DNA from: Streptomyces sparsogenes
GTDB taxonomy: Bacteria; Actinomycetota; Actinomycetes; Streptomycetales; Streptomycetaceae
Reading direction: 5' to 3'
DNA length: 64,000 bases
Assembly (NCBI RefSeq): GCF_001704635.1
Contig: NZ_MAXF01000096.1
Coordinates: 1 to 64,000, forward strand
This document shows positions 1-64,000 of this stretch, piece by piece. The stretch's first letter is position 1. The number at the start of each line of letters is the position of its first letter. The translations under genes were made by a program, and so were the position numbers. The notes beneath the pieces were generated by a model. That model saw nothing but the letters and a program-made list of their open reading frames with translations. It was not told the origin of the DNA and searched no databases.

Positions 1-1
1 G

Positions 2-1495
2 GGCGCAGCAAGCATCATCGTCAACGGCGTCAACTACTTCAGCCATGAGCTGGAGGCCGTGCTGGAGCAGCTCGACGGCGTGGCCGGCGGCTATGTCGCG
101 GCCTTCCCCACCCGGCGGCCCGGCAGCGACACCGAGCAGCTGGTCGTCGCGGTCGCCCCCGAGACGGCCGAGGACGACGAGGCGGGCCTGTACCGACTGC
201 TCACCGCCGTGCGCTCCACCGTGGTGATGCACTGGGGGTTCCGGCCCTCCCTCATCCTGCCGCTGCCCAAGGAGGCGTTCCCCAAGACCAGCCTGGGCAA
301 GACGCTGCGCCAGCGGATGCGGACGCGCCTGGAGTCCGGCGGCTTCGACGAGGTCATCGCGCGCGTCGCCGAGCTGACCACCCGCAGGCTCGGCGGGTAC
401 TCGGCGCCTGAGGGCGAGCGGGAGCGGGTGCTCGCCGAGATCTACGCCGAGATGTTCGAGCTGGCCCCGGACGAGGTCAGCGTCACCGCGAGCTTCTTCG
501 ACCTGGGCGGGACCTCGCTGGACATCCTGCGGCTGCGACGCCAGGTGGCACGCCGCCTGGGCGTCGCGGACCTGCCGGTCATCACCGTGCTCACCGCCCC
601 CTCGGTGCGGCAGCTCGCCGCCCGGCTCGGCGAGGGCGGCACGCCCACCGCCCGGGCGTACGACCCGGTCGTCCCGCTGCAACCCCGTGGTGACAAGACG
701 CCGCTGTTCTGTGTCCACCCGGGGGTCGGCGAGGTCCTGGTCTTCGTCAACCTCGCCAAGTACTTCGTCGGCGACCGGCCCTTCTACGCCCTGCGCGCCC
801 GGGGGTTCAACGAGGGCGAGAAGCCGTTCGAGAGCTTCGAGGAGATGGTCGGCACCTACGTCGACGCCATCCGCGCCACCCAGCCGCACGGCCCGTACGC
901 GGTCGCCGGCTACTCGTACGGCGGCGCGGTGGCCTTCGAGATCGCCAAGGCGCTGGAGGCCCAGGGCGAGCGCGTCGACTTCGTCGGGAGCTTCAACCTG
1001 CCCCCGCATATCAAGTACCGCATGGACGAGCTGGACTTCGTCGAGACCGCCACCAACCTGGCCTTCTTCCTCGACCTGATCAACAAGAAGCAGTCCCTCG
1101 ACCTCCCCGGGCAACTGCGCGGGCTGCCCAAGGAGGAGCAGCTCGCGCACCTCCTGGAGATCGCCCCGCCCGGCCGGCTGGCCGAGCTGGACCTGGACCT
1201 GGCCAAGTTCACCGCCTGGGCCGAGCTGGCGGGCGGGCTCACCGATCTCGGCCGCACCTACACGCCCACCGGCACCACCCGGTCGATGACCGTCTTCTAC
1301 GCCATCCCCCTGCGCGGCACCAAGGAGGACTGGCTGAACAACGAGCTGCGCAGGTGGGACGAGCACACCACCGAGGCCAACCGCTACATCGACGTGCCGG
1401 GCGAGCACTACACCCTGATGGGGCCCCAGCACGTCGCGGCCTTCCAGGCCATCCTGCGCCGGGAACTCGACCGCGCGCTGGGCGACGGCAAGTAG
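2..1495 (+). CDS. AMP-ligase / ACP / thioesterase synthetase, 3' part
   Basis: The frame is open from the window edge, so this is the C-terminal part of a larger protein. It opens inside an adenylate-forming (ANL) domain: the motif IIVNGVNYFSHELE is read before position 59, and the catalytic lysine motif PKTSLGK lies near bases 275-300. An acyl carrier domain follows, with DLGGTSLDIL; its phosphopantetheine serine is the codon at 515-517. The last third is an alpha/beta-hydrolase thioesterase with the nucleophile motif GYSYGG near base 910 and a late His in GEHYTLMG. The order A-T-TE is that of NRPS-like or FAAL-type enzymes that activate one acid, tether it and release it. The substrate cannot be read from the fragment. 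The dehydrogenase and NTF2 genes that follow are probably tailoring partners. Confidence 0.88.
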   Translation, partial: GAASIIVNGVNYFSHELEAVLEQLDGVAGGYVAAFPTRRPGSDTEQLVVAVAPETAEDDEAGLYRLLTAVRSTVVMHWGFRPSLILPLPKEAFPKTSLGKTLRQRMRTRLESGGFDEVIARVAELTTRRLGGYSAPEGERERVLAEIYAEMFELAPDEVSVTASFFDLGGTSLDILRLRRQVARRLGVADLPVITVLTAPSVRQLAARLGEGGTPTARAYDPVVPLQPRGDKTPLFCVHPGVGEVLVFVNLAKYFVGDRPFYALRARGFNEGEKPFESFEEMVGTYVDAIRATQPHGPYAVAGYSYGGAVAFEIAKALEAQGERVDFVGSFNLPPHIKYRMDELDFVETATNLAFFLDLINKKQSLDLPGQLRGLPKEEQLAHLLEIAPPGRLAELDLDLAKFTAWAELAGGLTDLGRTYTPTGTTRSMTVFYAIPLRGTKEDWLNNELRRWDEHTTEANRYIDVPGEHYTLMGPQHVAAFQAILRRELDRALGDGK

Positions 1496-1549
1496 GCGTG
1501 CGTGCAAGGCGAGCGAGGCGTGCACGGCGAGCAAGAGGAGAAGAGCAGG

Positions 1550-2503
1550 TTGGAAGGCAAGAAGATCCTGGTCACCGGCGGCAGCGGACAGGTCGGCCGC
1601 CCGGTCGCCGAGGCCCTGGCCGAGCACAACGAGGTGTGGTGCCTGGGCCGGTTCGGCACCCCGGGCGTCGAGGAGGAGCTGACCGCCCGCGGGATCAGGA
1701 CGTACCGCTGGGACATGAACGACCTCGGCGGGGCCGCGTACGAGGGGCTCCCCGACGACTTCACCCACGTCATCCACTCGGCGGTGCGGCGCGGCGAGGA
1801 CGGTGACTTCAACGCCGCGATCGAGGTCAACTCCGTCGCCTCCGGCCGGCTGATGAGCCACTGCCGCGGCGCGGAGGCGTTCCTGTACGTCTCCACGGGC
1901 GCGCTCTACAAGCGGCAGACCCTGGACCACGCGTACGCCGAGGACGACCCGGTCGACGGGGTCGCCGACTGGCTGCCCCCCTACCCCGTGGGCAAGATCG
2001 CCGCCGAGGGCACCGTACGGGCCTTCGCGAGCGTGCTGAACCTGCCGACCACCATCGCCCGGCTCAACATCGCGTACGGGCCCGGCGGCTATGGCGGGGT
2101 GCCGATGCTCTACTTCAAGCGGATGCTGGCCGGCGAGCCGATACCGGTGCCGCTGGAGGGCCAGAACTGGTGCTCCCTGCTGCACACCGACGACCTGGTC
2201 GACCAGGTGCCCAAGCTGTGGGCGGCCGCGTCGGTGCCCGCCACGCTGGTCAACTGGGGCGGCGACGAGCCGGTCGGCATGACCGACTGCGTCCGCTACC
2301 TGGAGGAGCTCAGCGGCGTCGAGGCCAAGCTGGTGCCCAGCGAGGTCACCCGGGAGACCTACCAGTTCGACCCCGCGCGGCGGCTGGAGATCACCGGCCC
2401 CTGCCGGGTGCCGTGGCGCGAGGGGGTGCGGCAGACCCTCGAGGCGCTGTACCCCGAGCACGTCAAGCCGCGCCCGGCCGGGCCCGCCGCGCCCGTCGCC
2501 TGA
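1550..2503 (+). CDS. NAD-dependent epimerase/dehydratase (extended SDR)
   Basis: This is a 317-residue extended short-chain dehydrogenase/reductase. The nucleotide-binding motif GGSGQVG sits at about residues 10-16. The catalytic Ser lies in YVSTGALY (about 115) and the YxxxK motif is YPVGK (Y145/K149). I place the start at the TTG at 1550 because an AGGAG site lies 9 nt upstream and the Rossmann strand begins at once. A GTG at 1502 is in frame but lacks a good ribosome site. The gene follows the synthetase by 54 bp and is presumably in the same operon, reducing, epimerising or dehydrating the bound or released product. Family assignment is firm; the substrate is unknown. Confidence 0.88.
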
Positions 2504-2560
2504 CCCCCCTGCCTGACCCCCCGCCTGATCCGCTGCCTGATGCGAGGAGATACGACAACC

Positions 2561-2959
2561 GTGGCGTCACAGAACATCGAGGCCATCCGGGCGTGCTACG
2601 CGGGCTTCCGCGACCGGGACGTCGAAGGGATCCTCTCCGGGATGCACCCCGACGTGGAGTGGGTGCACCCGGACGGGATGGCCAAGTACGGCCTCGGCGG
2701 CACCAAGCTCGGCCATGCGGGGATCAAGGAGTTCCTCGCGCACGTCCCGAGCGTGCTCGGCGGGATGAGGCTCAACCCCCGGGAGTTCATCGAGCAGGGC
2801 GACCGGGTCGTGGTCTTCGGCACCCGCGAGGTGACCTCCCGCACCGGCACCACCGCGACCCTGGACTTCGTCCACTCCTGGACGATGCGGGACGGCAAGG
2901 CGACGAGGATGGAGGACATCTTCGACACCGTCGCGTTCCATGAACTGATCGAGAGCTGA
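2561..2959 (+). CDS. SnoaL/NTF2-fold protein
   Basis: This 132-residue protein has the SnoaL-like/NTF2 cone fold pattern: an N-terminal helix with CYAGFRDRDVEGIL, then HPDVEWVHPDG, a mid-protein FIEQGDRVVVFG strand pair, and a final HSWTMRDGKATRMEDIFDT strand pair. Members are small cyclases, isomerases or hydrolases acting on polyketide-type substrates, or simple ligand binders. The GTG at 2561 is chosen because GAGGAGA lies 10 nt upstream; the ATG at 2540 lies in front of that site. It is the third gene of the left-edge operon and is followed by a strong hairpin terminator, so it probably ends the transcription unit. Confidence 0.82.
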   Translation: MASQNIEAIRACYAGFRDRDVEGILSGMHPDVEWVHPDGMAKYGLGGTKLGHAGIKEFLAHVPSVLGGMRLNPREFIEQGDRVVVFGTREVTSRTGTTATLDFVHSWTMRDGKATRMEDIFDTVAFHELIES

Positions 2960-2973
2960 GCCGCGGCAACGAG

Positions 2974-3009
2974 GAGCGCCTGTGCCCCGCCGTCGGGGCA
3001 CAGGCGCTC
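2974..3009. terminator. 15-bp perfect stem, bidirectional terminator
   Basis: A perfect 15-bp inverted repeat (GAGCGCCTGTGCCCC and its complement) encloses a 6-nt loop. It lies between the convergent NTF2-fold gene and the nitroreductase gene. There is no U-tract, which is common for high-GC actinomycete terminators. It can serve both strands. Confidence 0.8.
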
Positions 3010-3030
3010 CGTATGTGGTGCAGGGCCGGG

Positions 3031-3651
3031 TCAGACCGTGGTGACGACCTCGTCGTACTCCAGGCGCGGCAGCCGGCCCATCCAGGCGTCGGGCCCCGGC
3101 TTGCCGATGTTGACGACGCACAGCGCCTGGTGCCGGCCGTCCTTGAAGAACTCCTTCGACACCGCCTCGTGGTCGAAGCCGATCATCGGCCCGGCGGCCA
3201 GCCCCGCCGCCCGCACGCCCAGGATGAAGTAGCCCACCTGAAGAGCCGTGTTGAACCGCGCGGACCCCTCGCGGACGCCCGGGTCGGCGAAGATGTCCTG
3301 CGGGTTCTCCATGAACGGGACCAGCCGGGGCAGCTCCTCGTGGAAGTCCAGGTCCGCCGCGAGGACCGCCACCAGCGGCGCCTTCGCCGTCTTCTCCTGG
3401 TTGCGCCCCGTCATGTGCGACACCAGCCGGGCGCGGGCCTCCTCCGAGCGCACCAGGACCACGCGCAGCGGCTGCTGGTTCATCGAGGTGGGCGCGTACT
3501 TGACCAGTTCGTAGATGGCGCGGACCTGCTCGTCCGTGACCGGCTCGTCGGTGAACGTGTTGGCCGTACGGGCCTCCAGGAACAGCTGGTTCTGCGCCTC
3601 CGGCGCCAGGGTGAGGTGGCGCAGGACGTCGCTGTTCTCCGGTGCGCTCAT
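3031..3651 (-). CDS. Nitroreductase family FMN oxidoreductase (RutE/HadB-like)
   Basis: This 206-residue protein belongs to the nitroreductase superfamily, most like the RutE/malonic-semialdehyde-reductase branch. It has the early RTANTFTDEPVTDEQV segment, then APTSMNQQPLRVVLVRS, where the SxxNxQP pattern contacts FMN. The late segments VGYFILGVRAAGLAAGPM and NIGKPGPDAWMGRLPR are typical of the family. It would use FMN and NAD(P)H to reduce a nitro, quinone or aldehyde substrate. The ATG is preceded on the minus strand by GAGGAGAGAG. It is transcribed away from the TetR gene, with a palindromic operator candidate between them, so it is the likely TetR target. Confidence 0.88.
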   Translation of the reverse strand: MSAPENSDVLRHLTLAPEAQNQLFLEARTANTFTDEPVTDEQVRAIYELVKYAPTSMNQQPLRVVLVRSEEARARLVSHMTGRNQEKTAKAPLVAVLAADLDFHEELPRLVPFMENPQDIFADPGVREGSARFNTALQVGYFILGVRAAGLAAGPMIGFDHEAVSKEFFKDGRHQALCVVNIGKPGPDAWMGRLPRLEYDEVVTTV

Positions 3652-3696
3652 GGAGCTCTCTCCTCGGGGGTGGGCCTTGGGGCCTTAATTAATTGG

Positions 3697-3716
3697 ACTG
3701 GACCGACTAGTCCAGT
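3697..3716. promoter_or_regulatory. Inverted repeat, candidate TetR operator
   Basis: ACTGGAC and GTCCAGT form 7-bp perfect arms around a 6-bp spacer in the divergent gap between the nitroreductase and TetR genes. An AT-rich TTAATTAATT run directly to its left could be the -10 region for the leftward gene. Position and symmetry suggest the operator of the adjacent TetR repressor. Confidence 0.55.
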
Positions 3717-3786
3717 GCGGTGAAGGAAGGCTAGACTCGCAAGTCCATTGGGGGCAAGAGCGCATCGCAGTCAGGAGGTCGCAGCC

Positions 3787-4518
3787 TTGCGGACGGACAG
3801 CGTGCCGCGGCGCGGCGCGGTGGGCCGGCCGGCGGGCCCTCAGCCCGCCAAGCGCCAGGCCATATTGGAGGCGGCCGTCGCCGTCTTCCTGCGCGAGGGA
3901 TACACCCGGGCGAGCGTGGACGTCATAGCCGACGAGGCCCGCGTGTCCAAACAGACCGTCTACAACCACTTCGGCGACAAGCAGCGGCTGTTCCTCGCGG
4001 CCGTCGAGGGCGAACGGGAGCGGGTCGCCGCCCACTTCACCCCCGACCTCGAACCCGATCTCGAACCCGACACCGACGCCCAACCCGATCCCGACCCTGG
4101 CTCCGGCCCCGGTCACGGCTCAGGCCCCGGAGGCGGGGCCGGGGGAGCGGGGGATGTCCGGGCCGCCCTCGTCGTCTTCGGCCACCGGGTGCTCCGGGTG
4201 CTGCTCGACGAGCGCGCCTCCGCCCTGCGCCGGCTGGTCATCTCCGAGGTGGCCCGCCACCCCTCGCTGCGCCCCGCCTGCGCGGACGGCGAACCCCAGC
4301 AGCTCGTGTCCCACCTCGTCGCCCTCCTCACCCGCCGCACCGAGCGCGGCGAGCTGGACGTCGACGACCCGGCCACCGTGGCCCGCCAGTTCGTCGCCCT
4401 GCTCGTCCAGCAGGGCCTGCACCAGTCGATGTACGGCACCCGCCCGCTCCCCGGGCACGAAGCCGCGGCCATCTGCGAGAAGGCCGCCGACCTGTTCGTA
4501 CGCGCGTACCGCAGGTGA
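3787..4518 (+). CDS. TetR family transcriptional regulator
   Basis: This is a 243-residue TetR-type repressor. The DNA-binding domain is clear: ILEAAVAVFLREGYT, then VDVIADEARVSKQTVYNHFG, the usual second and recognition helices. A low-complexity insert rich in Asp, Pro and Gly (about residues 80-116) separates it from the helical ligand-binding part and is unusual for the family. The TTG at 3787 is preferred because AGGAGG lies 8 nt upstream; an upstream TTG at 3748 has no such site. It diverges from the nitroreductase across a 7-bp inverted repeat, so autoregulation and control of the reductase are likely. The SARP gene starts 22 bp downstream. Confidence 0.88.
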   Translation: MRTDSVPRRGAVGRPAGPQPAKRQAILEAAVAVFLREGYTRASVDVIADEARVSKQTVYNHFGDKQRLFLAAVEGERERVAAHFTPDLEPDLEPDTDAQPDPDPGSGPGHGSGPGGGAGGAGDVRAALVVFGHRVLRVLLDERASALRRLVISEVARHPSLRPACADGEPQQLVSHLVALLTRRTERGELDVDDPATVARQFVALLVQQGLHQSMYGTRPLPGHEAAAICEKAADLFVRAYRR

Positions 4519-4540
4519 AGTGTGAGGAGGTGCACCACCC

Positions 4541-5356
4541 ATGGACGTGAGCGTCCTCGGGCCGCTGACCCTGCGCCAGGGCGACCAGTCGGCGGTGCCC
4601 AGCGCGATGAAGCCGCGCAAGGTCCTGTCCCTGCTGCTGCTCCACGACGGCCGGATGGTGCCCGTACAGTCCCTGATGGCCGAGCTGTGGGGGGAGGGGC
4701 CGCCGCGCACCGGGCTGACCACGCTCCAGACCTACGTCCTGCACCTGCGCAAGCTGCTCGCCCAGGCGCTCGGCGTCCCCCCGGCCGCGGTCGCCCGGGA
4801 CGTCCTCCAGACCAGGCCCGGCGGCTACGCCCTGGTGCTGCGCTACGGCCAGCTCGACGTGCACCGCTACCGCGACCTCGTCGCCGCCGGGGAACACGCC
4901 CTGGAGGTCGGCGACGAGCGGGCCGCGGACGCGGCGTTCCGGCGGGCGCTGTCGATCTGGCAGGGGCCGGCCCTGGTCGACGTCACGCCGCACGGGCGTC
5001 CCCTTCAGGCCGAGGTCGCGCGCCTCGAACAGTCCCGGCTCACGGTCACCGAGCGCAGCATCGAGACCCGGCTGCGGCTCGGCGGCCACCAGGAGGCGCT
5101 GAGCGACCTGGCCTCCCTCGTCGTCGAGCACCGCTTCCACGAGGGCATGCACGGCCAGTACATGCTCGCCCTGCACCGCTCCGGCCAGCGCACCCGTGCG
5201 CTCGCGGTCTACCAGCGGCTGCGGCTCGCCATGACGGAGGAGCTGGGGCTCGAACCGTCCGCCAAGCTGCAGCGCCTTCAGCAGGCCGTGCTGGCCTCCG
5301 ACCCCCGGCTGGACTACGAGGCGGGCGCGCCGGGGCGGGGGCCGGTGGTGGCGTGA
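4541..5356 (+). CDS. SARP (BTAD) family transcriptional activator
   Basis: This 271-residue protein has the architecture of Streptomyces antibiotic regulatory proteins. It opens with a winged-helix OmpR-type DNA-binding domain (VSVLGPLTLR, KPRKVLSLLLLHDGRMVPV, TLQTYVLHLRKLL). A bacterial transcriptional activation domain of TPR-like helices follows (YRDLVAAGEHAL, LSIWQGPAL, LALHRSGQRTRALAVYQRLR, EELGLEPSAKLQRL). GAGGAGG lies 10 nt before the ATG. SARPs bind tandem repeats near -35 of biosynthetic promoters, so this is the likely activator of the cluster at the left edge. Its TGA overlaps the GTG of the next frame by 4 bp. Confidence 0.92.
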   Translation: MDVSVLGPLTLRQGDQSAVPSAMKPRKVLSLLLLHDGRMVPVQSLMAELWGEGPPRTGLTTLQTYVLHLRKLLAQALGVPPAAVARDVLQTRPGGYALVLRYGQLDVHRYRDLVAAGEHALEVGDERAADAAFRRALSIWQGPALVDVTPHGRPLQAEVARLEQSRLTVTERSIETRLRLGGHQEALSDLASLVVEHRFHEGMHGQYMLALHRSGQRTRALAVYQRLRLAMTEELGLEPSAKLQRLQQAVLASDPRLDYEAGAPGRGPVVA

Positions 5357-6409
5357 GGCACCAGGGCGACAGGCCGCGTGGCGGAGGGCCGGGCGGCCCC
5401 GGTGTCGTGGACCCCGCGCACGGCGTCCACGCCGGCCTGATCCCGGACGCCGCGCTGACCGTGTGCCGGCTGCGCGCCGGACACGACGAGCTGACACGGC
5501 GGCTCCTCGGGCGCGCGGGATCGACGGTGGCCCTGGCGGACGCGCTGCGGAACGCCGAGGCCATGGACGCGGGCGATCGCGCGGACGGGTGCGTGGACAC
5601 CAGCGGCCTTTCGGTGGCCGAGGTGGTGGAGCGGGTGCGGGAGGAGACCGGCGGGTGGCCCGCCCTCCCGACCACCGAAAAGCCCTCCCGGGCCTCGTTC
5701 CCGGACCTTTCCCCGGGCCCGTCTCCGGACCTCTCCCCGGACCCGTCTCCGCTGACCTCCCCGGTGCCGGTGCCGGTGCCGGCGCCGCTGACCTCCCCGG
5801 CACCGGACGCGGGCTCGGCGAGCGCCGCCGGCGGCTCGGTGCTGTGGCTGTGCGGGGCGACCGGCGTGGGGAAGTCGACGGTCGGCTTCCAGCTCTTCCG
5901 GAAGGCCCTGGGCGACGGCCGTACGGCGGCGTACCTCGACCTCGACCAGATCGGCTTCTGCGGCCCCACCCCGGCCGACGACCCCCGCAACCACCGGGTG
6001 AAGTCCCGCAACCTGGCCGTCCTGTGGGCGGGCGTACCGCGCGGTGGGGGCCCGGTGCCTCACCGTGGTCGGCCATGTCGAGGACGAGTCCGTACTCCAG
6101 GCGTACACGGACGCGCTCGCCCCGGCCACCGTGACCCTCTGCCGACTGCACGCCGGGCGTGAGGAGTTGACGCGCCGGATCCTCGGCCGTGGGCGGGGCG
6201 GCAGCTGGCCGCAGCCGGGCGACCCGTTGCGGGGGCGGCCCGCCGAGCGGCTGCTCCAAGCGGCCGACGCGGCGGTGGCCGACGCCGCCGCCCTGGAGCG
6301 GGCGGCCCTGGGCAGCCGCGTCGACACCGACGGGCGCACCGTGGAAGAGGTCGCGGAAGAGGTCGCCGAGGCGGTCGCGATCCGAGCCCCCTGGCCGCCC
6401 CTTACCTAA
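5353..6409 (+). pseudogene. P-loop ATPase/kinase-like gene with frameshift and partial duplication
   Basis: Translation starts at a GTG overlapping the SARP stop. It first reads a C-terminal kinase-like half without a P-loop (ALTVCRLRAGHDELTRRLLG), then a Pro/Ser-rich linker. A full P-loop domain follows: LWLCGATGVGKST, YLDLDQIGFCGP, HRVKSRNLAVLWA. That frame then runs off into arginine-rich nonsense. The family continuation (YRAVGARCLTVVGHVEDE, CRLHAGREELTRRILGR) resumes one frame over from position 6035 to the TAA at 6407. Dropping a single G at 6031-6034 restores a continuous protein. The two CRL-AG-ELTRR segments are homologous, so the first looks like the remnant of a tandem domain. This is either a decayed gene or a sequencing error. 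Confidence 0.6.
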
Positions 6410-6496
6410 CTGCGGCCGCCCATCGTGGGCGTGCTAGCTTCACCGGCAATCGCTTTATGCGATCTGCCACTTGGTAACTGTGCCACGGGGGAATTC

Positions 6497-6604
6497 ATGC
6501 CTGCTCGTCCCGTTCATTCCCTATCCGTAAGACATATCGCTCCGGGCTCGCGTCTCGGCATATCGCTGAAGGGGGAATCATGCTCACGTACCACCAGGTC
6601 ATGA
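6497..6604 (+). CDS. Possible 35-residue leader ORF
   Basis: An ATG with GGGGGAATTC directly in front opens a 35-codon frame in the leader of the DUF6571 gene. Its TGA lies 22 nt past the next start, so the two frames overlap. The product is basic and shows no domain. It may be a translated leader that couples to the large downstream gene, or chance. Confidence 0.2.
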   Translation: MPARPVHSLSVRHIAPGSRLGISLKGESCSRTTRS

Positions 6605-8802
6605 CCATCGATCTGTCCCTCCTCGAGACCGCCGCCAAGCAGTGGGACGAGGCGGCCAAGAAGTTCGAGGCGGTGCGGAAGGCCTACGACAGCCAGGTCA
6701 AGTCGGTCGGGCTCGACGGGACCTGGAACGGTCAGGCGCTCTTGGTGGCGCGCCCCGACATGCAGAAGACCGGAGAGCAGTTCGGCGCCGCGCCGAAGGA
6801 GGCGCGTGCGATCGCCTCGCTCCTGCGGGACGCGCATACGCAGTTCGTGGAGCTGCGCGGGAAGGTGAAGTCCGCGGTCGCGGACGCGGTGAAGGCCGGG
6901 ATGAAGGTCTCGGAGGAGGGCAGGGCGACGTACGACTTCTCCAAGGTCAGCCAGGAGGAGGCCTTCTCCCTCAAGCACGACCCGGACCTGCACGCCACCG
7001 AGCTTTCATGGACGGAACACATCGCCGCCGCCGTGAAGGCGGTCGATGACGCCGACCAGGGCGTGAAGCTCGCGCTCAAGGCAGCCGCACAGGATCCCGA
7101 CATCTTCGATGGTGCCGTCAACGGGTTCAACGGCGAGGCCGAAGGCGATATCGAGAAGGTCGAGGCCGAGGAGGCGCAGGAACTCTCGACCAAGCTCAAC
7201 TCCGGCGAGAAGCTCAGCGCCAAGGAGATGGCCGAGTACCAGCGGCTGTTCCGGGACAACCAGCACGACAAGACGTTCAGCCAGACCTTCCTGGCGGGCA
7301 TGGGCCCCAAGGGCACCATCGAACTCGCCAACAAGTACTTCGATCTCGCCAAGGGCGACGACAAGGAGAACTTCCGCGCCCTGGAAAAGGGCCTGGCCAC
7401 CACTCTGGCCACCGCTACCAAGTCCCCCTCCGACCCCTTCTACGACAAGTGGCGGGAGGGGCTCAAAAAGGCGGGCGTCGAGAAGTACGACCTGGACGCG
7501 GTGGGCGACAAGATCAGCGTGGGCTACGGGCACGGCCAGCAGGCCCGTGGCTACCAGAGCCTGGTCACCCTCATGAAGCAGGGCGGGGGTTATTCCAGGC
7601 AGTTCCTCTCCGATGTGACCGACGACATGATCGCGGCGGAGCGGAAGGACAAGAACATCTGGGACCTCTACGGAGAGTTCAGCGGCAAGGACGACGGCTG
7701 GTTCGCCAACGACCCCGTCGACGGCGCCCTCGACATCATGAGCCGTGATCCCAAGATCGCCACCTCGTATCTCGACCCGACGTCGGACGGTGGCAACGAC
7801 CGGCTGAAGTACCTGCTGCGGGAACGCGACTGGGACGTCAGGAACACCGTGAACTCGACCGGTAAGGTCGAGATCCCGGGCAACGACGCCCCCGACGCGG
7901 ATGTGCGCAGCGGATTCGGCCGGGCGCTCGAGGTGGCCGCCACGGGTAATGCGCCGGGCACCGACCACGTTCTCGGCTACCACACCGATGCCGAGGCGCG
8001 GGTGATGCGCGAAACCATCAAGGTCCTCGACGACGGCCGGAACGGGGCCCATATTCCCGACCAGCTGCGGAAGCCCCTGGCCCATATGCTCGTCGACTAC
8101 ACGCCCGATGTCCATGAGACATTGAAAGGCCGGGGCCTGTACATGGACAAGGACGACGTGTGGAACGACACGGGTGACCCCAAGGGCGCCCATATGGCCG
8201 TCGGGAAGGACAGCCTGGCCCGCATCCTGCGCGGTGTGGCGGAGGACGGCGACGCGTTTCGCCAGGTGCACGACGCCGAGAAGTTCTACGCCGCAGGGAC
8301 GCTTTCCACGACGGACTTCCAGAAGCCTGACGACCGTGCTGCGGTCATCGAGGAAGCATCGCATGTCTTCGGTGTCTACGACGGCATCGGCGCAGACATC
8401 GTGAGTGACAACAAGGACCACAGAGTGTCCTGGGTCAACCACTTCCAGACGGGGGAATTCGTCGCCACTGGCGGCATGCAGGCCGGTGTCAGCGCCACTG
8501 CGTCCCTGGCAGGAAAGTCCTCTGTCTACGGATTTTCGGCGGACGTCGTCTACCGCATTCTTTACGGGGGCTTCTACGACTGGAAGGAGGACGAGATCGC
8601 CGCGGCGAACGCCAAGGCCGCCAAAATCACCGAGGGCCAGTTCACCCTCGGCCAGCAGCACGTGAACCATATGGTCGCGGGGTGGGCCAAGGAGAACGGA
8701 TACGGTCTGGAGACCGGGCTGTCCAGGCATCTTGTCGGCTCCGGCCAGGAGGAATACGACAGAGGGCGGCGCGAGGCGCTCGACATTTACCTGAAAGGCT
8801 GA
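6580..8802 (+). CDS. DUF6571-type large protein with WXG-like N-terminus
   Basis: This 740-residue protein has no signal peptide or membrane segment. The first 100 residues are helical with a central W-N-G turn (GLDGTWNGQAL, about residues 44-54), as in WXG100/ESX-type proteins. The remainder is a long, charged, mostly helical region resembling actinobacterial DUF6571 proteins (GNDRLKYLLRERDW, LGYHTDAEARVMRE, LAHMLVDYTPDVH). Such proteins are candidate type VII substrates or surface factors, but their role is unknown. The ATG at 6580 has GGGGGA 4-5 nt upstream; an ATG at 6601 is an alternative. No secretion gene is adjacent. Confidence 0.75.
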   Translation: MLTYHQVMTIDLSLLETAAKQWDEAAKKFEAVRKAYDSQVKSVGLDGTWNGQALLVARPDMQKTGEQFGAAPKEARAIASLLRDAHTQFVELRGKVKSAVADAVKAGMKVSEEGRATYDFSKVSQEEAFSLKHDPDLHATELSWTEHIAAAVKAVDDADQGVKLALKAAAQDPDIFDGAVNGFNGEAEGDIEKVEAEEAQELSTKLNSGEKLSAKEMAEYQRLFRDNQHDKTFSQTFLAGMGPKGTIELANKYFDLAKGDDKENFRALEKGLATTLATATKSPSDPFYDKWREGLKKAGVEKYDLDAVGDKISVGYGHGQQARGYQSLVTLMKQGGGYSRQFLSDVTDDMIAAERKDKNIWDLYGEFSGKDDGWFANDPVDGALDIMSRDPKIATSYLDPTSDGGNDRLKYLLRERDWDVRNTVNSTGKVEIPGNDAPDADVRSGFGRALEVAATGNAPGTDHVLGYHTDAEARVMRETIKVLDDGRNGAHIPDQLRKPLAHMLVDYTPDVHETLKGRGLYMDKDDVWNDTGDPKGAHMAVGKDSLARILRGVAEDGDAFRQVHDAEKFYAAGTLSTTDFQKPDDRAAVIEEASHVFGVYDGIGADIVSDNKDHRVSWVNHFQTGEFVATGGMQAGVSATASLAGKSSVYGFSADVVYRILYGGFYDWKEDEIAAANAKAAKITEGQFTLGQQHVNHMVAGWAKENGYGLETGLSRHLVGSGQEEYDRGRREALDIYLKG

Positions 8803-8898
8803 GCCGCGGGCCCGGCGCGTCCCCGCCGAGTGGGGCGAGGGCGCGCAGGGCGGCGTCGACGGCGGTTACGCGTTCCGGATCACTGCCCGGCTGCCCGG

Positions 8899-9081
8899 CT
8901 ACTCGTCCTCGTCCTCGTCGTCGAGCCGGGCCAGCCAGGTCGCGAGCCGCTCCACCGGGACCTCGAAGTCCGGGTTCAGGTCCACGAAGGTGCGCAGCTG
9001 CTCGGCGAGCCACTCAAAGGTGATCTCCTCCTCGCCGCGCCGCTTCTCCAGCTCCTCGATGCCGCGGTCGGTGAAGTACAA
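8899..9081 (-). CDS. DUF6104 family small protein
   Basis: This 60-residue acidic protein begins MYFTDRGIEELEKR and continues with TFEWLAEQLRTFVDLNPDFE and a tail of alternating Asp and Glu. I recognise it as the conserved Streptomyces DUF6104 family, whose function is not known. It stands alone on the minus strand, convergent with the DUF6571 gene and divergent from the PadR-methyltransferase gene. Confidence 0.85.
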   Translation of the reverse strand: MYFTDRGIEELEKRRGEEEITFEWLAEQLRTFVDLNPDFEVPVERLATWLARLDDEDEDE

Positions 9082-9194
9082 GGGGGTGCTCCGGGTCGGG
9101 TCGGTTCGGGTCAGGTCGGGTCGCGTCGGGTCGACGGCCGTACGGGTGCGTACGGGCCCAGGATAGAGCGGCCTGCGGCCTGTTTCCCGAATAC

Positions 9195-9222
9195 TACGCC
9201 TCGCGTACTACGCGCCGCGTAG
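9195..9222. promoter_or_regulatory. Two adjacent palindromes, candidate PadR operator
   Basis: TACGC-ctc-GCGTA (9195-9207) is directly followed by CTACGCG-c-CGCGTAG (9208-9222), a perfect 7-bp dyad. They lie 48-75 bp before the PadR-methyltransferase start. Tandem dyads in front of a regulator gene suggest autoregulation by dimers binding side by side. Confidence 0.5.
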
Positions 9223-9269
9223 CATGGAGGGCGAGGCCCTGCCGTTCCCACGGAGACGAGGACAGCCCC

Positions 9270-10328
9270 ATGCGCACCCACGACGCCCAGATGCTGGTGC
9301 TCAGCGCCCTGGCCGACGGCCCCCTCCACGGCTACGCCATCAACGCGGCCGTCGAGAAGCTGTCGGGCGAACGCCTCGGCCCCGGCAGCCTCTACGGCGC
9401 CCTGGCGCGCCTGGAGGCCAAGGAACTGGTCGAGCCCCTGCCCGGGGCGGGCCGCCAGCGCCCGGTGCGCCTCACGGACAAGGGGCGCGCGGCGCTGGAG
9501 CGGGAGCTGCGGTCCCTGGCCGAGGTCACGGAGCGGATGTTCGAGGCCGCCGTGCCCGATCGGATCGGCTATCTGGACCGGCTCGCCGGGACCGCCGCCG
9601 CCCGCTCGTACAAGCAGGTCATGCGGGACGCGCTGGCGGCCCGCCCCGGCCACACCGCCCTCGACCTGGGCTGCGGCCCCGGCACCGACCTGGCCGCCCT
9701 CGCCGAGGCGGTCACCCCCTCCGGCACCGTGATCGGCGTCGACACCGACCCCGAGGCGGTGGACCGGGCCCGCGAGCGTACGGCGGACCTCCCCGCGGTG
9801 GACGTACGGCTCGCGGACGCCCACGCCCTCCCCCTCGCGGACGCGAGCGTCGACCGCGCCCGCACCGACCGCGTCCTGCAGCACGTGGCGGACCCCGCCC
9901 GGGTCCTCACCGAGGCGCGGCGCGTGCTGCGCCCCGGCGGACGGCTGGTCATGGGCGAGCCCGACTGGGACTCGCTCGCCATCGACCACCCCGAGCCCGA
10001 GCTGTCCCGCGCCTACACCCGCCACATCGCCGACCGGATCGTCCGCAACGGCGTCATCGGCCGCCAACTGCCCCGGCTCGCGGCCGGGGCCGGATTCACC
10101 GCCCCCTCCGTCGTCCCGGTCACCTCCGTCTTCCGGGACGCCCGCGCGGCCGACCGGATCCTCGGCTTCCAGCGCAACGCGGAACGCGCGGCCGCGGCCG
10201 GATACTTCAGCGAGGAGGCGGCGCGGCGGTTCCTCGACCACCTCGCCACCGGGCCGTTCCTCGCGGCGGTGACGCTCTACGTCGTGGTGGCCGAGGTGCC
10301 CGGGCCCGAGGCGAAGTCCGGGTCCTAG
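9270..10328 (+). CDS. PadR-type regulator fused to a SAM methyltransferase
   Basis: This 352-residue protein joins two domains in one continuous frame. Residues 1-95 are a PadR winged helix (MLVLSALADGPLHGYAIN, LGPGSLYGALARLEAKEL, VRLTDKGRAAL). Residues 110-345 are a class I methyltransferase with motif I LDLGCGPGTD, motif II IGVDTDPEAVDRAR, the post-II segment DVRLADAHALPLADASVD, and LRPGGRLVMGEPDW. PadR proteins normally end in a short dimerisation helix, so the fused enzyme is unusual. It might couple ligand modification or SAM sensing to repression. GAGGAC precedes the ATG. Two palindromes upstream are the likely operator. Domain calls are firm; the joint function is inference. Confidence 0.85.
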   Translation: MRTHDAQMLVLSALADGPLHGYAINAAVEKLSGERLGPGSLYGALARLEAKELVEPLPGAGRQRPVRLTDKGRAALERELRSLAEVTERMFEAAVPDRIGYLDRLAGTAAARSYKQVMRDALAARPGHTALDLGCGPGTDLAALAEAVTPSGTVIGVDTDPEAVDRARERTADLPAVDVRLADAHALPLADASVDRARTDRVLQHVADPARVLTEARRVLRPGGRLVMGEPDWDSLAIDHPEPELSRAYTRHIADRIVRNGVIGRQLPRLAAGAGFTAPSVVPVTSVFRDARAADRILGFQRNAERAAAAGYFSEEAARRFLDHLATGPFLAAVTLYVVVAEVPGPEAKSGS

Positions 10329-10390
10329 CCCGAAGCGTCCGGGCCCGAAGAGTCCGAGCCCGAAGCGTCCGAGCCCGAAGAGTCCGAGCC
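10328..10390 (+). repeat. 15-bp tandem repeat, four units
   Basis: Four copies of a 15-bp unit (GCCCGAAGCGTCCGA or GCCCGAAGAGTCCGA, alternating) start at the last base of the methyltransferase stop codon. A fifth, partial and diverged copy follows. This is a minisatellite-like tract in the 3' UTR that could vary between strains. Confidence 0.75.
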
Positions 10391-10478
10391 CGAGCCCGAA
10401 ACGGAGCGGCGGGACGGGGCGTCCTAACTCCCGACAGGCCGCGAAGGGCCTGCTGAAGCGCACGGGAGGACGCACCCC

Positions 10479-10946
10479 ATGGCCACCACCGCCCCCGACC
10501 CGCGACCGGACGCCGCGCGGGAGAGCATCAGCGCGACCGTGGCGTCCCTCCAGGCCGACCTCGCCCGCTCCGAGTCCAAGGCGAGCCTGTTACTGGCCCT
10601 GGCCGGGGCCGCGCTGGTGGCGCTGGGCTCCACCGCCCCGGGCCTCCACCCGCGCGTGCCGACCGCCGTGGCCGGCTCCCTCGGCGCCGCCGCGCTGCTG
10701 GTCGCGACCGTCCTCCTGCTGCTCGCGGTGCGCCCGAACCTCAGCGGCGACGGCTGGACGAGCTGGAGCCGGATGAGCCACGACCGGTTGCGCGAGCGGC
10801 TGGCCTCCGGCTACCAGGTGGAACACGTGAGGTTCATGGCCGAACTCGCCGTGCGGAAGTTCCGTCTCATCCGGATCGCGGTTGACTGCATGCTCGCCGG
10901 GCTCGGCCTACTGGCCCTCGCCGCCGTCCTCGCCGTCGCGGACTGA
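10479..10946 (+). CDS. Small membrane protein resembling Pycsar TM effectors (DUF5706-like)
   Basis: This 155-residue protein has an N-terminal amphipathic helix with LQADLARSESKASLLLALAG leading into a first membrane segment. A second segment spans about 62-84 (AGSLGAAALLVATVLLLLAV). A soluble part follows with MSHDRLRERLASGYQVEHVRFMAELAVRKF, and a third membrane segment ends the protein. The D/ESKASLLLAL helix plus two-TM/soluble/one-TM layout resembles DUF5706-like Pycsar effectors, which damage the membrane on sensing a cyclic pyrimidine nucleotide. No cyclase is adjacent, so the immune role is inference. Leu38 is a TTA codon (10590-10592). The 3' end overlaps the convergent reductase gene by 39 bp. 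Confidence 0.65.
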   Translation: MATTAPDPRPDAARESISATVASLQADLARSESKASLLLALAGAALVALGSTAPGLHPRVPTAVAGSLGAAALLVATVLLLLAVRPNLSGDGWTSWSRMSHDRLRERLASGYQVEHVRFMAELAVRKFRLIRIAVDCMLAGLGLLALAAVLAVAD

Positions 10947-11510
10947 GTCCCGGCGTTTCAGGCCGGCGTCGATCAGCGTCCGGGCGGCCTCGCCGATGCC
11001 CTCGCGCACGGCCGGGTCGGTGATCCTCCCCGACTCCGGGTCCACGGCGGCCCGCGGCACCGGCACCCGGACACAGGCCGCCTCGACGATCTCCGCGCCG
11101 GTGTACCCGAGGACCGTACGCAGGGCCCGGTGGGCCCCCTCGGCTCCGGTCGGGGACGACGACGCGTTGATCCAGCCCACGGGCTTGTCGACGATCTCCA
11201 TCCCGCCGACGGTCCAGTCCAGCAGGTTCTTGAACGAGCCGGGCAGGTCCCCCGCGTACTCCGGGGTGCAGAACAGCACCGCGTCGGCCTCCGCGATGAT
11301 GCCCCGGAGCCTGACGACTTCCGCGGGCAGCGGCTCGACATCGTCGTCCGGGTTGAAGTGCGGCAGCTTCGCCAGGTCCAGATAGGGCACGGGGCGCGTC
11401 GTGTCGCCCAGGAGCTCGACCAGCGACAGCACCACCGCCGTGTTGGTGGAGCCATGGCGCGTACTGCCGCTGATCAGCGCGAGATTCGCGGTTCGGGTCA
11501 CGGCCGCCAT
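10908..11510 (-). CDS. NADPH-dependent FMN reductase
   Basis: This 200-residue flavodoxin-fold protein starts LALISGSTRHGSTN, the phosphate-binding loop that holds FMN. It continues with LPHFNPDDD and the signature CTPEYAGDLPGSFKNLLDW, which matches the PEYN/H-xSxPG-LKNAIDW motif of NADPH-dependent FMN reductases. It would supply reduced flavin or reduce quinones or chromate. The ATG lies only 23 bp from the divergent nucleotidyltransferase start. The last 39 bp overlap the convergent membrane-protein gene, a tight arrangement on both sides. Confidence 0.88.
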   Translation of the reverse strand: MAAVTRTANLALISGSTRHGSTNTAVVLSLVELLGDTTRPVPYLDLAKLPHFNPDDDVEPLPAEVVRLRGIIAEADAVLFCTPEYAGDLPGSFKNLLDWTVGGMEIVDKPVGWINASSSPTGAEGAHRALRTVLGYTGAEIVEAACVRVPVPRAAVDPESGRITDPAVREGIGEAARTLIDAGLKRRDSVRDGEDGGEGQ

Positions 11511-11533
11511 GCTACGACCGCGATGATGGGCCG

Positions 11534-12346
11534 ATGAACGAGATCCAGGAGATGGCCGCCCGCCTGGTGGAGGTGGACGGCGTGGTCGGGGTGATGCTCG
11601 GCGGCAGCCGGGCGCGGGACGAACACGCGCCGGACTCCGACTGGGACCTCGGCGTGTACTACCGGGGCCCGCTCGACGTGGCGGCACTGCGGGCGCTGGC
11701 CGCCGAGGTGACCGGCGGGCCGGTGGAGGTCGCGGGCCCGGGGGAATGGGGGCCGTGGGTGAACGGCGGGGCGTGGCTGGACGTGCGCGGGCAGGCGGTG
11801 GACTGGATCCTGCGGGACGCCGACCGGGTGCGCGCGGTGTGGCAGGACTGCCGCGCCGGGCGGCACGAGGTGGGCGTGCAGGCCGGGCACCCGCTGGGGT
11901 TCTGGTCGCCCTGCTACGCGGGCGAGGTGGCCCTGGGGCGGGTGCTGGCCGACCCCTCGGGGGAGTTGGGCACGCTGCGCGCCGAGGCCGGGACCTATCC
12001 CGAGCCGCTGCGGGAAGCGCTGACCGGGGCGGCGTGGGAGGCGGGTTTCCTGGTCTCGAACGCCGCCAAGTCGGCCCGGCGCGGCGATGTCCTGCACGTC
12101 TCGCTGAGCCTCTCCCGGGCCGTCGGCGTCCTCGTCCAGGCCCTCTTCGCCCACCACCGCCGCTGGTGCCTCAACGAGAAGGGCGCGCTGGCGGCGGTGG
12201 CCACGATGCCGGACACGCCCCCCGGGTTCGGCGACCGGGCCGGGGCGCTGCTGGGGGCGCTCGGCGGTGGCCCGCCCGAGCTGGTGGCCCGGGTGGCCCT
12301 GGCGGGCGGGCTGGTCGACGAGGTGCGGGCGGTGCTGGGCGGGTAG
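11534..12346 (+). CDS. Nucleotidyltransferase-domain protein
   Basis: This 270-residue protein opens with a minimal nucleotidyltransferase domain: GVVGVMLGGSRARDEHAPDS leads into SDWDLGVYY, where the G-S turn and paired aspartates bind metal and nucleotide. The C-terminal two thirds are helical (AAWEAGFLVSNAAKSARRGD, LSRAVGVLVQALFAHHRRWC) and resemble the partner domain of DUF4037-type or aminoglycoside-type transferases. The acceptor is unknown. The start is 23 bp from the divergent FMN reductase and lacks a strong ribosome site, so it may be leaderless. I do not see the features of a cyclic-dinucleotide synthase. Confidence 0.8.
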   Translation: MNEIQEMAARLVEVDGVVGVMLGGSRARDEHAPDSDWDLGVYYRGPLDVAALRALAAEVTGGPVEVAGPGEWGPWVNGGAWLDVRGQAVDWILRDADRVRAVWQDCRAGRHEVGVQAGHPLGFWSPCYAGEVALGRVLADPSGELGTLRAEAGTYPEPLREALTGAAWEAGFLVSNAAKSARRGDVLHVSLSLSRAVGVLVQALFAHHRRWCLNEKGALAAVATMPDTPPGFGDRAGALLGALGGGPPELVARVALAGGLVDEVRAVLGG

Positions 12347-12490
12347 CGGGACGTCGCACGCATGCTCCTGCGAGCCGCGGCGCGGCAGGCCGCCGCGAGT
12401 CGCCGGCTCGGGGCGCGGGCCGACTGCTTCCGGGGGCCCCAGGGGCCCAGCCCCCTGCCCCTCGCCTGTCTCATTTCCGATGCCTACTTC

Positions 12491-12521
12491 TTGTGTGGTG
12501 TTGATCACTGCGCGCTAGGCT
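12491..12521 (+). promoter_or_regulatory. Candidate promoter of the ABC-3C operon
   Basis: TTGTGT and TAGGCT, 19 bp apart, precede the first ABC-3C gene by about 25 bp, in a stretch visibly richer in A and T than the flanks. AAGGGGGG just before the ATG at 12546 is the likely ribosome site. The match to the vegetative consensus is partial. Confidence 0.35.
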
Positions 12522-12545
12522 CTCCGGCGAGACCAAGGGGGGTCG

Positions 12546-13484
12546 ATGCAGTTCGAGCAGCGTATGTACGCTCGCCTGAAGTTCCTGGGGCTGATGGCCG
12601 AGTTATATGAGACGGCGTTTGAGGACTTTTTCCACCGGTTGATGTGTGCGCGCTATCCGGACTTCCTCGACGTGCGCACCCATGGCAGGCTCGGTGACCA
12701 AGGGGCTGACGGCCTGGCGCTGCATGAGCGCAAGCTGTACGCCTGTTATGCGCCGCAGACGGTGGATGTCGTACAGGTCAAGCAAAAGCTGATGTCCGAC
12801 CTGGCCAAGGCGTTGGAGAAAAGATCCGGCCAATTCGACACGTTCGTATTCGTCCACAACGACCGGCGGGGTATGCATCCGCGGATCGCGACACTGCTGT
12901 CAGAGACGGACGCAGGGCATCCGGACGTGAAGTTCGAGCAGATGGGCACGCGCCGTCTGTGGTACGAGTGCATGCGCCTGGACCAGGAAGCTGCCGAGGA
13001 GGTGCTGGGCTGCCAGATTCCGATCCAGCCGGTCATTCACGGCGTGGGGATGGACGATCTGGCGCCCCTGCTGAAGCACCTGCGAGACCAGCGGGTCGCG
13101 GCGGACCCTTTGATGCCATTGCCTGATGTGGAGCCGGGCAAGCTCGACTTCAACCGGCTGCACGGCGATGCTCGGCAGGACCTGGTGCGGGGCATGCGCC
13201 ACAGCCACCTCGTGGACGCCTTCTACGAAGGAGGTATCCGTGCGGTGGAACACGACGAGGTGGCCCAGGGCTTCCGGCTGTATTACGAGCAGGTCCGACA
13301 GGAATGGACCGAGCCGGAAGATGTGCTGTGGCAGCTTGAGATGTACGTACTCGGCAACGGTAGCCAGCAGCCACGAGTGCAGCGGGCCGCCTGGGTGATA
13401 TTGGCGCACTTCTTCGAACGTTGTGACATCTTCGATGCGCCTCCGCCCGGATGGGCCGGCTCCGGCGTCGAGGTGTCGGCATGA
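12546..13484 (+). CDS. ABC-3C system effector-type protein (first component)
   Basis: This 312-residue protein heads a three-gene ABC-three-component operon. The N-terminal part (FEDFFHRLMCARYPDFLDVR, then GRLGDQGADGLALHERKLYACYAPQ) looks like a restriction-endonuclease-type core with spaced acidic residues before a beta strand, in the manner of Mrr-like folds. The C-terminal half (MDDLAPLLKHLRDQRV, DLVRGMRHSHLVDAFYEGG, YEQVRQEW) fits the ABC-3C C-terminal domain that connects effectors to the ATPase. I infer a nuclease-like toxin held in check by the other two subunits. Leu20 is a TTA codon (12603-12605). Base use is less GC-rich than the neighbours. Its stop overlaps the next start as ATGA. 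Confidence 0.7.
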   Translation: MQFEQRMYARLKFLGLMAELYETAFEDFFHRLMCARYPDFLDVRTHGRLGDQGADGLALHERKLYACYAPQTVDVVQVKQKLMSDLAKALEKRSGQFDTFVFVHNDRRGMHPRIATLLSETDAGHPDVKFEQMGTRRLWYECMRLDQEAAEEVLGCQIPIQPVIHGVGMDDLAPLLKHLRDQRVAADPLMPLPDVEPGKLDFNRLHGDARQDLVRGMRHSHLVDAFYEGGIRAVEHDEVAQGFRLYYEQVRQEWTEPEDVLWQLEMYVLGNGSQQPRVQRAAWVILAHFFERCDIFDAPPPGWAGSGVEVSA

Positions 13485-13747
13485 TCACGCCCACGAAGGG
13501 CATTGCACCGGACCGATGTCTGCTTGCCGTGGGAGCGCAGGTGCTGCTTCAGCTCGACGAGCCGCGCTCGGTCAGTCAGGCGTGGGCCCGGCTGAAGGCG
13601 TGGCGGTCCGAGCACGGGCATTACGCGCCGGTATCGTTCGCCTGGTTCGTGTTGGCCCTTGATGTGCTGTACAGCATGGGCGCGGTGGAACTGCGCCGTG
13701 ATGTTCTCGTAGCGAGGAGTGCCGATGCTGCAGCGCTTGAGCGCTGA
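13481..13747 (+). CDS. ABC-3C system middle component
   Basis: This 88-residue protein has the layout of ABC-3C middle components: IAPDRCLLAVGAQVLLQLDE, a helix with SVSQAWARLKAWR, then VSFAWFVLALDVLYSMGAVE and a final strand LVARS. This winged-helix-like adaptor family sits between effector and ATPase. The ATG overlaps the upstream stop by 4 bp. The 3' end overlaps the ATPase start by 23 bp, which indicates tight translational coupling of the three subunits. Confidence 0.75.
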   Translation: MITPTKGIAPDRCLLAVGAQVLLQLDEPRSVSQAWARLKAWRSEHGHYAPVSFAWFVLALDVLYSMGAVELRRDVLVARSADAAALER

Positions 13748-15476
13748 TTACCCGGGCTTCAAGACCGCAACCTTCACTCCCGGGATGAACCTGGTGGTGG
13801 CGGACACCACGGCGGGCTCAGCGGATACCGACAGCCGCAACAGCGCCGGCAAATCCAGCCTGATCGAGCTGATCCATTTCATGCTCGGTTCTCGGGTCGA
13901 CAAGCGCTCACTGATCACAAAGAAAGCCTTACGGAACTTCACTTTCTCCCTGCTGATGAGCTGGCCCCGCGTCGATGAACTGCAAGTCAGACGTAGTGGC
14001 CTTCGCCCCGGGGTGGTCGACATCACGCCGGACATCACCGCCCCCGACGAGCCGGGGACGCTCGAGCTCCACCTCGGCGGATCCAGGGAGCTGAGCGCCG
14101 AGCGATGGACCCGGCTGATCGAGCGCGACCTGTTCGGTCTGCGTGAAGAACATCCGGGCGTCAGCGGGCGGACGATGCTTTCATTCCTGGCCCGTCGGGT
14201 GTCTGCACACGGTTTCAATGAAGCCACCCGCACCTTTTCCCGTCAGGCCGAAGCGGATGCCACCACCAACCTCGCCTACATGCTGGGGCTCGACTGGCAG
14301 CTCGCCGACGGGTATCGGCGGCTCGCAGCCCGCAAGGCCACCCGTACACAATTACGCAAAGCCATCAACGACCCGGTGTGGGGGCGTATCGTCGGCTCCC
14401 CCGCTGATTTGCGCGGGCAGATCACGCTTGCCCAGGCCCAGGTCGAGCGACTGCAGGCCCAGATCGCGGACTTTCAAGTGGTGCCCGAATACGAACGCGT
14501 CAAGGCAGAGGCGGACGGCCTTGCCCGTCGCATCAAGCAGCTCGCCCAGGACGACGTGATCGACCAGAGCAACCTGGAGGAACTGCGCCAGGCCGTCACC
14601 GAGGCCGCTGACGTCGAGGTCGACTATCTGGAACCCGTCTACCAAGAGCTTGGAGTCGTCCTCAACGACCAGGTCCGCCGCCGGTTCGAGGAGGTGCAAA
14701 CCTTCCACCAGTCCGTGGTGCGCAACCGCCGACGTTTTCTCGAGGCGGAGATCGCCGACCTCACCGCTCGTCTGGAAGCGCGGCGCACCGAGCGCGCCCG
14801 ACTCGGGGAGGAACAATCCCGGCTGTTGCGCGTTCTCAACGACGGTGGCGCGCTGGAGGCGCTGACCGCGCTGCAGCAGGCTCTGGCCCGTGAACAGGCC
14901 GCACTGGAGGCGCTGCGACACCGCTACGAAGCCGCCCAGGCCCTCGAAGCCAGTGCCCGACAGATCACCGCCCAGCGCCTGCAACTACAGGAGGCTGTCA
15001 CGACCGACCTGGACGAGCGCGCCGAGCAGACCACCGAGGCGACTCTGCTGTTCTCCCAGTACGCCCAGCGTCTGTACGGCGAAGGCCGCGAGGCGTATCT
15101 CGCGATCGAAGCCGGACCCAGCAGCCTGCAGATCAGACCTCACATCCACAGCGATGACAGCCGTGGCATCGGCAACATGGTCATTTTCTGCTTCGACCTC
15201 ACCATCGCAGTCCTCGCCCATCGTCATGGCCGTGGCCCGGACTTCCTCATCCATGACAGTCATCTCTTCGACGGAGTCGACGACCGGCAACTCGCGGCCG
15301 CACTCACCCTGGCCGCCGACGTGGCCCGTGATGAGGGCATGCAGTACATTGCCACCCTCAATAGCGATGACCTGGACAAAGCGATTCGCCGCAGCTTCGA
15401 CCCCACGCCGTACCTGCGTGAACCACGACTGACCGACGCGCTCGACAGCGGTGGTCTGTTCGGCTTCCGCTTCTGA
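13725..15476 (+). CDS. ABC-3C system ATPase, DUF2326 family (SMC/Rad50-like)
   Basis: This 583-residue protein is an SMC-like ABC ATPase. The N-terminal lobe has FTPGMNLVVAD and a Walker A loop RNSAGKSS at about residues 38-45, the form typical of DUF2326 proteins. Residues 210-460 form a long coiled coil. The C-terminal lobe has a signature-like DDSRGIGNMVIFCFDL and a Walker B strand DFLIHDS. The ATG at 13725 follows GAGGAG and gives the expected N-terminus; the GTG at 13719 is less likely. Leu69 and Leu210 are TTA codons (13929-13931, 14352-14354). It would sense a trigger by nucleotide-driven closure and release the first-component effector. The role is inferred from the family. Confidence 0.82.
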   Translation: MLQRLSADYPGFKTATFTPGMNLVVADTTAGSADTDSRNSAGKSSLIELIHFMLGSRVDKRSLITKKALRNFTFSLLMSWPRVDELQVRRSGLRPGVVDITPDITAPDEPGTLELHLGGSRELSAERWTRLIERDLFGLREEHPGVSGRTMLSFLARRVSAHGFNEATRTFSRQAEADATTNLAYMLGLDWQLADGYRRLAARKATRTQLRKAINDPVWGRIVGSPADLRGQITLAQAQVERLQAQIADFQVVPEYERVKAEADGLARRIKQLAQDDVIDQSNLEELRQAVTEAADVEVDYLEPVYQELGVVLNDQVRRRFEEVQTFHQSVVRNRRRFLEAEIADLTARLEARRTERARLGEEQSRLLRVLNDGGALEALTALQQALAREQAALEALRHRYEAAQALEASARQITAQRLQLQEAVTTDLDERAEQTTEATLLFSQYAQRLYGEGREAYLAIEAGPSSLQIRPHIHSDDSRGIGNMVIFCFDLTIAVLAHRHGRGPDFLIHDSHLFDGVDDRQLAAALTLAADVARDEGMQYIATLNSDDLDKAIRRSFDPTPYLREPRLTDALDSGGLFGFRF

Positions 15477-15596
15477 GGAATCCGCGCCGTCATTCCCAGC
15501 GCGGCCGCGTCACCGACCGGGTGGAACTACGCAGCAGGTTCGGACGGCACCGGGGGCTGGGGCTGCCTGGCTGGCGCGGTGTTCGGGCCGAGAGGC

Positions 15597-16190
15597 TCAG
15601 AAGAGATCCGGGATGTCGTCCAGGCGGCTCAGGAAGCGGCCCGGCCAGGAGTACAGCGCGCCGCCGAACGAGAGGTTGCGGGTGTAGACCCCCTCCATCA
15701 GGATCGCCAGCCCGATGTCCAGCCCGTCGAAGCCGCCCTGCGCGGCACCCGTGATGGTGCGCGGGTGCCGCCACGTCGAGCGGGACATCGTGACGACGGC
15801 CCCCTCGCGCCACAGTTCGTGGCGGAGTTTGTCGCCGAGCACCCGGTAGCGGTAGGAGCGTCCGGCGAGGGCGATCCGCAGCGCACGGCGGTGCGCCGTC
15901 ACCGCCAGGTGGCGGCGCTTCAGATCCGCGGTCCAGCCGTCGGCGGTCAGCGTCATCCAGGCGAGGCGGGGGCGGTCGCGGAAGTCGATGCCGGAGAAGG
16001 ACATGGGGGGAATGCCCTGCCCCGACACCCAGGAGACGAGAGTGTCCCGGACGAGGTCCTCCTCCGCCGGACACGTCAGCTCGACCGGCCCGAAGCCGGG
16101 CACCGTCCCGGCCCAGGTGTGGCGGGGCCTCTTCAGGAGACGGCCGGGGGTCGAGCCCTGGTGGACGAGTTCGAAGTGGATGGTGTTCAC
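15597..16190 (-). CDS. Hypothetical protein, 197 aa
   Basis: I do not recognise this protein. It is soluble, without a signal peptide, rich in basic and aromatic residues, and mostly predicted beta structure (MNTIHFELVHQGSTPGRLL, AWMTLTADGWTADLKRRHLA, GRSYRYRVLGDKLRHELW, YTRNLSFGGALYSWPGRF). GNAT-like and DUF folds were considered without a convincing motif. It lies between the ABC-3C operon and the STAND gene on the opposite strand. Codon use is normal for the organism, so it is probably a real gene of unknown function. Confidence 0.6.
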   Translation of the reverse strand: MNTIHFELVHQGSTPGRLLKRPRHTWAGTVPGFGPVELTCPAEEDLVRDTLVSWVSGQGIPPMSFSGIDFRDRPRLAWMTLTADGWTADLKRRHLAVTAHRRALRIALAGRSYRYRVLGDKLRHELWREGAVVTMSRSTWRHPRTITGAAQGGFDGLDIGLAILMEGVYTRNLSFGGALYSWPGRFLSRLDDIPDLF

Positions 16191-16577
16191 GCGGTGTTCC
16201 CCCTTGCCGGATGTCCTGGTGAGGCTACCTTCCGGTGACTTCGTCCGGTCCGCCGCTCATGGTGACGGAGCGATGCCGGCCACGGCTGATCCGCAAGGGC
16301 AGGAGACAGCGCGCCGCGTGAGATGACCGCGCGCTCAGCCCGCTCAGCCCCCCGCACGGTCCAGCAGCCAGCCCACCAGAGCGCGTACGGCGCCGGAGAC
16401 CGCGGCGGCGGCGAGGGCGAGGAGCGGGCGGGGGGCGGGGCGGTTCGCGGGAGGCACGGTGGCGGGTCCTTTCGGTGCGGCCGGTCGGTTTGCCGGGTAC
16501 GTTCACCCTGCGCGGGGCGCCGGGTGTTGCGGCAGGTGTCACGCGTTGCCTGTTGCCGCAACGGGGGAGGGGCGCGC
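16191..16577. other. Intergenic region before the STAND gene
   Basis: This gap of 387 bp holds one short possible gene on the minus strand (listed separately) and probably the STAND promoter. TTGCGGCAGG and TTGCCTGTTGCCGCAA near its right end form a GTTGCGGCA/TGCCGCAAC-type inverted pair (about 16524-16563). I see no tRNA, IS or strong terminator. Confidence 0.4.
16344..16457 (-). CDS. Possible 37-residue hydrophobic peptide
   Basis: A GTG with AAAGGA about 10 nt upstream opens a 37-codon frame. The product has a Pro/Arg-rich start, then one hydrophobic helix (LLALAAAAVSGAVRALVGWL) and the end LDRAGG. The high third-position GC fits a coding frame and the helix could lie in or on the membrane. 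It diverges from the STAND gene by 120 bp. Function unknown; chance cannot be excluded. Confidence 0.4.
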   Translation of the reverse strand: MPPANRPAPRPLLALAAAAVSGAVRALVGWLLDRAGG

Positions 16578-19500
16578 GTGGACGACGACGAGGAACTGAG
16601 CGGGGAGCTGGTGCCGCGGACCGGCGACGGCGGGCGGGTCGGGGACCTCAAGCCGATACCCGACCGCGTGCCCCCGGCGTGCGCCGAGCTGGCGGCCGGG
16701 CTGCGGGGGCTGTTCGGGGCGGTCGGGGTGTCCTTGCGGGTGTTCGCGCTGCGGGTGCACTGCGACCCGGGCACCGTCTCCCGCTATCTCAGCGGAACGG
16801 GGGTCGCCCCGGCCGAGTTCGTGGACACGCTGCTGACCCACGCCGCCAAGGCCACCGGACGGCCGTCCTCCCCCGAGGTCGTCGCCCATGTGCACGGCCT
16901 GCAACGGCGGGCGTTGCAGGCCACCAACAGGACCCGCTGGGAGCTGCAGAACCTGCGTGACCAGCTCGCCGACGCCGACCGCAGGCGCCAGCAGGCCGAG
17001 GTGCGGGCGGAGGCGCTGACCGAGGCGTTGCAGGCGCGGAAACAGCGGATCGCCGAGATGGAGGTCGAGCAGCGGCAGCTCGCCGTGGCGATGTCGGTCG
17101 AGCGCGACGGACGCGGCACCGAGGTGGAGCTGCTGCGGGACGAGCGGGAGCGGTTACGCGGTGAGCGCGACCGGCTGAAGGAGGAAGTCGTCCGGCTCCA
17201 GAGCGAGCTGGACCAGGCGCGGCGGCAGGCGCTGGAGGCCGAGCGGCGCTGCGAGGAGCTGGAACACCAGCTCCAGGCCGGGGAGGAGGCGGCGGCCGAA
17301 CAGGCCGAGGCCGAGGACCCGGTGGCGCACCGGCTCTGGCTCGCGGAGGAACAGGCCGGCGCCGCGGAGGACCGGGCCCGGCGGCTGGAGCGGGAGCTGG
17401 CGCGGTTGCGGGCGGAGGAGGGCGGGCGGGGCGCGCCTGCCCCCTCCTCAGGGGGCAGGTTGATCGCGGGGGCGCGTCTGCACCCGCCGTCGCCCCCGAG
17501 CCCGTCCGGCCGGCTGCCCGGCGGCCTGCCCGCCCGTCTGCCCGTCACCGTGACGTACGCCGGCCCCCACCGCCCCTGGGCGACCTGGGTCGCCCGGCGC
17601 CTGGAGGCCGCGGGCGTCGTGCGCGAGGCGATCACCCTCCGGCGCTGGGACCCCACGGACGAGCCGTCCCTGGACCGCGCCCTGGCCGAGCTGCTCGGCC
17701 CCGACGCCTTCCATCTGCTGCTGCTCAGCGAGCACTTCTTCGCCCTCGGGCCGCACCGTACGGAGGCGGACTGGGAGGCGGTCCTCGGGAGCCCCCACAT
17801 ACGCCGAAGCACGGACCGAGTCGCGGCCTTCAACGTCAGCGGCCGCCCGATGCCGTTCCTCGCCGCCCTGCTGGACGCCGTCGAACTGTGGGGGGTCGAG
17901 GAGGAGGAGTGCGAGCGGCGGCTGCTGCGCGCGCTCGGCGTGGCCCCCGCCACCGTCGGCGGCCCCCGGCAGCGGTCCGGGCTGCCCGGGAACCCGCCCG
18001 AGCTGTGGGACGGGGTGCCGCGCCGCAACCCCCGTTTCACCGGCCGGGATGTCCTCCTGGAGCGGATCAACGACTTCCTGCGGAACGCCCCCGCCGAGGC
18101 CGCCGTCTGCGCCCTGGTGGGCCTGCCGGGCATCGGCAAGACCCAGCTCGCCGCCGAGTACGCCTACCGTTTCGCCGCCGAGTACGACGTGGTGTGGTGG
18201 GCCGAGGCGCATGGGCGTGGGGTGCTGGAGTCGCGGCTCGCCGGGCATCTGGCCCACCTCGGCAAGGACGTCCAGGGGTACACCCGGCGGGCCCGGGCCG
18301 AGGCCGCCCTGGACAATCTGCGCCGGGGCGTGCCGTCCGACCGCTGGCTCCTCGTCCTCGACGGGGCCGACTACCCGGCCGCCGTGGCCGATCTGCTGCC
18401 GGGCGGGCGCGGCCATGTGCTGATCACCTCGGAGATCCGCGACTGGGCCGACCACTACGTCGAGGTGCTGGACGTCCCGCCCTTCAGCCGGCGGGAAAGT
18501 GTGGCGTTCGTACGGGCCCGCGCCCCCCGGCTCAGCGGCGAGGAGGCCGACGCCCTCGCCGCCGCCGTGGGAGACCTGCCGCTGCCGCTCGACCAGACGG
18601 CGGGCTGGCTGGACGGCTCGACGATGCCGGCCGAGGAGTACATCCGCAGGCTGCGCGAGGGCGAGCCGGTGCCCGTGAAGTCCGGAGCGGCGTACGGGGA
18701 GCCCTATCCCACGGTGTTCAAGGAATTGATCCGGCGGTTGCAGACCCACTCGCAACTGGCCGTGGACCTGTTGCAGCTCTGCGCGGTGTTCGGGCCCGGC
18801 CCGGTCCCGCTCGCGCTGCTGCGGGCCGTTCCGGCGGAGCTGGTCTCCCCGGCGGTGGCGGCCCTGCTGGAGGACCCCACCCACTTCGAGGTGACGGTCG
18901 GGAAGCTGGTGCAGCACTCCGTGGTGCGGCGGGAGGGGGAGACGCTGCACCTGCACCGCTTCGTGCGCGACGCGGTCCGCAGAAGGACCCCCGAGGACCG
19001 TCGCGAGAAGGACGCCCAGGTCGTCTGGCGGGCCCTCGTCGCGGCGCGTCCGGGATGGCCCCAGGAACCGGCCACCTGGCCGCGCTACGCCGAACTCATG
19101 CCGTATCTCGACGTGTTGTGGGCGCTGGAGCGCCCGGAGCCCCGGGAGGGGACGCGTCCGCTGCGGCGCGACTGTGTGACGTACCTGACGCTGAGCGGCG
19201 ATTACGCGACGGCCCTGCCCCTCGTCGACAAGGCCATGGACGTCACGGACTGGCAGCTGACCCTGTGCTGCACCGGCCTGCTGCGGGCGACCGGGGACTA
19301 CGCCCGGGCCGAGCGGCTGGACCGGGCGCTCATGCGGCAGTTGAGCCATCCCAGCGCGCTCGCTGCGATGAACGCGCTCTCCGCCGACCTGCGGGGCCTG
19401 GGGCGCTACGCCGAGGCGTACGAGCTCTGCCGGCGCCAGGTCGACCTCCGCCCGGTGCTCGACCACCGTAAGGAACTTCAGGGCCAAGCCGAAGTGGCCG

Positions 19501-20417
19501 CCTCGCTGCGGGCGATCGGCGAATACGGACAAGCGCTGGAGCTGGACGAGAAGGTCCTGGGGAGCCGGAGGGAGCAGTTGGGGAGCGACCATCTCGAGAC
19601 GCTGGCCTCCGAGACCGACCACGCCTGGGACCTGCTGCTGATGGGCCGCTATCGGGCGGCCCTGGCCGTCCAGTCCCGCAGCGTCGAGCGGCACCGCGCC
19701 GCCGTGGGGAGCGAGGCCCCGCCCACGCTGGCGGCCGAGTGTGCCCTGGCGATGTGCCGGCTTCACTGCGGGGAGGTGGAGACCGGGACCTCCCAGCTCG
19801 CCATGGTGCTGGACCGCGCGCGGCGGCTGGTGGGCGAGGCTGCGCCGCTGTCCCTGCTGATCGCCTCCCACTACTCGTGCGGGCTGAGGCGGATGGGCCG
19901 CCTCGAAGAGGCGGGGGCGCTCGGGGACTTCGTCACGGACGCCTACCGGGTGACCGTGGGAGAGCAGCACCCGTATGCCGTCGGGGCGGCGGTGAACAGC
20001 GCGCTCGTGCTGCTGGAGCGGGGTGAGGACGAGCCGGCGTGGGAGGTGCTGGAGAAGGCGCTGACCGATATGACGGCGGCGCTCGGCGAGGGCCACCCCT
20101 GGACGCTGGGGGTCGCCGTCAACACCGCCGCCGCCTACCAGACCATGGGCTACCGGACGGACGCCTGTGCCCTGAGCCGGGAGGTCGCGCTGCGGTCCGA
20201 GACCGCGCTGGGCAGGCGGCACCCGCTGACCCTGACGGCTCGGCTCGCGCTCGCCGCGGACCTGCGGGAGATCAAGGGCGGACGGGACGAGGCATCGGCG
20301 ATCGAGCAGGGAGCCATCGGCGACCTGGAGGACATCCTGGGGCTGAGGCACCCCGCCGTGGTGGCGGCACAGCAACACGGCCGCCCTGTGTGGGACTTCG
20401 TGCCGCTGCCCATCTGA
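16578..20417 (+). CDS. HTH / coiled-coil / TIR / NB-ARC / TPR STAND protein
   Basis: This 1279-residue multidomain protein starts at the GTG at 16578 behind GGGGGAGG. An XRE-like helix-turn-helix (about 30-75; VSLRVFALRVHCDPGTVSRY) is followed by a long coiled coil (105-290). A TIR-like domain (323-460) begins VTVTYAGPHRPWATWVARRL and includes LRRWDPTDEPSLDRAL. An NB-ARC NTPase follows (490-780): P-loop GLPGIGKTQ near 515, Walker B WLLVLDGAD near 590, DLPLPLDQTAGWL. TPR helices (870-1270) form the sensor. The layout resembles FxsT-type and Avs-like STAND proteins, which oligomerise on ligand binding; the TIR could act as an NADase or as an adaptor. Leu193 is TTA (17154-17156). No FxSxx peptide genes are nearby. 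Confidence 0.85.
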   Translation: MDDDEELSGELVPRTGDGGRVGDLKPIPDRVPPACAELAAGLRGLFGAVGVSLRVFALRVHCDPGTVSRYLSGTGVAPAEFVDTLLTHAAKATGRPSSPEVVAHVHGLQRRALQATNRTRWELQNLRDQLADADRRRQQAEVRAEALTEALQARKQRIAEMEVEQRQLAVAMSVERDGRGTEVELLRDERERLRGERDRLKEEVVRLQSELDQARRQALEAERRCEELEHQLQAGEEAAAEQAEAEDPVAHRLWLAEEQAGAAEDRARRLERELARLRAEEGGRGAPAPSSGGRLIAGARLHPPSPPSPSGRLPGGLPARLPVTVTYAGPHRPWATWVARRLEAAGVVREAITLRRWDPTDEPSLDRALAELLGPDAFHLLLLSEHFFALGPHRTEADWEAVLGSPHIRRSTDRVAAFNVSGRPMPFLAALLDAVELWGVEEEECERRLLRALGVAPATVGGPRQRSGLPGNPPELWDGVPRRNPRFTGRDVLLERINDFLRNAPAEAAVCALVGLPGIGKTQLAAEYAYRFAAEYDVVWWAEAHGRGVLESRLAGHLAHLGKDVQGYTRRARAEAALDNLRRGVPSDRWLLVLDGADYPAAVADLLPGGRGHVLITSEIRDWADHYVEVLDVPPFSRRESVAFVRARAPRLSGEEADALAAAVGDLPLPLDQTAGWLDGSTMPAEEYIRRLREGEPVPVKSGAAYGEPYPTVFKELIRRLQTHSQLAVDLLQLCAVFGPGPVPLALLRAVPAELVSPAVAALLEDPTHFEVTVGKLVQHSVVRREGETLHLHRFVRDAVRRRTPEDRREKDAQVVWRALVAARPGWPQEPATWPRYAELMPYLDVLWALERPEPREGTRPLRRDCVTYLTLSGDYATALPLVDKAMDVTDWQLTLCCTGLLRATGDYARAERLDRALMRQLSHPSALAAMNALSADLRGLGRYAEAYELCRRQVDLRPVLDHRKELQGQAEVAASLRAIGEYGQALELDEKVLGSRREQLGSDHLETLASETDHAWDLLLMGRYRAALAVQSRSVERHRAAVGSEAPPTLAAECALAMCRLHCGEVETGTSQLAMVLDRARRLVGEAAPLSLLIASHYSCGLRRMGRLEEAGALGDFVTDAYRVTVGEQHPYAVGAAVNSALVLLERGEDEPAWEVLEKALTDMTAALGEGHPWTLGVAVNTAAAYQTMGYRTDACALSREVALRSETALGRRHPLTLTARLALAADLREIKGGRDEASAIEQGAIGDLEDILGLRHPAVVAAQQHGRPVWDFVPLPI

Positions 20418-20423
20418 ACGGCC

Positions 20424-20464
20424 GGAAGGCCCGGCCCCCGCGTCACGCGGGAGCCGGGCCTTCC
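20424..20464. terminator. 12-bp stem with nested inner stem, bidirectional
   Basis: GGAAGGCCCGGC pairs with GCCGGGCCTTCC, and inside it CCCGCG pairs with CGCGGG around TCA. It sits between the STAND gene stop and the convergent kgd stop, serving both. Confidence 0.8.
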
Positions 20465-20493
20465 GTACGGCTACAGCCGAACAGCTACCGGCG

Positions 20494-23400
20494 TCAGATC
20501 TCGAAGACCTCGCTGACCAGCGCCTGCTGCTCCACCTGGTGCCGCTTGTTCGACCCCACCGCCGGGGACGAGGAGTGCGGCCGGGAGACCCGGACGAGCC
20601 GCTCGGAGGCCGGCAGGTCGGCGCCCACCGAGAGCTCCAGGTGGTCGATCAGGTTCAGCGCGATGAACGGCCACGCACCCTGGTTCGCCGGCTCCTCCTG
20701 CGCCCAGACGTACTTCTGGACGCCGGAGTACTTGGCGATCTCGGCCTGCAGCTCCGCGCCCGGCAGCGGGTAGAGCCGCTCCACCCGGATGAGGGCGGTG
20801 TCCGTCGCGCCGCGCTTGTCCCGCTCGGCGGCCAGGTCGTAGTAGACCTTGCCGGAGCAGAAGACGACCTTGCGGACCGCGGCCGGGTCGACCTTCTCGT
20901 CGCCGATGACCGGGCGGAAGGAGCCGGTGGTGAACTCCTCCGTCTTGGAGGCCGCCGCCTTCAGACGCAGCATCGACTTCGGGGTGAAGACGACCAGCGG
21001 CTTGTGGTGCGGGTTGTGGACCTGCCAGCGCAGCAGGTGGAAGTAGTTCGACGGCAGCGTCGGCATGGCGACCGTCATGTTGTTCTGCGCGCACAGCTGG
21101 AGGAAGCGCTCGATGCGGGCCGAGGAGTGGTCCGGGCCCTGGCCCTCGTAGCCGTGCGGCAGCAGCAGGGTGACGCCGGAGGTCTGGCCCCACTTCTGCT
21201 CGGCCGAGGAGATGAACTCGTCGACGATCGTCTGCGCGCCGTTGACGAAGTCACCGAACTGCGCCTCCCACATGACCAGCGCGTCCGGGCGGGCCAGCGA
21301 GTAGCCGTACTCGAAGCCCATCGCCGCGTACTCGCTGAGCAGCGAGTCGTAGACGTTGTAGCGGGCCTGCTCGTCGGAGAGGTAGAGCAGCGGGGTGTAG
21401 TCCTCGCCGGTCTCCCGGTCCACCAGCACCGCGTGGCGCTGGCCGAAGGTGCCTCGGCGGGAGTCCTGGCCGGCCAGGCGGACGGGGGTGCCCTCCATCA
21501 GCAGCGAGCCGATGGCGAGGGTCTCGCCCATGCCCCAGTCGATCGTGTCGTCCTCGATCATCGCCGCGCGCCGCTGGAGCTGCGGGAGCAGCCGCGGGTG
21601 GACGGTGATCCGGTCGGGGATGTTGACCTGGGACTCGGCGACCCGCTTGATGACCTCCTGGTTGACGGCCGTGGAGACCGCCACCGGGAACTCCGGCTGG
21701 GGCTCGGGCAGCTCGGTCGGGGCCGGGTGCGAGGTGGCGTCGCGGACCTCGGTGAAGACCTTCTCCAGCTGGCCCTGGAAGTCCTGCAGCGCCTGCTCGG
21801 CCTCTTCCAGGGTGATGTCGCCGCGACCGATGAGCGACTCGGTGTAGAGCTTGCGCACCGAGCGCTTCTTGTCGATCAGGTCGTACATCAGCGGCTGGGT
21901 GAAGCCGGGGTTGTCGGTCTCGTTGTGACCGCGGCGGCGGTAGCAGATGAGGTCGATGACCACGTCCTTGTTGAACGCCTGGCGGAACTCGAAGGCGAGC
22001 CGCGCGACGCGCACCACGGCCTCCGGGTCGTCGCCGTTGACGTGGAAGATCGGCGCCTCGATCATGCGCGCCACATCGGTGGCGTACATGGAGGAGCGGG
22101 ACGCGGCCGGGGCGGCGGTGAAGCCGACCTGGTTGTTGATGACGATGTGCACGGTGCCGCCGGTGCGGTAGCCGCGCAGCTGCGACATGTTGAGGGTCTC
22201 GGCGACCACGCCCTGGCCCGCGAAGGCGGCGTCGCCGTGCAGGGCGACGGGCAGGACGGTGAAGTCGGTGCCGGCCTTGCCGATGATGTCCTGCTTGGCG
22301 CGGACGACGCCCTCCAGGACCGGGTCCACCGCCTCCAGGTGGGAGGGGTTGGCGGTCAGCGAGACCTTGATCTGCTCGCCGTCCAGGCCGGTGAAGGTGC
22401 CCTCGGCGCCCAGGTGGTACTTCACGTCGCCGGATCCGTGCATCGACTTCGGGTCGAGGTTGCCCTCGAACTCGCGGAAGATCTGCGCGTACGACTTGCC
22501 GACGATGTTCGCCAGGACGTTGAGGCGGCCGCGGTGGGCCATGCCGATGACGACCTCGTCCAGGCGCGACTCGGCGGCCGCGTCCAGCACCGCGTCCAGC
22601 AGCGGGATGACGGACTCGCCGCCCTCCAGCGAGAAGCGCTTCTGGCCGACGTACTTCGTCTGCAGGAAGGTCTCGAACGCCTCGGCCGCGTTGAGCCGGC
22701 GCAGGATCCGCAGCTGCTCGTCGCGCTCCGGCTTGGAGTGCGGACGCTCCACGCGGTCCTGGATCCACTTGCGCTGCTTCGGGTCCTGGATGTGCATGAA
22801 CTCGATGCCGGTGGTGCGGCAGTACGAGTCGCGCAGCACGCCCAGGATGTCGCGCAGGTTCATCATCGTCTTGCCGGCGAAGCCGCCGACCGCGAACTCG
22901 CGCTCCAGGTCCCACAGGGTGAGGCCGTGCTCGACGATGTCCAGGTCGGGGTGCTTGCGCTGGCGGTACTCCAGCGGGTCGGTGTCGGCCATGACATGGC
23001 CGCGGACCCGGTAGGAGTGGATCAGGTCGAAGACGCGCGCGGCCTTGGTGACGTCGTCGTCGTGCGAGACGTCGATGTCGCGCAGCCAGCGGACCGGCTC
23101 GTAGGGGATCCGCAGCGCCTTGAAGATCTCGTCGTAGAAGTCGTTCTCGCCGAGCAGCAGCTGGCTCATGATCCGCAGGAACTCGCCGGAGGCGGCGCCC
23201 TGGATCACCCGGTGGTCATAGGTGCTGGTCAGCGTCATGATCTTGGAGATGCCCAGCTTGTTCAGGGTGTCCTGGGACGTGCCCTGGAACTCGGCCGGGT
23301 ACTCCATGGCGCCGACGCCGATGATCAGGCCCTGCCCGGGCATCAGGCGCGGCACGGAGTGCACGGTGCCGATGCCGCCCGGGTTGGTCAGCGAGGCCGT

Positions 23401-24324
23401 GACGCCGGTGAAGTCCTCCATCGTCAGCTTGTTCGCGCGGGCGCGGCGGACGATGTCCTCGTACGCCTGCCAGAACTCGAAGAAGTTGAGCGTCTCGGCC
23501 TTCTTGATCGCCGCGACGACGAGCTGGCGGTCGCCGTTGGGCTTGACCAGGTCGATGGCGAGGCCGAGGTTGACGTGCTCCGGCTTGACCAGGGTCGGCT
23601 TGCCGTCCTTCTCGGTGAACGAGTGGTTCATCGAGGGCATCGCCTTCAGCGCCTGCACCATGGCGTAGCCGATCAGGTGCGTGAAGGACACCTTGCCGCC
23701 GCGGGCGCGCTTGAGGTGGTTGTTGATGACGATGCGGTTGTCGAACAGCAGCTTGACCGGGACGGCGCGCACGGAGGTGGCCGTCGGCAGCTCGAGGCTG
23801 GCGTTCATGTTCTTCGCGACGGCGGCGGCCGGGCCGCGCAGCGTGACGTACTCCGGGCCGGCGGCCGGAGCGGCCGGCTCGGCGGCCTTGGCGGGCGCGG
23901 CCTTGGCCGGAGCCGCGGCGGCCGGAGCCTGGGCGGCGGGCTTGGCCTCGGCCGCGGGCTTCGCCGCGGCCGGGGCGGCCTGCGGCGCGGCCTGGGCGGC
24001 GGGCTTCGCGGGCGCCGGGGCCGGCGCTGAGCCGTTGCTCACCGCCGTCGGCCGGTCGGCGCCGGGACCGGCCGCCCCCGCGGCGGACGGGCCCGGCGGA
24101 GCCGCGGCGGACTCGGCCACCGCGGAGCCGGTGTCCTGGCCCGGCTTGTAGTCGGCGAAGAAGTCCCACCAGGCTCGGTCGACCGAGTTCGGGTCCTGGA
24201 GGTACTGCTGGTAGATCTCGTCGACGAGCCACTCGTTGGGACCGAACGCGGCGGCAGGGTTACTCCCCTGCCCGTCCTGCTGGTCGGTCGAGACGCTCGA
24301 ACTGTTGGGGGACTGTGGCGACAC
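20494..24324 (-). CDS. kgd: Multifunctional 2-oxoglutarate dehydrogenase E1/E2 - decarboxylase
   Basis: This is a TCA-cycle enzyme of the actinobacterial fused type. From the GTG at 24324 ([10 protein letters not shown]) it is 1276 residues. The N-terminal [19 protein letters not shown] motif and an Ala/Pro-rich linker lead into an E2-type succinyltransferase domain ([17 protein letters not shown]; catalytic [13 protein letters not shown]). The thiamine-diphosphate E1 domain follows, with [16 protein letters not shown] and [17 protein letters not shown] transketolase-like C-terminus has [20 protein letters not shown]. It lacks a lipoyl domain, as usual, and works with separate E2 and E3 subunits. 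In related species GarA/OdhI-type FHA proteins regulate it. An upstream ATG (24411) would add 29 unlikely residues. Confidence 0.95.
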
Positions 24325-24600
24325 GGCGGCAACCGCCCTCTTCCGCTTCCTAAGGTGGTGGACAGCGGGAATAAAGGCTACGCCTCTTGGCCCCTTACGT
24401 GCAGGCCGCACTGGTCATCGTCGCGCAAGTCACATTGATCGGCTGGTTTCGCCGCTTCGAGTGGCGGGAATCACCGCATGTTCTGCCCGGGTACGGGAAC
24501 GCGAAAACGCGCCCACACCCCCTGGGGATGTGCGCGTCCCGGGCCCTCATCCGCTCGGATGTGCGCGACCCTCGACGTCTGTGCGCCGTTGGCGACGACT

Positions 24601-25839
24601 TTACGTCAATTTTGATTTACCCGGCAGGCTGACCTTGATCCGGCAGCCCCGCGGCGACTCGGCCACACCGATGCGCCCCCCGTGCAGATCGACCGCCCAC
24701 CACGCGATGGCCAGACCCAGCCCCGTACCGCCGTCGCTGCCCTGCCCCGACCGGCGGCGCGCCCCCGGCTCCCCGCCCTGCGCGGACGGGCCGCCCCGGT
24801 TGAAGCGTTCGAAGACCCGGTGCCGCTCGGCCTCCGGGATCCCCGGGCCCTCGTCCAGCACCTCCAGCTCCAGGCTGTCCGGGCCCTCGCCGCGCCGCGC
24901 CCGCACCGTCACCCGGCCGTGCGCCGGGGAGTGCTTCATCGCGTTGTCGATCAGATTCGCGACCACCTGGTGGAGCCGCTCCGCGTCGGCGTACGCCGCC
25001 AGGTCGGACGGGAACACGTCCAGATTCAGGTGGACGTCCTTGCGGGCGTGCGAGCCGGAGCTGCCGTCCGCGTACGCGCCCTTGGCCATGCTGGCCTCCT
25101 TGATGATCCCGGCCAGATACGGCCAGACCTCGAAGCGCCGCGCGTACAGCGGCACCACACCCTTGTCCAGCCGGGACAGGTCCAGCAGCTGCTCCACCAG
25201 CCGGCCCAGCCGCTCGGTCTGGCGCAGCGCGACCCGCATCGTCTCCGGATCGGCCTCCGAGACCCCGTCCACCACGTTCTCCAGGACCGCCCGGAGCGCC
25301 GCGATCGGGGTGCGCAGCTCATGGGAGACATTGGCCACCATCTCCTTGCGCTGGGTGTCCACCGCCTCCAGGTCGGCGGCCATCCGGTTGAAGGAGGTCG
25401 CCAGGGCGCCGAACTCGTCCCGCCGCTGGGCGGCGCTCACCCGCCGCGTGTAGTCGCCGTGCGCCATCGCCCGCGTGACCTCGGTCATCTCGTCCAGCGG
25501 GGCGGTCAGACCGTGCGCCACGAACTGGGTGATCAGCAGCGAGGCGATGATCGAGAAGATGGTGATCACGCGCAGCTCGGTGTTCGAGTGCATCGCCGCG
25601 AACACCAGCAGCGTGGTGATGATCACCGAGCCGATGACCAGCGCGCCGAGCGCCGCCTTCACCGACCGGTACGGGTCGAAGGGCTTCAGCGCCTCCCACA
25701 GCCGGTCCCAGTGGCGGTCCCAGCGGCGATTCCAGTGCCGGTCCCAGGCGGCGCGCAAGGTCGCCCGCCAGCTCGCCCGCCGGCTCGCCCATCGGCCCGC
25801 GCGGCTCCATACGGCCGTCCAGCGGCCGGACGGCCTCAT
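24601..25839 (-). CDS. Two-component sensor histidine kinase
   Basis: This 412-residue membrane kinase begins with an odd 50-residue cytosolic stretch in which RHWDR/RRWDR units repeat. Two membrane segments follow (about 60-82 and 92-110) with almost no extracytoplasmic loop. Then come HAMP (LTAPLDEMTEVTRAMAHGDY), the HisKA box NVSHELRTPI with His173, and HATPase motifs NLIDNAMKHSP, DEGPGIP and GGTGLGLAI. The tiny loop suggests intramembrane or cytosolic sensing. The start overlaps the response-regulator stop as ATGA, so the pair is co-translated. The signal is unknown. Confidence 0.92.
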   Translation of the reverse strand: MRPSGRWTAVWSRAGRWASRRASWRATLRAAWDRHWNRRWDRHWDRLWEALKPFDPYRSVKAALGALVIGSVIITTLLVFAAMHSNTELRVITIFSIIASLLITQFVAHGLTAPLDEMTEVTRAMAHGDYTRRVSAAQRRDEFGALATSFNRMAADLEAVDTQRKEMVANVSHELRTPIAALRAVLENVVDGVSEADPETMRVALRQTERLGRLVEQLLDLSRLDKGVVPLYARRFEVWPYLAGIIKEASMAKGAYADGSSGSHARKDVHLNLDVFPSDLAAYADAERLHQVVANLIDNAMKHSPAHGRVTVRARRGEGPDSLELEVLDEGPGIPEAERHRVFERFNRGGPSAQGGEPGARRRSGQGSDGGTGLGLAIAWWAVDLHGGRIGVAESPRGCRIKVSLPGKSKLT

Positions 25840-26576
25840 GCCGCCGGGGTCTCCAGGGCGTAGCCCACCCCGTGCACCGTACGGATCCGCTCCGCGCCGA
25901 TCTTCCGGCGCAGCGCCTTGATGTGGCTGTCCACGGTCCGGGTGCCCGAGGCGTCGGCCCAGTCCCACACCTCCGCGAGCAGCTGCTCACGGGAGAGCAC
26001 CGCGCGCGGCGTGTTGGCCAGGCACACCAGCAGGTCGAACTCGGTCGGGGTGAGGTGCACGTCCGTGCCGCGCACCCGCACCCGGCGCTGCGCGTGGTCG
26101 ATCTCCAGCTCCCCCAGGCGCAGGATGCCGCTGCGCGGGGTGTGCGCGGCCAGGGCCGCCCGCTCCACCCGTCTGAGCAGCACATGCACCCGCGCCGCCA
26201 GCTCCCGCATGGAGAACGGCTTGGTCATGTAGTCGTCGGCGCCGACCCCCAGACCCACCAGCATGTCGGTCTCGTCGTCCCGCGCGGTGAGCATCAGCAC
26301 CGGCACCGGGCGCCTGGCCTGCACCCGGCGGCACACCTCCAGGCCGTCGAACCCGGGCAGCATCACATCCAGCACGAGCAGATCCGGCTGCCACGCCTCG
26401 GCCGTGTCCACGGCCGCCGGGCCGTCCCCGGCCGTCTGCACCTGGAATCCCTCGGCGCGCAGCCGGGCCGCGATGGCGTCCACGATGGTCGGATCGTCCT
26501 CGACGACCAGGACCCGGCGCTGTGCCCCCGGAGTGGTCGTGGCGGCCCCGTTGTGGCTGCTGTGAGTCTGCTCCAT
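25836..26576 (-). CDS. OmpR-family response regulator
   Basis: This 246-residue regulator has a receiver domain with the acidic pair ED-D near 26-28, phospho-acceptor Asp70 in LLVLDVMLPGFDG, conserved Thr in MLTARDDE and Lys in YMTKPF. A winged-helix effector domain follows (LTPTEFDLLVCLANTPRAVL, TVDSHIKALRRKIG, RTVHGVGYAL). The first 20 residues are a polar extension. It is the first gene of the pair with the kinase. The location directly upstream of kgd is similar to that in other streptomycetes, as far as I recall. Confidence 0.93.
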   Translation of the reverse strand: MEQTHSSHNGAATTTPGAQRRVLVVEDDPTIVDAIAARLRAEGFQVQTAGDGPAAVDTAEAWQPDLLVLDVMLPGFDGLEVCRRVQARRPVPVLMLTARDDETDMLVGLGVGADDYMTKPFSMRELAARVHVLLRRVERAALAAHTPRSGILRLGELEIDHAQRRVRVRGTDVHLTPTEFDLLVCLANTPRAVLSREQLLAEVWDWADASGTRTVDSHIKALRRKIGAERIRTVHGVGYALETPAA

Positions 26577-26677
26577 GCGCCCGCCCCTGCTTTGTTCCGT
26601 AAACCGCGGCCCCCGGCTGGTCGATCGCCCGGCCGCGTGCGCTGGCAAGCAGCGTAAAGGCAGCGTACGCGGCTCGG

Positions 26678-27424
26678 CTACGCGCCCCGAACCGCGAGGT
26701 GAACCACGTCGGGGACACCTCGGGCAACGCTGATCTCTTCCGTCCGCACCCCCGTGAATCCGGCAATCCGTAGCGCTTCCTCGAAGGCCGGGGAGGGCTG
26801 GGCGGACCACACGGCGAGGACCCCGCCCGGCGAGAGGCGGTCCCGGCAGGCGGCGAGGCCGGCGGGGGAGTACAGGCCGCCGTTGTCCTCGGTGACCGTC
26901 CAGTCCGGGCCGTTGTCGATGTCCAGGCACAGCGCGTCGTAGGTGGCCGCGGACCCGCCCGGGCGCAGATGGGCGACCAGATCGGCCCGGACCACCTCCG
27001 TGCGCGGGTCGGCGAGCGCGGCCCCGGAGATCCGCCCCAGCGGGCCCGAGCGGTGCCAGTCGATGACCGCCTCCTCGCGCTCCACCACTACGATCCGGCC
27101 CCACCGCGGCTCGGCCGCCGCCTCCGCCAGCGAGAAGCCGACGCCCAGCCCGCCGATCAGCAGCGCGGGCGCCGGCCGGGCGGCGGGCAGCGCGTCCAGC
27201 GCGGCGCGGATCAGGAGGCGCTCGGAGCGGCCGTCGGAGGTGTCCATCAGGAAGCACCCATTGGCGATGATCTCGAAGACGGGCGCCCCGGCGGCCGCCT
27301 CACCCTCCCGGCCCGCCCCGTCCCCGCCGCGCCGGCGCAGCACCACCTCGCCGTACGGACCCTCGCGGCGGTCGAGGGTCACGGGGCGGTCCCGGTCGGC
27401 GGCGGTGTCGTACGGCGGGTGCAC
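26678..27424 (-). CDS. Spermidine-synthase-like SAM-fold protein
   Basis: This 248-residue protein has the C-terminal Rossmann domain of spermidine synthases: LLIGGLGVGFSLAEAAAE (motif I), IVVVEREEAVIDWH (motif II), and YDALCLDIDNGPDWTV. The N-terminal part (YGEVVLRRR, FEIIANGCFLMDTSDGRSE) forms the short beta-rich lobe. The polyamine-specific residues are not well preserved, so it may be a related methyltransferase-fold enzyme. It is a single gene upstream of the two-component pair on the same strand, with a gap of 101 bp. Confidence 0.75.
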   Translation of the reverse strand: MHPPYDTAADRDRPVTLDRREGPYGEVVLRRRGGDGAGREGEAAAGAPVFEIIANGCFLMDTSDGRSERLLIRAALDALPAARPAPALLIGGLGVGFSLAEAAAEPRWGRIVVVEREEAVIDWHRSGPLGRISGAALADPRTEVVRADLVAHLRPGGSAATYDALCLDIDNGPDWTVTEDNGGLYSPAGLAACRDRLSPGGVLAVWSAQPSPAFEEALRIAGFTGVRTEEISVARGVPDVVHLAVRGA

Positions 27425-27754
27425 GGGTCTCGAGGTCCTTCCGGTGCGCTGGGTCGGGCTCGTGGCCCCGAATCTATCTCTTCCGGACTCCTTCGCCTCC
27501 GGGGCGCCTCAGCCCCTGTCGACGGTCGACCGTGCTCGGCCCTTCGTTCCTCAGGGCCTGCGCGCGCTCTCCCTTTCGACAGGGTCGCGCCCCTTCGGCG
27601 CCGGGCGGGACGGCCGCGCTCCCCGGGCACCTCGGTCGCGGCTGTGGTGCCATTCACACATGCGGCGCCGGTGACATGGAGCGAGGCCCGGCCGTTGTTG
27701 GGGCCATAAGCGGGCAGAAGAGCGGCGGGGGGCCGACGAGGAAGGAGCCACGGC
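27425..27754. other. Intergenic region, divergent promoters expected
   Basis: This 330-bp gap separates the divergent spermidine-synthase-like and rhomboid-like genes, so both promoters must lie here. Two GTCGAC hexamers spaced by one base lie at 27518-27530, and a weak GGCCC/GGGCC hairpin at 27685-27705. I see no coding frame or RNA gene. Confidence 0.5.
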
Positions 27755-28528
27755 GTGACGTGGACGCGAGCGGTCGGCACGGGTGCCGCGGCCGGCGCCG
27801 ACCCGGCGGCGGTGCGGCCTTCCCAGGTGGCGGAAGGCAGCCGCGCCGGGCGGGGCGGGCGCGCGGGGTGGTTGCCGGCCAGGGGGCCGGCGCGGGTGGT
27901 GCCCGGCCCGCGGGCGACGCCGTTCACCCTCTGCTACGCCCTGGTGCTGCTGGGCACCGGACTGTTCTCCCACCTCGCCGATCCCGACCTGGTACGCGAC
28001 CTGCTGGCCCACTCCAGCACCGACGTCGTGAACCTCGCCCACCGCCCGCTGCTGTCGCTCGTCGCCAGCGGGGTGTGGGTCGCGGGCGGGCTGCTGTCGC
28101 CCTACATCGTCGCGTTCCTCGTCGTCGTCGGCGCGCTGGAGCGGCGGCTGGGCGGGCTGCGGACCGCCGGGATCTTCCTGCTCGGCCACGTCCTGGCGAC
28201 CCTGATGACCGAGCTGCCCGTGGCCGCCTCCGTGGCTGCCGGGCAACTACCCGACAGCTCACTCCGGCGGCTCGACTACGGCATCAGCTACGGGCTGCTC
28301 GCGTGCGCCGGCGCGCTCGCCGGGCTGGTCCGGCCCTGGCTGCGCTGGACGCTGCTCGGCGGGGTCACGGCGGCGCTCCTCGCCGACCTGGCGGAGTTCA
28401 CCGATCCGCTCACCGACTGGGGCCACCTGCTCGCCCTCGCCATCGGCGTCCTCGCCTGGCCGTACGTCCGGCGGGCCGCTCAGCGGCGCGAGCCCGGGCC
28501 CTCCGGGCGGGCGCCGCGCAGCGCGTAG
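27755..28528 (+). CDS. Rhomboid-like membrane protein
   Basis: This 257-residue protein has a 50-residue Gly/Arg/Pro-rich N-terminus followed by about six membrane segments (FTLCYALVLLGTGLFSHL, SLVASGVWVAGGLL, YIVAFLVVVGALERRLGG). The rhomboid-type GxS turn appears as DYGISYGLLACAGALAGL, and a histidine occurs in the last helix (DWGHLLALAIGVLAW). These are the positions of the serine-histidine dyad in rhomboid proteases, but the turn is GISYG, not GxSG, so activity is uncertain. A GTG start follows AAGGAG. The end overlaps the convergent membrane-protein gene by 49 bp. Confidence 0.72.
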   Translation: MTWTRAVGTGAAAGADPAAVRPSQVAEGSRAGRGGRAGWLPARGPARVVPGPRATPFTLCYALVLLGTGLFSHLADPDLVRDLLAHSSTDVVNLAHRPLLSLVASGVWVAGGLLSPYIVAFLVVVGALERRLGGLRTAGIFLLGHVLATLMTELPVAASVAAGQLPDSSLRRLDYGISYGLLACAGALAGLVRPWLRWTLLGGVTAALLADLAEFTDPLTDWGHLLALAIGVLAWPYVRRAAQRREPGPSGRAPRSA

Positions 28529-29124
28529 AGGCAGGTGCCCGCGGCGAACAGCGCGACCGCCGTCCCCCACGCCGCCCGCTGCGCCCCCGGCTGCACCGAC
28601 CAGGCCCACACCGCGCCGGAGCCGCCGGGCTCGGCCTGCCCGGCGAGGAACACCGCGCTGGTGTGCACCAGCATCGGCAGCCAGCTCAGCCGGGCCCCGA
28701 TGAGCGCGGCGCCGAGCGCCGTCACCCCCACGGCGCCCAGGACGTTACGGGCCATGGCGGCCGCCCCGTACGCCTGCGGCTCGCCCGGGACGGCCACCGC
28801 GAGCAGCCCGGCCGCCAGCGCGGTGAGCAGCAGCAGATGCCAGCCGCGCCGGGGCCACCAGGGGCGTACGGCGGTCCGGTCCAGCTCGTCGCCGTGGCTG
28901 TACAGGCCCACCCCGATCGCGGCGGCAACGAGCACCGGCGCGAGGACGAGGACCGGCAGCCGGGCCCGCGGCCCGGGGTCGGACCGGGTCAGGAGCCAGT
29001 CGGCGCACCAGGCGGTGGCGGGCGCGGCGGCGACCAGGACGGCGATCGTCATGGGCAGGGCGCGGGAGCGCGCGTACAGCAGCAGGTTCGAGTTCAGGGG
29101 GCTGTTCGAGTTCAGGGGACTCAT
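28480..29124 (-). CDS. Integral membrane protein, last gene of the ABC operon
   Basis: This 214-residue protein has about six hydrophobic helices (MTIAVLVAAAPATAWCADWLL, LPVLVLAPVLVAAAIGVGLY, WHLLLLTALAAGLLAVAV, LGAVGVTALGAALIG). The pattern resembles a permease subunit or ABC-2-type membrane partner. The N-terminus contains a duplicated PLNSN pentapeptide encoded by an 18-bp direct repeat. The start overlaps the preceding permease stop as ATGA. It is probably part of an exporter or resistance complex with the upstream ATPase. The substrate is unknown. Confidence 0.7.
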   Translation of the reverse strand: MSPLNSNSPLNSNLLLYARSRALPMTIAVLVAAAPATAWCADWLLTRSDPGPRARLPVLVLAPVLVAAAIGVGLYSHGDELDRTAVRPWWPRRGWHLLLLTALAAGLLAVAVPGEPQAYGAAAMARNVLGAVGVTALGAALIGARLSWLPMLVHTSAVFLAGQAEPGGSGAVWAWSVQPGAQRAAWGTAVALFAAGTCLYALRGARPEGPGSRR

Positions 29125-30542
29125 GGGGCCGTCACCCGCTCCGGGTGGCAGGAGCGCGTGGCGGCGAAGTAGCCGCCGAGCCAGCGGGTGCGTTCGCCGT
29201 CGGGCATGGCTTTCAGCCTCTTCAGGACGCGAGTGTAGCCGGGTTCGGTCTGGTCACCGGGCATGTTCTTGGGCCTGGGTATCGGCGCCAGCCAGTCGGC
29301 CACGGCCTCGTTGAGGTCGCTGTAGCGGTCGGCGTCCGCGACGTTCGGGCAGTACGGCTCCGTCACGCCGATGGCGGCGTTGGCCGCGAACATCTCCGGC
29401 TCGGCGATCCGGTTGCGCCGGAAGTACATGTCCCAGCCGGTGAGCGCCGCGTCGGTGCGGCTCGCCCGGCTGTCGACCGGGGCTTCGACGATGCGGGCCG
29501 GGGCGTTCGGTATGCCACGCAGCTTCGCGGTCAGCCCGGCCAGCGCGCGGGACGCGTCCGGCAGCATCCGGCTGTGCACCCGTGTCGCGCACACGCGCGG
29601 CGTCCCCTCGTCGCAGACCAGCGCCGCGCTCGCCGGGTCCGGGCGCCACAGGCCGTCGCCGGTCTGCGCGAGCAGGACGGCGGCGGTGACCGCCGCCGCC
29701 AGCGGCGCGAGGGCCAGGGCGCGGGCGCGGCGGCGGGCGGCGTAGGCCAGCAGCGCGGCGGCGGCGAGGCCGGCCGTCCAGACCATCGAGACGGGCCCGA
29801 ACCACCACACCGGCCGGTCCCAGGAGGAGATGTGCTCCTTGCCGGGACTGAGCCAGGAGATGCCGGACTCCTGGTTGGCGAGGAGGAGTTCGATGTTGTA
29901 CATGACCAGGGCGACCACGGGCGGGGCGAGACGCCAGGGCACGACCCGGCCCACGACGAACCCCAGCGCGGCGAGCGAACCGATTCCCGTCGCGTCGGCG
30001 ACGATCAGCGACACGTGGGGGCCGTCGCCGCCCGCGTACTGCCAGGTCCACGCCAGGCACACCACGGCCGTGAGCAGATACCCGACCACCGGCCACACGA
30101 CGGCGGGGGCCGCGGCCAGCAGGGCCTGCCGGAGCGGCGGGCGCGCCACGGTGGCCAGCAGCTCCTCCGTCCGCCGGCGCCGCTCCCGCCCGCCCTGCCA
30201 GCAGGCGACCGCGGCCGCCAGCGGCGCGCCGAGCACCAGCCCCGCGACGCGCAGCATGTCGGTGGTCTCCGTCCAGTCCGACAGCCATTCATCGGCCTTC
30301 GTGAACATGGCGAACAGCAGGACGGCCAGGGTCGCGGCGCCGGCGGGCAGACCGGCGCCGCGGCGGAGTTCGGTGAGCAGGGGGCCGGCGCGGCGCGGGG
30401 AGTGTGCATGGCCCGGCTGCCATGGCGCGCCGGCCGGGCTCAAGGGCTCGGCGGCTCGGCCCGTACGGCCTGCGGCATGACCCGCCCGGTCGGCGGAGCG
30501 GCTCATACGGCCGGCGGCGTGGCTCATACGGTGGGTGCTCAT
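29121..30542 (-). CDS. ABC transporter-associated membrane protein
   Basis: This 473-residue protein has an N-terminal Ala/Gly/Arg/His-rich tail with MSHAAGR-type repeats, then about six membrane segments between residues 60 and 310 (VAGLVLGAPLAAAVACW, VVWPVVGYLLTAVVCLAWTW, WFGPVSMVWTAGLAAAALLA). A soluble C-terminal domain of about 150 residues (YFRRNRIAEPEMFAANAAIG, WLAPIPRPKNMPGDQTEPGY) presumably lies outside the membrane. It is the permease-like partner of the adjacent ATPase; both junctions are ATGA overlaps. The extracytoplasmic domain is not one I can name. Confidence 0.75.
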   Translation of the reverse strand: MSTHRMSHAAGRMSRSADRAGHAAGRTGRAAEPLSPAGAPWQPGHAHSPRRAGPLLTELRRGAGLPAGAATLAVLLFAMFTKADEWLSDWTETTDMLRVAGLVLGAPLAAAVACWQGGRERRRRTEELLATVARPPLRQALLAAAPAVVWPVVGYLLTAVVCLAWTWQYAGGDGPHVSLIVADATGIGSLAALGFVVGRVVPWRLAPPVVALVMYNIELLLANQESGISWLSPGKEHISSWDRPVWWFGPVSMVWTAGLAAAALLAYAARRRARALALAPLAAAVTAAVLLAQTGDGLWRPDPASAALVCDEGTPRVCATRVHSRMLPDASRALAGLTAKLRGIPNAPARIVEAPVDSRASRTDAALTGWDMYFRRNRIAEPEMFAANAAIGVTEPYCPNVADADRYSDLNEAVADWLAPIPRPKNMPGDQTEPGYTRVLKRLKAMPDGERTRWLGGYFAATRSCHPERVTAP

Positions 30543-31348
30543 CGGCCGGCCCCCCATCCGGCGGAGCCGCCCAGCCCGGACCGGTGGTGGCGCAGCGCCA
30601 CGGCGTAGCCGCGCTCGATCGGGTTGTCGCCGAAGTCCTCCGCCCCCGCCTCGGCGGCGAGCGCGGCCAGCGCGTGCGGGGTGCCCCGGTAGGCCACCCG
30701 GCCCCCGCCGATGACCGTGACCTCGCTGCACGCCGCGGCGACGTCCTCCACCAGGTGGGTGGAGACGATCACCGTCGCGGTACGGCCCAGCTCCCGCAGC
30801 AGCGCCCGGAAGTCCACCCGCTGCTCCGGGTCGAGACCGGCCGTCGGCTCGTCCAGGAGCAGCAGCTCCGGGTCGTTGACGATCGCCTGGGCGATGCCGG
30901 CGCGCCGCACCATGCCGCCCGACAGGGTGCGGACCTTCGCGTCGATGCGGTCCGCGAGCCCGACCCGCGCGACCGCCCGTTCGACGGCGGCGGGGGCCTT
31001 GGCGCGCGGCACTTCCTTCAGCCACGCCATGTAGGCGACGAATTCGCGGACCGTGAAGCCGGGGTAGTAGCCGAACTCCTGCGGCAGATAGCCCAGCCTG
31101 CGGCGCACGGAGGTCCGGTGCGTGGGCGCCGAGATGTCCCCGCCGAGCAGTTCCACCCGCCCGGCGGTCGGCGGGGCGACCGTCGCCAGGACGCGGATCA
31201 GGGAGGTCTTGCCCGCCCCGTTCGGGCCGAGCAGGCCGTGGACGCCGGTGCCGAAGGAGAGGTCGACGGCGTCGAGGGCGGTGGTCCTGCGGTGCCGGAC
31301 CGTCAGCCCGTGGATGGATACGGAGTGGACGGAGACGGCGCTGGTCAT
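30539..31348 (-). CDS. ABC transporter ATP-binding protein
   Basis: This 269-residue ATPase shows Walker A GLLGPNGAGKTS, Q-loop YLPQEFGYY, signature TLSGGMVRRAG, Walker B LLLLDEPTAGLD and switch His in VSTHLVEDV. The FGYYPGFTVREFV segment is typical of the drug-export/ABC-2 family of single ATPases. It lies between the anti-sigma gene and two membrane proteins with ATGA overlaps on each side, so the sigma/anti-sigma pair and the transporter are expressed as one unit. Confidence 0.92.
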   Translation of the reverse strand: MTSAVSVHSVSIHGLTVRHRRTTALDAVDLSFGTGVHGLLGPNGAGKTSLIRVLATVAPPTAGRVELLGGDISAPTHRTSVRRRLGYLPQEFGYYPGFTVREFVAYMAWLKEVPRAKAPAAVERAVARVGLADRIDAKVRTLSGGMVRRAGIAQAIVNDPELLLLDEPTAGLDPEQRVDFRALLRELGRTATVIVSTHLVEDVAAACSEVTVIGGGRVAYRGTPHALAALAAEAGAEDFGDNPIERGYAVALRHHRSGLGGSAGWGAGR

Positions 31349-32547
31349 ATGCGCTCCAGGTGGTCGAAGGACGTACGGCGCAAGGCCAGCAGCCCCGCGC
31401 AGACGGCCGCCGCGGCGGCCCAGCAGCTCTGGGCGGCGGGGCCGGAGAGGACGGTGGCGAGGGAGTCGGACAGGGCGTCCGCGAGCGAGGACTCCCCGCT
31501 CTCGCCCGCGCCCGCGAGCAGCGCGGGGCCGCCGACGGCCAGCAGCCAGCCCGCGGTGACCGCGCAGGTGGCGATCCGGCAGCCGACGTACGAGGCGAGG
31601 GCGAGCGCGGCGAGCGTGAGCGCGAGCCCCGGCAAGAGCCACGCCGGGGTGGCGGGCGCCCCGGCGGCCGCGGGCAGGAGCTGCCCGGCGAGGGTCAGCA
31701 GCGGCACGGACACGGCGAGCACCGACGCGGTACGGGTCAGCAGCAGCCGCAGCCCCCCGGACGGGGTGGACGCGGCGAGCTCGTGCATCGGGTCGGCGTG
31801 CCGCCCGTACGAGACGGCCACCCCGGCCGACGGCAGCACGGGCGCGAGCGCCAGCAGCAGCGGCCGCACGCCGGACATCCCGGCGGCCCGCGCGGCCCCG
31901 GCCGCGACCAGGCCCGTCACAAGCAGCGCGACCAGCCAAGGCCCCCGCACCGCGGGCCCCGCGGCCCACACCATCCACGCCCGGGGGTCCCGGAACGCCC
32001 CGCGGCGGCGTGCGCAGACACCGCCCGCGCCGCCGGGTTCCGGCCCGGCGTGCCGTGCCGCGACGGCTGTGCGGCCGTCGGCCGCCGGGGCGGGGGTTGG
32101 TCCGCTGTGCCGGGCCGCGGGCGTGTCGGCGTGCGCGGTCGGGGCCGGGGACAGGTCCCCGGCCAACTGGGGGGCAGGGGCTCGCCCGGCACGCCCGGCC
32201 GCCGCCGTGTCGGCGGGCGCTGCCGGGGCCGGGGACACACCCGGGAGCAGGTCGCCGGCCGCTCGGGGCGCCCCGGCCTCCGCGGGTGCCGTCGCCTCCG
32301 CCGGGGCGTCCGCCGTCGCGAAGGCGAGCAGTGCCGCGCGGACGTCCGCGAGGGCCGGGGCCGCCGCGCCTGCGCGTACGGCCGCGGAGACGCGGGCCGC
32401 GCAGGGCGCGCAGGCCTCGACGTGCTTCTCGACCGACCACGCGTCGGTCTCCGGCAGCGAGCCGTCGGCGTACGCGGCCGCCTGCGGCTCGGTCACGTGC
32501 CAGGCGGCGGCGGGACCGCCGCGCCGGGTGGGTCGGGGGCGCTTCAT
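31345..32547 (-). CDS. Zinc-finger anti-sigma factor fused to a permease-like membrane domain
   Basis: This 400-residue protein begins with a zf-HC2 domain: VEKHVEACAPCAARVSAAVR shows the HxxxCxxC zinc site that holds ECF sigma factors inactive. A long Ala/Pro/Gly/Asp-rich linker (about 75-170) follows. Five or six membrane helices make up the rest (WLVALLVTGLVAAGAARAAG, LLLALAPVLPSAGVAV, WLLPGLALTLAALALASYVG). The membrane part is much larger than in ordinary anti-sigma factors and resembles an ABC-2-type permease. It may sense the state of the transporter and release the sigma factor encoded just upstream. Confidence 0.8.
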   Translation of the reverse strand: MKRPRPTRRGGPAAAWHVTEPQAAAYADGSLPETDAWSVEKHVEACAPCAARVSAAVRAGAAAPALADVRAALLAFATADAPAEATAPAEAGAPRAAGDLLPGVSPAPAAPADTAAAGRAGRAPAPQLAGDLSPAPTAHADTPAARHSGPTPAPAADGRTAVAARHAGPEPGGAGGVCARRRGAFRDPRAWMVWAAGPAVRGPWLVALLVTGLVAAGAARAAGMSGVRPLLLALAPVLPSAGVAVSYGRHADPMHELAASTPSGGLRLLLTRTASVLAVSVPLLTLAGQLLPAAAGAPATPAWLLPGLALTLAALALASYVGCRIATCAVTAGWLLAVGGPALLAGAGESGESSLADALSDSLATVLSGPAAQSCWAAAAAVCAGLLALRRTSFDHLERI

Positions 32548-33161
32548 GCGGTGCCTCCGAGGGCGTCCAGGAGGTGCGGGGGTGTGGCGCGGAGCTGGGT
32601 GAGCGCGGCGCGGAGTTCCCGGCGGGCCCGCTGGGCGCGGGTCTTGACCGTGCCTTCGGGGATGCCGAGGAGCTGCGCGGCCTCGCGGGTGGTGAGCCCG
32701 TCGACGACCGTGGCGCGCAGGACGGCGCGCAGCTCGGGGGAGAGCCGGTCGAGGGCCGAGCCGACGTCGCCGTACTCCAGCGCGTCGAGCGCCCGCTCCT
32801 CCGCGGAGGGGGCGGTGGCGCGGGCCGGGTCCGGCTGGTGGCGGGCGTGGGCGGCCTGGGCCTCGGCGGCGCGGGCGGCGGCGCGCTGGGCGTCGACGAG
32901 GCGCCGGGCCGCGATGGTCCACAGCCAGCCGCCCGCCTCGCCGCCGCGGTGCGCGCCGGCCGTCCGCCAGGCCGTCACGAAGGTGTCCTGGAGGACCTCC
33001 CGTACCGTCTCGGGGTCCTGGCAGCGGCGCGTGAGGCGGGCGTGCAGCCAGCCGGCGTGCCGGTCGTAGAGCGCGGCGAGCGCCTGCGCGTCTCCCGTCG
33101 CGACGGCGCGCAGCAGCTCGCCGTCGCTTGGGTCTGCCCCCATGGGGCGGAACAGTCTCAC
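32544..33161 (-). CDS. ECF-type RNA polymerase sigma factor
   Basis: This sigma-70 family protein of about 205 residues has region 2 (AALYDRHAGWLHARLTRR, ETVREVLQDTFVTAWRTA, WLWTIAARRLVDAQR) and region 4 (LDRLSPELRAVLRATVVDGL, TTREAAQLLGIPEGTVKTRA), joined by a short linker. The GTG at 33161 has GAGGGG very close; the ATG at 33143 is an alternative. It heads a five-gene chain with its anti-sigma factor and an ABC exporter. It probably drives its own promoter on release. It diverges from lon. Confidence 0.88.
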   Translation of the reverse strand: MRLFRPMGADPSDGELLRAVATGDAQALAALYDRHAGWLHARLTRRCQDPETVREVLQDTFVTAWRTAGAHRGGEAGGWLWTIAARRLVDAQRAAARAAEAQAAHARHQPDPARATAPSAEERALDALEYGDVGSALDRLSPELRAVLRATVVDGLTTREAAQLLGIPEGTVKTRAQRARRELRAALTQLRATPPHLLDALGGTA

Positions 33162-33274
33162 GCCCCTCTATCGCTTACCGAGGGGGTGTCGGTTCGCGTT
33201 CCCGCGAAATCCCCGCCGACGGCTGATCGCTCAGAGCGAACACGGGCCCGGGAACATCCGCAGGCGCTCGTGCA

Positions 33275-33293
33275 TTGAGCCTGTACAGCTCAA
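33275..33293 (+). promoter_or_regulatory. HAIR element, HspR operator upstream of lon
   Basis: TTGAGC and GCTCAA form 6-bp arms around a 7-bp spacer, 22 bp before the lon ATG. The form and spacing match the HspR-associated inverted repeat (CTTGAGT-N7-ACTCAAG). HspR is known to repress lon together with dnaK and clpB in Streptomyces. Confidence 0.8.
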
Positions 33294-33315
33294 CTTGCCT
33301 GCCGAAGGGGAGATC

Positions 33316-35736
33316 ATGGCTTCGACGTCCACACCGCTCACCCTGCCCGTGCTGCCTCTCGATGACGAGGTGGTACTGCCCGGCATGGTGGTGCCGCTGG
33401 ACCTGTCCGACAGCGAGGTACGGGCCGCGGTGGAGGCCGCCCAGGCCGCCGCGCGATCAAGCGGGAGCGGCGGCGGGAAGCCGCGGGTGCTGCTGGTGCC
33501 GCGCATCGACGGGACGTACGCGGGCATCGGCACGCTCGGCACCGTCGAGCAGGTGGGCCGGCTCTCCGACGGCGACCCGGGCGCGCTGATCCGCGGTGTG
33601 CGCCGGGTGCGCATAGGGGCCGGGACGACCGGCCCGGGGGCCGCTCTGTGGGTGGAGGGCACCCAGGTCGAGGAGATCGCCCCCGACCCGCTGCCCGGTG
33701 CCGTCACCGAGCTGGTCAAGGAGTACAAGGCGCTGGCCACGAGCTGGCTGCGCAAGCGCGGCGCCTGGCAGGTCGTGGACCGGGTGCAGCAGATCGACGA
33801 CGTCGGCCAGCTGGCCGACAACTCCGGCTACTCGCCCTTCCTGACCGTCAAGCAGCGCGTGGAGCTGCTGGAGACGGCCGACCCGGTGGCGCGGCTGAAG
33901 CTGGCCGTGGGCTGGCTCAGCGACCACCTCGCCGAGCAGGACGTCGCCGAGGCGATCGCCAAGGACGTCCAGGAGGGCGTGGACAAGCAGCAGCGCGAGT
34001 TCCTGCTGCGGCGGCAGCTCGAGGCGGTCCGCAAGGAGCTGGCCGAGCTCAACGGCGACCCGGAGGACGAGAGCGACGACTACCGGGCCCGGGTGGAGGC
34101 CGCCGACCTGCCGGAAAAGGTGCGCGAGGCCGCGCTCAAGGAGGTCGACAAGCTGGAGCGGGCCTCCGACCAGAGCCCCGAGGGCAGCTGGATCCGCACC
34201 TGGCTGGACACCGTCCTGGAGCTTCCCTGGAACGAGCGCACCGAGGACGCGTACGACATCGCCGGCGCCAAGGCCGTGCTGGACGCCGACCACGCGGGCC
34301 TGGAGGACGTCAAGGAACGGATCACCGAATACCTCGCGGTCCGCAAGCGCCGCGCCGACCGCGGCCTGGGCGTGATCGGCGGCCGCCGGGGCGGCGCGGT
34401 GCTGGCCCTGGTAGGGCCGCCGGGGGTCGGAAAGACCTCGCTCGGGGAATCGGTCGCCCGCGCGATGGGGCGGAAGTTCGTGCGCGTCGCGCTCGGCGGC
34501 GTCCGCGACGAGGCGGAGATCCGCGGCCACCGCCGCACGTACGTCGGCGCGCTGCCGGGCCGGATCGTCCGGGCGATCAAGGAGGCGGGCTCGATGAACC
34601 CGGTCGTCCTCCTCGACGAGATCGACAAGGTCGGCTCCGACTTCCGCGGCGACCCGGCCGCGGCCCTGCTCGAGGTCCTGGACCCGGCGCAGAACCACAC
34701 CTTCCGCGACCACTACCTGGAGGTCGAGCTCGACCTGAGCGACGTGGTCTTCCTCGCCACGGCCAACGTCCTGGAGGCCATCCCCGAGGCGCTGCTTGAC
34801 CGCATGGAGCTGGTGCGCCTGGACGGCTACACCGAGGACGAGAAGGTCACCATCGCCCGTGACCACCTGCTGCCCCGCCAGCTGGAGCGGGCCGGCCTGG
34901 AGCCGGGCGAGGTGGTCCTGGAGGAGGACGCGCTGCGCAAGCTGGCCGGGGAGTACACCCGGGAGGCGGGCGTGCGGACCCTGGAGCGGTCCCTCGCCCG
35001 GCTGCTGCGCAAGGTCGCGGCCCAGCACGAGCTGGGCGAGCGGAAGCTGCCGTTCACGGTCGGCGTGGATGAGCTGCGGCCGCTGATCGGCCGCCCGCAC
35101 CACACCCCCGAGTCCGCCCAGGACCCGGCCGAGCGGCGCACCGCCGTGCCGGGCGTGGCGACCGGGCTCGCGGTCACCGGCGCGGGCGGGGACGTGCTGT
35201 TCGTCGAGGCGTCCCTGGCCGACCCGGAGACGGGCGGCGCGGGGCTGACCCTCACCGGGCAGCTGGGCGACGTCATGAAGGAGTCCGCCCAGATCGCGCT
35301 CTCCTTCCTGCGCTCGCACGGCGCGGAGCTGGAGCTGCCGGTCGGTGACCTGAAGGAGCGCGGCATCCACCTGCACGTCCCGGCGGGCGCGGTCCCGAAG
35401 GACGGCCCGAGCGCGGGCATCACCATGACCACGGCCCTGGCCTCGCTGCTCTCCGGCCGCCAGGTGCGCCCAGATGTGGCGATGACCGGCGAGGTCTCGC
35501 TGACCGGGCGGGTGCTGCCCATCGGCGGCGTCAAGCAGAAGCTGCTGGCGGCGCACCGGGCCGGGGTGACCACGGTGATCATCCCCAAGCGCAACGAGCC
35601 CGACCTCGACGACGTCCCCGCCGAGGTCCTGGAGAAGCTGGAGGTCCACCCGGTCTCGGACGTCCGCCGCGTCCTGGAACTGGCCCTCACCCCGGCGGCC
35701 GCCCCGGCCGCCCCGGAGGTCCCCCTGGCGGCGTGA
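33316..35736 (+). CDS. lon: ATP-dependent Lon protease
   Basis: This 806-residue protein is a complete Lon protease. The N-terminal LON substrate domain starts LPVLPLDDEVVLPGMVVPLD. The AAA+ module has Walker A LVGPPGVGKTSLG near 367, Walker B NPVVLLDEIDKVG and sensor VVFLATANVLEAIP. The protease domain has the Ser699-Lys742 dyad in PKDGPSAGITM and GGVKQKLLAAHRAG. The ATG follows GAAGGGGAGA. It degrades damaged and regulatory proteins in the cytosol. A HAIR element upstream places it in the HspR heat-shock regulon, and a strong hairpin follows. Confidence 0.97.
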   Translation: MASTSTPLTLPVLPLDDEVVLPGMVVPLDLSDSEVRAAVEAAQAAARSSGSGGGKPRVLLVPRIDGTYAGIGTLGTVEQVGRLSDGDPGALIRGVRRVRIGAGTTGPGAALWVEGTQVEEIAPDPLPGAVTELVKEYKALATSWLRKRGAWQVVDRVQQIDDVGQLADNSGYSPFLTVKQRVELLETADPVARLKLAVGWLSDHLAEQDVAEAIAKDVQEGVDKQQREFLLRRQLEAVRKELAELNGDPEDESDDYRARVEAADLPEKVREAALKEVDKLERASDQSPEGSWIRTWLDTVLELPWNERTEDAYDIAGAKAVLDADHAGLEDVKERITEYLAVRKRRADRGLGVIGGRRGGAVLALVGPPGVGKTSLGESVARAMGRKFVRVALGGVRDEAEIRGHRRTYVGALPGRIVRAIKEAGSMNPVVLLDEIDKVGSDFRGDPAAALLEVLDPAQNHTFRDHYLEVELDLSDVVFLATANVLEAIPEALLDRMELVRLDGYTEDEKVTIARDHLLPRQLERAGLEPGEVVLEEDALRKLAGEYTREAGVRTLERSLARLLRKVAAQHELGERKLPFTVGVDELRPLIGRPHHTPESAQDPAERRTAVPGVATGLAVTGAGGDVLFVEASLADPETGGAGLTLTGQLGDVMKESAQIALSFLRSHGAELELPVGDLKERGIHLHVPAGAVPKDGPSAGITMTTALASLLSGRQVRPDVAMTGEVSLTGRVLPIGGVKQKLLAAHRAGVTTVIIPKRNEPDLDDVPAEVLEKLEVHPVSDVRRVLELALTPAAAPAAPEVPLAA

Positions 35737-35755
35737 CGGACGCCATCGGGGCGAT

Positions 35756-35791
35756 GGCCCGGGGCTCCCGTTCGCACGGGAGTTCCGGGCC
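35756..35791 (+). terminator. 16-bp stem after lon
   Basis: GGCCCGGGGCTCCCGT pairs with ACGGGAGTTCCGGGCC (two G-U pairs) around a TCGC tetraloop, 20 bp after the lon stop. It is an intrinsic-type terminator without a U-tract. Confidence 0.8.
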
Positions 35792-35870
35792 ACGCGTGTC
35801 CTGGGTGCCGTGCATATCGTTGCACCAACCGGTCGCGTGCATTCGAGTCGCGGCGGGGAGGAGCGGCACG

Positions 35871-36464
35871 GTGACCGTCATGGAGATTGACGGGGTCGAG
35901 ATGGCCGACAGCAACGACGAGCTGACCTTGGACATGATGTTCGAGGCGCTCGAGAAGATGCCTGTCCCCGACGGAATCAAGGTCGAGATTGTCGAGGGGA
36001 ACATCTTCATGTCGCCGAGTCGGGATACCCGCTGGGAGATCATCCGGAGGATCGTGCGGGCTCTCGAAGACCGCTTCGGGATGAACGTGAAGGTGCTGTC
36101 GGATGTGCGCATCGACTTTCCCGGGTACAACAACGGCCTCGTGCCGGATGTCGTCAGGATTGCGCAGGATGCCCAGAAGACCGCGGGAGGCCGCTGGCGT
36201 TGTGAGGACGCCGAGTTCGTGGCCGAAGTGATTTCCAAGGGCACGGCGGCGAACGACTTCGGACTCAAAAAGCGGGCCTACGCGGTGGCCGGTGTCCCGG
36301 TCTACCTGATCGTCGATCCGTACAACGGCAAGTGCCACGTCTTCACCGAGCCCAAGGGCGAGGAATACCGCGTCAAGACGACCCTCAAGTTCGGTCTGCC
36401 GGTCGATCTGACCGGCACGGCGGCCGACCTGATCCTGGCCACCGACGAATTCCCCCGGGACTGA
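35871..36464 (+). CDS. Uma2 family (DUF820) endonuclease-fold protein
   Basis: This 197-residue protein has the PD-(D/E)XK core of the Uma2 family: PDGIKVEIVEGNIFMSPS at the front, then VLSDVRIDFPG, LVPDVVRIAQDA, and the active-site strands FVAEVISKGTAANDFGLKKR and VPVYLIVDPYNG. The PD, EV and K residues expected for catalysis are present. The GTG at 35871 is chosen because GGAGGAG lies 7 nt upstream. Streptomyces genomes hold many such genes and their substrate is unknown. Its GC is slightly lower than that of its neighbours. It is monocistronic between two terminators. Confidence 0.85.
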   Translation: MTVMEIDGVEMADSNDELTLDMMFEALEKMPVPDGIKVEIVEGNIFMSPSRDTRWEIIRRIVRALEDRFGMNVKVLSDVRIDFPGYNNGLVPDVVRIAQDAQKTAGGRWRCEDAEFVAEVISKGTAANDFGLKKRAYAVAGVPVYLIVDPYNGKCHVFTEPKGEEYRVKTTLKFGLPVDLTGTAADLILATDEFPRD

Positions 36465-36487
36465 GCGGCCCGCCCGAACGCCCGACG

Positions 36488-36527
36488 CCCCCCGCCGTAC
36501 GGACAGCCGGATCCGTACGGCGGGGGG
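36488..36527. terminator. 16-bp perfect stem, bidirectional terminator
   Basis: CCCCCCGCCGTACGGA pairs perfectly with its complement around an 8-nt loop between the convergent Uma2 and lysozyme genes. Confidence 0.85.
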
Positions 36528-36561
36528 GCGAAGCGCCAAGAGGGTGACGCGGTGGGGGGCG

Positions 36562-37404
36562 TCAGCCGTTGGCGAGGGCCTGGACCCGGTCCAGGGCGCC
36601 GTTGAACTTGTTGTGGTCGCCGACGGTCGCGCCCGAGGAGGTGTACTGCCAGATGGTGTGGAAGCCCCAGCCGGCCGGGAGTTCACCGACGGAGTCGCCG
36701 TAGCGCGGGATCCACAGCGGGTTGATGCTGCCGAAGGCGCTGGAGTTGCCCGTGCAGCTCTTCCACCAGCTCGTGGAGGTGTAGATCACCGGGTCGCGGC
36801 CGGTCAGTGACTTGTAGGTGTTGGTGAAGTCCTTGATCCAGCTCACCATCGAGCTGGCGCTCTTGCCGTAGCAGGTCGAGCCGTAGGGGTTGTACTCCAT
36901 GTCGAGCGCGCCGGGGAGCGTCTTGCCGTCCCGCGACCAGCCGCCGCCGTGGTTGACGAAGTACGTGGCCTGTGCGGCGCCGCTGGAGTTGTCCGGCAGG
37001 GCGAAGTGGTACGAGCCGCGGATCATGCCGACGTTGTACGACCCGGTGTACTGCTGCGAGAAGTACGGGTTGGTGTAGCTGGTGCCCTCCGTCGCCTTGA
37101 CGTAGGCGAAGCGGACCCCGCTGTTCCAGAGCGTCGACCAGGCGACATTGCCCTGGTGGCTGCTGACGTCCACGCCCTCCGTCGTGGCGAGCAGCCCGGG
37201 CGGCTCGTCGCCGGTCGTGGAACCGCCTTCGTGCTTGAGTATCTGGGAGCCCGCCCAGTGGTCCTCCGGGTGGGGGACTTTCTTCCCGCTCTCGGCGGCC
37301 GAAGCCGTACCGGAGAGCGAGAAGCTCATGGTGAGGAGACCGGTGAGAATGCCGATGAGCGCGGTGAGGGCGCGCCGGGTCGTGCCGGGTCTGTGCTTGG
37401 GCAT
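36562..37404 (-). CDS. Secreted GH25 lysozyme (N-acetylmuramidase)
   Basis: This is a 280-residue secreted enzyme. From the ATG at 37404 (GGAGGC upstream) it has a signal peptide with a basic start, the hydrophobic core ALIGILTGLLTMSFSL, and an AXA-type site near SGTASAAES. The GH25 barrel follows: GVDVSSHQGNVAW holds the first catalytic Asp, LPGALDMEYNPYG the DxE pair, and IWQYTSSGATVG the final strand. It would cleave the MurNAc-GlcNAc bond of peptidoglycan during remodelling or competition. There is no separate binding domain. An in-frame start at 37443 would put 13 residues before the signal and is unlikely. Confidence 0.92.
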   Translation of the reverse strand: MPKHRPGTTRRALTALIGILTGLLTMSFSLSGTASAAESGKKVPHPEDHWAGSQILKHEGGSTTGDEPPGLLATTEGVDVSSHQGNVAWSTLWNSGVRFAYVKATEGTSYTNPYFSQQYTGSYNVGMIRGSYHFALPDNSSGAAQATYFVNHGGGWSRDGKTLPGALDMEYNPYGSTCYGKSASSMVSWIKDFTNTYKSLTGRDPVIYTSTSWWKSCTGNSSAFGSINPLWIPRYGDSVGELPAGWGFHTIWQYTSSGATVGDHNKFNGALDRVQALANG

Positions 37405-37460
37405 GGCTGCCTCCGAGGGCCTCGTGTGGGGAGAGGTGCACATGTCATTGGTATGGCCAT

Positions 37461-37472
37461 GTCATGCATGAC
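37461..37472. promoter_or_regulatory. 12-bp perfect palindrome upstream of the lysozyme gene
   Basis: GTCATGCATGAC is self-complementary and lies 57 bp before the lysozyme start. CATGTCAT also occurs twice around it (37441-37448 and 37459-37466). It is a candidate binding site for an unknown regulator. Confidence 0.4.
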
Positions 37473-37578
37473 GCTACGGGCGTAGATACGCGGCGCGGAA
37501 GGGGGATGGGTTGCCGCCGTTGGTCTAATCCTGCGAAATACTGACGGAGCTGCGGCGACGAGCGCGCCTGGCAGAAAC

Positions 37579-37593
37579 TTTCACGCCGTGAAA
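37579..37593. promoter_or_regulatory. Palindrome TTTCACG-C-CGTGAAA, candidate MarR operator
   Basis: A perfect 7-bp dyad around one base lies 20 bp upstream of the MarR gene start, in an A/T-rich setting. The position fits autorepression by the MarR protein and control of the divergent side. Confidence 0.55.
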
Positions 37594-37612
37594 ATCCGGA
37601 GAGGGCTCTGAC

Positions 37613-38143
37613 GTGCACGACAACGGGGCATTGCCCCCCGAGGGGGGTGAGGGACGCACCATGGGCGGAATTGGTGTAGACCATGCATTCCTGGCTCTGG
37701 AGCGCGAATTGGCGGTTTTCCTGCGCCGAGCCCGCGCCTCTTCGGGCGAATTGGCCCGGGAAGTCCACCCGGACCTGGAATCCGCCGCGTACGGGCTGCT
37801 GATGCGGCTGGAAGACGCCGGCCGACAGCGCGCCACGGATCTCGCGGCCTACTTCGGGGTCGGCAAGGCGACGATGAGCCGCCAGCTGCGCGCGCTGGAG
37901 GACCTGGGTCTGGTGGCGCGCACCCCCGACCCCGCCGACGGGCGGGCCTTCCTGGTTCAGTTGACGGACGAGGGGCGGGCCCGGTTCCGTCGGGTGCGGG
38001 GCGCCCGACGGGCGCGGTACGCGCGCCGCCTCGCGGCGTGGGAGCGCAGCGAGGTGGCCGAACTCGCCCGGCTGCTGCACCGGTTGAACTCGGTACAGCT
38101 CGCCGAGGAGCCCGGCCAGGGCGCACGTCCGCCGCAGGAGTAG
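37613..38143 (+). CDS. MarR family transcriptional regulator
   Basis: This 176-residue winged-helix protein has SAAYGLLMRLEDAGRQRATD, the recognition helix segment YFGVGKATMSRQLRALEDLG and the beta wing LVARTPDPADGRAFLVQLTD, all typical of MarR dimers. The N-terminal 20 residues are Gly/Glu-rich; a GTG at 37664 just after the internal ATG (GGIGVDHAFLALERELAVFL) could be the true start. A perfect palindrome just upstream suggests autoregulation. The target gene and ligand are unknown. Confidence 0.85.
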   Translation: MHDNGALPPEGGEGRTMGGIGVDHAFLALERELAVFLRRARASSGELAREVHPDLESAAYGLLMRLEDAGRQRATDLAAYFGVGKATMSRQLRALEDLGLVARTPDPADGRAFLVQLTDEGRARFRRVRGARRARYARRLAAWERSEVAELARLLHRLNSVQLAEEPGQGARPPQE

Positions 38144-38234
38144 GGCTCTCATGTACGTCAGGATCGGCGAGCCGGGCCGATCCGGCGACGCGGGTGTGGC
38201 GACCGTGGTACGCGGCCCGGGTCCGGCCTGGACG

Positions 38235-39023
38235 TCACCGGCATGGGGCCTGGAACTCCGCGAAGACGACCGCCGCGTCGTCGTGCGTCTTGCCGCGCGG
38301 GAAGGCGGCCCGCTCCGGGTCGGCGTCCTCCGCCGCCCGCACCCGGTCGATCAGCTCCTGCGGGCCCTCCTTGCGCAGCAGTGCGAAGCACTCGGTCCAG
38401 TCGCCCTCGCGGAACACCTCCACCCAGCGCGCCGCCCCGTCGCTGAGCGCGGCCACCGCCCGGATCCCCGCGCGGGGGAGGGTGCCGGTCACGGCCCGGC
38501 CGGAGACGGCGGGGTCGGCGGCGGCGGTGAAGAAGCCGCCCTCGACATTGCGCAGGGCGGCCAGCGGGCGCCGTCCCGCGGCGCGCAGCCGGTCGATCCG
38601 GTCGTCGAGCACCGGCGTCACCGTGCCGTCCGTCCGCTCGATCAGCAACGCGGAGTCGGAGAGCACCAGATGCTCGACCCGCTCCGCGTCCCAGCGCACC
38701 GCGACCACCGTCGCCTGGGGCGTTCTCACGTGAGAAAGGTCACATGTGGTGCCGTGCGCGCCGGCGGTGCGCTCGATCGCCTCGGAGAGGCAGCCTGTCA
38801 GCGGAATGTCCCAGCGCGAACCGGACAGTTCGAGCAGCGCCCCGCCCAGGCGGGCGGTGAACCAGGGCACGCCGTGGGCGCATCCGTAGTCCTCCTCGGG
38901 GGGTGTCACCCCGTCCAGGAGCACCAGCGCGCCGCCCTGGCCTGACGCGGGCAGCGCTACTGACGCGTAGTCCTCGTTGGGGACTTGATGATCACCAGGC
39001 GCGGTGGCGAGTTCGATGCGCAT
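38235..39023 (-). CDS. PP2C-like protein phosphatase domain protein
   Basis: This 262-residue protein has the reduced PP2C pattern: PNEDYASVAL near the start, LVLLDGVTPPEED (the metal-binding DG), LVLSDSALLIER, AALSDGAARWVEVF and the final HDDAAVVFAEF. The spaced Asp residues would hold two metal ions. It may dephosphorylate Ser/Thr targets or be an adaptor. It stands alone, divergent from the conservon. Short insertions and an altered first motif (NED in place of RxxNED) make activity less certain. Confidence 0.75.
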   Translation of the reverse strand: MRIELATAPGDHQVPNEDYASVALPASGQGGALVLLDGVTPPEEDYGCAHGVPWFTARLGGALLELSGSRWDIPLTGCLSEAIERTAGAHGTTCDLSHVRTPQATVVAVRWDAERVEHLVLSDSALLIERTDGTVTPVLDDRIDRLRAAGRRPLAALRNVEGGFFTAAADPAVSGRAVTGTLPRAGIRAVAALSDGAARWVEVFREGDWTECFALLRKEGPQELIDRVRAAEDADPERAAFPRGKTHDDAAVVFAEFQAPCR

Positions 39024-39365
39024 CCGGCCAGTCTGCCGGATCGGTCCCCGTCACCCCTGGCCCGTCAATTGCCGGATTCGCCGGAATTGACGGTTAAGGG
39101 AAGTGGTGAGGGAGTATCTTGCCAGGGGGTCGGGCGATTTCCAACCCGTGAAAGGTTGGAGAAGGGTATGGCCCGCGGCCGAAGTTTGGTGGTCAACTAC
39201 GCAATGCGGTTCACTCGTTCGGGTGGCGGGGTGGGTGATGCATGCCCGTCCCAAAGCCGTCCTGAAAGGGTCGGGACCCCTGCCAGAGGTGGGGAAACAC
39301 AATTGTTGAACCGTCGTCACCTCTGGAACCACAGCGGGTCGGGCGAGAAAAGATTGTGAGCACCG
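39024..39365 (+). other. Conservon leader region
   Basis: This 342-bp gap precedes cvnA. It holds a CCAACC/GGTTGG stem (39141-39159) and a possible 63-codon ORF from the ATG at 39168 (behind GGAGAAGGGT) to 39359, basic and without a recognised domain. TTGACG at 39084 could be a -35 element. The long leader suggests post-transcriptional control of the conservon. Confidence 0.4.
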
Positions 39366-42300
39366 GTGCGGAAGAAGCGGCTTCGGGGCGGCAACCACGA
39401 GCAGGGCGGCGAGCCACGCGCGCAGCAGGCGGCGCCGCAGCGCAGCACCGCACGCGTCCGTAACCGGCTGGCCGTGTCCGTCGCCGTCGTCTCCCTCGCC
39501 GTCCTCGGCGCCGGAGCCCCGGCCGTGCTGGGCGCGCTGGACGACACCACCGACGCCCAGGAACTCGTCGACCTCGCCAAGACCAACCGCGGCGCGGTGA
39601 CCCTCGCCCACGCCCTCGCCGACGAGCGCGACGCCATGACCGAGTACGTCGCGGCCGGGCGCGACTCCTCCTCCGGCGCCGGAGTCTCCGAGAGCCAGCG
39701 GGCCCGGGTGGACCGCCAGGTCAAGGAGGTCGGCCCGGGCACCCCGGCCGAGGTGCGGCGGCTGCTGGACACGCTGCCCAAGGTCCGGCAGCAGGCGCTG
39801 ACCGGCCACGGCTCGGCGCTGGATGTGTACGAGAGCTACACCGAGACCATCCAGGCCCTCGGCGGCCTCGCCGACACCCTGGCCCGCAGGCTCCGGGCGG
39901 GCGCCGACGACGGCTCCGCCGCCGCCCTGGCCCCGCTCGGCCGCGCCACCGAAGAGGCCTCCGCCACCCGTGGACTGCTGCTCGGCGCGCTCGCCGCGGG
40001 CGGCGCCCAGCCCAAGCTGACCTCGGCCGCCCAGCGCACCAACGTCAGCGAGCAGTCCGCGCTCGCCGACTTCAACCAGCTCGCCCCCGGCTCCGTACGC
40101 GACCGCTTCGCCCGCACGGTCAACGGCACCGAGGTCACCACCGCCGAGCGCTACATCGCCCGCCTCACCGACCAGCCCCAGCTCTCCGACACCGACCTGT
40201 TCCTCGACGACGAACGGGTCGAGTCCAGCCTCTCCGCCCGCATCGACCGGATGCGCGGCGTCGAGTCCTCCCTGGCCACCGCCGAGATCGCGCACCTGGA
40301 GCAGCTGCGCGACGACGAGGTCACCGACCTCGAGGTGGGCCTCGGCATTCTCGGGGCCTGCCTGCTGGTGGCCATCGGCGCCGGCGTCCAGGCCGCCCGC
40401 TCGATGACCCGGCCGCTGGCCGCGCTGCGGCTCGGCGCGCGGCGGGTGGCCGCCGACCCGCTGGCCGAGGAGCCGATCGCCTTCAAGGGACGGAACGACG
40501 AGTTCGCGGAGGCCGTACGGTCCGTCAACCAGGTGCACCAGGCCGCGGTGCGCGAGCACGAGCGCGCCGTGAAACTGGAGGCGGAACGGGTCCGCCTGGT
40601 CGAGGAACGGCGGAAGCTGGCCGACGAGCGGTCCGAGCTGCGCCGCGAGCGGGACGAGGTCGCCACCCGCCTCGACGGTCTGCGGGCCCGCGTCCACGGC
40701 AGCTTCGTCAGCCTGGCGCTGCGCACCCTCGGCCTGATCGAGCGCCAGCTGACCATCATCGAGCAGATGGAGGAGCGGGAGCAGGACCCGGACCGCCTGC
40801 AAACCCTCTTCCAGCTCGACCACCTGGCCACCGGAATGCGCCGCTACGGCGAGAACCTGCTGGTCATCGCGGGCTCCGAGAACAAGGCCGCGCACCCGGG
40901 ACCGGTGCCGCTGCTGGATGTGCTGCGCGCCTCGATCAGCGAGGTCGAGCGGTACGACCGGGTGCAGATCCAGGCCCTGCCGCAGCACGCCCAGGTCGCC
41001 GGGTACGCCGCGGACAGCATCAGCCACCTGGTCGCCGAGCTGCTGGAGAACGCGACCACCTTCTCCCCGCCGGACACCATGGTGCAGATCTCCGGCTGGC
41101 TGCTGGAGAGCGGCGAGGTCATGCTCTCCGTCCAGGACGAGGGCATCGGTATGACGCCCGAGCGCTTCGCCGAGCTCAACAACCGGCTGGCCGACCCGGT
41201 GCCGGAGTACTGCCAGGGCCCGCAGCCCGAGGACCCGCTGGGACTCGGTCTGTACGTGGTGACCCGGCTGGCCGCGCGCCACGGCGTCCGGGTGCAGCTG
41301 CGCGAGCAGAAGCCGGGCGGGGTCGCGGCCGTGGTGGTCCTCCCGACGAAGATCCTGCCCGCCGGCCCGCCCGGCGCCGGGCTGCCGCCCGCCGCGCCCG
41401 CCGGCGCCTCGTACGGCGGCACCTCGGTCCCGTCCTTCCCCGGCTCGGAGGCCGAGGCCAACTCCAACGCGCTCCCGGCGCAGTCCCGCCCGGCCCTCGC
41501 CGGCGGATACCCCGCGCCCTCCGCCGCCGGGGCCTCCTCCGCGACCGCCTCCGGGGCGTCGTCCACGCCCGCCTCCGCGACCTCCGCCGCCGACCTGGAG
41601 TCGCCCCGTACGCTCTCGCACCGGCGCGGCGGGCGCATGGGCCTGCCGCGCCCGGGCGCGGAGGAAGGCTCCACCGGCCCCGCCCGTACGGCCGCGACCC
41701 CCGGGTCGTCCGCGCCCGGCATCGAGCAGGCCCACGAGCCGACCCCGCCGCGGGGCCACCCGGCCCCCACCGACGGCGGGACGCTGCCCATGCTTCCGCG
41801 GCGCACCCCGAAGCAGGCCGCCGACCCGCTGGTGGAGGCCGCCGAGCGGACCATCCAACTCTCCGGGCAGCGGGGCGAGTCGGTCCCCGACCCGCGCCGG
41901 CCGGCCGGTGGCGAGACGATCGGCGGCGAGACGATCGGCGGCCACGGCATGCGTCCGGTCGGCGCCGACGCCTGGGGCCCGGCCGGCGGCCCGGCACCGG
42001 CGGGCGGCCTCACACCGGCGGGCGGTCCCACACCGGCCGGCGGCTCGGCCCCGGCCGGAGGCCTGGCACCCGCCGAGCCCGCCGACGACACGCGGTCGGT
42101 CACCGGTCCGTATTCGACCGAGCCCGCCGAACACACGCGGCCCGCCGCGGCGGGCGAGGGGCGCCTCACCGAAAGGCGCCTCACCGACAAGGGACTTCCC
42201 AAGCGCACCCCGAAGAACGTGGCCCTGCCGGAGACCGACCCCCAGGAGCGCACGGGCGCGGTGAACGCCGAGGAACTGCGGCGCAGGCTCGGCGGTTTCC

Positions 42301-42431
42301 AGAAGGGCGCACGCGACGGGCGCCGCGACGCCGAGGCCGAGATCGCGAATCGCCGCGCGGCGGGGGAGCGGCAGCGGGGACAATCGGGGGCGCAGGACGA
42401 GGGTGGCACGGTTGAGGAGGCACGCAGGTGA
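39366..42431 (+). CDS. cvnA: Conservon sensor kinase CvnA (NIT domain)
   Basis: This 1021-residue sensor begins with a basic tail, then a membrane segment (LAVSVAVVSLAVLGAGAPAV). An extracellular nitrate/nitrite-sensing-type helical domain spans about 60-320. A second membrane segment (VGLGILGACLLVAIGAGV) and HAMP-like helix follow, then an unusual kinase core whose ATP lid is clear (HLVAELLENATTFSPPD, VQDEGIGMTPERFAELN, LGLGLYVVTRLAAR). The canonical His-box is replaced by SFVSLALRTLGLIERQL, as in known CvnA proteins. The last 350 residues are a Pro/Ala/Gly-rich disordered tail. It heads the four-gene operon, overlapping cvnB as GTGA. Confidence 0.93.
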   Translation: MRKKRLRGGNHEQGGEPRAQQAAPQRSTARVRNRLAVSVAVVSLAVLGAGAPAVLGALDDTTDAQELVDLAKTNRGAVTLAHALADERDAMTEYVAAGRDSSSGAGVSESQRARVDRQVKEVGPGTPAEVRRLLDTLPKVRQQALTGHGSALDVYESYTETIQALGGLADTLARRLRAGADDGSAAALAPLGRATEEASATRGLLLGALAAGGAQPKLTSAAQRTNVSEQSALADFNQLAPGSVRDRFARTVNGTEVTTAERYIARLTDQPQLSDTDLFLDDERVESSLSARIDRMRGVESSLATAEIAHLEQLRDDEVTDLEVGLGILGACLLVAIGAGVQAARSMTRPLAALRLGARRVAADPLAEEPIAFKGRNDEFAEAVRSVNQVHQAAVREHERAVKLEAERVRLVEERRKLADERSELRRERDEVATRLDGLRARVHGSFVSLALRTLGLIERQLTIIEQMEEREQDPDRLQTLFQLDHLATGMRRYGENLLVIAGSENKAAHPGPVPLLDVLRASISEVERYDRVQIQALPQHAQVAGYAADSISHLVAELLENATTFSPPDTMVQISGWLLESGEVMLSVQDEGIGMTPERFAELNNRLADPVPEYCQGPQPEDPLGLGLYVVTRLAARHGVRVQLREQKPGGVAAVVVLPTKILPAGPPGAGLPPAAPAGASYGGTSVPSFPGSEAEANSNALPAQSRPALAGGYPAPSAAGASSATASGASSTPASATSAADLESPRTLSHRRGGRMGLPRPGAEEGSTGPARTAATPGSSAPGIEQAHEPTPPRGHPAPTDGGTLPMLPRRTPKQAADPLVEAAERTIQLSGQRGESVPDPRRPAGGETIGGETIGGHGMRPVGADAWGPAGGPAPAGGLTPAGGPTPAGGSAPAGGLAPAEPADDTRSVTGPYSTEPAEHTRPAAAGEGRLTERRLTDKGLPKRTPKNVALPETDPQERTGAVNAEELRRRLGGFQKGARDGRRDAEAEIANRRAAGERQRGQSGAQDEGGTVEEARR

Positions 42432-42916
42432 AGGCGCCCACTAGTACCTATGGGTTGAGTTCCGAGGCCCGCAATCTGCATTGGCTGCTGTCGAACCTGG
42501 TCGAGGAGGTGCCCGGCGTCCGCTCGGTCGCCGTCGTCTCCTCCGACGGGCTGATGCTGCTGTCCTCGGACGCGCGGCACCACACCGCGGCGGCCGCCGA
42601 CCCCACGAGCCAGGACGGCCCGAAGGGGTCGAGCGCGGACCTGGCCACCATCGTCTCCGGCCTCGGCAGCCTCACGCTGGGCGCGGCCAAGCTGATGGAC
42701 GGCGGTACGGTCAAGCAGACGATGGTCGCGATGGACCAGGGCAGCCTGTTCGTCATGTCGATCAGCGACGGCTCGCTGCTGGGCGTGCACGCCACGCCGG
42801 ACTGCGACATGACCGTGGTCGCCTACCACATGGCGCTGTTCGTCGGCCGGGCCGGGCATGTGCTCACCCCTGAACTCCGTACCGAGCTGCGCCGGTCCCT
42901 GGAGTCCGCACAGTGA
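42428..42916 (+). CDS. cvnB: Conservon roadblock/LC7 protein CvnB
   Basis: This 162-residue protein is a roadblock/LC7 (MglB-like) subunit: LHWLLSNLVEEVPGVRSVAV, VVSSDGLMLLSSD, then TIVSGLGSLTLGAAKLM and a final strand GSLLGVHATPDCDMTVVAYH. Roadblock proteins act as GTPase-activating or exchange partners for the small GTPase CvnD on the inner membrane face. The GTG overlaps the cvnA stop by 4 bp. Confidence 0.93.
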   Translation: MKAPTSTYGLSSEARNLHWLLSNLVEEVPGVRSVAVVSSDGLMLLSSDARHHTAAAADPTSQDGPKGSSADLATIVSGLGSLTLGAAKLMDGGTVKQTMVAMDQGSLFVMSISDGSLLGVHATPDCDMTVVAYHMALFVGRAGHVLTPELRTELRRSLESAQ

Positions 42917-43290
42917 CGTCCGCGTCCCCCAAGGCCGCCCGCGTACGCCCGTATTCGCTCACCGGCGGCCGGACCCGCTCCGGCCATGTGCTGCTGGTCG
43001 AGACCTTCGTGGCCACGCTGGAGACCCCGGACGGGGCGGTCGAGCCCGCGCTGAGCGGGCCGGCCTCCCGGATGGTGCCGGAGATCCGCGCCATCATCGA
43101 CCTCTGCCGTCGGATGCGTTCGGTCGCGGAGGTCTCCGCGCTGCTCAAGATTCCGCTCGGTGTGGTGCGCGTGCTGCTCAGCGACCTCGCGGACCAGGGA
43201 AAGATCCGCGTGTACGGCACCGGGCGCGGTCCCGGACAGCCGGATCGCGCGTTGCTCGAAAGGGTGCTCAGTGGACTTCGCAGACTCTGA
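42913..43290 (+). CDS. cvnC: Conservon DUF742 protein CvnC
   Basis: This 125-residue DUF742 protein reads VRPYSLTGGRTRSGHVLLVE, PEIRAIIDLCRRMRSVAEV, and LKIPLGVVRVLLSDLADQGK. The last is a winged-helix-like segment without clear DNA-binding character. It joins sensor and GTPase in conservon complexes. The GTG overlaps the cvnB stop by 4 bp. Confidence 0.92.
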   Translation: MTSASPKAARVRPYSLTGGRTRSGHVLLVETFVATLETPDGAVEPALSGPASRMVPEIRAIIDLCRRMRSVAEVSALLKIPLGVVRVLLSDLADQGKIRVYGTGRGPGQPDRALLERVLSGLRRL

Positions 43291-43921
43291 GACGATGACG
43301 GCGGCACCGGTGCGGGTGCCGGAGATACCGGGCGCCGACGAGGGGCTCCAGGGGTGGCAGGAGGACCGTTCGCGGGCGCCCATCGCCACCAAGATCGTCG
43401 TCGCGGGGGGTTTCGGCGTCGGCAAGACGACATTCGTCGGCTCGGTCTCGGAGATCACACCGCTGCAGACCGAGGCGCTGATGACCCGGGCCAGCGAGGC
43501 CGTGGACGACCTCGCCGCGACCCCGCAGAAGCTGACCACGACGGTCGCCATGGACTTCGGCCGGATCACGCTCGACTCCGACCTGGTCCTGTATCTGTTC
43601 GGCACGCCGGGCCAGCAGCGGTTCTGGTTCATGTGGGACGACCTGATGCGCGGCGCGATCGGCGCGGTGGTGATGGTCGACACCCGCCGCCTGGAGGACA
43701 GCTTCCCGGCGCTGGACTACTTCGAGAGCTGCGGGCTGCCGTACGTCATCGCGGTCAACCACTTCCAGGGCACCCCGCTGTACGAGCCGGAGGACGTGCG
43801 GGACGCGCTGTCCGTGCCGGCGAAGGTGCCCGTGGTGATCATGGACGCCCGCGACCGCATCTCGGTGGTCGACGCACTGCTCGCGCTGGTGAGGTTCGCC
43901 GTGGACGTCTCGCCCGAGTGA
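43271..43921 (+). CDS. cvnD: Conservon small GTPase CvnD
   Basis: This 216-residue MglA/Ras-like GTPase has G1 VVAGGFGVGKTT, G3 LFGTPGQQRFWF (the Q-Q-R replaces the usual GQE), G4-like VNHFQG and a G5 region VIMDARD. It starts at the GTG at 43271, overlapping cvnC by 20 bp. It would cycle on GTP under CvnA/CvnB control and pass the signal to effectors that influence development or antibiotic production in other strains. A longer upstream reading is not supported. Confidence 0.92.
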   Translation: MDFADSETMTAAPVRVPEIPGADEGLQGWQEDRSRAPIATKIVVAGGFGVGKTTFVGSVSEITPLQTEALMTRASEAVDDLAATPQKLTTTVAMDFGRITLDSDLVLYLFGTPGQQRFWFMWDDLMRGAIGAVVMVDTRRLEDSFPALDYFESCGLPYVIAVNHFQGTPLYEPEDVRDALSVPAKVPVVIMDARDRISVVDALLALVRFAVDVSPE

Positions 43922-43933
43922 GTCGGGCCGGCC

Positions 43934-45265
43934 ATGCGCAGGATGCTCATCGTCGGGGCCGGCCAGTCCGGCCTCCAGCTCGCCCTGGGGCTCCAGACCC
44001 ACGGGTACGACGTCACCTTGATGTCCAACCGTACGGCCGACGAGATCCGCACCGGCCGGGTCATGTCCACCCAGTGCATGTTCCGCACCGCGCTGCAGCA
44101 CGAGCGTGATCTGGAGATCAACTTCTGGGAGGAGCAGGCCCCGCGCATCCAGGGCCTCGGCGTCTCGGTCGCCGGCCCCGTCACCCCGCTGGGGCACCCG
44201 CGCCTGGTCGACTGGCTGGGCCGGCTGAACGGCTACGCCCAGTCCGTCGACCAGCGGCTGAAGATGGCCGGCTGGATGGAGGCCTTCGAGCGGCGCGGCG
44301 GCCGGCTGGTCGTCCACGGCGCGGCCGTCTCCGACCTGAACTTCCTCGCCGAGCGGTACGACCTGGTGCTGGTCGCCGCGGGCAAGGGCGAGCTGGGCTC
44401 CCTCTTCAGGCGCGACGCGGCCCGCTCCCCGTACACCACCCCGCAGCGCGCCCTCGCCGTCGCCTACGTCCACGGCCTCGCCCCCCGGCTGGAACACCCC
44501 GACATCGAGGCGGTGCGCTGCAATCTGGTGCCCGGCGTGGGCGAGCTGTACATCATGCCCGCCCTCACCACCTCCGGGCGCGCCGACATCCTCTTCTGGG
44601 AGGCCATCCCGGGCGGCCCGGCCGATGTCTTCCAGGGCGTCACCGACCCCTCCGAACACCTCGCGCTCACCCTCGAGCTGATGGAGTGGTTCACGCCCTG
44701 GGAGTACGGACGGGCCACCCGGGTCGAGCTGACGGACGCGGGCGGCACCCTGTCCGGGCGGTACGCCCCGACCGTCCGCGACCCCGTCGGCCGGCTGCCG
44801 GGCGGCGGGCTGGTCCTCGGCGTCGCCGATGTGGTGGTCACCAACGACCCGCTCACCGGCCAGGGCTCCAACTCCGCAGCGAAGTGCGCCGCCTCGTACC
44901 TGGCGAGCATCGTCGAGCACGGCGACCGGCCCTTCGACGAGGCGTGGATGCGGCGGGCGTTCCAGCGCTTCTGGGCCATGGCGCGGCATGTGACGAAGTG
45001 GACCAACGCGATGCTGGCCCCGCCGCCCGAACACATCGTGCGGCTCCTGGGCGCGGCGGGCCAACTGCCCGCGGTCGCCCACCGCTTCGTCAACGGCTTC
45101 GACGACCCGGCCGACTTCGAGAACTACTTCTACGAGCCGGACAAGACCGCGGCGTTTCTCGAGGAGGCGGAGGCCGGCGCGGCCGGGAACCCCGAGGCCC
45201 CCGAGGCCCTGGGGACCGACCCGGCCGAGGAGACGGCCGGCGAGGCCGCCGAGCAGGTGGGCTAG
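43934..45265 (+). CDS. Styrene/indole monooxygenase-like FAD protein (StyA family)
   Basis: This 443-residue flavoprotein starts with the Rossmann motif ILIVGAGQSGLQLALGLQTH in shifted form (MLIVGAGQSGLQLA). It has the StyA-type segments VMSTQCMFRTALQHERDL, LVAAGKGELGSLFRRD and LGVADVVVTNDPLTGQGSNS, the last binding FAD ribitol. StyA enzymes take FADH2 from a separate reductase and epoxidise styrene or indole. No reductase gene is adjacent. The ATG follows cvnD by 12 bp, so it is probably the fifth cistron of the conservon. The 40-residue Glu/Ala tail is extra. Confidence 0.87.
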   Translation: MRRMLIVGAGQSGLQLALGLQTHGYDVTLMSNRTADEIRTGRVMSTQCMFRTALQHERDLEINFWEEQAPRIQGLGVSVAGPVTPLGHPRLVDWLGRLNGYAQSVDQRLKMAGWMEAFERRGGRLVVHGAAVSDLNFLAERYDLVLVAAGKGELGSLFRRDAARSPYTTPQRALAVAYVHGLAPRLEHPDIEAVRCNLVPGVGELYIMPALTTSGRADILFWEAIPGGPADVFQGVTDPSEHLALTLELMEWFTPWEYGRATRVELTDAGGTLSGRYAPTVRDPVGRLPGGGLVLGVADVVVTNDPLTGQGSNSAAKCAASYLASIVEHGDRPFDEAWMRRAFQRFWAMARHVTKWTNAMLAPPPEHIVRLLGAAGQLPAVAHRFVNGFDDPADFENYFYEPDKTAAFLEEAEAGAAGNPEAPEALGTDPAEETAGEAAEQVG

Positions 45266-45277
45266 CCACGGAGCGCG

Positions 45278-46546
45278 TCAGCCCTTGGTCGGGCGCACGG
45301 CGCCGCGCAGCGGGTTGGACGCGAGCGGCGACAGCTTGACCCGGGTGCCCGGGCGCGGGGCCTGCACCACCATGCCGTTGCCCGCGTAGATCGCCACATG
45401 GCTCGCGCCCTTGAAGTAGACCACCAGGTCGCCGGGGCGCAGCCGGTTGAGCTTCACATGCGGCAGCCGGCGCCACTGCTCCTGGCTGGTGCGCGGAATG
45501 GGCCGCCCCGCGTGCGCCCACGCCTGGGAGGTCAGCCCCGAGCAGTCGAAGGAGCCCGGCCCCTCCGCACCCCAGACGTACGGCTTGCCGATCTGGTTCA
45601 TCGCGTACCGCAGCGCCCGCTGCCCGGCCGCGGCGGAAGCGAGGGGGCGGCGGGGGGCACGGTGGGGGGCGGCCGTGGTCCGGGGGGTGGGCTCCTTGGG
45701 CCGCGGCGACACGTGCTCCGGTTCCTCGGGCTCGGCGGTACCCGTGCCGGTGGCTTCCGGGTCGGGGGCGGAGGTGTCGCGCGCCTCGGGCGAGGGGCCC
45801 TCGCCACCGGTGCCGTGGTCCGAATCGGTGGCGGCATCGGGTCCGGCGTGGGCGCGGGCCGCCGGGGGGTCGAGGGCGCCGGAGGCGAGCAGATCGCGCT
45901 GCGCCTTCTCGGTGTCCCGGCGCTCCCGCTCCTCGATCGCCCTGAGCTGACGCCGACTCAGCGAGGCCAGGGTCCTCTCGATGGCGGTGAGCCGTTTCTC
46001 GACCTTGTCCCGCTGTTTCTTCCGTTTCATGGCGAGGGCCAGCTGTTTCCTGAGCGCGGCCCGGGCCCGTTTGGCGAGCCCTTCCGCGTACGCCTCCCCT
46101 CTGGTCAGCCGTTCCACCACGATCGCCTGGCGGTCGGCGGCCCGGCTCAGCTCGCGCGACTGCTCGGCCGCCTGGTCGGGGCTGGGGGCCAGCAGCGCCA
46201 GCAGGAAGGAGTACGAGGACAGCGGGGTGCGGTCCTGGTACTGCTCTCGGGCGAGCCGCCCCGCGTCGTCGTGGCTGATGGCGAGCCGGCCGCGGGTGCG
46301 GGCCAGGGCGACGGTCAGCGCCCGGGTCCTGGCGCGCTGTCTGCGCAGCTTCTCCTCGGTGGCGTTGTACTCCTCGGTCGACTCCTCGGCCTTGCGGTAC
46401 AGCGTCTTGAGCTGCGTCAGCAGCTCCGCGACGGACCGCTCGGCGGGGGGAGCGGCGGCCGCGGGCGCCGACGGAACGGGCGTTGCCAGCGCGGCGGCCG
46501 CGGTCAGCGCCACCGCGCAGACCGATCCCACGATACGTCCTGACAC
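45278..46546 (-). CDS. Secreted NlpC/P60 peptidoglycan hydrolase
   Basis: This 422-residue protein has a signal peptide (ALTAAAALATPVPSAPAAAA), a coiled coil from about 40 to 230 with many Arg/Lys/Glu heptads, a Pro/Glu/Thr-rich linker (230-310), and a C40 peptidase domain. The catalytic Cys lies in GSFDCSGLTSQAWA, the His in GASHVAIYAGNG, with WGAEGPG in front. It cleaves stem peptides of peptidoglycan, as RipA-like enzymes do; the coiled coil may keep it inactive. It lies 12 bp from the convergent monooxygenase gene. Confidence 0.92.
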   Translation of the reverse strand: MSGRIVGSVCAVALTAAAALATPVPSAPAAAAPPAERSVAELLTQLKTLYRKAEESTEEYNATEEKLRRQRARTRALTVALARTRGRLAISHDDAGRLAREQYQDRTPLSSYSFLLALLAPSPDQAAEQSRELSRAADRQAIVVERLTRGEAYAEGLAKRARAALRKQLALAMKRKKQRDKVEKRLTAIERTLASLSRRQLRAIEERERRDTEKAQRDLLASGALDPPAARAHAGPDAATDSDHGTGGEGPSPEARDTSAPDPEATGTGTAEPEEPEHVSPRPKEPTPRTTAAPHRAPRRPLASAAAGQRALRYAMNQIGKPYVWGAEGPGSFDCSGLTSQAWAHAGRPIPRTSQEQWRRLPHVKLNRLRPGDLVVYFKGASHVAIYAGNGMVVQAPRPGTRVKLSPLASNPLRGAVRPTKG

Positions 46547-46718
46547 GGTCTCACCTCCGGGCTCGACGACCTCGGGGCGATCGTGACATGGCCAGTCGTA
46601 TATTCAGGAGAATTATCCGCGAGTCGGGCCAATACGGTCACCCGTCCGGCGGCCGTCCGCCCGCCCGTTCTGTCGCATGTCCGTACGAGCCGTACGGGCT
46701 CGCTGTCCTGCCGTACCG

Positions 46719-46985
46719 TCAGCCGGGCTTCGACCAGGGCCACTTCGGCCCGGTGTGCGCCCGGCCCTCCGGGTCGTACTCGTACCGCCACCCGCGCACC
46801 AGCCCCAGCCGGCGCGAGGTGGCGGCCGGAACCCGGCGGTAGACGTACACCGTCGGCGGCCCTCCGCTCTCGTCCGGGACCGGCACCTCGTACGTCTTCG
46901 GCGGCTGCCCGGTCAGCCCGACCAGCACCGGCAGCACCCGGCCGTCCAGCGGCCCGCCCACGAAGGGCGTCTCCTCGCTTCTCAC
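46719..46985 (-). CDS. Conserved hypothetical protein, 88 aa
   Basis: This small soluble protein begins with [19 protein letters not shown] and has mid and end segments [17 protein letters not shown] and [17 protein letters not shown]. The pattern GGPLDGR...YEYDPE recurs in short actinomycete and phage-type proteins of unknown role. It stands in front of the TetR/AurF pair on the same strand, with a gap of 36 bp. Confidence 0.65.
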
Positions 46986-47021
46986 CGCACCAGTGTCACA
47001 GCGCTTCTCGCCGCAGCGGCG

Positions 47022-47855
47022 TCACAGCAGGTGGGAGGCGTCGCCGAGCACCGGCAGCAGACGCCGCGCCAGCGCCCCCACCTGGCCCTCCGCGGTCTCC
47101 AGCGCCAGTGCCGCCCGCAGCACCCGCGCCGTTCGCGGGTCGCCCGCGGCGGTGGCGGCCATCAGCGCGACGAAGTGGTCGACGAGCCAGTCGCGCAGCT
47201 CGGCCACCGGCGGCTGCTTCTCCTCGTCCAGCCACATCAGCGAGGCGGCCTCGACCGCGGTGATCCACGTGCGCACCATCATCCGCAGCCGCGGGCCCGG
47301 TTCCGCCACCTCCAGGTGGAGCAGGATCTGATCGGCCGCGGCCCGCCGCACCTCGTCCACGATCGCGTTGGTCCGCGAGGTCTCCGCGACGCTGCCGCTC
47401 TGCAACAGCGCGCTGAACCCCGCGGCGTGCTCGTCCACGAACGCGAGATAGCGGTCGAGACCCCGGCGCAGCCGTACGGTGAGCGGGCCGCTCCGCGGCT
47501 CGGCGAAGCACAGCTCCAGCTCGTCGGCGGCGCTGCGCAGCGCGGCCTCGTACAACTGCTGCTTGCCGCCGGGGAAGTAGCGGTAGACCAGCGGGCGGGA
47601 GGCCCCGGCGGCGGTGGCCACATCGTCCAGCGAGACGTCCTCCGGCGCGCGGTGGGCGAACAGCGTGAGCGCGGCGGCGATCAGCTGCGCGCGCCGCTCC
47701 TCCACGCTCAGCCTGCGGTAGGCGCCGCGGCGCGCGGGGCGCGTGGCGGCGCCCGCCGCGGTGGCGGCCACCGGCGCGGCGGGTGCCGCGGGGGACGCCA
47801 CGGCGCGGGTCGCTGCCGCCGGCTGCGCCGGGGCGGTGCCGCTGCCTGTCGTCAT
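47022..47855 (-). CDS. TetR family regulator
   Basis: This 277-residue regulator carries an unusual Ala/Pro/Thr-rich N-terminal tail of about 45 residues. The DNA-binding domain follows (AQLIAAALTLFAHRAPEDVS, LDDVATAAGASRPLVYRYFP) and then a helical C-terminal domain with ALLQSGSVAETSRTNAIVDE. It lies 111 bp after the diiron oxygenase gene on the same strand, as TetR/AurF-type pairs often do in Streptomyces. The operator candidate before the oxygenase may be its target. The long tail may be an annotation artefact if translation starts later. Confidence 0.86.
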   Translation of the reverse strand: MTTGSGTAPAQPAAATRAVASPAAPAAPVAATAAGAATRPARRGAYRRLSVEERRAQLIAAALTLFAHRAPEDVSLDDVATAAGASRPLVYRYFPGGKQQLYEAALRSAADELELCFAEPRSGPLTVRLRRGLDRYLAFVDEHAAGFSALLQSGSVAETSRTNAIVDEVRRAAADQILLHLEVAEPGPRLRMMVRTWITAVEAASLMWLDEEKQPPVAELRDWLVDHFVALMAATAAGDPRTARVLRAALALETAEGQVGALARRLLPVLGDASHLL

Positions 47856-47966
47856 GCCTGGCAGCGTAACCGGCCCTGCGTTCGGTTTGCTCCCAGGGGC
47901 CCGCGCACCCTCGCTCCCGGCGGCGGCGTGCCGCTTCGGCCACTCCCCGGCAGGCCCGCCCCGCGG

Positions 47967-48896
47967 CTACGCCAGCAGGCCGGAGCTCTGCCACAACCGG
48001 CGCCCCGCGCCGCGCAGCACGCCGATGTCGTCGAGGAAGTCCGTCAGCCGCTTCGCGCCCGCCCGCATCACCTCGCGCCGGTGGCCGCTCGCCCGCACCT
48101 GCTCGACCGCCGCCCGCCGGTCGAGCCCCACCTCCGTGTACACGCGCGGGTTGACGAAGGCGCGCGCGAAGATCCGGGCGAACTCGCCCGAGCCGATCCG
48201 GGTCAGCTCCGCCTCCCAGCGCGGCGCCGACACCATCTGGCGGCGCAACTCCTCGCGCGCGTACCGCACATGCCGCGCCTCCTCCACGACATGGATCCGG
48301 GTGACCCCGCGCACCAGCGGCTGGACCCGCTCGTCGGGGAAGGTCAGCCGCTGCATCCAGTCCAGGACCTCCTCGCCGAGGAGGGTCGCGGTGAACGAGC
48401 CGGGGGTCGTGGAGACCGTCTTGAAGAAGCGGCCGAGGTTGTGGTGCAGCCGGGCGGGCGGGTAGGCGGGGGTGCCGCCCTTGGCGATCAGCCGGGCGAA
48501 CATCTTCGAGTGGCGGCACTCGTCGGCGATTTCGGTGAGCGCGTAGCGCACATGCGCGCTGGTCGCGGGCTTGTCGTAGATATGGCGGGTGAGCAGCTGG
48601 ATCAGGATGACCTCGAACCATATGCCGAGCGAGGCCAGCGCCGCCGCCTCGTGCCGCGACAGCAGCACGCGCTGCTCCTCGGACATCCGCCGCCACATGG
48701 GCGTGTCGTAGAGGGAGACCAGCTCCGGCGGCCAGAACCACTTGCCCGGCTCGTACGGCGCGTCCCAGTCGAGTTCGGTGTCCGGGTCGAAGGAGTGCCG
48801 GGCGGAGGACTTCAGCAGCCGCTCGGCCACCGCCTCGCGGTCCTTGAGCGGCCCGAGCGCGTCGCGCGGCGCGGTGGGCCGGATGGTCGTCGTCAT
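47967..48896 (-). CDS. AurF-type diiron oxygenase
   Basis: This 309-residue all-helical protein has two metal-binding helices of the ferritin-like class: ALTEIADECRHSKMF and RIHVVEEARHVRYA, each with E-x6-H-type ligands, plus ASLGIWFEVILIQLLTRH. It resembles AurF N-oxygenases, which convert aryl amines to nitro groups, and related fatty-acid-type oxygenases. The ATG at 48896 is preferred since GAGG lies just upstream; an ATG at 48914 adds six residues. The substrate is unknown. Confidence 0.85.
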   Translation of the reverse strand: MTTTIRPTAPRDALGPLKDREAVAERLLKSSARHSFDPDTELDWDAPYEPGKWFWPPELVSLYDTPMWRRMSEEQRVLLSRHEAAALASLGIWFEVILIQLLTRHIYDKPATSAHVRYALTEIADECRHSKMFARLIAKGGTPAYPPARLHHNLGRFFKTVSTTPGSFTATLLGEEVLDWMQRLTFPDERVQPLVRGVTRIHVVEEARHVRYAREELRRQMVSAPRWEAELTRIGSGEFARIFARAFVNPRVYTEVGLDRRAAVEQVRASGHRREVMRAGAKRLTDFLDDIGVLRGAGRRLWQSSGLLA

Positions 48897-48952
48897 GCTT
48901 GGCACCTCGGTCATGGCGGGGCCGCCGGGGGGTTACCGGCGGATACATCTTA

Positions 48953-48967
48953 TGAGACGACGTGTCA
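48953..48967. promoter_or_regulatory. Quasi-palindrome, candidate TetR operator
   Basis: TGA-g-ACG-a-CGT-g-TCA is a 15-bp dyad with one mismatched pair per arm. It lies 57 bp before the oxygenase ATG, beside an A/T-rich ATACATCTTATG that could be a -10 region. Confidence 0.45.
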
Positions 48968-49059
48968 GCAAGCGCGTCAATCCCCCGCGTACGACCGCCC
49001 GACCCGCACCCGGGAAAACCGCGATGCGCACACCTCCCCCCACTGGCACGATGCCCACC

Positions 49060-49980
49060 ATGACCGCGACCCCCGTCCCGAACCCCTCGGCCGCCCGCCG
49101 CAGCATGGAGGCCCTCGCCCTCGGCGACGCCTTCGGCGAGCGCTGGTTCCCGCTCTTCCGCGACCGCCGGCGGGCGCACGCCGAGATCCGGGCGCGGGCG
49201 GTCCCGGAGGAGTCGCCGTGGCCCTGGACGGACGACACGGCGATGGCGCTCGGCGTGCTGAGCGTGCTGGGCGACCACGGGCGGATCGACCAGACCCGCC
49301 TGGCCCGGACCCTGGCCGACACCTTCCTGTCCGACCCCGGCCGCGGCTACGGCAGCGGCATGCACGAACTCCTGCCCTCGCTCGCCGCCGCCCCCGCCTC
49401 CTGGCCCACCGCCACCCGCGCCCTCTTCCGCGGCGAGGGCAGCCTCGGCAACGGCGCGGCGATGCGGGTCGCCCCGCTCGGCGCCTGGTTCAGCGCGGAC
49501 CCGGACCACGCCGCCGAACAGGCCCGCCGCTCGGCCGAGGTCACCCACGCCCACCCCCAGGGCATCGCCGGCGCGATAGCGGTCGCCGTCGCCGCGGCCC
49601 TCACCGCCCGCCGCGCCCCCATCCCCGACCTCCTGCGCGAGGTCGCCGACCGCACCCCGCCCGGCCCGGTCCACGACGGTCTCACCCACGCCACCTCCCT
49701 GCCCCCCGCCACCACCCCACGCCAAGCCGCCGACCTGCTGGGCAGCGGCCGCCGCATCCGCGCCGACGACACCGTCCCCTTCGCCCTGTGGTGCGCCGCC
49801 CGCCACCAGGACGACCTGATCGCCGCCCTGTGGATCACGGCGGAGGGCCTCGGCGACGTCGACACCACCTGCGCCATCGTGGGCGGCGTCGTCGGAGCCG
49901 CCACCGGCGTGTCGGCCGTCCCCCCGTCCTGGCTCGACCGCCGCGAACCCCTGCCCGCGTGGGTGGCGGCGCTGCCCTGA
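49060..49980 (+). CDS. ADP-ribosylglycohydrolase family protein
   Basis: This 306-residue protein opens with RRSMEALALGDAFGERW and has the metal-binding TDDTAMALG at about residues 57-65, LGNGAAMRVAPLGAW, VTHAHPQGIAGAIAVAVAAA and the closing GLGDVDTTCAIVGGVVGA. These are the magnesium sites of DraG/ARH hydrolases, which remove ADP-ribose from Arg or other groups. The ATG at 49060 is preferred among three nearby in-frame ATGs (49024, 49051, 49060). No ADP-ribosyltransferase is adjacent. Confidence 0.88.
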   Translation: MTATPVPNPSAARRSMEALALGDAFGERWFPLFRDRRRAHAEIRARAVPEESPWPWTDDTAMALGVLSVLGDHGRIDQTRLARTLADTFLSDPGRGYGSGMHELLPSLAAAPASWPTATRALFRGEGSLGNGAAMRVAPLGAWFSADPDHAAEQARRSAEVTHAHPQGIAGAIAVAVAAALTARRAPIPDLLREVADRTPPGPVHDGLTHATSLPPATTPRQAADLLGSGRRIRADDTVPFALWCAARHQDDLIAALWITAEGLGDVDTTCAIVGGVVGAATGVSAVPPSWLDRREPLPAWVAALP

Positions 49981-49983
49981 CGC

Positions 49984-50025
49984 ACGGGATGGAGAGGGCC
50001 TGTTTACGGGATGGAGAGGGGCCTG
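49984..50025. repeat. Two near-identical 19/20-bp copies at convergent gene ends
   Basis: ACGGGATGGAGAGGGCCTG (49984-50002) is repeated as ACGGGATGGAGAGGGGCCTG (50006-50025). The second copy encodes the C-terminus of the secreted-protein gene and the first is just downstream, so the gene end is tandemly duplicated. Confidence 0.65.
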
Positions 50026-50708
50026 CCGCCCAGGCCGCCCACCTTGTCGAGCAGGCCACCCGCGTTTCCGAGCTTGTCCAGGCCCGGCAGCTTGTCCAGG
50101 CCGGGAAGCTTGTCCAGCTGATTCAGGGGGGACAGCGCGGGTGCCTGGGGCGAGAGGCCATCGTCGATCCGCAGGTCGAACTGTGCCCACGCCTTGTCGG
50201 TCATCCTCGGGTCGGTGGTGCCGGGCTGGGCGTCGTTGAGCAGCTCGGCCGTCTGCTGCAGAGGCCGGCCGGGAGCGAGGAAGTAGTCCCTGTCCACCTC
50301 GCCCTTCTTGCCCATCGTCTGCGCGGTCTCGCCCTCGAACAGCACTCCGTGGACGTGGACATTGACCTGGTTCTCCCGGGCGCCGGCCAGGTTGGAGTTC
50401 TGCGCCGGGCTCACATACCGGTAGGTGACGTACCACTCGACGCGCATGGACTCGCCGCAGCGGTCGACGTACTGGCGCTCCAGGGGCGGCGTGTCCAGGA
50501 CGAGCGTCAGGTCGATCGGGTGGTTCATCATCGGGCAGTCGACGTAGCTGCCGCCGCCCTTGTAGTCGGCGGACCACAGGCTGAGCGTCCCGGCCACATG
50601 CCCGGGCGTGGCGGCCGGTGCGGGGGCCGCCGAGGCGGTTCCGACTGTCGCCGTGCAGAGGCCGAACAGGATGGCGGTACAGGCTGTCAGCAGACGCGGT
50701 CGACGCAC
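50004..50708 (-). CDS. Secreted protein of unknown function
   Basis: This 234-residue protein has a signal peptide (LLTACTAILFGLCTATVGTA ... ASA). The mature part shows CPMMNHPIDLTLVLDTPP and YVDRCGESMRVEWYVTYRYV, with two cysteines that may pair. VNVHVHGVLFEG and DLRIDDGLSP follow. The C-terminus contains a LDKLPGLDKLPGLDKLG repeat made by 18-bp DNA repeats. I do not recognise the family. It is the outermost of three minus-strand genes after the convergent glycohydrolase. Confidence 0.7.
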   Translation of the reverse strand: MRRPRLLTACTAILFGLCTATVGTASAAPAPAATPGHVAGTLSLWSADYKGGGSYVDCPMMNHPIDLTLVLDTPPLERQYVDRCGESMRVEWYVTYRYVSPAQNSNLAGARENQVNVHVHGVLFEGETAQTMGKKGEVDRDYFLAPGRPLQQTAELLNDAQPGTTDPRMTDKAWAQFDLRIDDGLSPQAPALSPLNQLDKLPGLDKLPGLDKLGNAGGLLDKVGGLGGRPLSIP

Positions 50709-50798
50709 GGCGAACTCCGATCACTCCAACGCCAGGACAACCACCTTGAGCGATTCACGGGGGAGGGAAGAGCTGTACGCGGCGGGGATGCGATGGAT

Positions 50799-51677
50799 TC
50801 ACCCGATTGACGGGCTTGGTGCGAGGGGGCCGGACGTGGACCCCGGCGCGCGCAGAGCCTTGGTCGTGAACTCGTCGAGCGGGTAGAACAGCTCGATCGC
50901 CAGCTCGGAGAGCGTCACATCCGCCGGCGCCCCGAACGTGGCCATCGTGCTGAACATCGACAGCTCGCCCATCGGGGTGCGCACCCGCAGCGGCACCTGG
51001 AAGGGGCCAGGCCGCGTGGCCGGGGTGTCGGGACCGGGGCCGGGGGCGAGGGCCGGGGCCGGAGCCGGGGCGTCCTCGGGCGGGGGCGCGGGCGCCGGGT
51101 AGTCGCGCACCTCCTCGTACAGCGCCCGCAGCTCCGCGTCGCCGGTGGCGTCGGCCTGGCGGCGCAGCCGTTGGAGGGCGAGGGCGCGGAACTGGCCGAG
51201 GTTGACCAGGCGGGGGGCCAGGCCGTCGGGGTGGAGGGTCAGGCGGTAGACGTTGGGGCGGGAGTCCAGCAGATGGGGCGGTACGCCGTCGGTCAGGACC
51301 GCCATGGCGCGGTTGCCCGTGACCACGTTCCACAGCCGGTCCACCACGACGGCCGGATACGGCTCGTGGGCGGACAGCATCGTGTCGAGCGCGGCGCGTA
51401 CGGACGCCATCTCCTCGTCGTCCAGGCTGCTCTCCCGGTACGCCGGGGCGTAGTCGGCGGCCAGCAGAAGCGTGTTGCGCTCGCGCAGGGGCACGTCCAG
51501 GGCGGTGGACAGGCGCAGCACCATCGCCCGGCTGGGGCGGGCGCGTCCGGTCTCCACGCAGGACAGGTGGCGCGCGGAGGTGTCCGCGAGCAGCGCGAGT
51601 TCGAGCTGGCTGAGCCTGCGGCGCCGGCGCCACTCCCGGAGCAGGGCGCCGACCCGGGAGGGCTGGTCCACATCCAT
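50799..51677 (-). CDS. XRE family regulator with MmyB-like ligand domain
   Basis: This 292-residue protein has an N-terminal helix-turn-helix (LREWRRRRRLSQLELALLAD, TSARHLSCVETGRARPSRAM) and the MmyB-type C-terminal domain (LLLAADYAPAYRESSLDDEE, YPAVVVDRLWNVVTGNRA, LVNLGQFRALALQRLRRQ). MmyB folds bind hydrophobic ligands such as lipids. A Pro/Ala-rich insert interrupts the C-terminal part. It diverges from a small membrane-protein gene, which is a likely target. Confidence 0.88.
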   Translation of the reverse strand: MDVDQPSRVGALLREWRRRRRLSQLELALLADTSARHLSCVETGRARPSRAMVLRLSTALDVPLRERNTLLLAADYAPAYRESSLDDEEMASVRAALDTMLSAHEPYPAVVVDRLWNVVTGNRAMAVLTDGVPPHLLDSRPNVYRLTLHPDGLAPRLVNLGQFRALALQRLRRQADATGDAELRALYEEVRDYPAPAPPPEDAPAPAPALAPGPGPDTPATRPGPFQVPLRVRTPMGELSMFSTMATFGAPADVTLSELAIELFYPLDEFTTKALRAPGSTSGPLAPSPSIG

Positions 51678-51812
51678 GGGCCCGAGCCTGGCCGCGGGCG
51701 GATCAGCGCGGCCATGACCTCGGAGGTCATTGAGTCCATGACCGCGCGATGTCACGGTTTCCGCACACCAGGGGCCGGGCCGGGCCCGGCCACGCACACG
51801 GAGGGGACCCGT

Positions 51813-52244
51813 ATGAGCATTCAGGCCACGCACCACTCCACGACCGCGACCCCGGACCTGCTGCGCACCAGCCTGCGCGTGGACAGCTGGGCCACCGCCG
51901 CCTTCGGGGCCGTCATGCTGGCCGGGGCCACGTGGCTCAGGGATCCGCTGGGGCTGCCGGTGGCCCTGTCGGTCGTGCTCGGGATCGTCATGCTGGCCGG
52001 GGGCGCCGTGCTCGCGCTGATCGCCAGGTATCCGCGGATCCCGGTGGGGGCGGCGGCGGCCGTGGTCGTGGTCAACTCCCTGTCCTGCCTGGGGATGGTG
52101 GCGCTGGCCTGCACGGACGTGGTGGCGCTCACCGGGTTCGGGCGGGCGTTCATGGTCGTCGGGGCGGTGGCGGTCGCGGTGTTCGGCGAGTTGGAGTTCG
52201 TGGGCCTGCGGCGGGCGCGGCGCATGAGTGGCCGGCCCGCGTAA
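51813..52244 (+). CDS. Small four-helix membrane protein
   Basis: This 143-residue protein has four membrane helices (AAFGAVMLAGATWLRDPLGL, ALSVVLGIVMLAGGAVLALI, AAAAVVVVNSLSCLGMVALA, AFMVVGAVAVAVFGELEFVG). It has no known catalytic motif. The ATG follows GGAGGGGA. It diverges from the MmyB-type regulator and probably is controlled by it. Function unknown. Confidence 0.75.
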   Translation: MSIQATHHSTTATPDLLRTSLRVDSWATAAFGAVMLAGATWLRDPLGLPVALSVVLGIVMLAGGAVLALIARYPRIPVGAAAAVVVVNSLSCLGMVALACTDVVALTGFGRAFMVVGAVAVAVFGELEFVGLRRARRMSGRPA

Positions 52245-52275
52245 GGATCCGAGGGGCCCGGGACATAGAGCGGGT

Positions 52276-52800
52276 GTGGAGAAGATACACACGGGGGACG
52301 AGCGCGGGCGCTCGGCTCGGTTCACCGACCTGTACGCCCGCGAACACCCACGCGTCGTCGCCTTCGTGCACCGGCGGGTGGGCGTTCGCGGCGCGGCCGA
52401 GGAACTGGCCGCGGAGGTGTTCCGCATCGCGTGGGAGCACACCCTCACCAAGGAAGGCGAGGTCACGGCCGGCTGGCTGTTCGTCACCGCCCGCAATCTC
52501 GTACGCAACCACTACCGCGCCGAGGCCCGCCTGAGCGAGTTGCACCGGCGGATCACGGACGAGCTGGGCCGCGCGGCGGCGACCGGCCAGGACTCAGCGG
52601 TGCTCGACACGCTCGACCGGCTGCCCGCCCACCACCGCGAGGTGCTGGTGCTGAGCTACTGGGACGGGCTGAGCGCGGCCGAGGCCGGCGCGGTACTGGG
52701 GTGTGGTGCCCCGGCGGTGTGGGTGCGGCTGCACCGCGCCCGCAAAGCGTTCCGTGACCTGTACCGGACCCCGGCCCCCTCGACCATGGAGTCAGCATGA
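52276..52800 (+). CDS. ECF-type sigma factor
   Basis: This 174-residue sigma-70 protein has region 2 (TDLYAREHPRVVAFVHRRVG, ELAAEVFRIAWEHTL, TAGWLFVTARNLVRNHYR) and region 4 (LDRLPAHHREVLVLSYWDGL, AEAGAVLGCGAPAVWVRLHR). The GTG at 52276 is likely leaderless. The stop overlaps the next start as ATGA, so sigma factor and membrane partner are co-translated. Confidence 0.87.
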   Translation: MEKIHTGDERGRSARFTDLYAREHPRVVAFVHRRVGVRGAAEELAAEVFRIAWEHTLTKEGEVTAGWLFVTARNLVRNHYRAEARLSELHRRITDELGRAAATGQDSAVLDTLDRLPAHHREVLVLSYWDGLSAAEAGAVLGCGAPAVWVRLHRARKAFRDLYRTPAPSTMESA

Positions 52801-53426
52801 TCCGCGTGAAGTCCCTGATCCAGCAGGCCAATCCGGTCCCGGACCCGGCCTCGGACCCGGCCCAGCACACGACCCCGGCCACCCCGGGAGCGCCGGCCCG
52901 GTGGCGGGCGCGCCGCGCCGGGCTGGCCCTGGGCGGGCTCGCCGCCCTCGCCGCCGCCGTCGTCGCCGTACCCGCGGTGTTCGGCCCCGGGGGCGAGGGG
53001 TCCGGCGGCGACCCCGCCCCGCCACCCGCCGCCGACGAGCCGTACTACACGACCACCGCGGACCTGGAGCGGTCCGCCGACCTGATCGTCCGCGCGCGCC
53101 TCGACGCCACCCGCGAGACCGAGGAGGACGGGATCCAGGAAACCGTCGCCACGGTGAGCGTGGCGGCCACCGCCCGGGGCGAGACCCCCGACCGCACCCT
53201 CCAGGTGTCGTACCCCGCCCCCGGGAGCGGGCAGCCCGACGGGCCGGGGCTCACCGTCTCGCACGAGTACGTCCTGCTCCTGGACCGCACGGACGACGGC
53301 GGCTACACCCTGGTGAACACCGACCAGGGCTACTACGGCATCGACGCCGGCCACGCCGAGGCCGGCCCCGACAACGACGTGGCCCTCAGCGGCGGGGTGC
53401 TGGCGGCGCTCGGCCTGAAGCGGTGA
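52797..53426 (+). CDS. Single-pass membrane protein, likely sigma partner
   Basis: This 209-residue protein has a short cytosolic N-terminus, one membrane helix (LALGGLAALAAAVVAVPAVF) and an extracytoplasmic domain with LERSADLIVRARLDATRE, VSVAATARGETPDRTLQVSY and HEYVLLLDRTDDGGYTLVNT. There is no zinc-finger anti-sigma motif. The strict coupling to the sigma gene suggests a regulator or sigma-dependent surface protein. The GYYGIDAG segment near the end is not assigned to a family. Confidence 0.72.
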   Translation: MIRVKSLIQQANPVPDPASDPAQHTTPATPGAPARWRARRAGLALGGLAALAAAVVAVPAVFGPGGEGSGGDPAPPPAADEPYYTTTADLERSADLIVRARLDATRETEEDGIQETVATVSVAATARGETPDRTLQVSYPAPGSGQPDGPGLTVSHEYVLLLDRTDDGGYTLVNTDQGYYGIDAGHAEAGPDNDVALSGGVLAALGLKR

Positions 53427-53463
53427 GGACCGACGGCGGTAACGGCTCGAGGTGACGGCTGGA

Positions 53464-53482
53464 CTCTCCCCCCGTGGGAGAG
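53464..53482 (+). promoter_or_regulatory. Stem that covers the MerR ribosome binding site
   Basis: CTCTCCC and GGGAGAG form 7-bp arms with a 5-nt loop. The right arm is the Shine-Dalgarno sequence of the MerR ATG at 53486. The structure could lower translation, or the DNA dyad could be the MerR operator. Confidence 0.5.
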
Positions 53483-53485
53483 GCC

Positions 53486-54298
53486 ATGCTGAGGCGCGTG
53501 AACGACGACGACCCGCTGTCCATCGGACAGTTCGCCCGCCTGGTGCGACTCAGCGTGAAACAGCTGCGCCACTACGCCGACCTCGGCCTGCTGCCACCCG
53601 CCTGGGTGGACCCCGACACCGGATACCGGTACTACCGCGCGCACCAGGCGCGGGACGCCATGTCCATCGGTCTGCTGCGCTCGCTCGACGTGCCGCTGAC
53701 CGCCATCAAGGACGTGCTCTCCGGGCAGGACCCCGCCCGCGCCCTGGGCGACGTACGCGACCGGCTCGACGACGAACTCGCCCGGCGCCGCCGGTCCCTC
53801 GCCGCCCTGGAGCGGATCCTGGCGCGCGGGCTGCCCACCGCCGAGGTGACGCTGTGGCGGGAGGAGCCGCAACGGGCGGCCGTCGTCCGCGATGTGGCCG
53901 ACTCGCCGCAGGACATCGGGCGGGTCACGAGCGCGGGTATGCGCAGGCTGCTGGAGCTGGCGGGGCCGCCGGGGGAGGGCGTCCGGCTGATCGGGCTCTT
54001 CCCGGCCGACCTGGGCGAGTACGTCCCGATCACCCTCGCGGCCACGCTCCCCGACGGCCGCCCCGCGCCGCCCGGCACCACCCTGGACCTGCTCCCCGGC
54101 GGCACGTTCGCCCGGGCGGTCCACACGGGCCCGTACGACCAGATCTCCCTGACCGCCCACGCCCTCCTGGCCTGGTGCGTCGAACGCGGCCACACCGCCG
54201 CCGGACCCATCCGGGAGGTCTACATCGACGACCCCGCCACCACGGCCCCCGACGACCTGGTCACCCATCTGCTGATCCCCCTGGAGGAGACGTCGTGA
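53486..54298 (+). CDS. MerR regulator with GyrI-like ligand domain
   Basis: This 270-residue protein has a MerR winged helix (SIGQFARLVRLSVKQLRHYA, DLGLLPPAWVDPDTGYRYY), a dimerisation coil (ELARRRRSLAALERILARGL) and a C-terminal GyrI/SbmC-like binding domain (YVPITLAATLPDGRPAPPGT, ARAVHTGPYDQIS, PIREVYIDDPATTAPDD). TipA/BmrR-type proteins with this layout sense multidrug-like ligands. The ATG at 53486 has a good ribosome site; a GTG at 53474 is alternative. It is coupled by a GTGA overlap to a free GyrI-like protein. Confidence 0.88.
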   Translation: MLRRVNDDDPLSIGQFARLVRLSVKQLRHYADLGLLPPAWVDPDTGYRYYRAHQARDAMSIGLLRSLDVPLTAIKDVLSGQDPARALGDVRDRLDDELARRRRSLAALERILARGLPTAEVTLWREEPQRAAVVRDVADSPQDIGRVTSAGMRRLLELAGPPGEGVRLIGLFPADLGEYVPITLAATLPDGRPAPPGTTLDLLPGGTFARAVHTGPYDQISLTAHALLAWCVERGHTAAGPIREVYIDDPATTAPDDLVTHLLIPLEETS

Positions 54299-54897
54299 AT
54301 CCCACCGACCCCGGGTACACCGACGCCGGGCACACCGACCCCGGGCACACCGACGCCTGGTACACCGCCGCCGACACGCCCGAGCTCGCCACCTTCGGAC
54401 CGGTCCACGTCCTGTGCGCGAGCGGGCGGGGCGAACCGGGCGGGGCCGAGTACGGCGTCAGTGTCGCGGCCCTGTACGCCGTCGCCGGCGCGCTGCCCAC
54501 GCCCCACCTGGCGCCGCTGGAGGGCCGCTGGTGGGTGGAGGACTCCCGCCCGTACCTGGACGTGCCGCGTGACCAGTGGCACTGGCACCTGTTCCTCCGG
54601 CTGCCGGACGACCTGGATCCGGCCGCCGTCGACCGAGCCCGCGAAACCGCCCGGCCGTCGGGCGCGGCGGTGGACCGGGTGCAGCGGGTCGTCCTCACCG
54701 AGGGGCAGTGCGTGCAGATGACCCACCACGGCCACTACGCCGACGAGCCCGCGTCCCTCGCCCTGCTGGACGCATACATGGCCGAGCGGGGCCTGGCGCG
54801 GGCCGGCACGCACCACGAGATCTATCTCTCCGACGTCCGCGAGACCGACCCGGCGAAGATGCGCACGATCCTGCGGCAGCCCGTACGCCCCGCCTGA
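54295..54897 (+). CDS. GyrI-like small-molecule binding protein
   Basis: This 200-residue protein begins with a repetitive TDPGYTDAGHTDPGHTDA tail encoded by 15-bp DNA repeats. The body is a stand-alone GyrI/SbmC-like domain: FGPVHVLCASGRGEPGG, PLEGRWWVEDSRPYLDVPRD, HWHLFLRLPDDLD, QMTHHGHYADEPASLALLDA and HHEIYLSDVRETDPAKM. Such proteins bind or hydrolyse cyclopropane-type drugs, or act as buffers for the ligand sensed by the upstream MerR protein. The GTG overlaps the MerR stop. Confidence 0.82.
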   Translation: MNPTDPGYTDAGHTDPGHTDAWYTAADTPELATFGPVHVLCASGRGEPGGAEYGVSVAALYAVAGALPTPHLAPLEGRWWVEDSRPYLDVPRDQWHWHLFLRLPDDLDPAAVDRARETARPSGAAVDRVQRVVLTEGQCVQMTHHGHYADEPASLALLDAYMAERGLARAGTHHEIYLSDVRETDPAKMRTILRQPVRPA

Positions 54898-54945
54898 GGC
54901 CCGTGCGTCCCGCCTGACGCGCGCGCGTCCCGCGTGAGGTCCGTG
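54886..54945 (+). repeat. 20-bp tandem repeat, three units, across a stop codon
   Basis: Three imperfect 20-bp units (CGCCCCGCCTGAGGCCCGTG type) run through the end of the GyrI-like gene; the stop TGA lies in the first unit. Confidence 0.6.
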
Positions 54946-54979
54946 TGTTCCCGGGAGGCCTCGGGAGGATGATGGACGC

Positions 54980-55492
54980 GTGCGGATACGACAGAGCACC
55001 ATCGAAGAGCTTCCCGTGCTGCAGGACATCGAGCGGGCCGCGGGCCTGTGCTTCCGGGACATCGGCATGGACGAGATCGCCGACGACGAGCCGCTGAGCC
55101 TGGAGGAGCTGGCCGGGTACCAGCGCGCCGGACGGGCGTGGGTCGCGGTGAACGGCGACGACCGGGCCGTGGCCTATCTGATCACCGACCCGGTGGACGG
55201 CAACATGCACATCGAACAGGTCTCCGTGCACCCCGACAGCGCCCGGCGCGGCCTCGGCCGGGCGCTGATCGAACACGCGGCGGGGCGGGCGGCCGCCGAG
55301 GGCGCGCGGGCGCTGACGCTGACCACGTTCGTCGACGTGGCCTGGAACGCCCCCTACTACGCGGCGCGGTGCGGCTTCCGGACCCTGCGAGAGGACGAAC
55401 TCACCCCCGGACTGCGGGAGATCCGGCGGCACGAGGCCGCGCACGGGCTGGACCGCTGGCCGAGGGTGTGCATGCGGCGCGACCTGGGCTGA
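54980..55492 (+). CDS. GNAT family N-acetyltransferase
   Basis: This 170-residue protein has the GNAT core: RIRQSTIEELPVLQDIERAA, AWVAVNGDDRAVAYLITDPV, IEQVSVHPDSARRGLGRALI (the RxxGxG/A acetyl-CoA loop), ALTLTTFVDVAWNAPYYARC-type final helix, and CGFRTLREDEL. It would acetylate a small amine, antibiotic or protein N-terminus. A long perfect hairpin starts 13 bp after its stop. Confidence 0.9.
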   Translation: MRIRQSTIEELPVLQDIERAAGLCFRDIGMDEIADDEPLSLEELAGYQRAGRAWVAVNGDDRAVAYLITDPVDGNMHIEQVSVHPDSARRGLGRALIEHAAGRAAAEGARALTLTTFVDVAWNAPYYAARCGFRTLREDELTPGLREIRRHEAAHGLDRWPRVCMRRDLG

Positions 55493-55505
55493 CGGCCCCC
55501 GCCCC

Positions 55506-55586
55506 AGCGGATTTGCGGTGAGTATGGGACAGCGACACGCCGTTGTGTCGGCGTGTCGCTGTCCCATACTCACCGCAAATCCCGCT
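55506..55586. repeat. Long hairpin: 32-bp perfect arms, 6-nt loop, plus bulged outer arms
   Basis: Bases 55511-55542 pair perfectly with 55549-55580 around TTGTGT. The pairing continues outward as AGCGG with CCCGCT, leaving one extra C. The whole 81-bp element lies between the GNAT stop and the LysR stop. It can act as a bidirectional terminator, but it is far longer and more perfect than the others here and may be a mobile or recombination-related element. Confidence 0.9.
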
Positions 55587-55588
55587 GA

Positions 55589-56545
55589 TCATCCGGAGGC
55601 GTACAGCTCGGCCACGGCCCGGCCGAACGCCCGTACCCGCGCGGTGTCCCCGCCCCGCCGCCACACCAGCCCGAGGGCCGAGTCCGGCAGGCCCTCGACC
55701 GGTACGAAGGCGATGTCGCGGCGGCCGTGGAGCGCGGCGGTGGGCGCGCACAGCAGCATCGCCCCCCGGCCCGCCGCCGTCGCCACCAGGCCCTCCTGGA
55801 GGGTGGACACGCGCGGGCCGCGCGGGACCGGACGGCCGCCGGGGGTGGCGGCGGGCGCCATGACGTCCCGCCAGTAGCGCGGCGCGGGCTCGCCGGGCCC
55901 GATGACCGCGCAGCCGGCCAGCTCCTCGGCCCCGACCACCGCGCCGGTGGCGGCCCGTCGCGCGAGCGGATGCCGGGCGGACACCGCGAGCGTCAGCGGC
56001 TGACGGGAGAAGACCGGGCCGAGGGCGAGGTCGGGTTCGGCCATCGGCAGGCAGACGATCGCGGCGTCCACCTCGCCGCCGCGCACCGCGCCGAACGGGT
56101 CCGCCAGCGGGATTTCCACGGTCTCCAGCTCACAACCGGGGTGCCGGTCCCGGAAGGCGGCGACCGCGTCCATCACCCGCTCGTCGGCGGTCCCCTGGAA
56201 GCCGATCCGCAGGAGACCGTCGAGCCCCCGCGCGGCGTCGCGCGCCGCCGCGAGGGCGCCGTGCAGCGAGGCGTACGCGGGCTGTACGTCGGCCAGGAAC
56301 CGCTCGCCGAGCGGGGTCAGCCGCACCCGGCGGCTGGTGCGCTCCAGCAGCCGGGCGCCGATGCGCCCCTCGAGCGAGCGCAGGAGTTGGCTCACCCGGC
56401 TCTGGGACACGTACAGCCGCTCCGCCGCCCGGCCGAAGTGCAACTCCTCGCTGAGCGCCAGGAAACACTCCACCTCGCGGATGTCCAGACCGCCCGTCCC
56501 CAGCCCCACCCCCGCACTCGTCCTCAACCCTGCGCTCGTCCTCAC
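55589..56545 (-). CDS. LysR family transcriptional regulator
   Basis: This 318-residue regulator has the LysR helix-turn-helix (DIREVECFLALSEELHFGRA, AERLYVSQSRVSQLLRSLEG, LLERTSRRVRLTPLGERFL) and a periplasmic-binding-type effector domain (LLRIGFQGTADERVMDAV, AIVCLPMAEPDL, PLTLAVSARHPLARR). The start is uncertain because the first 18 residues are repetitive (RTSAGLRTSAGVG); a GTG within them is possible. It diverges from an MFS pump across 102 bp with a LysR-type box. The 3' end touches the long hairpin. Confidence 0.88.
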   Translation of the reverse strand: MRTSAGLRTSAGVGLGTGGLDIREVECFLALSEELHFGRAAERLYVSQSRVSQLLRSLEGRIGARLLERTSRRVRLTPLGERFLADVQPAYASLHGALAAARDAARGLDGLLRIGFQGTADERVMDAVAAFRDRHPGCELETVEIPLADPFGAVRGGEVDAAIVCLPMAEPDLALGPVFSRQPLTLAVSARHPLARRAATGAVVGAEELAGCAVIGPGEPAPRYWRDVMAPAATPGGRPVPRGPRVSTLQEGLVATAAGRGAMLLCAPTAALHGRRDIAFVPVEGLPDSALGLVWRRGGDTARVRAFGRAVAELYASG

Positions 56546-56576
56546 CCTCCGGCCGCCTCCTCGCTCACGTGCGTCG

Positions 56577-56591
56577 ATAAGCCCGGCTCAT
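56577..56591. promoter_or_regulatory. LysR-type T-N11-A box
   Basis: ATAAG-N5-CTCAT contains a T-N11-A with near-dyad arms in the divergent LysR/MFS gap, as expected for a LysR binding site. Confidence 0.4.
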
Positions 56592-56647
56592 AAAAGGGTG
56601 AGCACTTCGCCGTTGTTCCCGCCCGGGACCGGCTGTTCGCTTGAGAC

Positions 56648-57865
56648 ATGTCCAACACCACGGAACTCACCACCCCGGAAGGCATGTCCGGGTCCGGATC
56701 CGTGCGCTCGCCGCTCAGGAACTGGCTCGCCGTCGCCGCCATGGCGCTCGGCACCTTCTCCGTCGTCACCAGCGAAATGCTGCCGGTCGGCCTGCTCACC
56801 TCGATCGGCTCGGCGCTCGAGGTCTCCGACGGCACCGTCGGCCTGGCCATGACGGTGCCCGCCCTCGTCGCCGCCGTCGCCGCGCCCCTGCTGACCGTCA
56901 CCGTCGGCCGGCTCGACCGGCGGCTGCTGCTCATCGGCCTGATGGGGCTGCTGGCCGCCGCCAACGTGGCCTCGGCGCTCGCGCCCGGCTTCGCCGTCCT
57001 GCTGTCCGCCCGGGTCCTGGTGGGGGTGAGCATGGGCGGGGTGTGGTCCCTCGCGGCCGGCGTGGCCGCGCGGCTGGTGCCGGAGAAGTCCGTCGGCCGC
57101 GCCACGTCCGTCGTCTTCAGCGGCATCGCCGTGGCGTCCGTCCTCGGCGTGCCGGCCGGGACGCTCATCGGCGATCTGACGCACTGGCGTGTCGCGTTCG
57201 CGGTGGTGGGCGCGGTGTCGCTGGCCGTCGCGGCCGCCATGGCCCTCACCCTGCCGCCGCTGCCCGCCGAGCGGACCATCCGGCTGGGCGAGGTGCCCGG
57301 CCTGTTCCGCAACGCCCGGCTGCGCACCGCGCTGATCACCACCCTGCTGCTGGTGACCGGCCACTTCGGCGCGTACACCTACGTACGCCCGGTGCTGGAG
57401 GACGTCGCGGGCGTCGGCGCCGGGCTGATCAGCACGCTGCTGCTCGCGTACGGCGTGGCGGGCATCGCCGGGAACTTCCTGGCCGGCGCCACCGCCCACC
57501 GCGATCCGCGCCGCACCCTCGTGGTCATCTTCGTCCTGCTGGCCGCCGCCGAACTGCTGGTCCCGGTGTTCGGCGGGACGACGCCGGGGGCCACGGTGCT
57601 GCTGGTGGTGTGGGGGCTGGCGTACGGAGGGGTGTCGGTCACCTCGCAGACGTGGGTACTGCAGGCGGTGCCGGAGGCACGCGAGGCGGCCTCGGCGCTG
57701 CTCGTCGGGGTGTTCAACGTGGGGATCTCGCTGGGCGCGCTGCTCGGCGGCCGGGCGGCGGACGGGATCGCCGTGTCGAGCGTGATGTGGTTCGGGGGCA
57801 CGCTCGTGGCGCTGGCCCTGGTGACCCTCGTGGTCGCGCGCCCACGGCGAGCGCGCCCACGGTGA
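56648..57865 (+). CDS. MFS efflux transporter (DHA1, 12 TM)
   Basis: This 405-residue transporter has about 12 membrane helices. The motif-A-like loop TVGRLDRRLLLIGLMG follows helix 2, and the segment FSGIAVASVLGVPAGTLIGD matches the antiporter motif C of AraJ/Bcr-type exporters. The first 25 residues are cytosolic. It probably exports a drug or sugar-like compound. It is divergent from a LysR regulator that likely controls it, and it ends at a 14-bp-stem terminator. Confidence 0.9.
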   Translation: MSNTTELTTPEGMSGSGSVRSPLRNWLAVAAMALGTFSVVTSEMLPVGLLTSIGSALEVSDGTVGLAMTVPALVAAVAAPLLTVTVGRLDRRLLLIGLMGLLAAANVASALAPGFAVLLSARVLVGVSMGGVWSLAAGVAARLVPEKSVGRATSVVFSGIAVASVLGVPAGTLIGDLTHWRVAFAVVGAVSLAVAAAMALTLPPLPAERTIRLGEVPGLFRNARLRTALITTLLLVTGHFGAYTYVRPVLEDVAGVGAGLISTLLLAYGVAGIAGNFLAGATAHRDPRRTLVVIFVLLAAAELLVPVFGGTTPGATVLLVVWGLAYGGVSVTSQTWVLQAVPEAREAASALLVGVFNVGISLGALLGGRAADGIAVSSVMWFGGTLVALALVTLVVARPRRARPR

Positions 57866-57883
57866 GGCGGGACCCGGGCCCGG

Positions 57884-57919
57884 GCCCGGGACGCGGCGGG
57901 GCGTCGCCGCGTCCCGGGC
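57884..57919. terminator. 14-bp perfect stem, bidirectional terminator
   Basis: CCCGGGACGCGGCG pairs with CGCCGCGTCCCGGG around GGGCGT between the convergent MFS and thioesterase genes, with one further G-C pair outside. Confidence 0.82.
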
Positions 57920-57927
57920 AGCCGGTC

Positions 57928-58716
57928 TCAGGAGCGGTTCGCCGGCAGCAGCCGCTCCGAGATCATCTCGAGGACGTGGGGCACGTGGTCGTTGAGGAAG
58001 AAGTGCCCGCCGCTGAGCACCGTGAGGTCCATTTCCCCGGTGGTGTGGTTCGCCCAGTCGCGCACCTCCTCGAGCGTCGCCCTCGGGTCGGCGTCCCCCG
58101 TCAGCGCGGTGATCGGGCAGCTGATCCGCCGCCCGGGCTCGCAGCGGTAGGACTCGATGGCGCGGTAGTCGCTGCGGATGGCCGGCAGCGCCATGCGCAG
58201 CAGCTCCTCGTTCTCCAGCACCTCGCCACTGGTCCCGTTCAGCAGGCGCAGCTCCCGCAGCACCCCCGCGTCGTCGCGTACGTGCACGGACTCCTCGCGC
58301 ACCCGGGACGGCGCCCGCCGCCCGGAGACGAACAGCCTGACGGGCTTCACCCCCCGCTCCTCCAGGCGCAGCGCCACCTCGTACGAGAGCGTGGCGCCCA
58401 TGCTGTGGCCGAACAGCGCGAGCGGCTTGTCGTTCAGCCCGCCCGGTCCCTCCTGCCCGCCCAGGTCCTCCAGGGCGCCGACGATGGCGTCGGCGAGCTT
58501 GCCTATGTCGTCGATGCACGGCTCACGGTGCCGGTCCTGGCGGCCGGGGTACTGGATCGCGAGCACCTCGATTAAGGGCGCCAGCGCCTTCGCCACCGGG
58601 AAGAAGTAGCTGGCCGACCCCCCGGCGTACGGCAGGCACACCAGCCGTACCGCGCTGTCCGGGGACTTCTCGTACCGCCTGATCCACGCCTCCGCGTCCG
58701 CCGCGATGCTCGTCAT
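57928..58716 (-). CDS. Type II thioesterase (editing hydrolase)
   Basis: This 262-residue alpha/beta hydrolase has VRLVCLPYAGGSASYFFPVA, the nucleophile elbow ALFGHSMGATLSYEVAL with Ser105, and LTVLSGGHFFLNDHVPHVL with the catalytic His near 238. RRISCPITALTGDADPRATL places the third residue. Type II thioesterases release misprimed acyl groups from PKS or NRPS carrier domains. Leu48 is a TTA codon (58573-58575), so translation may need bldA. No synthase lies within 20 kb on either side inside the window. Confidence 0.9.
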   Translation of the reverse strand: MTSIAADAEAWIRRYEKSPDSAVRLVCLPYAGGSASYFFPVAKALAPLIEVLAIQYPGRQDRHREPCIDDIGKLADAIVGALEDLGGQEGPGGLNDKPLALFGHSMGATLSYEVALRLEERGVKPVRLFVSGRRAPSRVREESVHVRDDAGVLRELRLLNGTSGEVLENEELLRMALPAIRSDYRAIESYRCEPGRRISCPITALTGDADPRATLEEVRDWANHTTGEMDLTVLSGGHFFLNDHVPHVLEMISERLLPANRS

Positions 58717-58911
58717 CGTCCTGTGCTTCCTTCCTCTACCCCTGCCGGTTCCGGGGAAGGTGCGGTCCCGGCCTGTCGCCAACACCCTCGCACAGCCGCC
58801 TGATTCCGGGCTTGCTTCGCCCAACTCGGGGAGTGGACCTTGCCGCCTCGGTGAAGACCAGGTCCGCAGGTGAGACCCTGATACCAGGGGGCTCGTCTTC
58901 CGGAGTGTCCG

Positions 58912-59178
58912 ATGGCAGTGAGCATGCACGTGGTCTGGAGCACGGCCGAGCCGGGACGCGTCATCTACCAGACGCACGCGATCGAAACGATCACCGACGG
59001 CGAAGGCGTCCACGCGACGGTCAACAGCCACACCTATGAGGTCCCCCTCCACAGCCGCGCCGAGGCGGAGTCGATCGCGGAGGAGGAAGGGTACGAGCTG
59101 TTCAGGAAGGGGGAGGCCTGGGAGAGCCTCCCGGAGGAGGAGAGCCTTCCGGCAGAGGAGGGCGCCATGGAGGAGTAG
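58912..59178 (+). CDS. Hypothetical acidic protein, 88 aa
   Basis: This small protein reads VSMHVVWSTAEPGRVIYQTH, then SHTYEVPLHSRAEAESIAEE and an acidic tail (SLPEEESLPAEEGAMEE). I do not recognise a family. GGAG lies 9 nt before the ATG and codon use is normal. A CCCTG/CAGGG repeat lies upstream (58876-58889). Confidence 0.55.
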   Translation: MAVSMHVVWSTAEPGRVIYQTHAIETITDGEGVHATVNSHTYEVPLHSRAEAESIAEEEGYELFRKGEAWESLPEEESLPAEEGAMEE

Positions 59179-59190
59179 CGCTTCCGGGAT

Positions 59191-59220
59191 GGGCGCCGGG
59201 CGCTGAGCGCGCCGGCGCCC
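59191..59220. terminator. 9-bp stem terminator, bidirectional
   Basis: GGGCGCCGG pairs with CCGGCGCCC, with a further GCGC/GCGC pairing inside, between the convergent small gene and the MFS gene. Confidence 0.7.
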
Positions 59221-59240
59221 GGGTTCGGCTTCGGGCTCCC

Positions 59241-61628
59241 TCAGCCGTGACTCAGCAGGAAGTCGACGTCCCGCGCCTCACCGCCCCCGGCGCCGCCGAG
59301 CGTGACCGGGGCGGTCGCCGGTGCGTAACCGCCGGCGACCACGGTGTAGCGCTCGCCGGTGAGCCCCTCGAAGCGGAACGCACCGTCCGCGCCGGTCACA
59401 CACTGCCCGACGACATCGCCGGCCGCGTCCAGCAGCGTCACCCGCGCGTCCTCCACCGGTCGCCCGCCCCGGGCGCGCACGGTGCCGCCCACGTTGGCCG
59501 CGGGCCGCAGCTCGGCGTCGATCCGCGGCGGCTGCCCCTGGCCGGTGACCTCCAGCGGCGTGGCGTGCGGACGGTGGCCCTCGGCGGCGAGGGTGAGGGT
59601 GTACGAGCCGGGGGCCAGCTCGGGCAGCGCGAAGGCGCCCTGCTCGTCGGCGGTGGCCGTGGCGGCGACCGCGCCGTCGGGGCCGGTCGCGGTGGCCGTG
59701 GCCCCCGCCAGCGGCTCTCCGCCGAGCGCGCGCACGGTGCCGGCCGGCCCGCCGCCCCCGGCCAGACGTATGTCGCAGGTGACGGGGGCGTCGGACACCA
59801 GCAGCGTGGCCGCCTGCGGCCGGCGGCCGGGAGCCGAGCCGATCAGGACGAAGCTCCCGGCACCGGGCACGGCGAGCGAGTACCGGCCGTCGGGGCCGCT
59901 GATCGTACGGCCGAGCTGGCGGCCGGTGTTGTCGATCAGGGTGACGGCGGCATCCGGCAGCGGGGCGTCGCCGTGGCCGAGCACCCGGCCCTGGACGCCG
60001 CCGCCGATGAGCGGCGCGGCGGCGGGCTCCGGGTCGGCGGGCGCGGAGGCCTGCGTCGGCTCGGCGGGCGAGGCGGGCGCAGAGGACCGCGTGGCCTCCG
60101 GGGCCTCCGGGGCCTCCGGGGCCTTCGTGGGCCCGGCGACCTGACCCGAGGCACTCCGCGATGCCGGCGGCTGGGCCGTCAGCGGCGCACGGCGCGGGTT
60201 GGGCAGGAAGAGCGCGATCAGCAGACCCACCGCGGCGGCCCCGCACGCCACGGCGAACGAGGTCTTGAACCCGTCCATGTTCGGCAGCTCCAGCGGACCG
60301 AGGGCCGTGGTCCGGTGCGCGAGGATCACCCCGACCACCGCGCTGGAGGTGGACATGCCGATCGACCGCATCAGGGTGTTCAGCCCGTTCGCCGCGCCCG
60401 TCTCCGCGGCCGGCACGGCGCTGATGATGAGGGTCGGCATCGCCGAGTACGCGATGCCGACGCCGACCCCGAGCGCGGTCGAGAGCACGACGACCTGCCA
60501 GACGTGGTCCATCATCACGATGCCGCCGCCGTACGTCCCGCCGATCACGACGAGCCCCAGCATCAGCGAGACCTTCGGCCCGCTCGTGGCGTTGATGCGC
60601 GCCGACAGCGGCGAGACCAGCATCATCGCCACGCCCATCGGCGCGACGAGCAGACCCGCCATGACCATGGACTGGCCGAGGCCGTAGCCGGTGGCCTTCG
60701 GCAGCTGGAGCAGCTGGGGGAGGATCAGCGACATCGCGTAGAAGGAGAACCCGACCATGATCGAGGCGAGGTTCGTCAGCAGCACCTGGCGGCGCGCGGT
60801 GGTCCGCAGGTCCACCAGCGGCTCGGCGGTCCGCAGCTCGACGAACCCCCAGACCACCAGGATCACCGCGGCCGCGCCGAACAGCCCGAGGGTGGTGCCG
60901 CTCGACCAGCCCCAGTCGCCGCCCTTGGTGATGGGCAGCAGCAGACACACCAGCCCGGCCGAGAGCCCGAGCGCCCCGACGGCGTCGAAGCGGCTGGGGG
61001 TGCGTACGGAGGACTCGGGGACGACGATCAGCACGAGGGCGACCGCGAGCGCGCCGAGCCCGGCGGCCCCGTAGAACAGCACGTGCCAGTTGGTGTGCTG
61101 GGCGACGAACGCGGCGGCCGGCAGGCCGAAGGCGCCGCCGATGCCCAGCGAGGAACTCATCAGGGCCATCGCGGAGCCCAGCTTCCTCGGCGGCAGCTCG
61201 TCGCGCATGATGCTGATGCCGAGCGGTATCGCGCCCATCGCGCCGCCCTGGATGGCCCGGCCGATCACCATGACCACCAGCTCGGAGGTGACGGCGCACA
61301 CCAGCGAGCCGACGACCAGCAGCCCGAGCGCCACCACCAGCATCCTGCGCTTGCCGAACATGTCGCCGAGCCGCCCCATGACCGGGGTGGACACGGCGCC
61401 CGCGAGGAGCGTGGCGGTGATCACCCAGGAGGCGTTGGAGCTGGAGGTGTGCAGCAGTTGCGGCAGCTCGCCCACCAGCGGGACGACGAGCGTCTGCATC
61501 ACCGAGACGGCGATGCCGCAGAACGCGAGCACGGCCACGAAACCGCCGCCGACCTCGCGCGGGGGCGTTCGGTCGGGCGGTGCGGCGCTCAGGGGCTCGA
61601 CGCGGGCTGCTGGGGCTGACGGGGACAT
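59241..61628 (-). CDS. MFS transporter (DHA2) with C-terminal beta-sandwich repeats
   Basis: This 795-residue protein is a fusion. Residues 25-480 form a 14-helix DHA2 drug exporter with MGRLGDMFGKRRMLVVALG (motif A), VIGRAIQGGAMGAIPLGISI, LGIGGAFGLPAAAFVAQH (motif C) and GYGLGQSMVMAGLLVAPMG. A Pro/Glu/Ala linker (APEAPEAPEA, from 9-bp DNA repeats) leads to three carboxypeptidase-regulatory/Cna-B-like repeats (about 545-625, 630-700, 705-795), each with a DGRYSLAVPG- or DGAFRFEGLTG-type turn. Such repeats normally sit outside the cell; here they may serve as an extracytoplasmic or cytosolic gate or scaffold. It is divergent from the MarR gene. Confidence 0.85.
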   Translation of the reverse strand: MSPSAPAARVEPLSAAPPDRTPPREVGGGFVAVLAFCGIAVSVMQTLVVPLVGELPQLLHTSSSNASWVITATLLAGAVSTPVMGRLGDMFGKRRMLVVALGLLVVGSLVCAVTSELVVMVIGRAIQGGAMGAIPLGISIMRDELPPRKLGSAMALMSSSLGIGGAFGLPAAAFVAQHTNWHVLFYGAAGLGALAVALVLIVVPESSVRTPSRFDAVGALGLSAGLVCLLLPITKGGDWGWSSGTTLGLFGAAAVILVVWGFVELRTAEPLVDLRTTARRQVLLTNLASIMVGFSFYAMSLILPQLLQLPKATGYGLGQSMVMAGLLVAPMGVAMMLVSPLSARINATSGPKVSLMLGLVVIGGTYGGGIVMMDHVWQVVVLSTALGVGVGIAYSAMPTLIISAVPAAETGAANGLNTLMRSIGMSTSSAVVGVILAHRTTALGPLELPNMDGFKTSFAVACGAAAVGLLIALFLPNPRRAPLTAQPPASRSASGQVAGPTKAPEAPEAPEATRSSAPASPAEPTQASAPADPEPAAAPLIGGGVQGRVLGHGDAPLPDAAVTLIDNTGRQLGRTISGPDGRYSLAVPGAGSFVLIGSAPGRRPQAATLLVSDAPVTCDIRLAGGGGPAGTVRALGGEPLAGATATATGPDGAVAATATADEQGAFALPELAPGSYTLTLAAEGHRPHATPLEVTGQGQPPRIDAELRPAANVGGTVRARGGRPVEDARVTLLDAAGDVVGQCVTGADGAFRFEGLTGERYTVVAGGYAPATAPVTLGGAGGGEARDVDFLLSHG

Positions 61629-61686
61629 TCGGCTGCCGCCTCCAAGCGGGTGTCCTGGGCGTATGAAGGGGATAAGAATCGGTGAG

Positions 61687-61721
61687 ATGTGCATCCTACA
61701 CAGGGTGTGTATCGTGCACAT
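61687..61721. promoter_or_regulatory. 35-bp dyad, candidate MarR operator
   Basis: ATGTGCA...ACACA-ggg-TGTGT...TGCACAT forms nested inverted repeats (12 of 16 positions match) in the gap between the divergent MFS and MarR genes. It covers the expected promoters of both. Confidence 0.65.
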
Positions 61722-61757
61722 TTCCCAGGGTGAGCGGCCGGGCGACGAGGAGGAAGC

Positions 61758-62363
61758 GTGCTGGAGAGGCTGGAACGCGAGCTGATGCTGGTGGCCAGGT
61801 GCACTCTGCTCACGCCACGGGACCGCAAGGGGCAAGGCGGGCAGGGCGGGCAGGCTGGTCAGCGCGGCCAGGGCGGGCAGGGCAGCCACGGTGCTCAGGC
61901 CGGCCAGGGCGGGCAGGGCGCGGGCGGCCGGCTCGACCGCTCCGCGTACCTCCTCCTCTCCTACCTGGACACCGCCGGCCCGATGTCCATCGGCGGGCTC
62001 GCCGATGCCTTCGGCCTCGACGTCTCGACCGTCAACCGGCAGACCGGCGCCCTGCTCCGCGCGGGCCTGCTCGAACGCATCCCGGACCCCCAGGGCGGAC
62101 TCGCGCGCAAACTGCGCGCCACCACCCTCGGCGCCGACGCCCTCGCCGCCGACCGGGAGCGCCGCCGCGCGGGGCTGGCGCGGGTGCTCGCCGACTGGAC
62201 ACCCGAGGAGGTGGCGCGGTTCGAGGAGGCGCTGACCCGGTTCAACCGCGAGGTGGAGGCGGACGAGGGACGCTCCTGGCCGCGCCCGGAGGAGGGCGTA
62301 CGGGAGGACGTACGGGAGGTGTGCGACGCAGGGGAGGAATCCGCGGCCCGGAAGACGCGTTGA
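61758..62363 (+). CDS. MarR family regulator with Gly/Gln repeat
   Basis: This 201-residue protein has the MarR winged helix (SAYLLLSYLDTAGPMSIGGL, FGLDVSTVNRQTGALLRAGL, LLERIPDPQGGLARKLRATT). Residues 24-56 are a low-complexity GQGGQGGQAGQRGQ-type insert between helix 1 and the HTH, encoded by 9- and 12-bp DNA repeats; the length may vary between strains. A large dyad upstream suggests autoregulation and repression of the divergent MFS pump. Confidence 0.85.
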   Translation: MLERLERELMLVARCTLLTPRDRKGQGGQGGQAGQRGQGGQGSHGAQAGQGGQGAGGRLDRSAYLLLSYLDTAGPMSIGGLADAFGLDVSTVNRQTGALLRAGLLERIPDPQGGLARKLRATTLGADALAADRERRRAGLARVLADWTPEEVARFEEALTRFNREVEADEGRSWPRPEEGVREDVREVCDAGEESAARKTR

Positions 62364-62393
62364 CGCAAGAACGAGCTCCCGCAGGAGGTTCCC

Positions 62394-62801
62394 ATGACGC
62401 CCCATTCCCCCGGCACCAGCACCGGCACCGGCACGGGCACCGGCGCCCACCGCGTGGAGGTGGTCCCCGGCACGCAGCACGTCACGGTCACGATCGACGG
62501 CCGGGTGGTCGCCGAGTCGCGCCGCCCGCTGCTCCTCTTCGAGACCGGTCTGCCCGTCCGCTACTACCTGCCCCCGCAGGACGTGGACCTGTCCCTCTTC
62601 GAGCCGACCGACACCCACACCACCTGCCCCTTCAAGGGCGAGGCGGCGTACTGGACGTACCGGGGCACGGAGGGCGGCGGCGGCCCGCGGCCCGATGTGG
62701 TGTGGGCCTACCCGGACCCGCTCGACACGGTCGCCGAGATCAAGGACCACCTGTCGTTCTACGACACCGTTGCCGACATCTCGGTGAAGGACACCGACTG
62801 A
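62394..62801 (+). CDS. DUF427 family protein
   Basis: This 135-residue protein begins with a STGTGTGTGAH repeat tail and then has the DUF427 pattern: HVTVTIDGRVVAESRRPLLL, ETGLPVRYYLPPQDVDLSLF, CPFKGEAAYWTYRG, VVWAYPDPLDTVAEIKDHLS. DUF427 proteins are small beta-rich domains of unknown role, sometimes linked with nucleotide or redox metabolism. AGGAGG precedes the ATG. It lies 30 bp after the MarR gene and may be co-transcribed. Confidence 0.88.
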   Translation: MTPHSPGTSTGTGTGTGAHRVEVVPGTQHVTVTIDGRVVAESRRPLLLFETGLPVRYYLPPQDVDLSLFEPTDTHTTCPFKGEAAYWTYRGTEGGGGPRPDVVWAYPDPLDTVAEIKDHLSFYDTVADISVKDTD

Positions 62802-62838
62802 GCGAAGCGGATGGCGCGGCGGCGGGAACAGCTGTCGC

Positions 62839-63333
62839 GTGCACATCCACGCGTACTCCTGGCTGGGCGAGAAGGAGCTGTTCGACCGGGACGCGGCCCG
62901 CCGCCTCCCGGACCGTCCCAGACCACCCGTCACCCCGGAGGAGCAGGAGCACCACCGGCAGCTCGTCGAGGCCTTCAGGCGCTCGGATCTGCCCCCGATG
63001 GAGACCGCCCACTGGCTGCTGAAGTCGCCCCGCCTCATCCGCCGGACCTTCGAGGAGCCGAAGGACGCCGCCGCGTGGCTGGGCGGCCGGCTCACCGAGC
63101 ACGCCCCGGGCTTCCACTCCCAGCAGGAGGCCAACACGGCCCGGCTGGCCCGCCTGGTCGCCTCGGCAGCGGACACGCTGGCCCACGGGGGAGACGTGTC
63201 CGTCGGCTTCTACGTCGGCCGGACGTCCTTCCTGTCCCTGGCCCTGGTGGCGTGCTCGCCGAATCGTTTCGCCCCCGGGGTGCCGTGCCCCCGGGCGTCG
63301 GTCAACGGTCGCCCTGCCGGACCTCCGCGCTGA
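62839..63333 (+). CDS. Conserved hypothetical protein, 164 aa
   Basis: I recognise this only as an actinomycete-type protein: IHAYSWLGEKELFDRDAARR, ETAHWLLKSPRLIRRTFEEP, TARLARLVASAADTLAHGGD, and the most conserved-looking end VSVGFYVGRTSFLSLALVAC followed by SPNRFAPGVPCP. It is mostly helical and soluble. The start is a GTG without a strong ribosome site, so coupling to the DUF427 gene 37 bp upstream is possible. The end overlaps the convergent small gene. Confidence 0.6.
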   Translation: MHIHAYSWLGEKELFDRDAARRLPDRPRPPVTPEEQEHHRQLVEAFRRSDLPPMETAHWLLKSPRLIRRTFEEPKDAAAWLGGRLTEHAPGFHSQQEANTARLARLVASAADTLAHGGDVSVGFYVGRTSFLSLALVACSPNRFAPGVPCPRASVNGRPAGPPR

Positions 63334-63526
63334 CGAGCGCGGGCCGTATGGGGTCGACGACGACGGTCTGCCACCCCTGTCCGTGCTCCGCCTTCCCCTC
63401 GGTGCGGAGCCCCGTGCCGTCCTGGCTGCCGCAGACGGCCACGGTCAGGGCGGCCGCCGTGACCAGGGTGAGGGCCGTGATCTGCGCCGCGTGGGCACGG
63501 CATTCGGCGAGGCTGAGAGCACGCAT
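63302..63526 (-). CDS. Small single-pass membrane protein, 74 aa
   Basis: The protein has one membrane helix (ITALTLVTAAALTVAVCGSQ) with a cysteine at its outer end, close to a lipoprotein-like site but without the full lipobox. A polar tail (WQTVVVDPIRPALVSAEVRQ) follows. GGAGAT precedes the ATG. It overlaps the convergent hypothetical gene by 32 bp. Function unknown. Confidence 0.55.
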   Translation of the reverse strand: MRALSLAECRAHAAQITALTLVTAAALTVAVCGSQDGTGLRTEGKAEHGQGWQTVVVDPIRPALVSAEVRQGDR

Positions 63527-63628
63527 GGCGGATCTCCTGCGGGCGGTCGAAGAAGGTCGATCGGTACGACAACCACCCTCGCCCCGCCCGCTGCCGCGCC
63601 GCTGCCGCCCGGCTAACGCTCCGCTAAC

Positions 63629-63662
63629 GCCCCCGCCGGGAGTGTCCGTGTCCGGCGGGGGC
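63629..63662. terminator. 11-bp stem after the LPMO gene
   Basis: GCCCCCGCCGG pairs with CCGGCGGGGGC around a 12-nt loop, 54 bp past the LPMO stop on the minus strand. Confidence 0.65.
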
Positions 63663-63715
63663 CGTGGCGCACTGCTGCTGGTGGTGCTGGTGGTGCCTGA
63701 GGCCGCGCGGGCGGC

Positions 63716-64000
63716 TCAGGAGAAGGTCACGTCACTGCACAGGAAGTACGTCTGGTCCATGTGCGAGGCCTGCCAGATGGTGTAGAGGACGTGGCGCCCG
63801 GTGTAGCCCGACGTGCTGACGTCGATCGAGTAGTTCTGGCTGGGGGCGTACTTGCCGGTCTTGGCGACCAGTTGCAGGTCGCTCCACTTCAGCGGCTGGG
63901 TGGTGGGGTCGTAGCCCTGGCGGGTGACGTAGATCAGGAAGTAGTCCGCGCCATGGCTGGCCTGGTCGTACAGCTTGACCGTGAACTTGCTGCCGATGGC
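63716..64000 (-). CDS. AA10 lytic polysaccharide monooxygenase, C-terminal part
   Basis: This gene runs off the right edge; 94 C-terminal residues are visible. They match chitin-binding AA10 enzymes: DQASHGADYFLIYVTRQGYD contains the second histidine of the copper brace, KWSDLQLVAKTGKYAPSQNY and YTGRHVLYTIWQASHMDQTY follow, and the end is FLCSDVTFS with the axial Phe. AA10 LPMOs are secreted and oxidise crystalline chitin or cellulose. The N-terminal His and signal peptide lie outside the window. Confidence 0.93.
   Translation of the reverse strand, partial: AIGSKFTVKLYDQASHGADYFLIYVTRQGYDPTTQPLKWSDLQLVAKTGKYAPSQNYSIDVSTSGYTGRHVLYTIWQASHMDQTYFLCSDVTFS

What the first reader, a model, noticed from the sequence alone, without database searches (positions are those of the whole stretch)
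16578..20417. HTH/coiled-coil/TIR/NB-ARC/TPR STAND protein
One polypeptide joins an XRE-like DNA-binding motif, a 180-residue coiled coil, a TIR-like domain, an NB-ARC switch and a TPR sensor. TIR-STAND proteins deplete NAD in phage defence; the extra HTH and coiled coil suggest either autoregulation or filament assembly.
Basis: partly seen in the sequence, partly recalled or inferred. Interest (0 to 1): 0.7.

Follow-up and report, generated by a model that had tools for sequence, protein, structure and literature searches.

The report
Self-regulated STAND switch with membrane micropeptide
A large Streptomyces switch protein (DNA-binding domain, coiled coil, fading TIR domain, ATPase and TPR repeats) is found back to back with a tiny unannotated membrane-peptide gene and a shared DNA control site, which points to a two-gene, self-regulated membrane module rather than to a plain NAD-destroying defence enzyme.

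Summary
The ORF 16578-20417 and its five modules are real. Its STAND half scores as FxsT (NF040586, 628 bits), and canonical Streptomyces fxsT mostly lies at the same site beside kgd, but here the FxSxx peptide genes are missing. The TIR folds as a TIR, yet has Asp398 at the catalytic Glu position, evolves loosely, and is absent in 7 of 17 HTH-coiled-coil-STAND loci, five of them otherwise intact.

Two unannotated parts turned up. (1) A divergent 37-aa one-helix peptide gene (16457-16344, minus; SGAVRAxVxWLL), present in 16 of 16 such loci with upstream sequence, window included, and in 0 of 12 canonical fxsT loci. (2) An operator, GTTGCG-N12/13-GTTGC-N8/9-GCAAC, at 16526-16562; all 9 matches in 295 Streptomyces genomes lie 67-124 nt before an HTH-coiled-coil gene. 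The same N-terminus occurs on DnaA-like, receiver, nuclease-like and other C-termini, mostly beside a small membrane protein.

Best reading: an autoregulated STAND transcriptional switch paired with a membrane micropeptide, one member of a wider two-gene module. NAD depletion is not supported; autoregulation is. Binding, peptide translation and function are untested.

The parts
16578..20417 (+). HTH - coiled coil - TIR - NB-ARC - TPR STAND protein (1279 aa), FxsT-derived
   Evidence: open frame; NF040586 628 bits on residues 480-1279; start supported by relatives
16650..16907 (+). XRE/lambda-repressor-like HTH (about residues 25-110; motif DPGTVSRYLSG at residue 63)
   Evidence: HTH_31 over cut-off in ortholog L067; AF2 pLDDT 90.5; Foldseek ClgR prob 1.00, E 0.09
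16908..17315 (+). coiled coil (about residues 111-246), with the conserved motif AExRCxxLE at residue 221
   Evidence: homologous over its length in DnaA-type and other HTH-CC proteins
17532..17954 (+). TIR domain (about residues 319-459); Asp398 at the catalytic Glu position
   Evidence: TIR_2 33.7 bits; AF2 pLDDT 83.6; Z 9.2 to TcpB
18021..18737 (+). NB-ARC ATPase core: P-loop at residue 515, Walker B at residue 591
19158..20414 (+). TPR array (C-terminal, putative sensor)
   Evidence: TPR_12, TPR_10; evolves fast
16344..16457 (-). divergent micropeptide gene, 37 aa, one hydrophobic helix, SGAVRALVGWLL; GTG start with AAAGGA upstream
   Evidence: same divergent position in 16 of 16 fusion loci with upstream sequence, window included; pooled pN/pS 0.44
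16526..16562 (+). operator GTTGCG-N13-GTTGC-N8-GCAAC between the two divergent genes; holds the dyad GTTGCGGCA / TGCCGCAAC
   Evidence: only match of the three-part pattern in the own genome; 9 of 9 genus-wide matches lie before HTH-CC genes
20494..24411 (-). kgd (2-oxoglutarate decarboxylase/dehydrogenase), landmark beside which canonical fxsT also sits; not part of the module
   Evidence: PRK12270 2111 bits; synteny

Best explanation
It is the regulatory half of a two-gene module. An autoregulated HTH-coiled-coil cassette, which travels with its own operator and a divergent membrane micropeptide gene, was joined to the TIR-NB-ARC-TPR half of an FxsT protein. Shown by sequence: the fused protein, the conserved micropeptide ORF, the element that follows the HTH-coiled-coil module, and TIR decay and loss in relatives. 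Inferred: at rest a dimer (through the coiled coil) holds the operator between the two genes; ligand capture by the TPRs and ATP-driven NB-ARC switching change its DNA binding and release or activate the micropeptide, a basic one-helix peptide that acts at the membrane (growth arrest or signalling). The TIR is inherited from FxsT and is no longer the essential output. Which way the micropeptide works (regulated effector, or membrane anchor/sensor) is the least certain step.
For: Micropeptide: divergent in 16 of 16 distinct fusion loci with upstream sequence (window included), across STAND halves as little as 37-39% identical to the window's, and in 0 of 12 canonical fxsT loci; GAV and WLL invariant in 15 aligned; in 295 Streptomyces genomes the 9 strong hits are at this site type, 8 of 9 with the STAND gene. 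Operator: GTTGC-N14-GTTGC in 15 of 16 of these loci; GTTGC is the most enriched of 512 5-mer pairs before 39 HTH-CC genes of other architectures (78 seen, 12.1 expected), two of which (L146, L153) were already known to have it; 1 match of the three-part pattern in the own genome; 9 matches in 295 genomes, all 67-124 nt before an HTH-CC gene. TIR dispensable: absent in 7 and degraded in 3 of 17 loci; 5 of the 7 are otherwise intact. dN/dS among the three closest: coiled coil 0.16-0.21, HTH 0.16-0.30, NB-ARC 0.35-0.38, TIR 0.52-1.03. Two separate joinings in the STAND tree, both with peptide and element.
Against: No binding, expression or translation data. The peptide is short; its pN/pS of 0.44 rests on 55 changes. 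G096 keeps the peptide without the STAND gene, though an insertion there also removed the operator. Three of 17 loci are damaged: L074 (broken gene, no element), L075 (frameshift in the HTH), L071 (NB-ARC lost), so the module decays in some strains. Constraint on HTH and coiled coil is weaker in distant pairs (HTH 0.28-0.54, coiled coil 0.32-0.55 between the window and L067-L072). The exact tandem is absent from 13 of 13 receiver-class, 7 of 7 helical-repeat and 2 of 2 trypsin-class loci; receiver loci only show GTTGC/GCAAC clusters 350-520 nt up. TPR dN/dS is 0.68-0.81: fast-evolving sensor or relaxed constraint.
Confidence: 0.6

Rival explanations
1. TIR-STAND abortive-infection receptor: TPRs sense a phage or stress signal, NB-ARC oligomerises, the TIR cleaves NAD; the HTH only tunes expression.
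For: TIR fold; TIR_2 over cut-off; P-loop kept; the close relative L065 has Glu at the catalytic position; canonical FxsT TIRs have Glu in 11 of 13.
Against: Asp398 in the window protein; TIR absent in 7 and degraded in 3 of 17 loci; TIR dN/dS up to 1.03 among close relatives; no PADLOC defence family beyond a marginal coiled-coil hit.
Confidence: 0.15
2. Toxin-antitoxin-like pair: the micropeptide is a dangerous membrane toxin and the STAND protein is its repressor or antitoxin.
For: Small basic hydrophobic peptide; element between the two genes; close pairing.
Against: G096 keeps the peptide ORF after loss of the STAND gene, though its operator region is lost too; L071, L074 and L075 keep peptide ORFs beside damaged STAND genes.
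Confidence: 0.15
3. The micropeptide is a membrane anchor or sensor that holds the HTH-coiled-coil protein at the membrane and releases it on a signal; the real targets lie elsewhere.
For: Other HTH-CC classes have different small membrane proteins beside them; parallel to the EACC1 membrane component, proposed as a sensor in PMC7159879 (section read).
Against: The three-part pattern occurs once in the own genome, so no wider regulon is seen with it; the element sits between the two genes.
Confidence: 0.3
4. Still a component of an FxSxx peptide system, acting in trans.
For: NF040586 equivalog score; in G036 the fused gene sits next to a canonical fxsT with FxsB, vWA and MoxR genes.
Against: No such genes found near 13 of 14 loci, two of which (L066, L069) hold little flank; no FxsB over cut-off in 13 of 15 genomes with the fusion, the window genome included. 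aKG-HExxH genes do occur elsewhere in 14 of these 15 genomes.
Confidence: 0.08

Closest known systems
FxsT, FxSxx-COOH system TPR protein (NF040586); TIR-AP-ATPase-TPR of FxSxx-type VMAP ternary systems (Kaur et al. 2020, PMC7159879; passages seen)
   Same: TIR-NB-ARC-TPR body, HMM score over cut-off, same chromosomal site beside kgd
   Different: extra HTH-coiled-coil N-terminus, divergent micropeptide and operator; no peptide-processing, vWA or MoxR genes here; TIR fading
STAND transcription regulators of the MalT/AfsR kind (recalled, no call)
   Same: DNA-binding domain plus NB-ARC plus TPR in one chain
   Different: XRE-type HTH with a long coiled coil and a TIR in between; the one apparent target is its own divergent promoter region
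[quoted passage not shown]
   Same: two genes in actinobacteria: a small one-helix membrane protein and a partner with a constant part and many variable C-termini
   Different: constant part is HTH-coiled-coil, not caspase; genes mostly divergent; no EACC1 match among the Pfam hits of the 15 micropeptides at E<=1
Avs and other TIR-STAND phage-defence proteins (recalled; PADLOC models scanned)
   Same: STAND ATPase with N-terminal TIR and C-terminal repeats
   Different: no PADLOC match of that kind; catalytic Glu not kept; TIR lost in relatives
XRE-type regulators of type II toxin-antitoxin pairs (recalled)
   Same: XRE HTH, element at its own promoter region, small partner gene
   Different: large STAND regulator, divergent membrane micropeptide, interchangeable C-termini

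Membership tests
FxsT (NF040586 equivalog) | profile score over curated cut-off 300 | tested here: met
   627.7 bits, residues 480-1279
FxsT (NF040586 equivalog) | located with FxSxx-type peptide modification genes (FxsB or aKG-HExxH), SAV_2336-vWA and MoxR | tested here: not met
   none by tblastn in the window; 12 of 12 canonical loci have hydroxylase and/or FxsB plus vWA and MoxR
FxsT (NF040586 equivalog) | FxsB present in the genome | tested here: not met
   best 28 bits against cut-off 370; weak test, as 5 of 12 genomes with canonical loci also lack it
TIR NADase | TIR fold | tested here: met
TIR NADase | catalytic Glu | tested here: not met
   Asp398 at the position aligned with the Glu of PdTIR and TcpB; sequence alignment only; that this Glu is catalytic is recalled
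TIR NADase | NAD cleavage | not testable with these tools
   needs an assay
STAND NTPase | P-loop and Walker B | tested here: met
   GLPGIGKTQ, LLVLDGAD
Avs / catalogued defence STAND | match to a PADLOC model | tested here: not met
   only JetC at E 0.096, on the coiled coil
STAND transcription regulator | sequence-specific DNA-binding domain with a cognate operator | tested here: inconclusive
   HTH and a strongly linked element; binding itself not tested
STAND transcription regulator | ligand- and ATP-controlled DNA binding | not testable with these tools
   needs biochemistry
EACC1 two-gene system | constant caspase domain in the second protein | tested here: not met
   no caspase in the Pfam scan
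EACC1 two-gene system | EACC1 membrane domain in the first protein | tested here: inconclusive
   no such match at E<=1 for 15 peptides; very short queries

The most novel reading that the evidence does not exclude
Streptomyces carry a so far undescribed family of two-gene modules: a small membrane protein paired with an HTH-coiled-coil protein that binds its own GTTGC operator and whose C-terminus is swapped among very different switches and effectors (TIR-NB-ARC-TPR, bare NB-ARC-TPR, DnaA-like ATPase, Eco29kI-like nuclease, trypsin-like, helical repeats, histidine-kinase-type ATPase, receiver). It would be an EACC1-like 'constant plus variable' immune or stress system in which the constant output is transcription of a membrane protein.
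Probability: 0.45. Interest if true: 0.85.

Novelty: new variant of a known kind. Interest (0 to 1): 0.65.

Why it matters
It shows a TIR-STAND body apparently re-used as a transcriptional switch while its presumed toxic domain decays, and it exposes an unannotated membrane micropeptide and a precise operator that make the output directly testable. If the wider family holds, many helix-turn-helix proteins of Streptomyces, among them DnaA-like and nuclease-like ones, belong to one modular system with a shared control logic. It also warns that the FxSxx_TPR label reaches proteins that lie outside FxSxx peptide clusters.

Tried and rejected
First gene lists came from a simple GC-frame caller, which missed FxsB beside the second fxsT of L045; neighbour claims rest on tblastn. 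A first idea that the catalytic Glu lies four residues after the conserved Trp was wrong: the profile alignment to PdTIR and TcpB puts it just before that Trp. RNA in the leader: no Rfam match in 15400-20500 at the gathering cut-offs; the dyad arms do not covary, so an RNA stem is not excluded. The dyad alone (TTGCGGC-N10/34-GCCGCAA) was a poorer description: it misses the distant relatives and has another match in the genome. All-against-all comparison of upstream frames was too noisy from base composition and was replaced by small profiles; some of those contain loci they then find (STAND class: window, L045, L073, L076; DnaA/trypsin class: L078, L081, L083, L158; L085 class: L085, L088; helical-repeat class: L151, L155, L156; both nuclease loci; L149, L154, L159). 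A random-gene control for 'a divergent small membrane ORF' was not run. Weak micropeptide hits below the nine strong ones (E 2.7e-6 and worse) were looked at in four loci (weak matches in three, none in one; no HTH-CC match in any) and left as chance. One search scored 10 candidates a genome and did not list all matches, one search scored 25, so misses are possible. No fold search against viral models; filament formation not tested. The second-look structure table of the HTH-coiled-coil model is filled by unrelated long helices. Paper searches that turned up nothing on the module: (listings seen); only PMC7159879 (passages and one section) and PMC8195603 (passages) were opened.
Full report
WHAT IS THERE. 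The open frame 16578-20417 (+) encodes 1279 aa. NCBIfam NF040586 (FxSxx_TPR) matches residues 480-1279 at 628 bits, cut-off 300; Pfam gives TIR_2 (323-449) and TPRs over cut-off and NB-ARC below it. AlphaFold2 models of the N-terminal parts, made from the window protein and relatives, give a TIR fold (pLDDT 83.6; TcpB/BtpA Z 9.2, PdTIR Z 9.0; in the plain Foldseek list receiver domains are mixed with TIRs) and an HTH followed by long helices (pLDDT 90.5; ClgR prob 1.00 but E 0.09).

WHERE IT SITS. Downstream is kgd. I took 12 loci of canonical fxsT (TIR-NB-ARC-TPR, about 1000 aa, no HTH) from the better TIR matches, so not at random: in 9 of 12 fxsT lies directly beside kgd, in two (L056, L057) a few genes away, and in L059 kgd was not seen. 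All 12 carry a peptide hydroxylase and/or FxsB plus SAV_2336-vWA and MoxR genes. This is the TIR-AP-ATPase-TPR of the FxSxx-type VMAP ternary systems of PMC7159879 (passages). In the window those genes are missing, and the genome has no FxsB over cut-off. The genome has two further NF040586 matches over cut-off, one of them at C39 fused behind a vWA-like part.

RELATIVES. A search of 150 Streptomyces genomes with residues 1-479 (10 candidates scored a genome, list cut) showed that the TIR belongs mostly to proteins of about 1000 aa without HTH, and the HTH-coiled-coil to many other proteins; both together were listed for the window and three more genomes. A scan of GTDB genomes added relatives of the S. 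violaceusniger group (S. milbemycinicus, samsunensis, himastatinicus, niphimycinicus, endocoffeicus, sabulosicollis, iranensis, antioxidans, violaceusniger; that these form one group is recalled), plus S. flavochromogenes and S. longisporoflavus. With one found later (L140) I count 17 distinct fusion loci: window, L045, L047, L065-L076 (12), L077, L140. Second records of the same place (L016, L017, L024, L046, L137, L139, L141) were dropped. Of 15 with sequence downstream, 12 have kgd next to the gene; L047, L076 and L077 do not. FxSxx-system genes are near 1 of the 14 loci tested: L045, where the fused gene lies between kgd and a canonical fxsT with FxsB, vWA and MoxR; L066 and L069 hold little flank. 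A tree of the NB-ARC-TPR part (30 sequences) puts 12 fusions in one clade (support 100) and L047 with L076 inside canonical FxsT (next to L052, support 91), so the joining happened at least twice or the halves recombined.

THE TIR IS FADING. Aligned with solved TIRs, the catalytic Glu position is the residue just before a conserved Trp. Canonical TIRs have Glu there in 11 of 13 and Asp in 2. Fusions: Glu in L047, L065, L076; Asp in the window (Asp398) and L066; Ser in L077; Gly in L045; in L067, L068 and L074 the domain is shortened or degraded, with Asp; in L069-L073, L075 and L140 (7 loci) it is gone and the coiled coil runs straight towards NB-ARC. Of those 7, five (L069, L070, L072, L073, L140) keep HTH, coiled coil, P-loop and TPR; L071 has also lost the NB-ARC, and L075 has a frameshift in the HTH. 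Among window, L065 and L066, dN/dS is 0.16-0.21 (coiled coil), 0.16-0.30 (HTH), 0.35-0.38 (NB-ARC), 0.52-1.03 (TIR) and 0.68-0.81 (TPR); between the window and L067-L072 it is 0.28-0.54 (HTH), 0.32-0.55 (coiled coil), 0.50-0.74 (NB-ARC) and 1.03-1.07 (TIR, where present). In most pairs the HTH and coiled coil are the best kept parts.

THE MICROPEPTIDE. Minus strand 16457-16344 encodes MPPANRPAPRPLLALAAAAVSGAVRALVGWLLDRAGG, GTG start, AAAGGA upstream, 121 nt from the STAND start. Homologues of 33-45 aa lie divergently at the same place in 16 of 16 fusion loci with upstream sequence, window included (L066 begins inside the gene), among them loci whose STAND part is only 37-39% identical. Eight columns are invariant among 15 aligned. 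A profile of four finds the other twelve, and no canonical FxsT locus and no locus of another HTH-CC class in the set scanned. Among 295 Streptomyces genomes 9 give strong hits (E below 1e-11): 8 have the fused gene; in G096 the STAND gene and the intergenic region are replaced by other DNA, by my reading a transposon gene (no family search made), and the peptide remains. Pooled pN/pS over six pairs is 0.44. Pfam and NCBIfam have no family over cut-off for it; the best is DUF4235, 17.9 bits, cut-off 27.

THE OPERATOR. The window has GTTGCGGCAGGTGTCACGCGTTGCCTGTTGCCGCAAC at 16526-16562. GTTGC-N14-GTTGC stands between the two genes in 15 of 16 fusion loci (not in the broken L074); a Markov model of the window gives 0.05 per 64 kb. 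In the 200 nt before 39 HTH-CC genes of other classes, GTTGC/GCAAC is the most enriched of 512 5-mer pairs (78 seen, 12.1 expected); the loci are related within classes, and L146 and L153 were already known to have the tandem. The tandem with 18-19 bp spacing occurs in 8 of 8 DnaA-class and 5 of 5 L085-class loci and 1 of 2 nuclease loci, but in 0 of 13 receiver-class, 0 of 7 helical-repeat, 0 of 2 trypsin-class and 0 of 2 further loci. In eight receiver records printed (six distinct places) GTTGC and GCAAC cluster 350-520 nt upstream. The three-part pattern has 1 match in the own genome and 9 in 295 Streptomyces genomes (8 genomes; the reversed control pattern has 3, whose places were not looked at). 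All 9 lie 67-124 nt before an HTH-CC gene, on its strand; two (L162, L166) had not been read before, the other seven had helped to define the pattern.

THE WIDER FAMILY. The same HTH-coiled-coil occurs with C-termini that Pfam calls Response_reg, DnaA ATPase plus DnaA_C and HATPase_c, weakly Eco29kI nuclease (15 bits, cut-off 30.8) and Trypsin_2 (15 bits, cut-off 27.6), and with what I read as helical repeats. Small membrane proteins, different for each class, sit beside them: divergent in 8 of 8 DnaA, 5 of 5 L085-class, 2 of 2 nuclease, 2 of 2 trypsin-like and 6 of 7 helical-repeat loci (L150 weakly); upstream on the same strand in 8 of 13 receiver loci (distinct places; several profiles include loci they find). 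The profile A3 has matches at 1e-8 in 3 of 246 genomes of the phylum, all of the window's genus; that sample was small for the genus.

READING. The HTH-coiled-coil brings its own element in several classes, whatever follows it, so I take it as the DNA-binding output of a family of self-regulated genes, and the neighbouring membrane protein as the common target or partner. In this member the input is an FxsT-type NB-ARC-TPR switch. That the switch is ligand- and ATP-driven, that the protein represses at rest, and that the peptide acts on the membrane are inferences from family knowledge. The nearest described plan is the EACC1 two-gene system (PMC7159879, section read), which has a caspase where this has HTH-coiled-coil. 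None of my ten paper searches turned up this pairing; preprints and most subscription papers are not in that library.

Noticed in passing
window 10479-10946 (+): 155-aa protein with a PycTM (Pycsar effector) domain, 58 bits, cut-off 27.2; no cyclase among the ten neighbours scanned.
   Followed up: no
window 11534-15476 (+): Nucleotidyltransferase/DUF4037 gene followed by two genes with ABC-three-component CTD10 domains, the second also DUF2326: a defence-like stretch just upstream.
   Followed up: no
L064, L078-L084: DnaA-like proteins (Bac_DnaA plus Bac_DnaA_C in the three scanned) with an N-terminal HTH-coiled-coil, each with a divergent small membrane protein and the GTTGC tandem.
   Followed up: partly
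L146 5119-6621 (-), L147 6402-7919 (+): HTH-coiled-coil fused to a C-terminus weakly like the Eco29kI restriction endonuclease (below cut-off in L146; L147 by likeness), with a divergent small membrane protein.
   Followed up: partly
L138 4790-6320: In G096 the STAND gene and operator region beside kgd are replaced by other DNA; the micropeptide ORF survives.
   Followed up: partly
L071, L074, L075: Damaged STAND genes: NB-ARC lost in L071, broken gene in L074, frameshift in the HTH of L075; the module decays within the group.
   Followed up: partly
L012 4092-8753 (-): Own-genome contig C39: a vWA-like N-terminus fused to NB-ARC-TPR (868 bits to NF040586) beside a MoxR-like and an aKG-HExxH gene, resembling the directly fused type in PMC7159879.
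   Followed up: no
window 15597-16190 (-): 197-aa ORF without a Pfam or NCBIfam match at 0.001, beyond the micropeptide gene.
   Followed up: no
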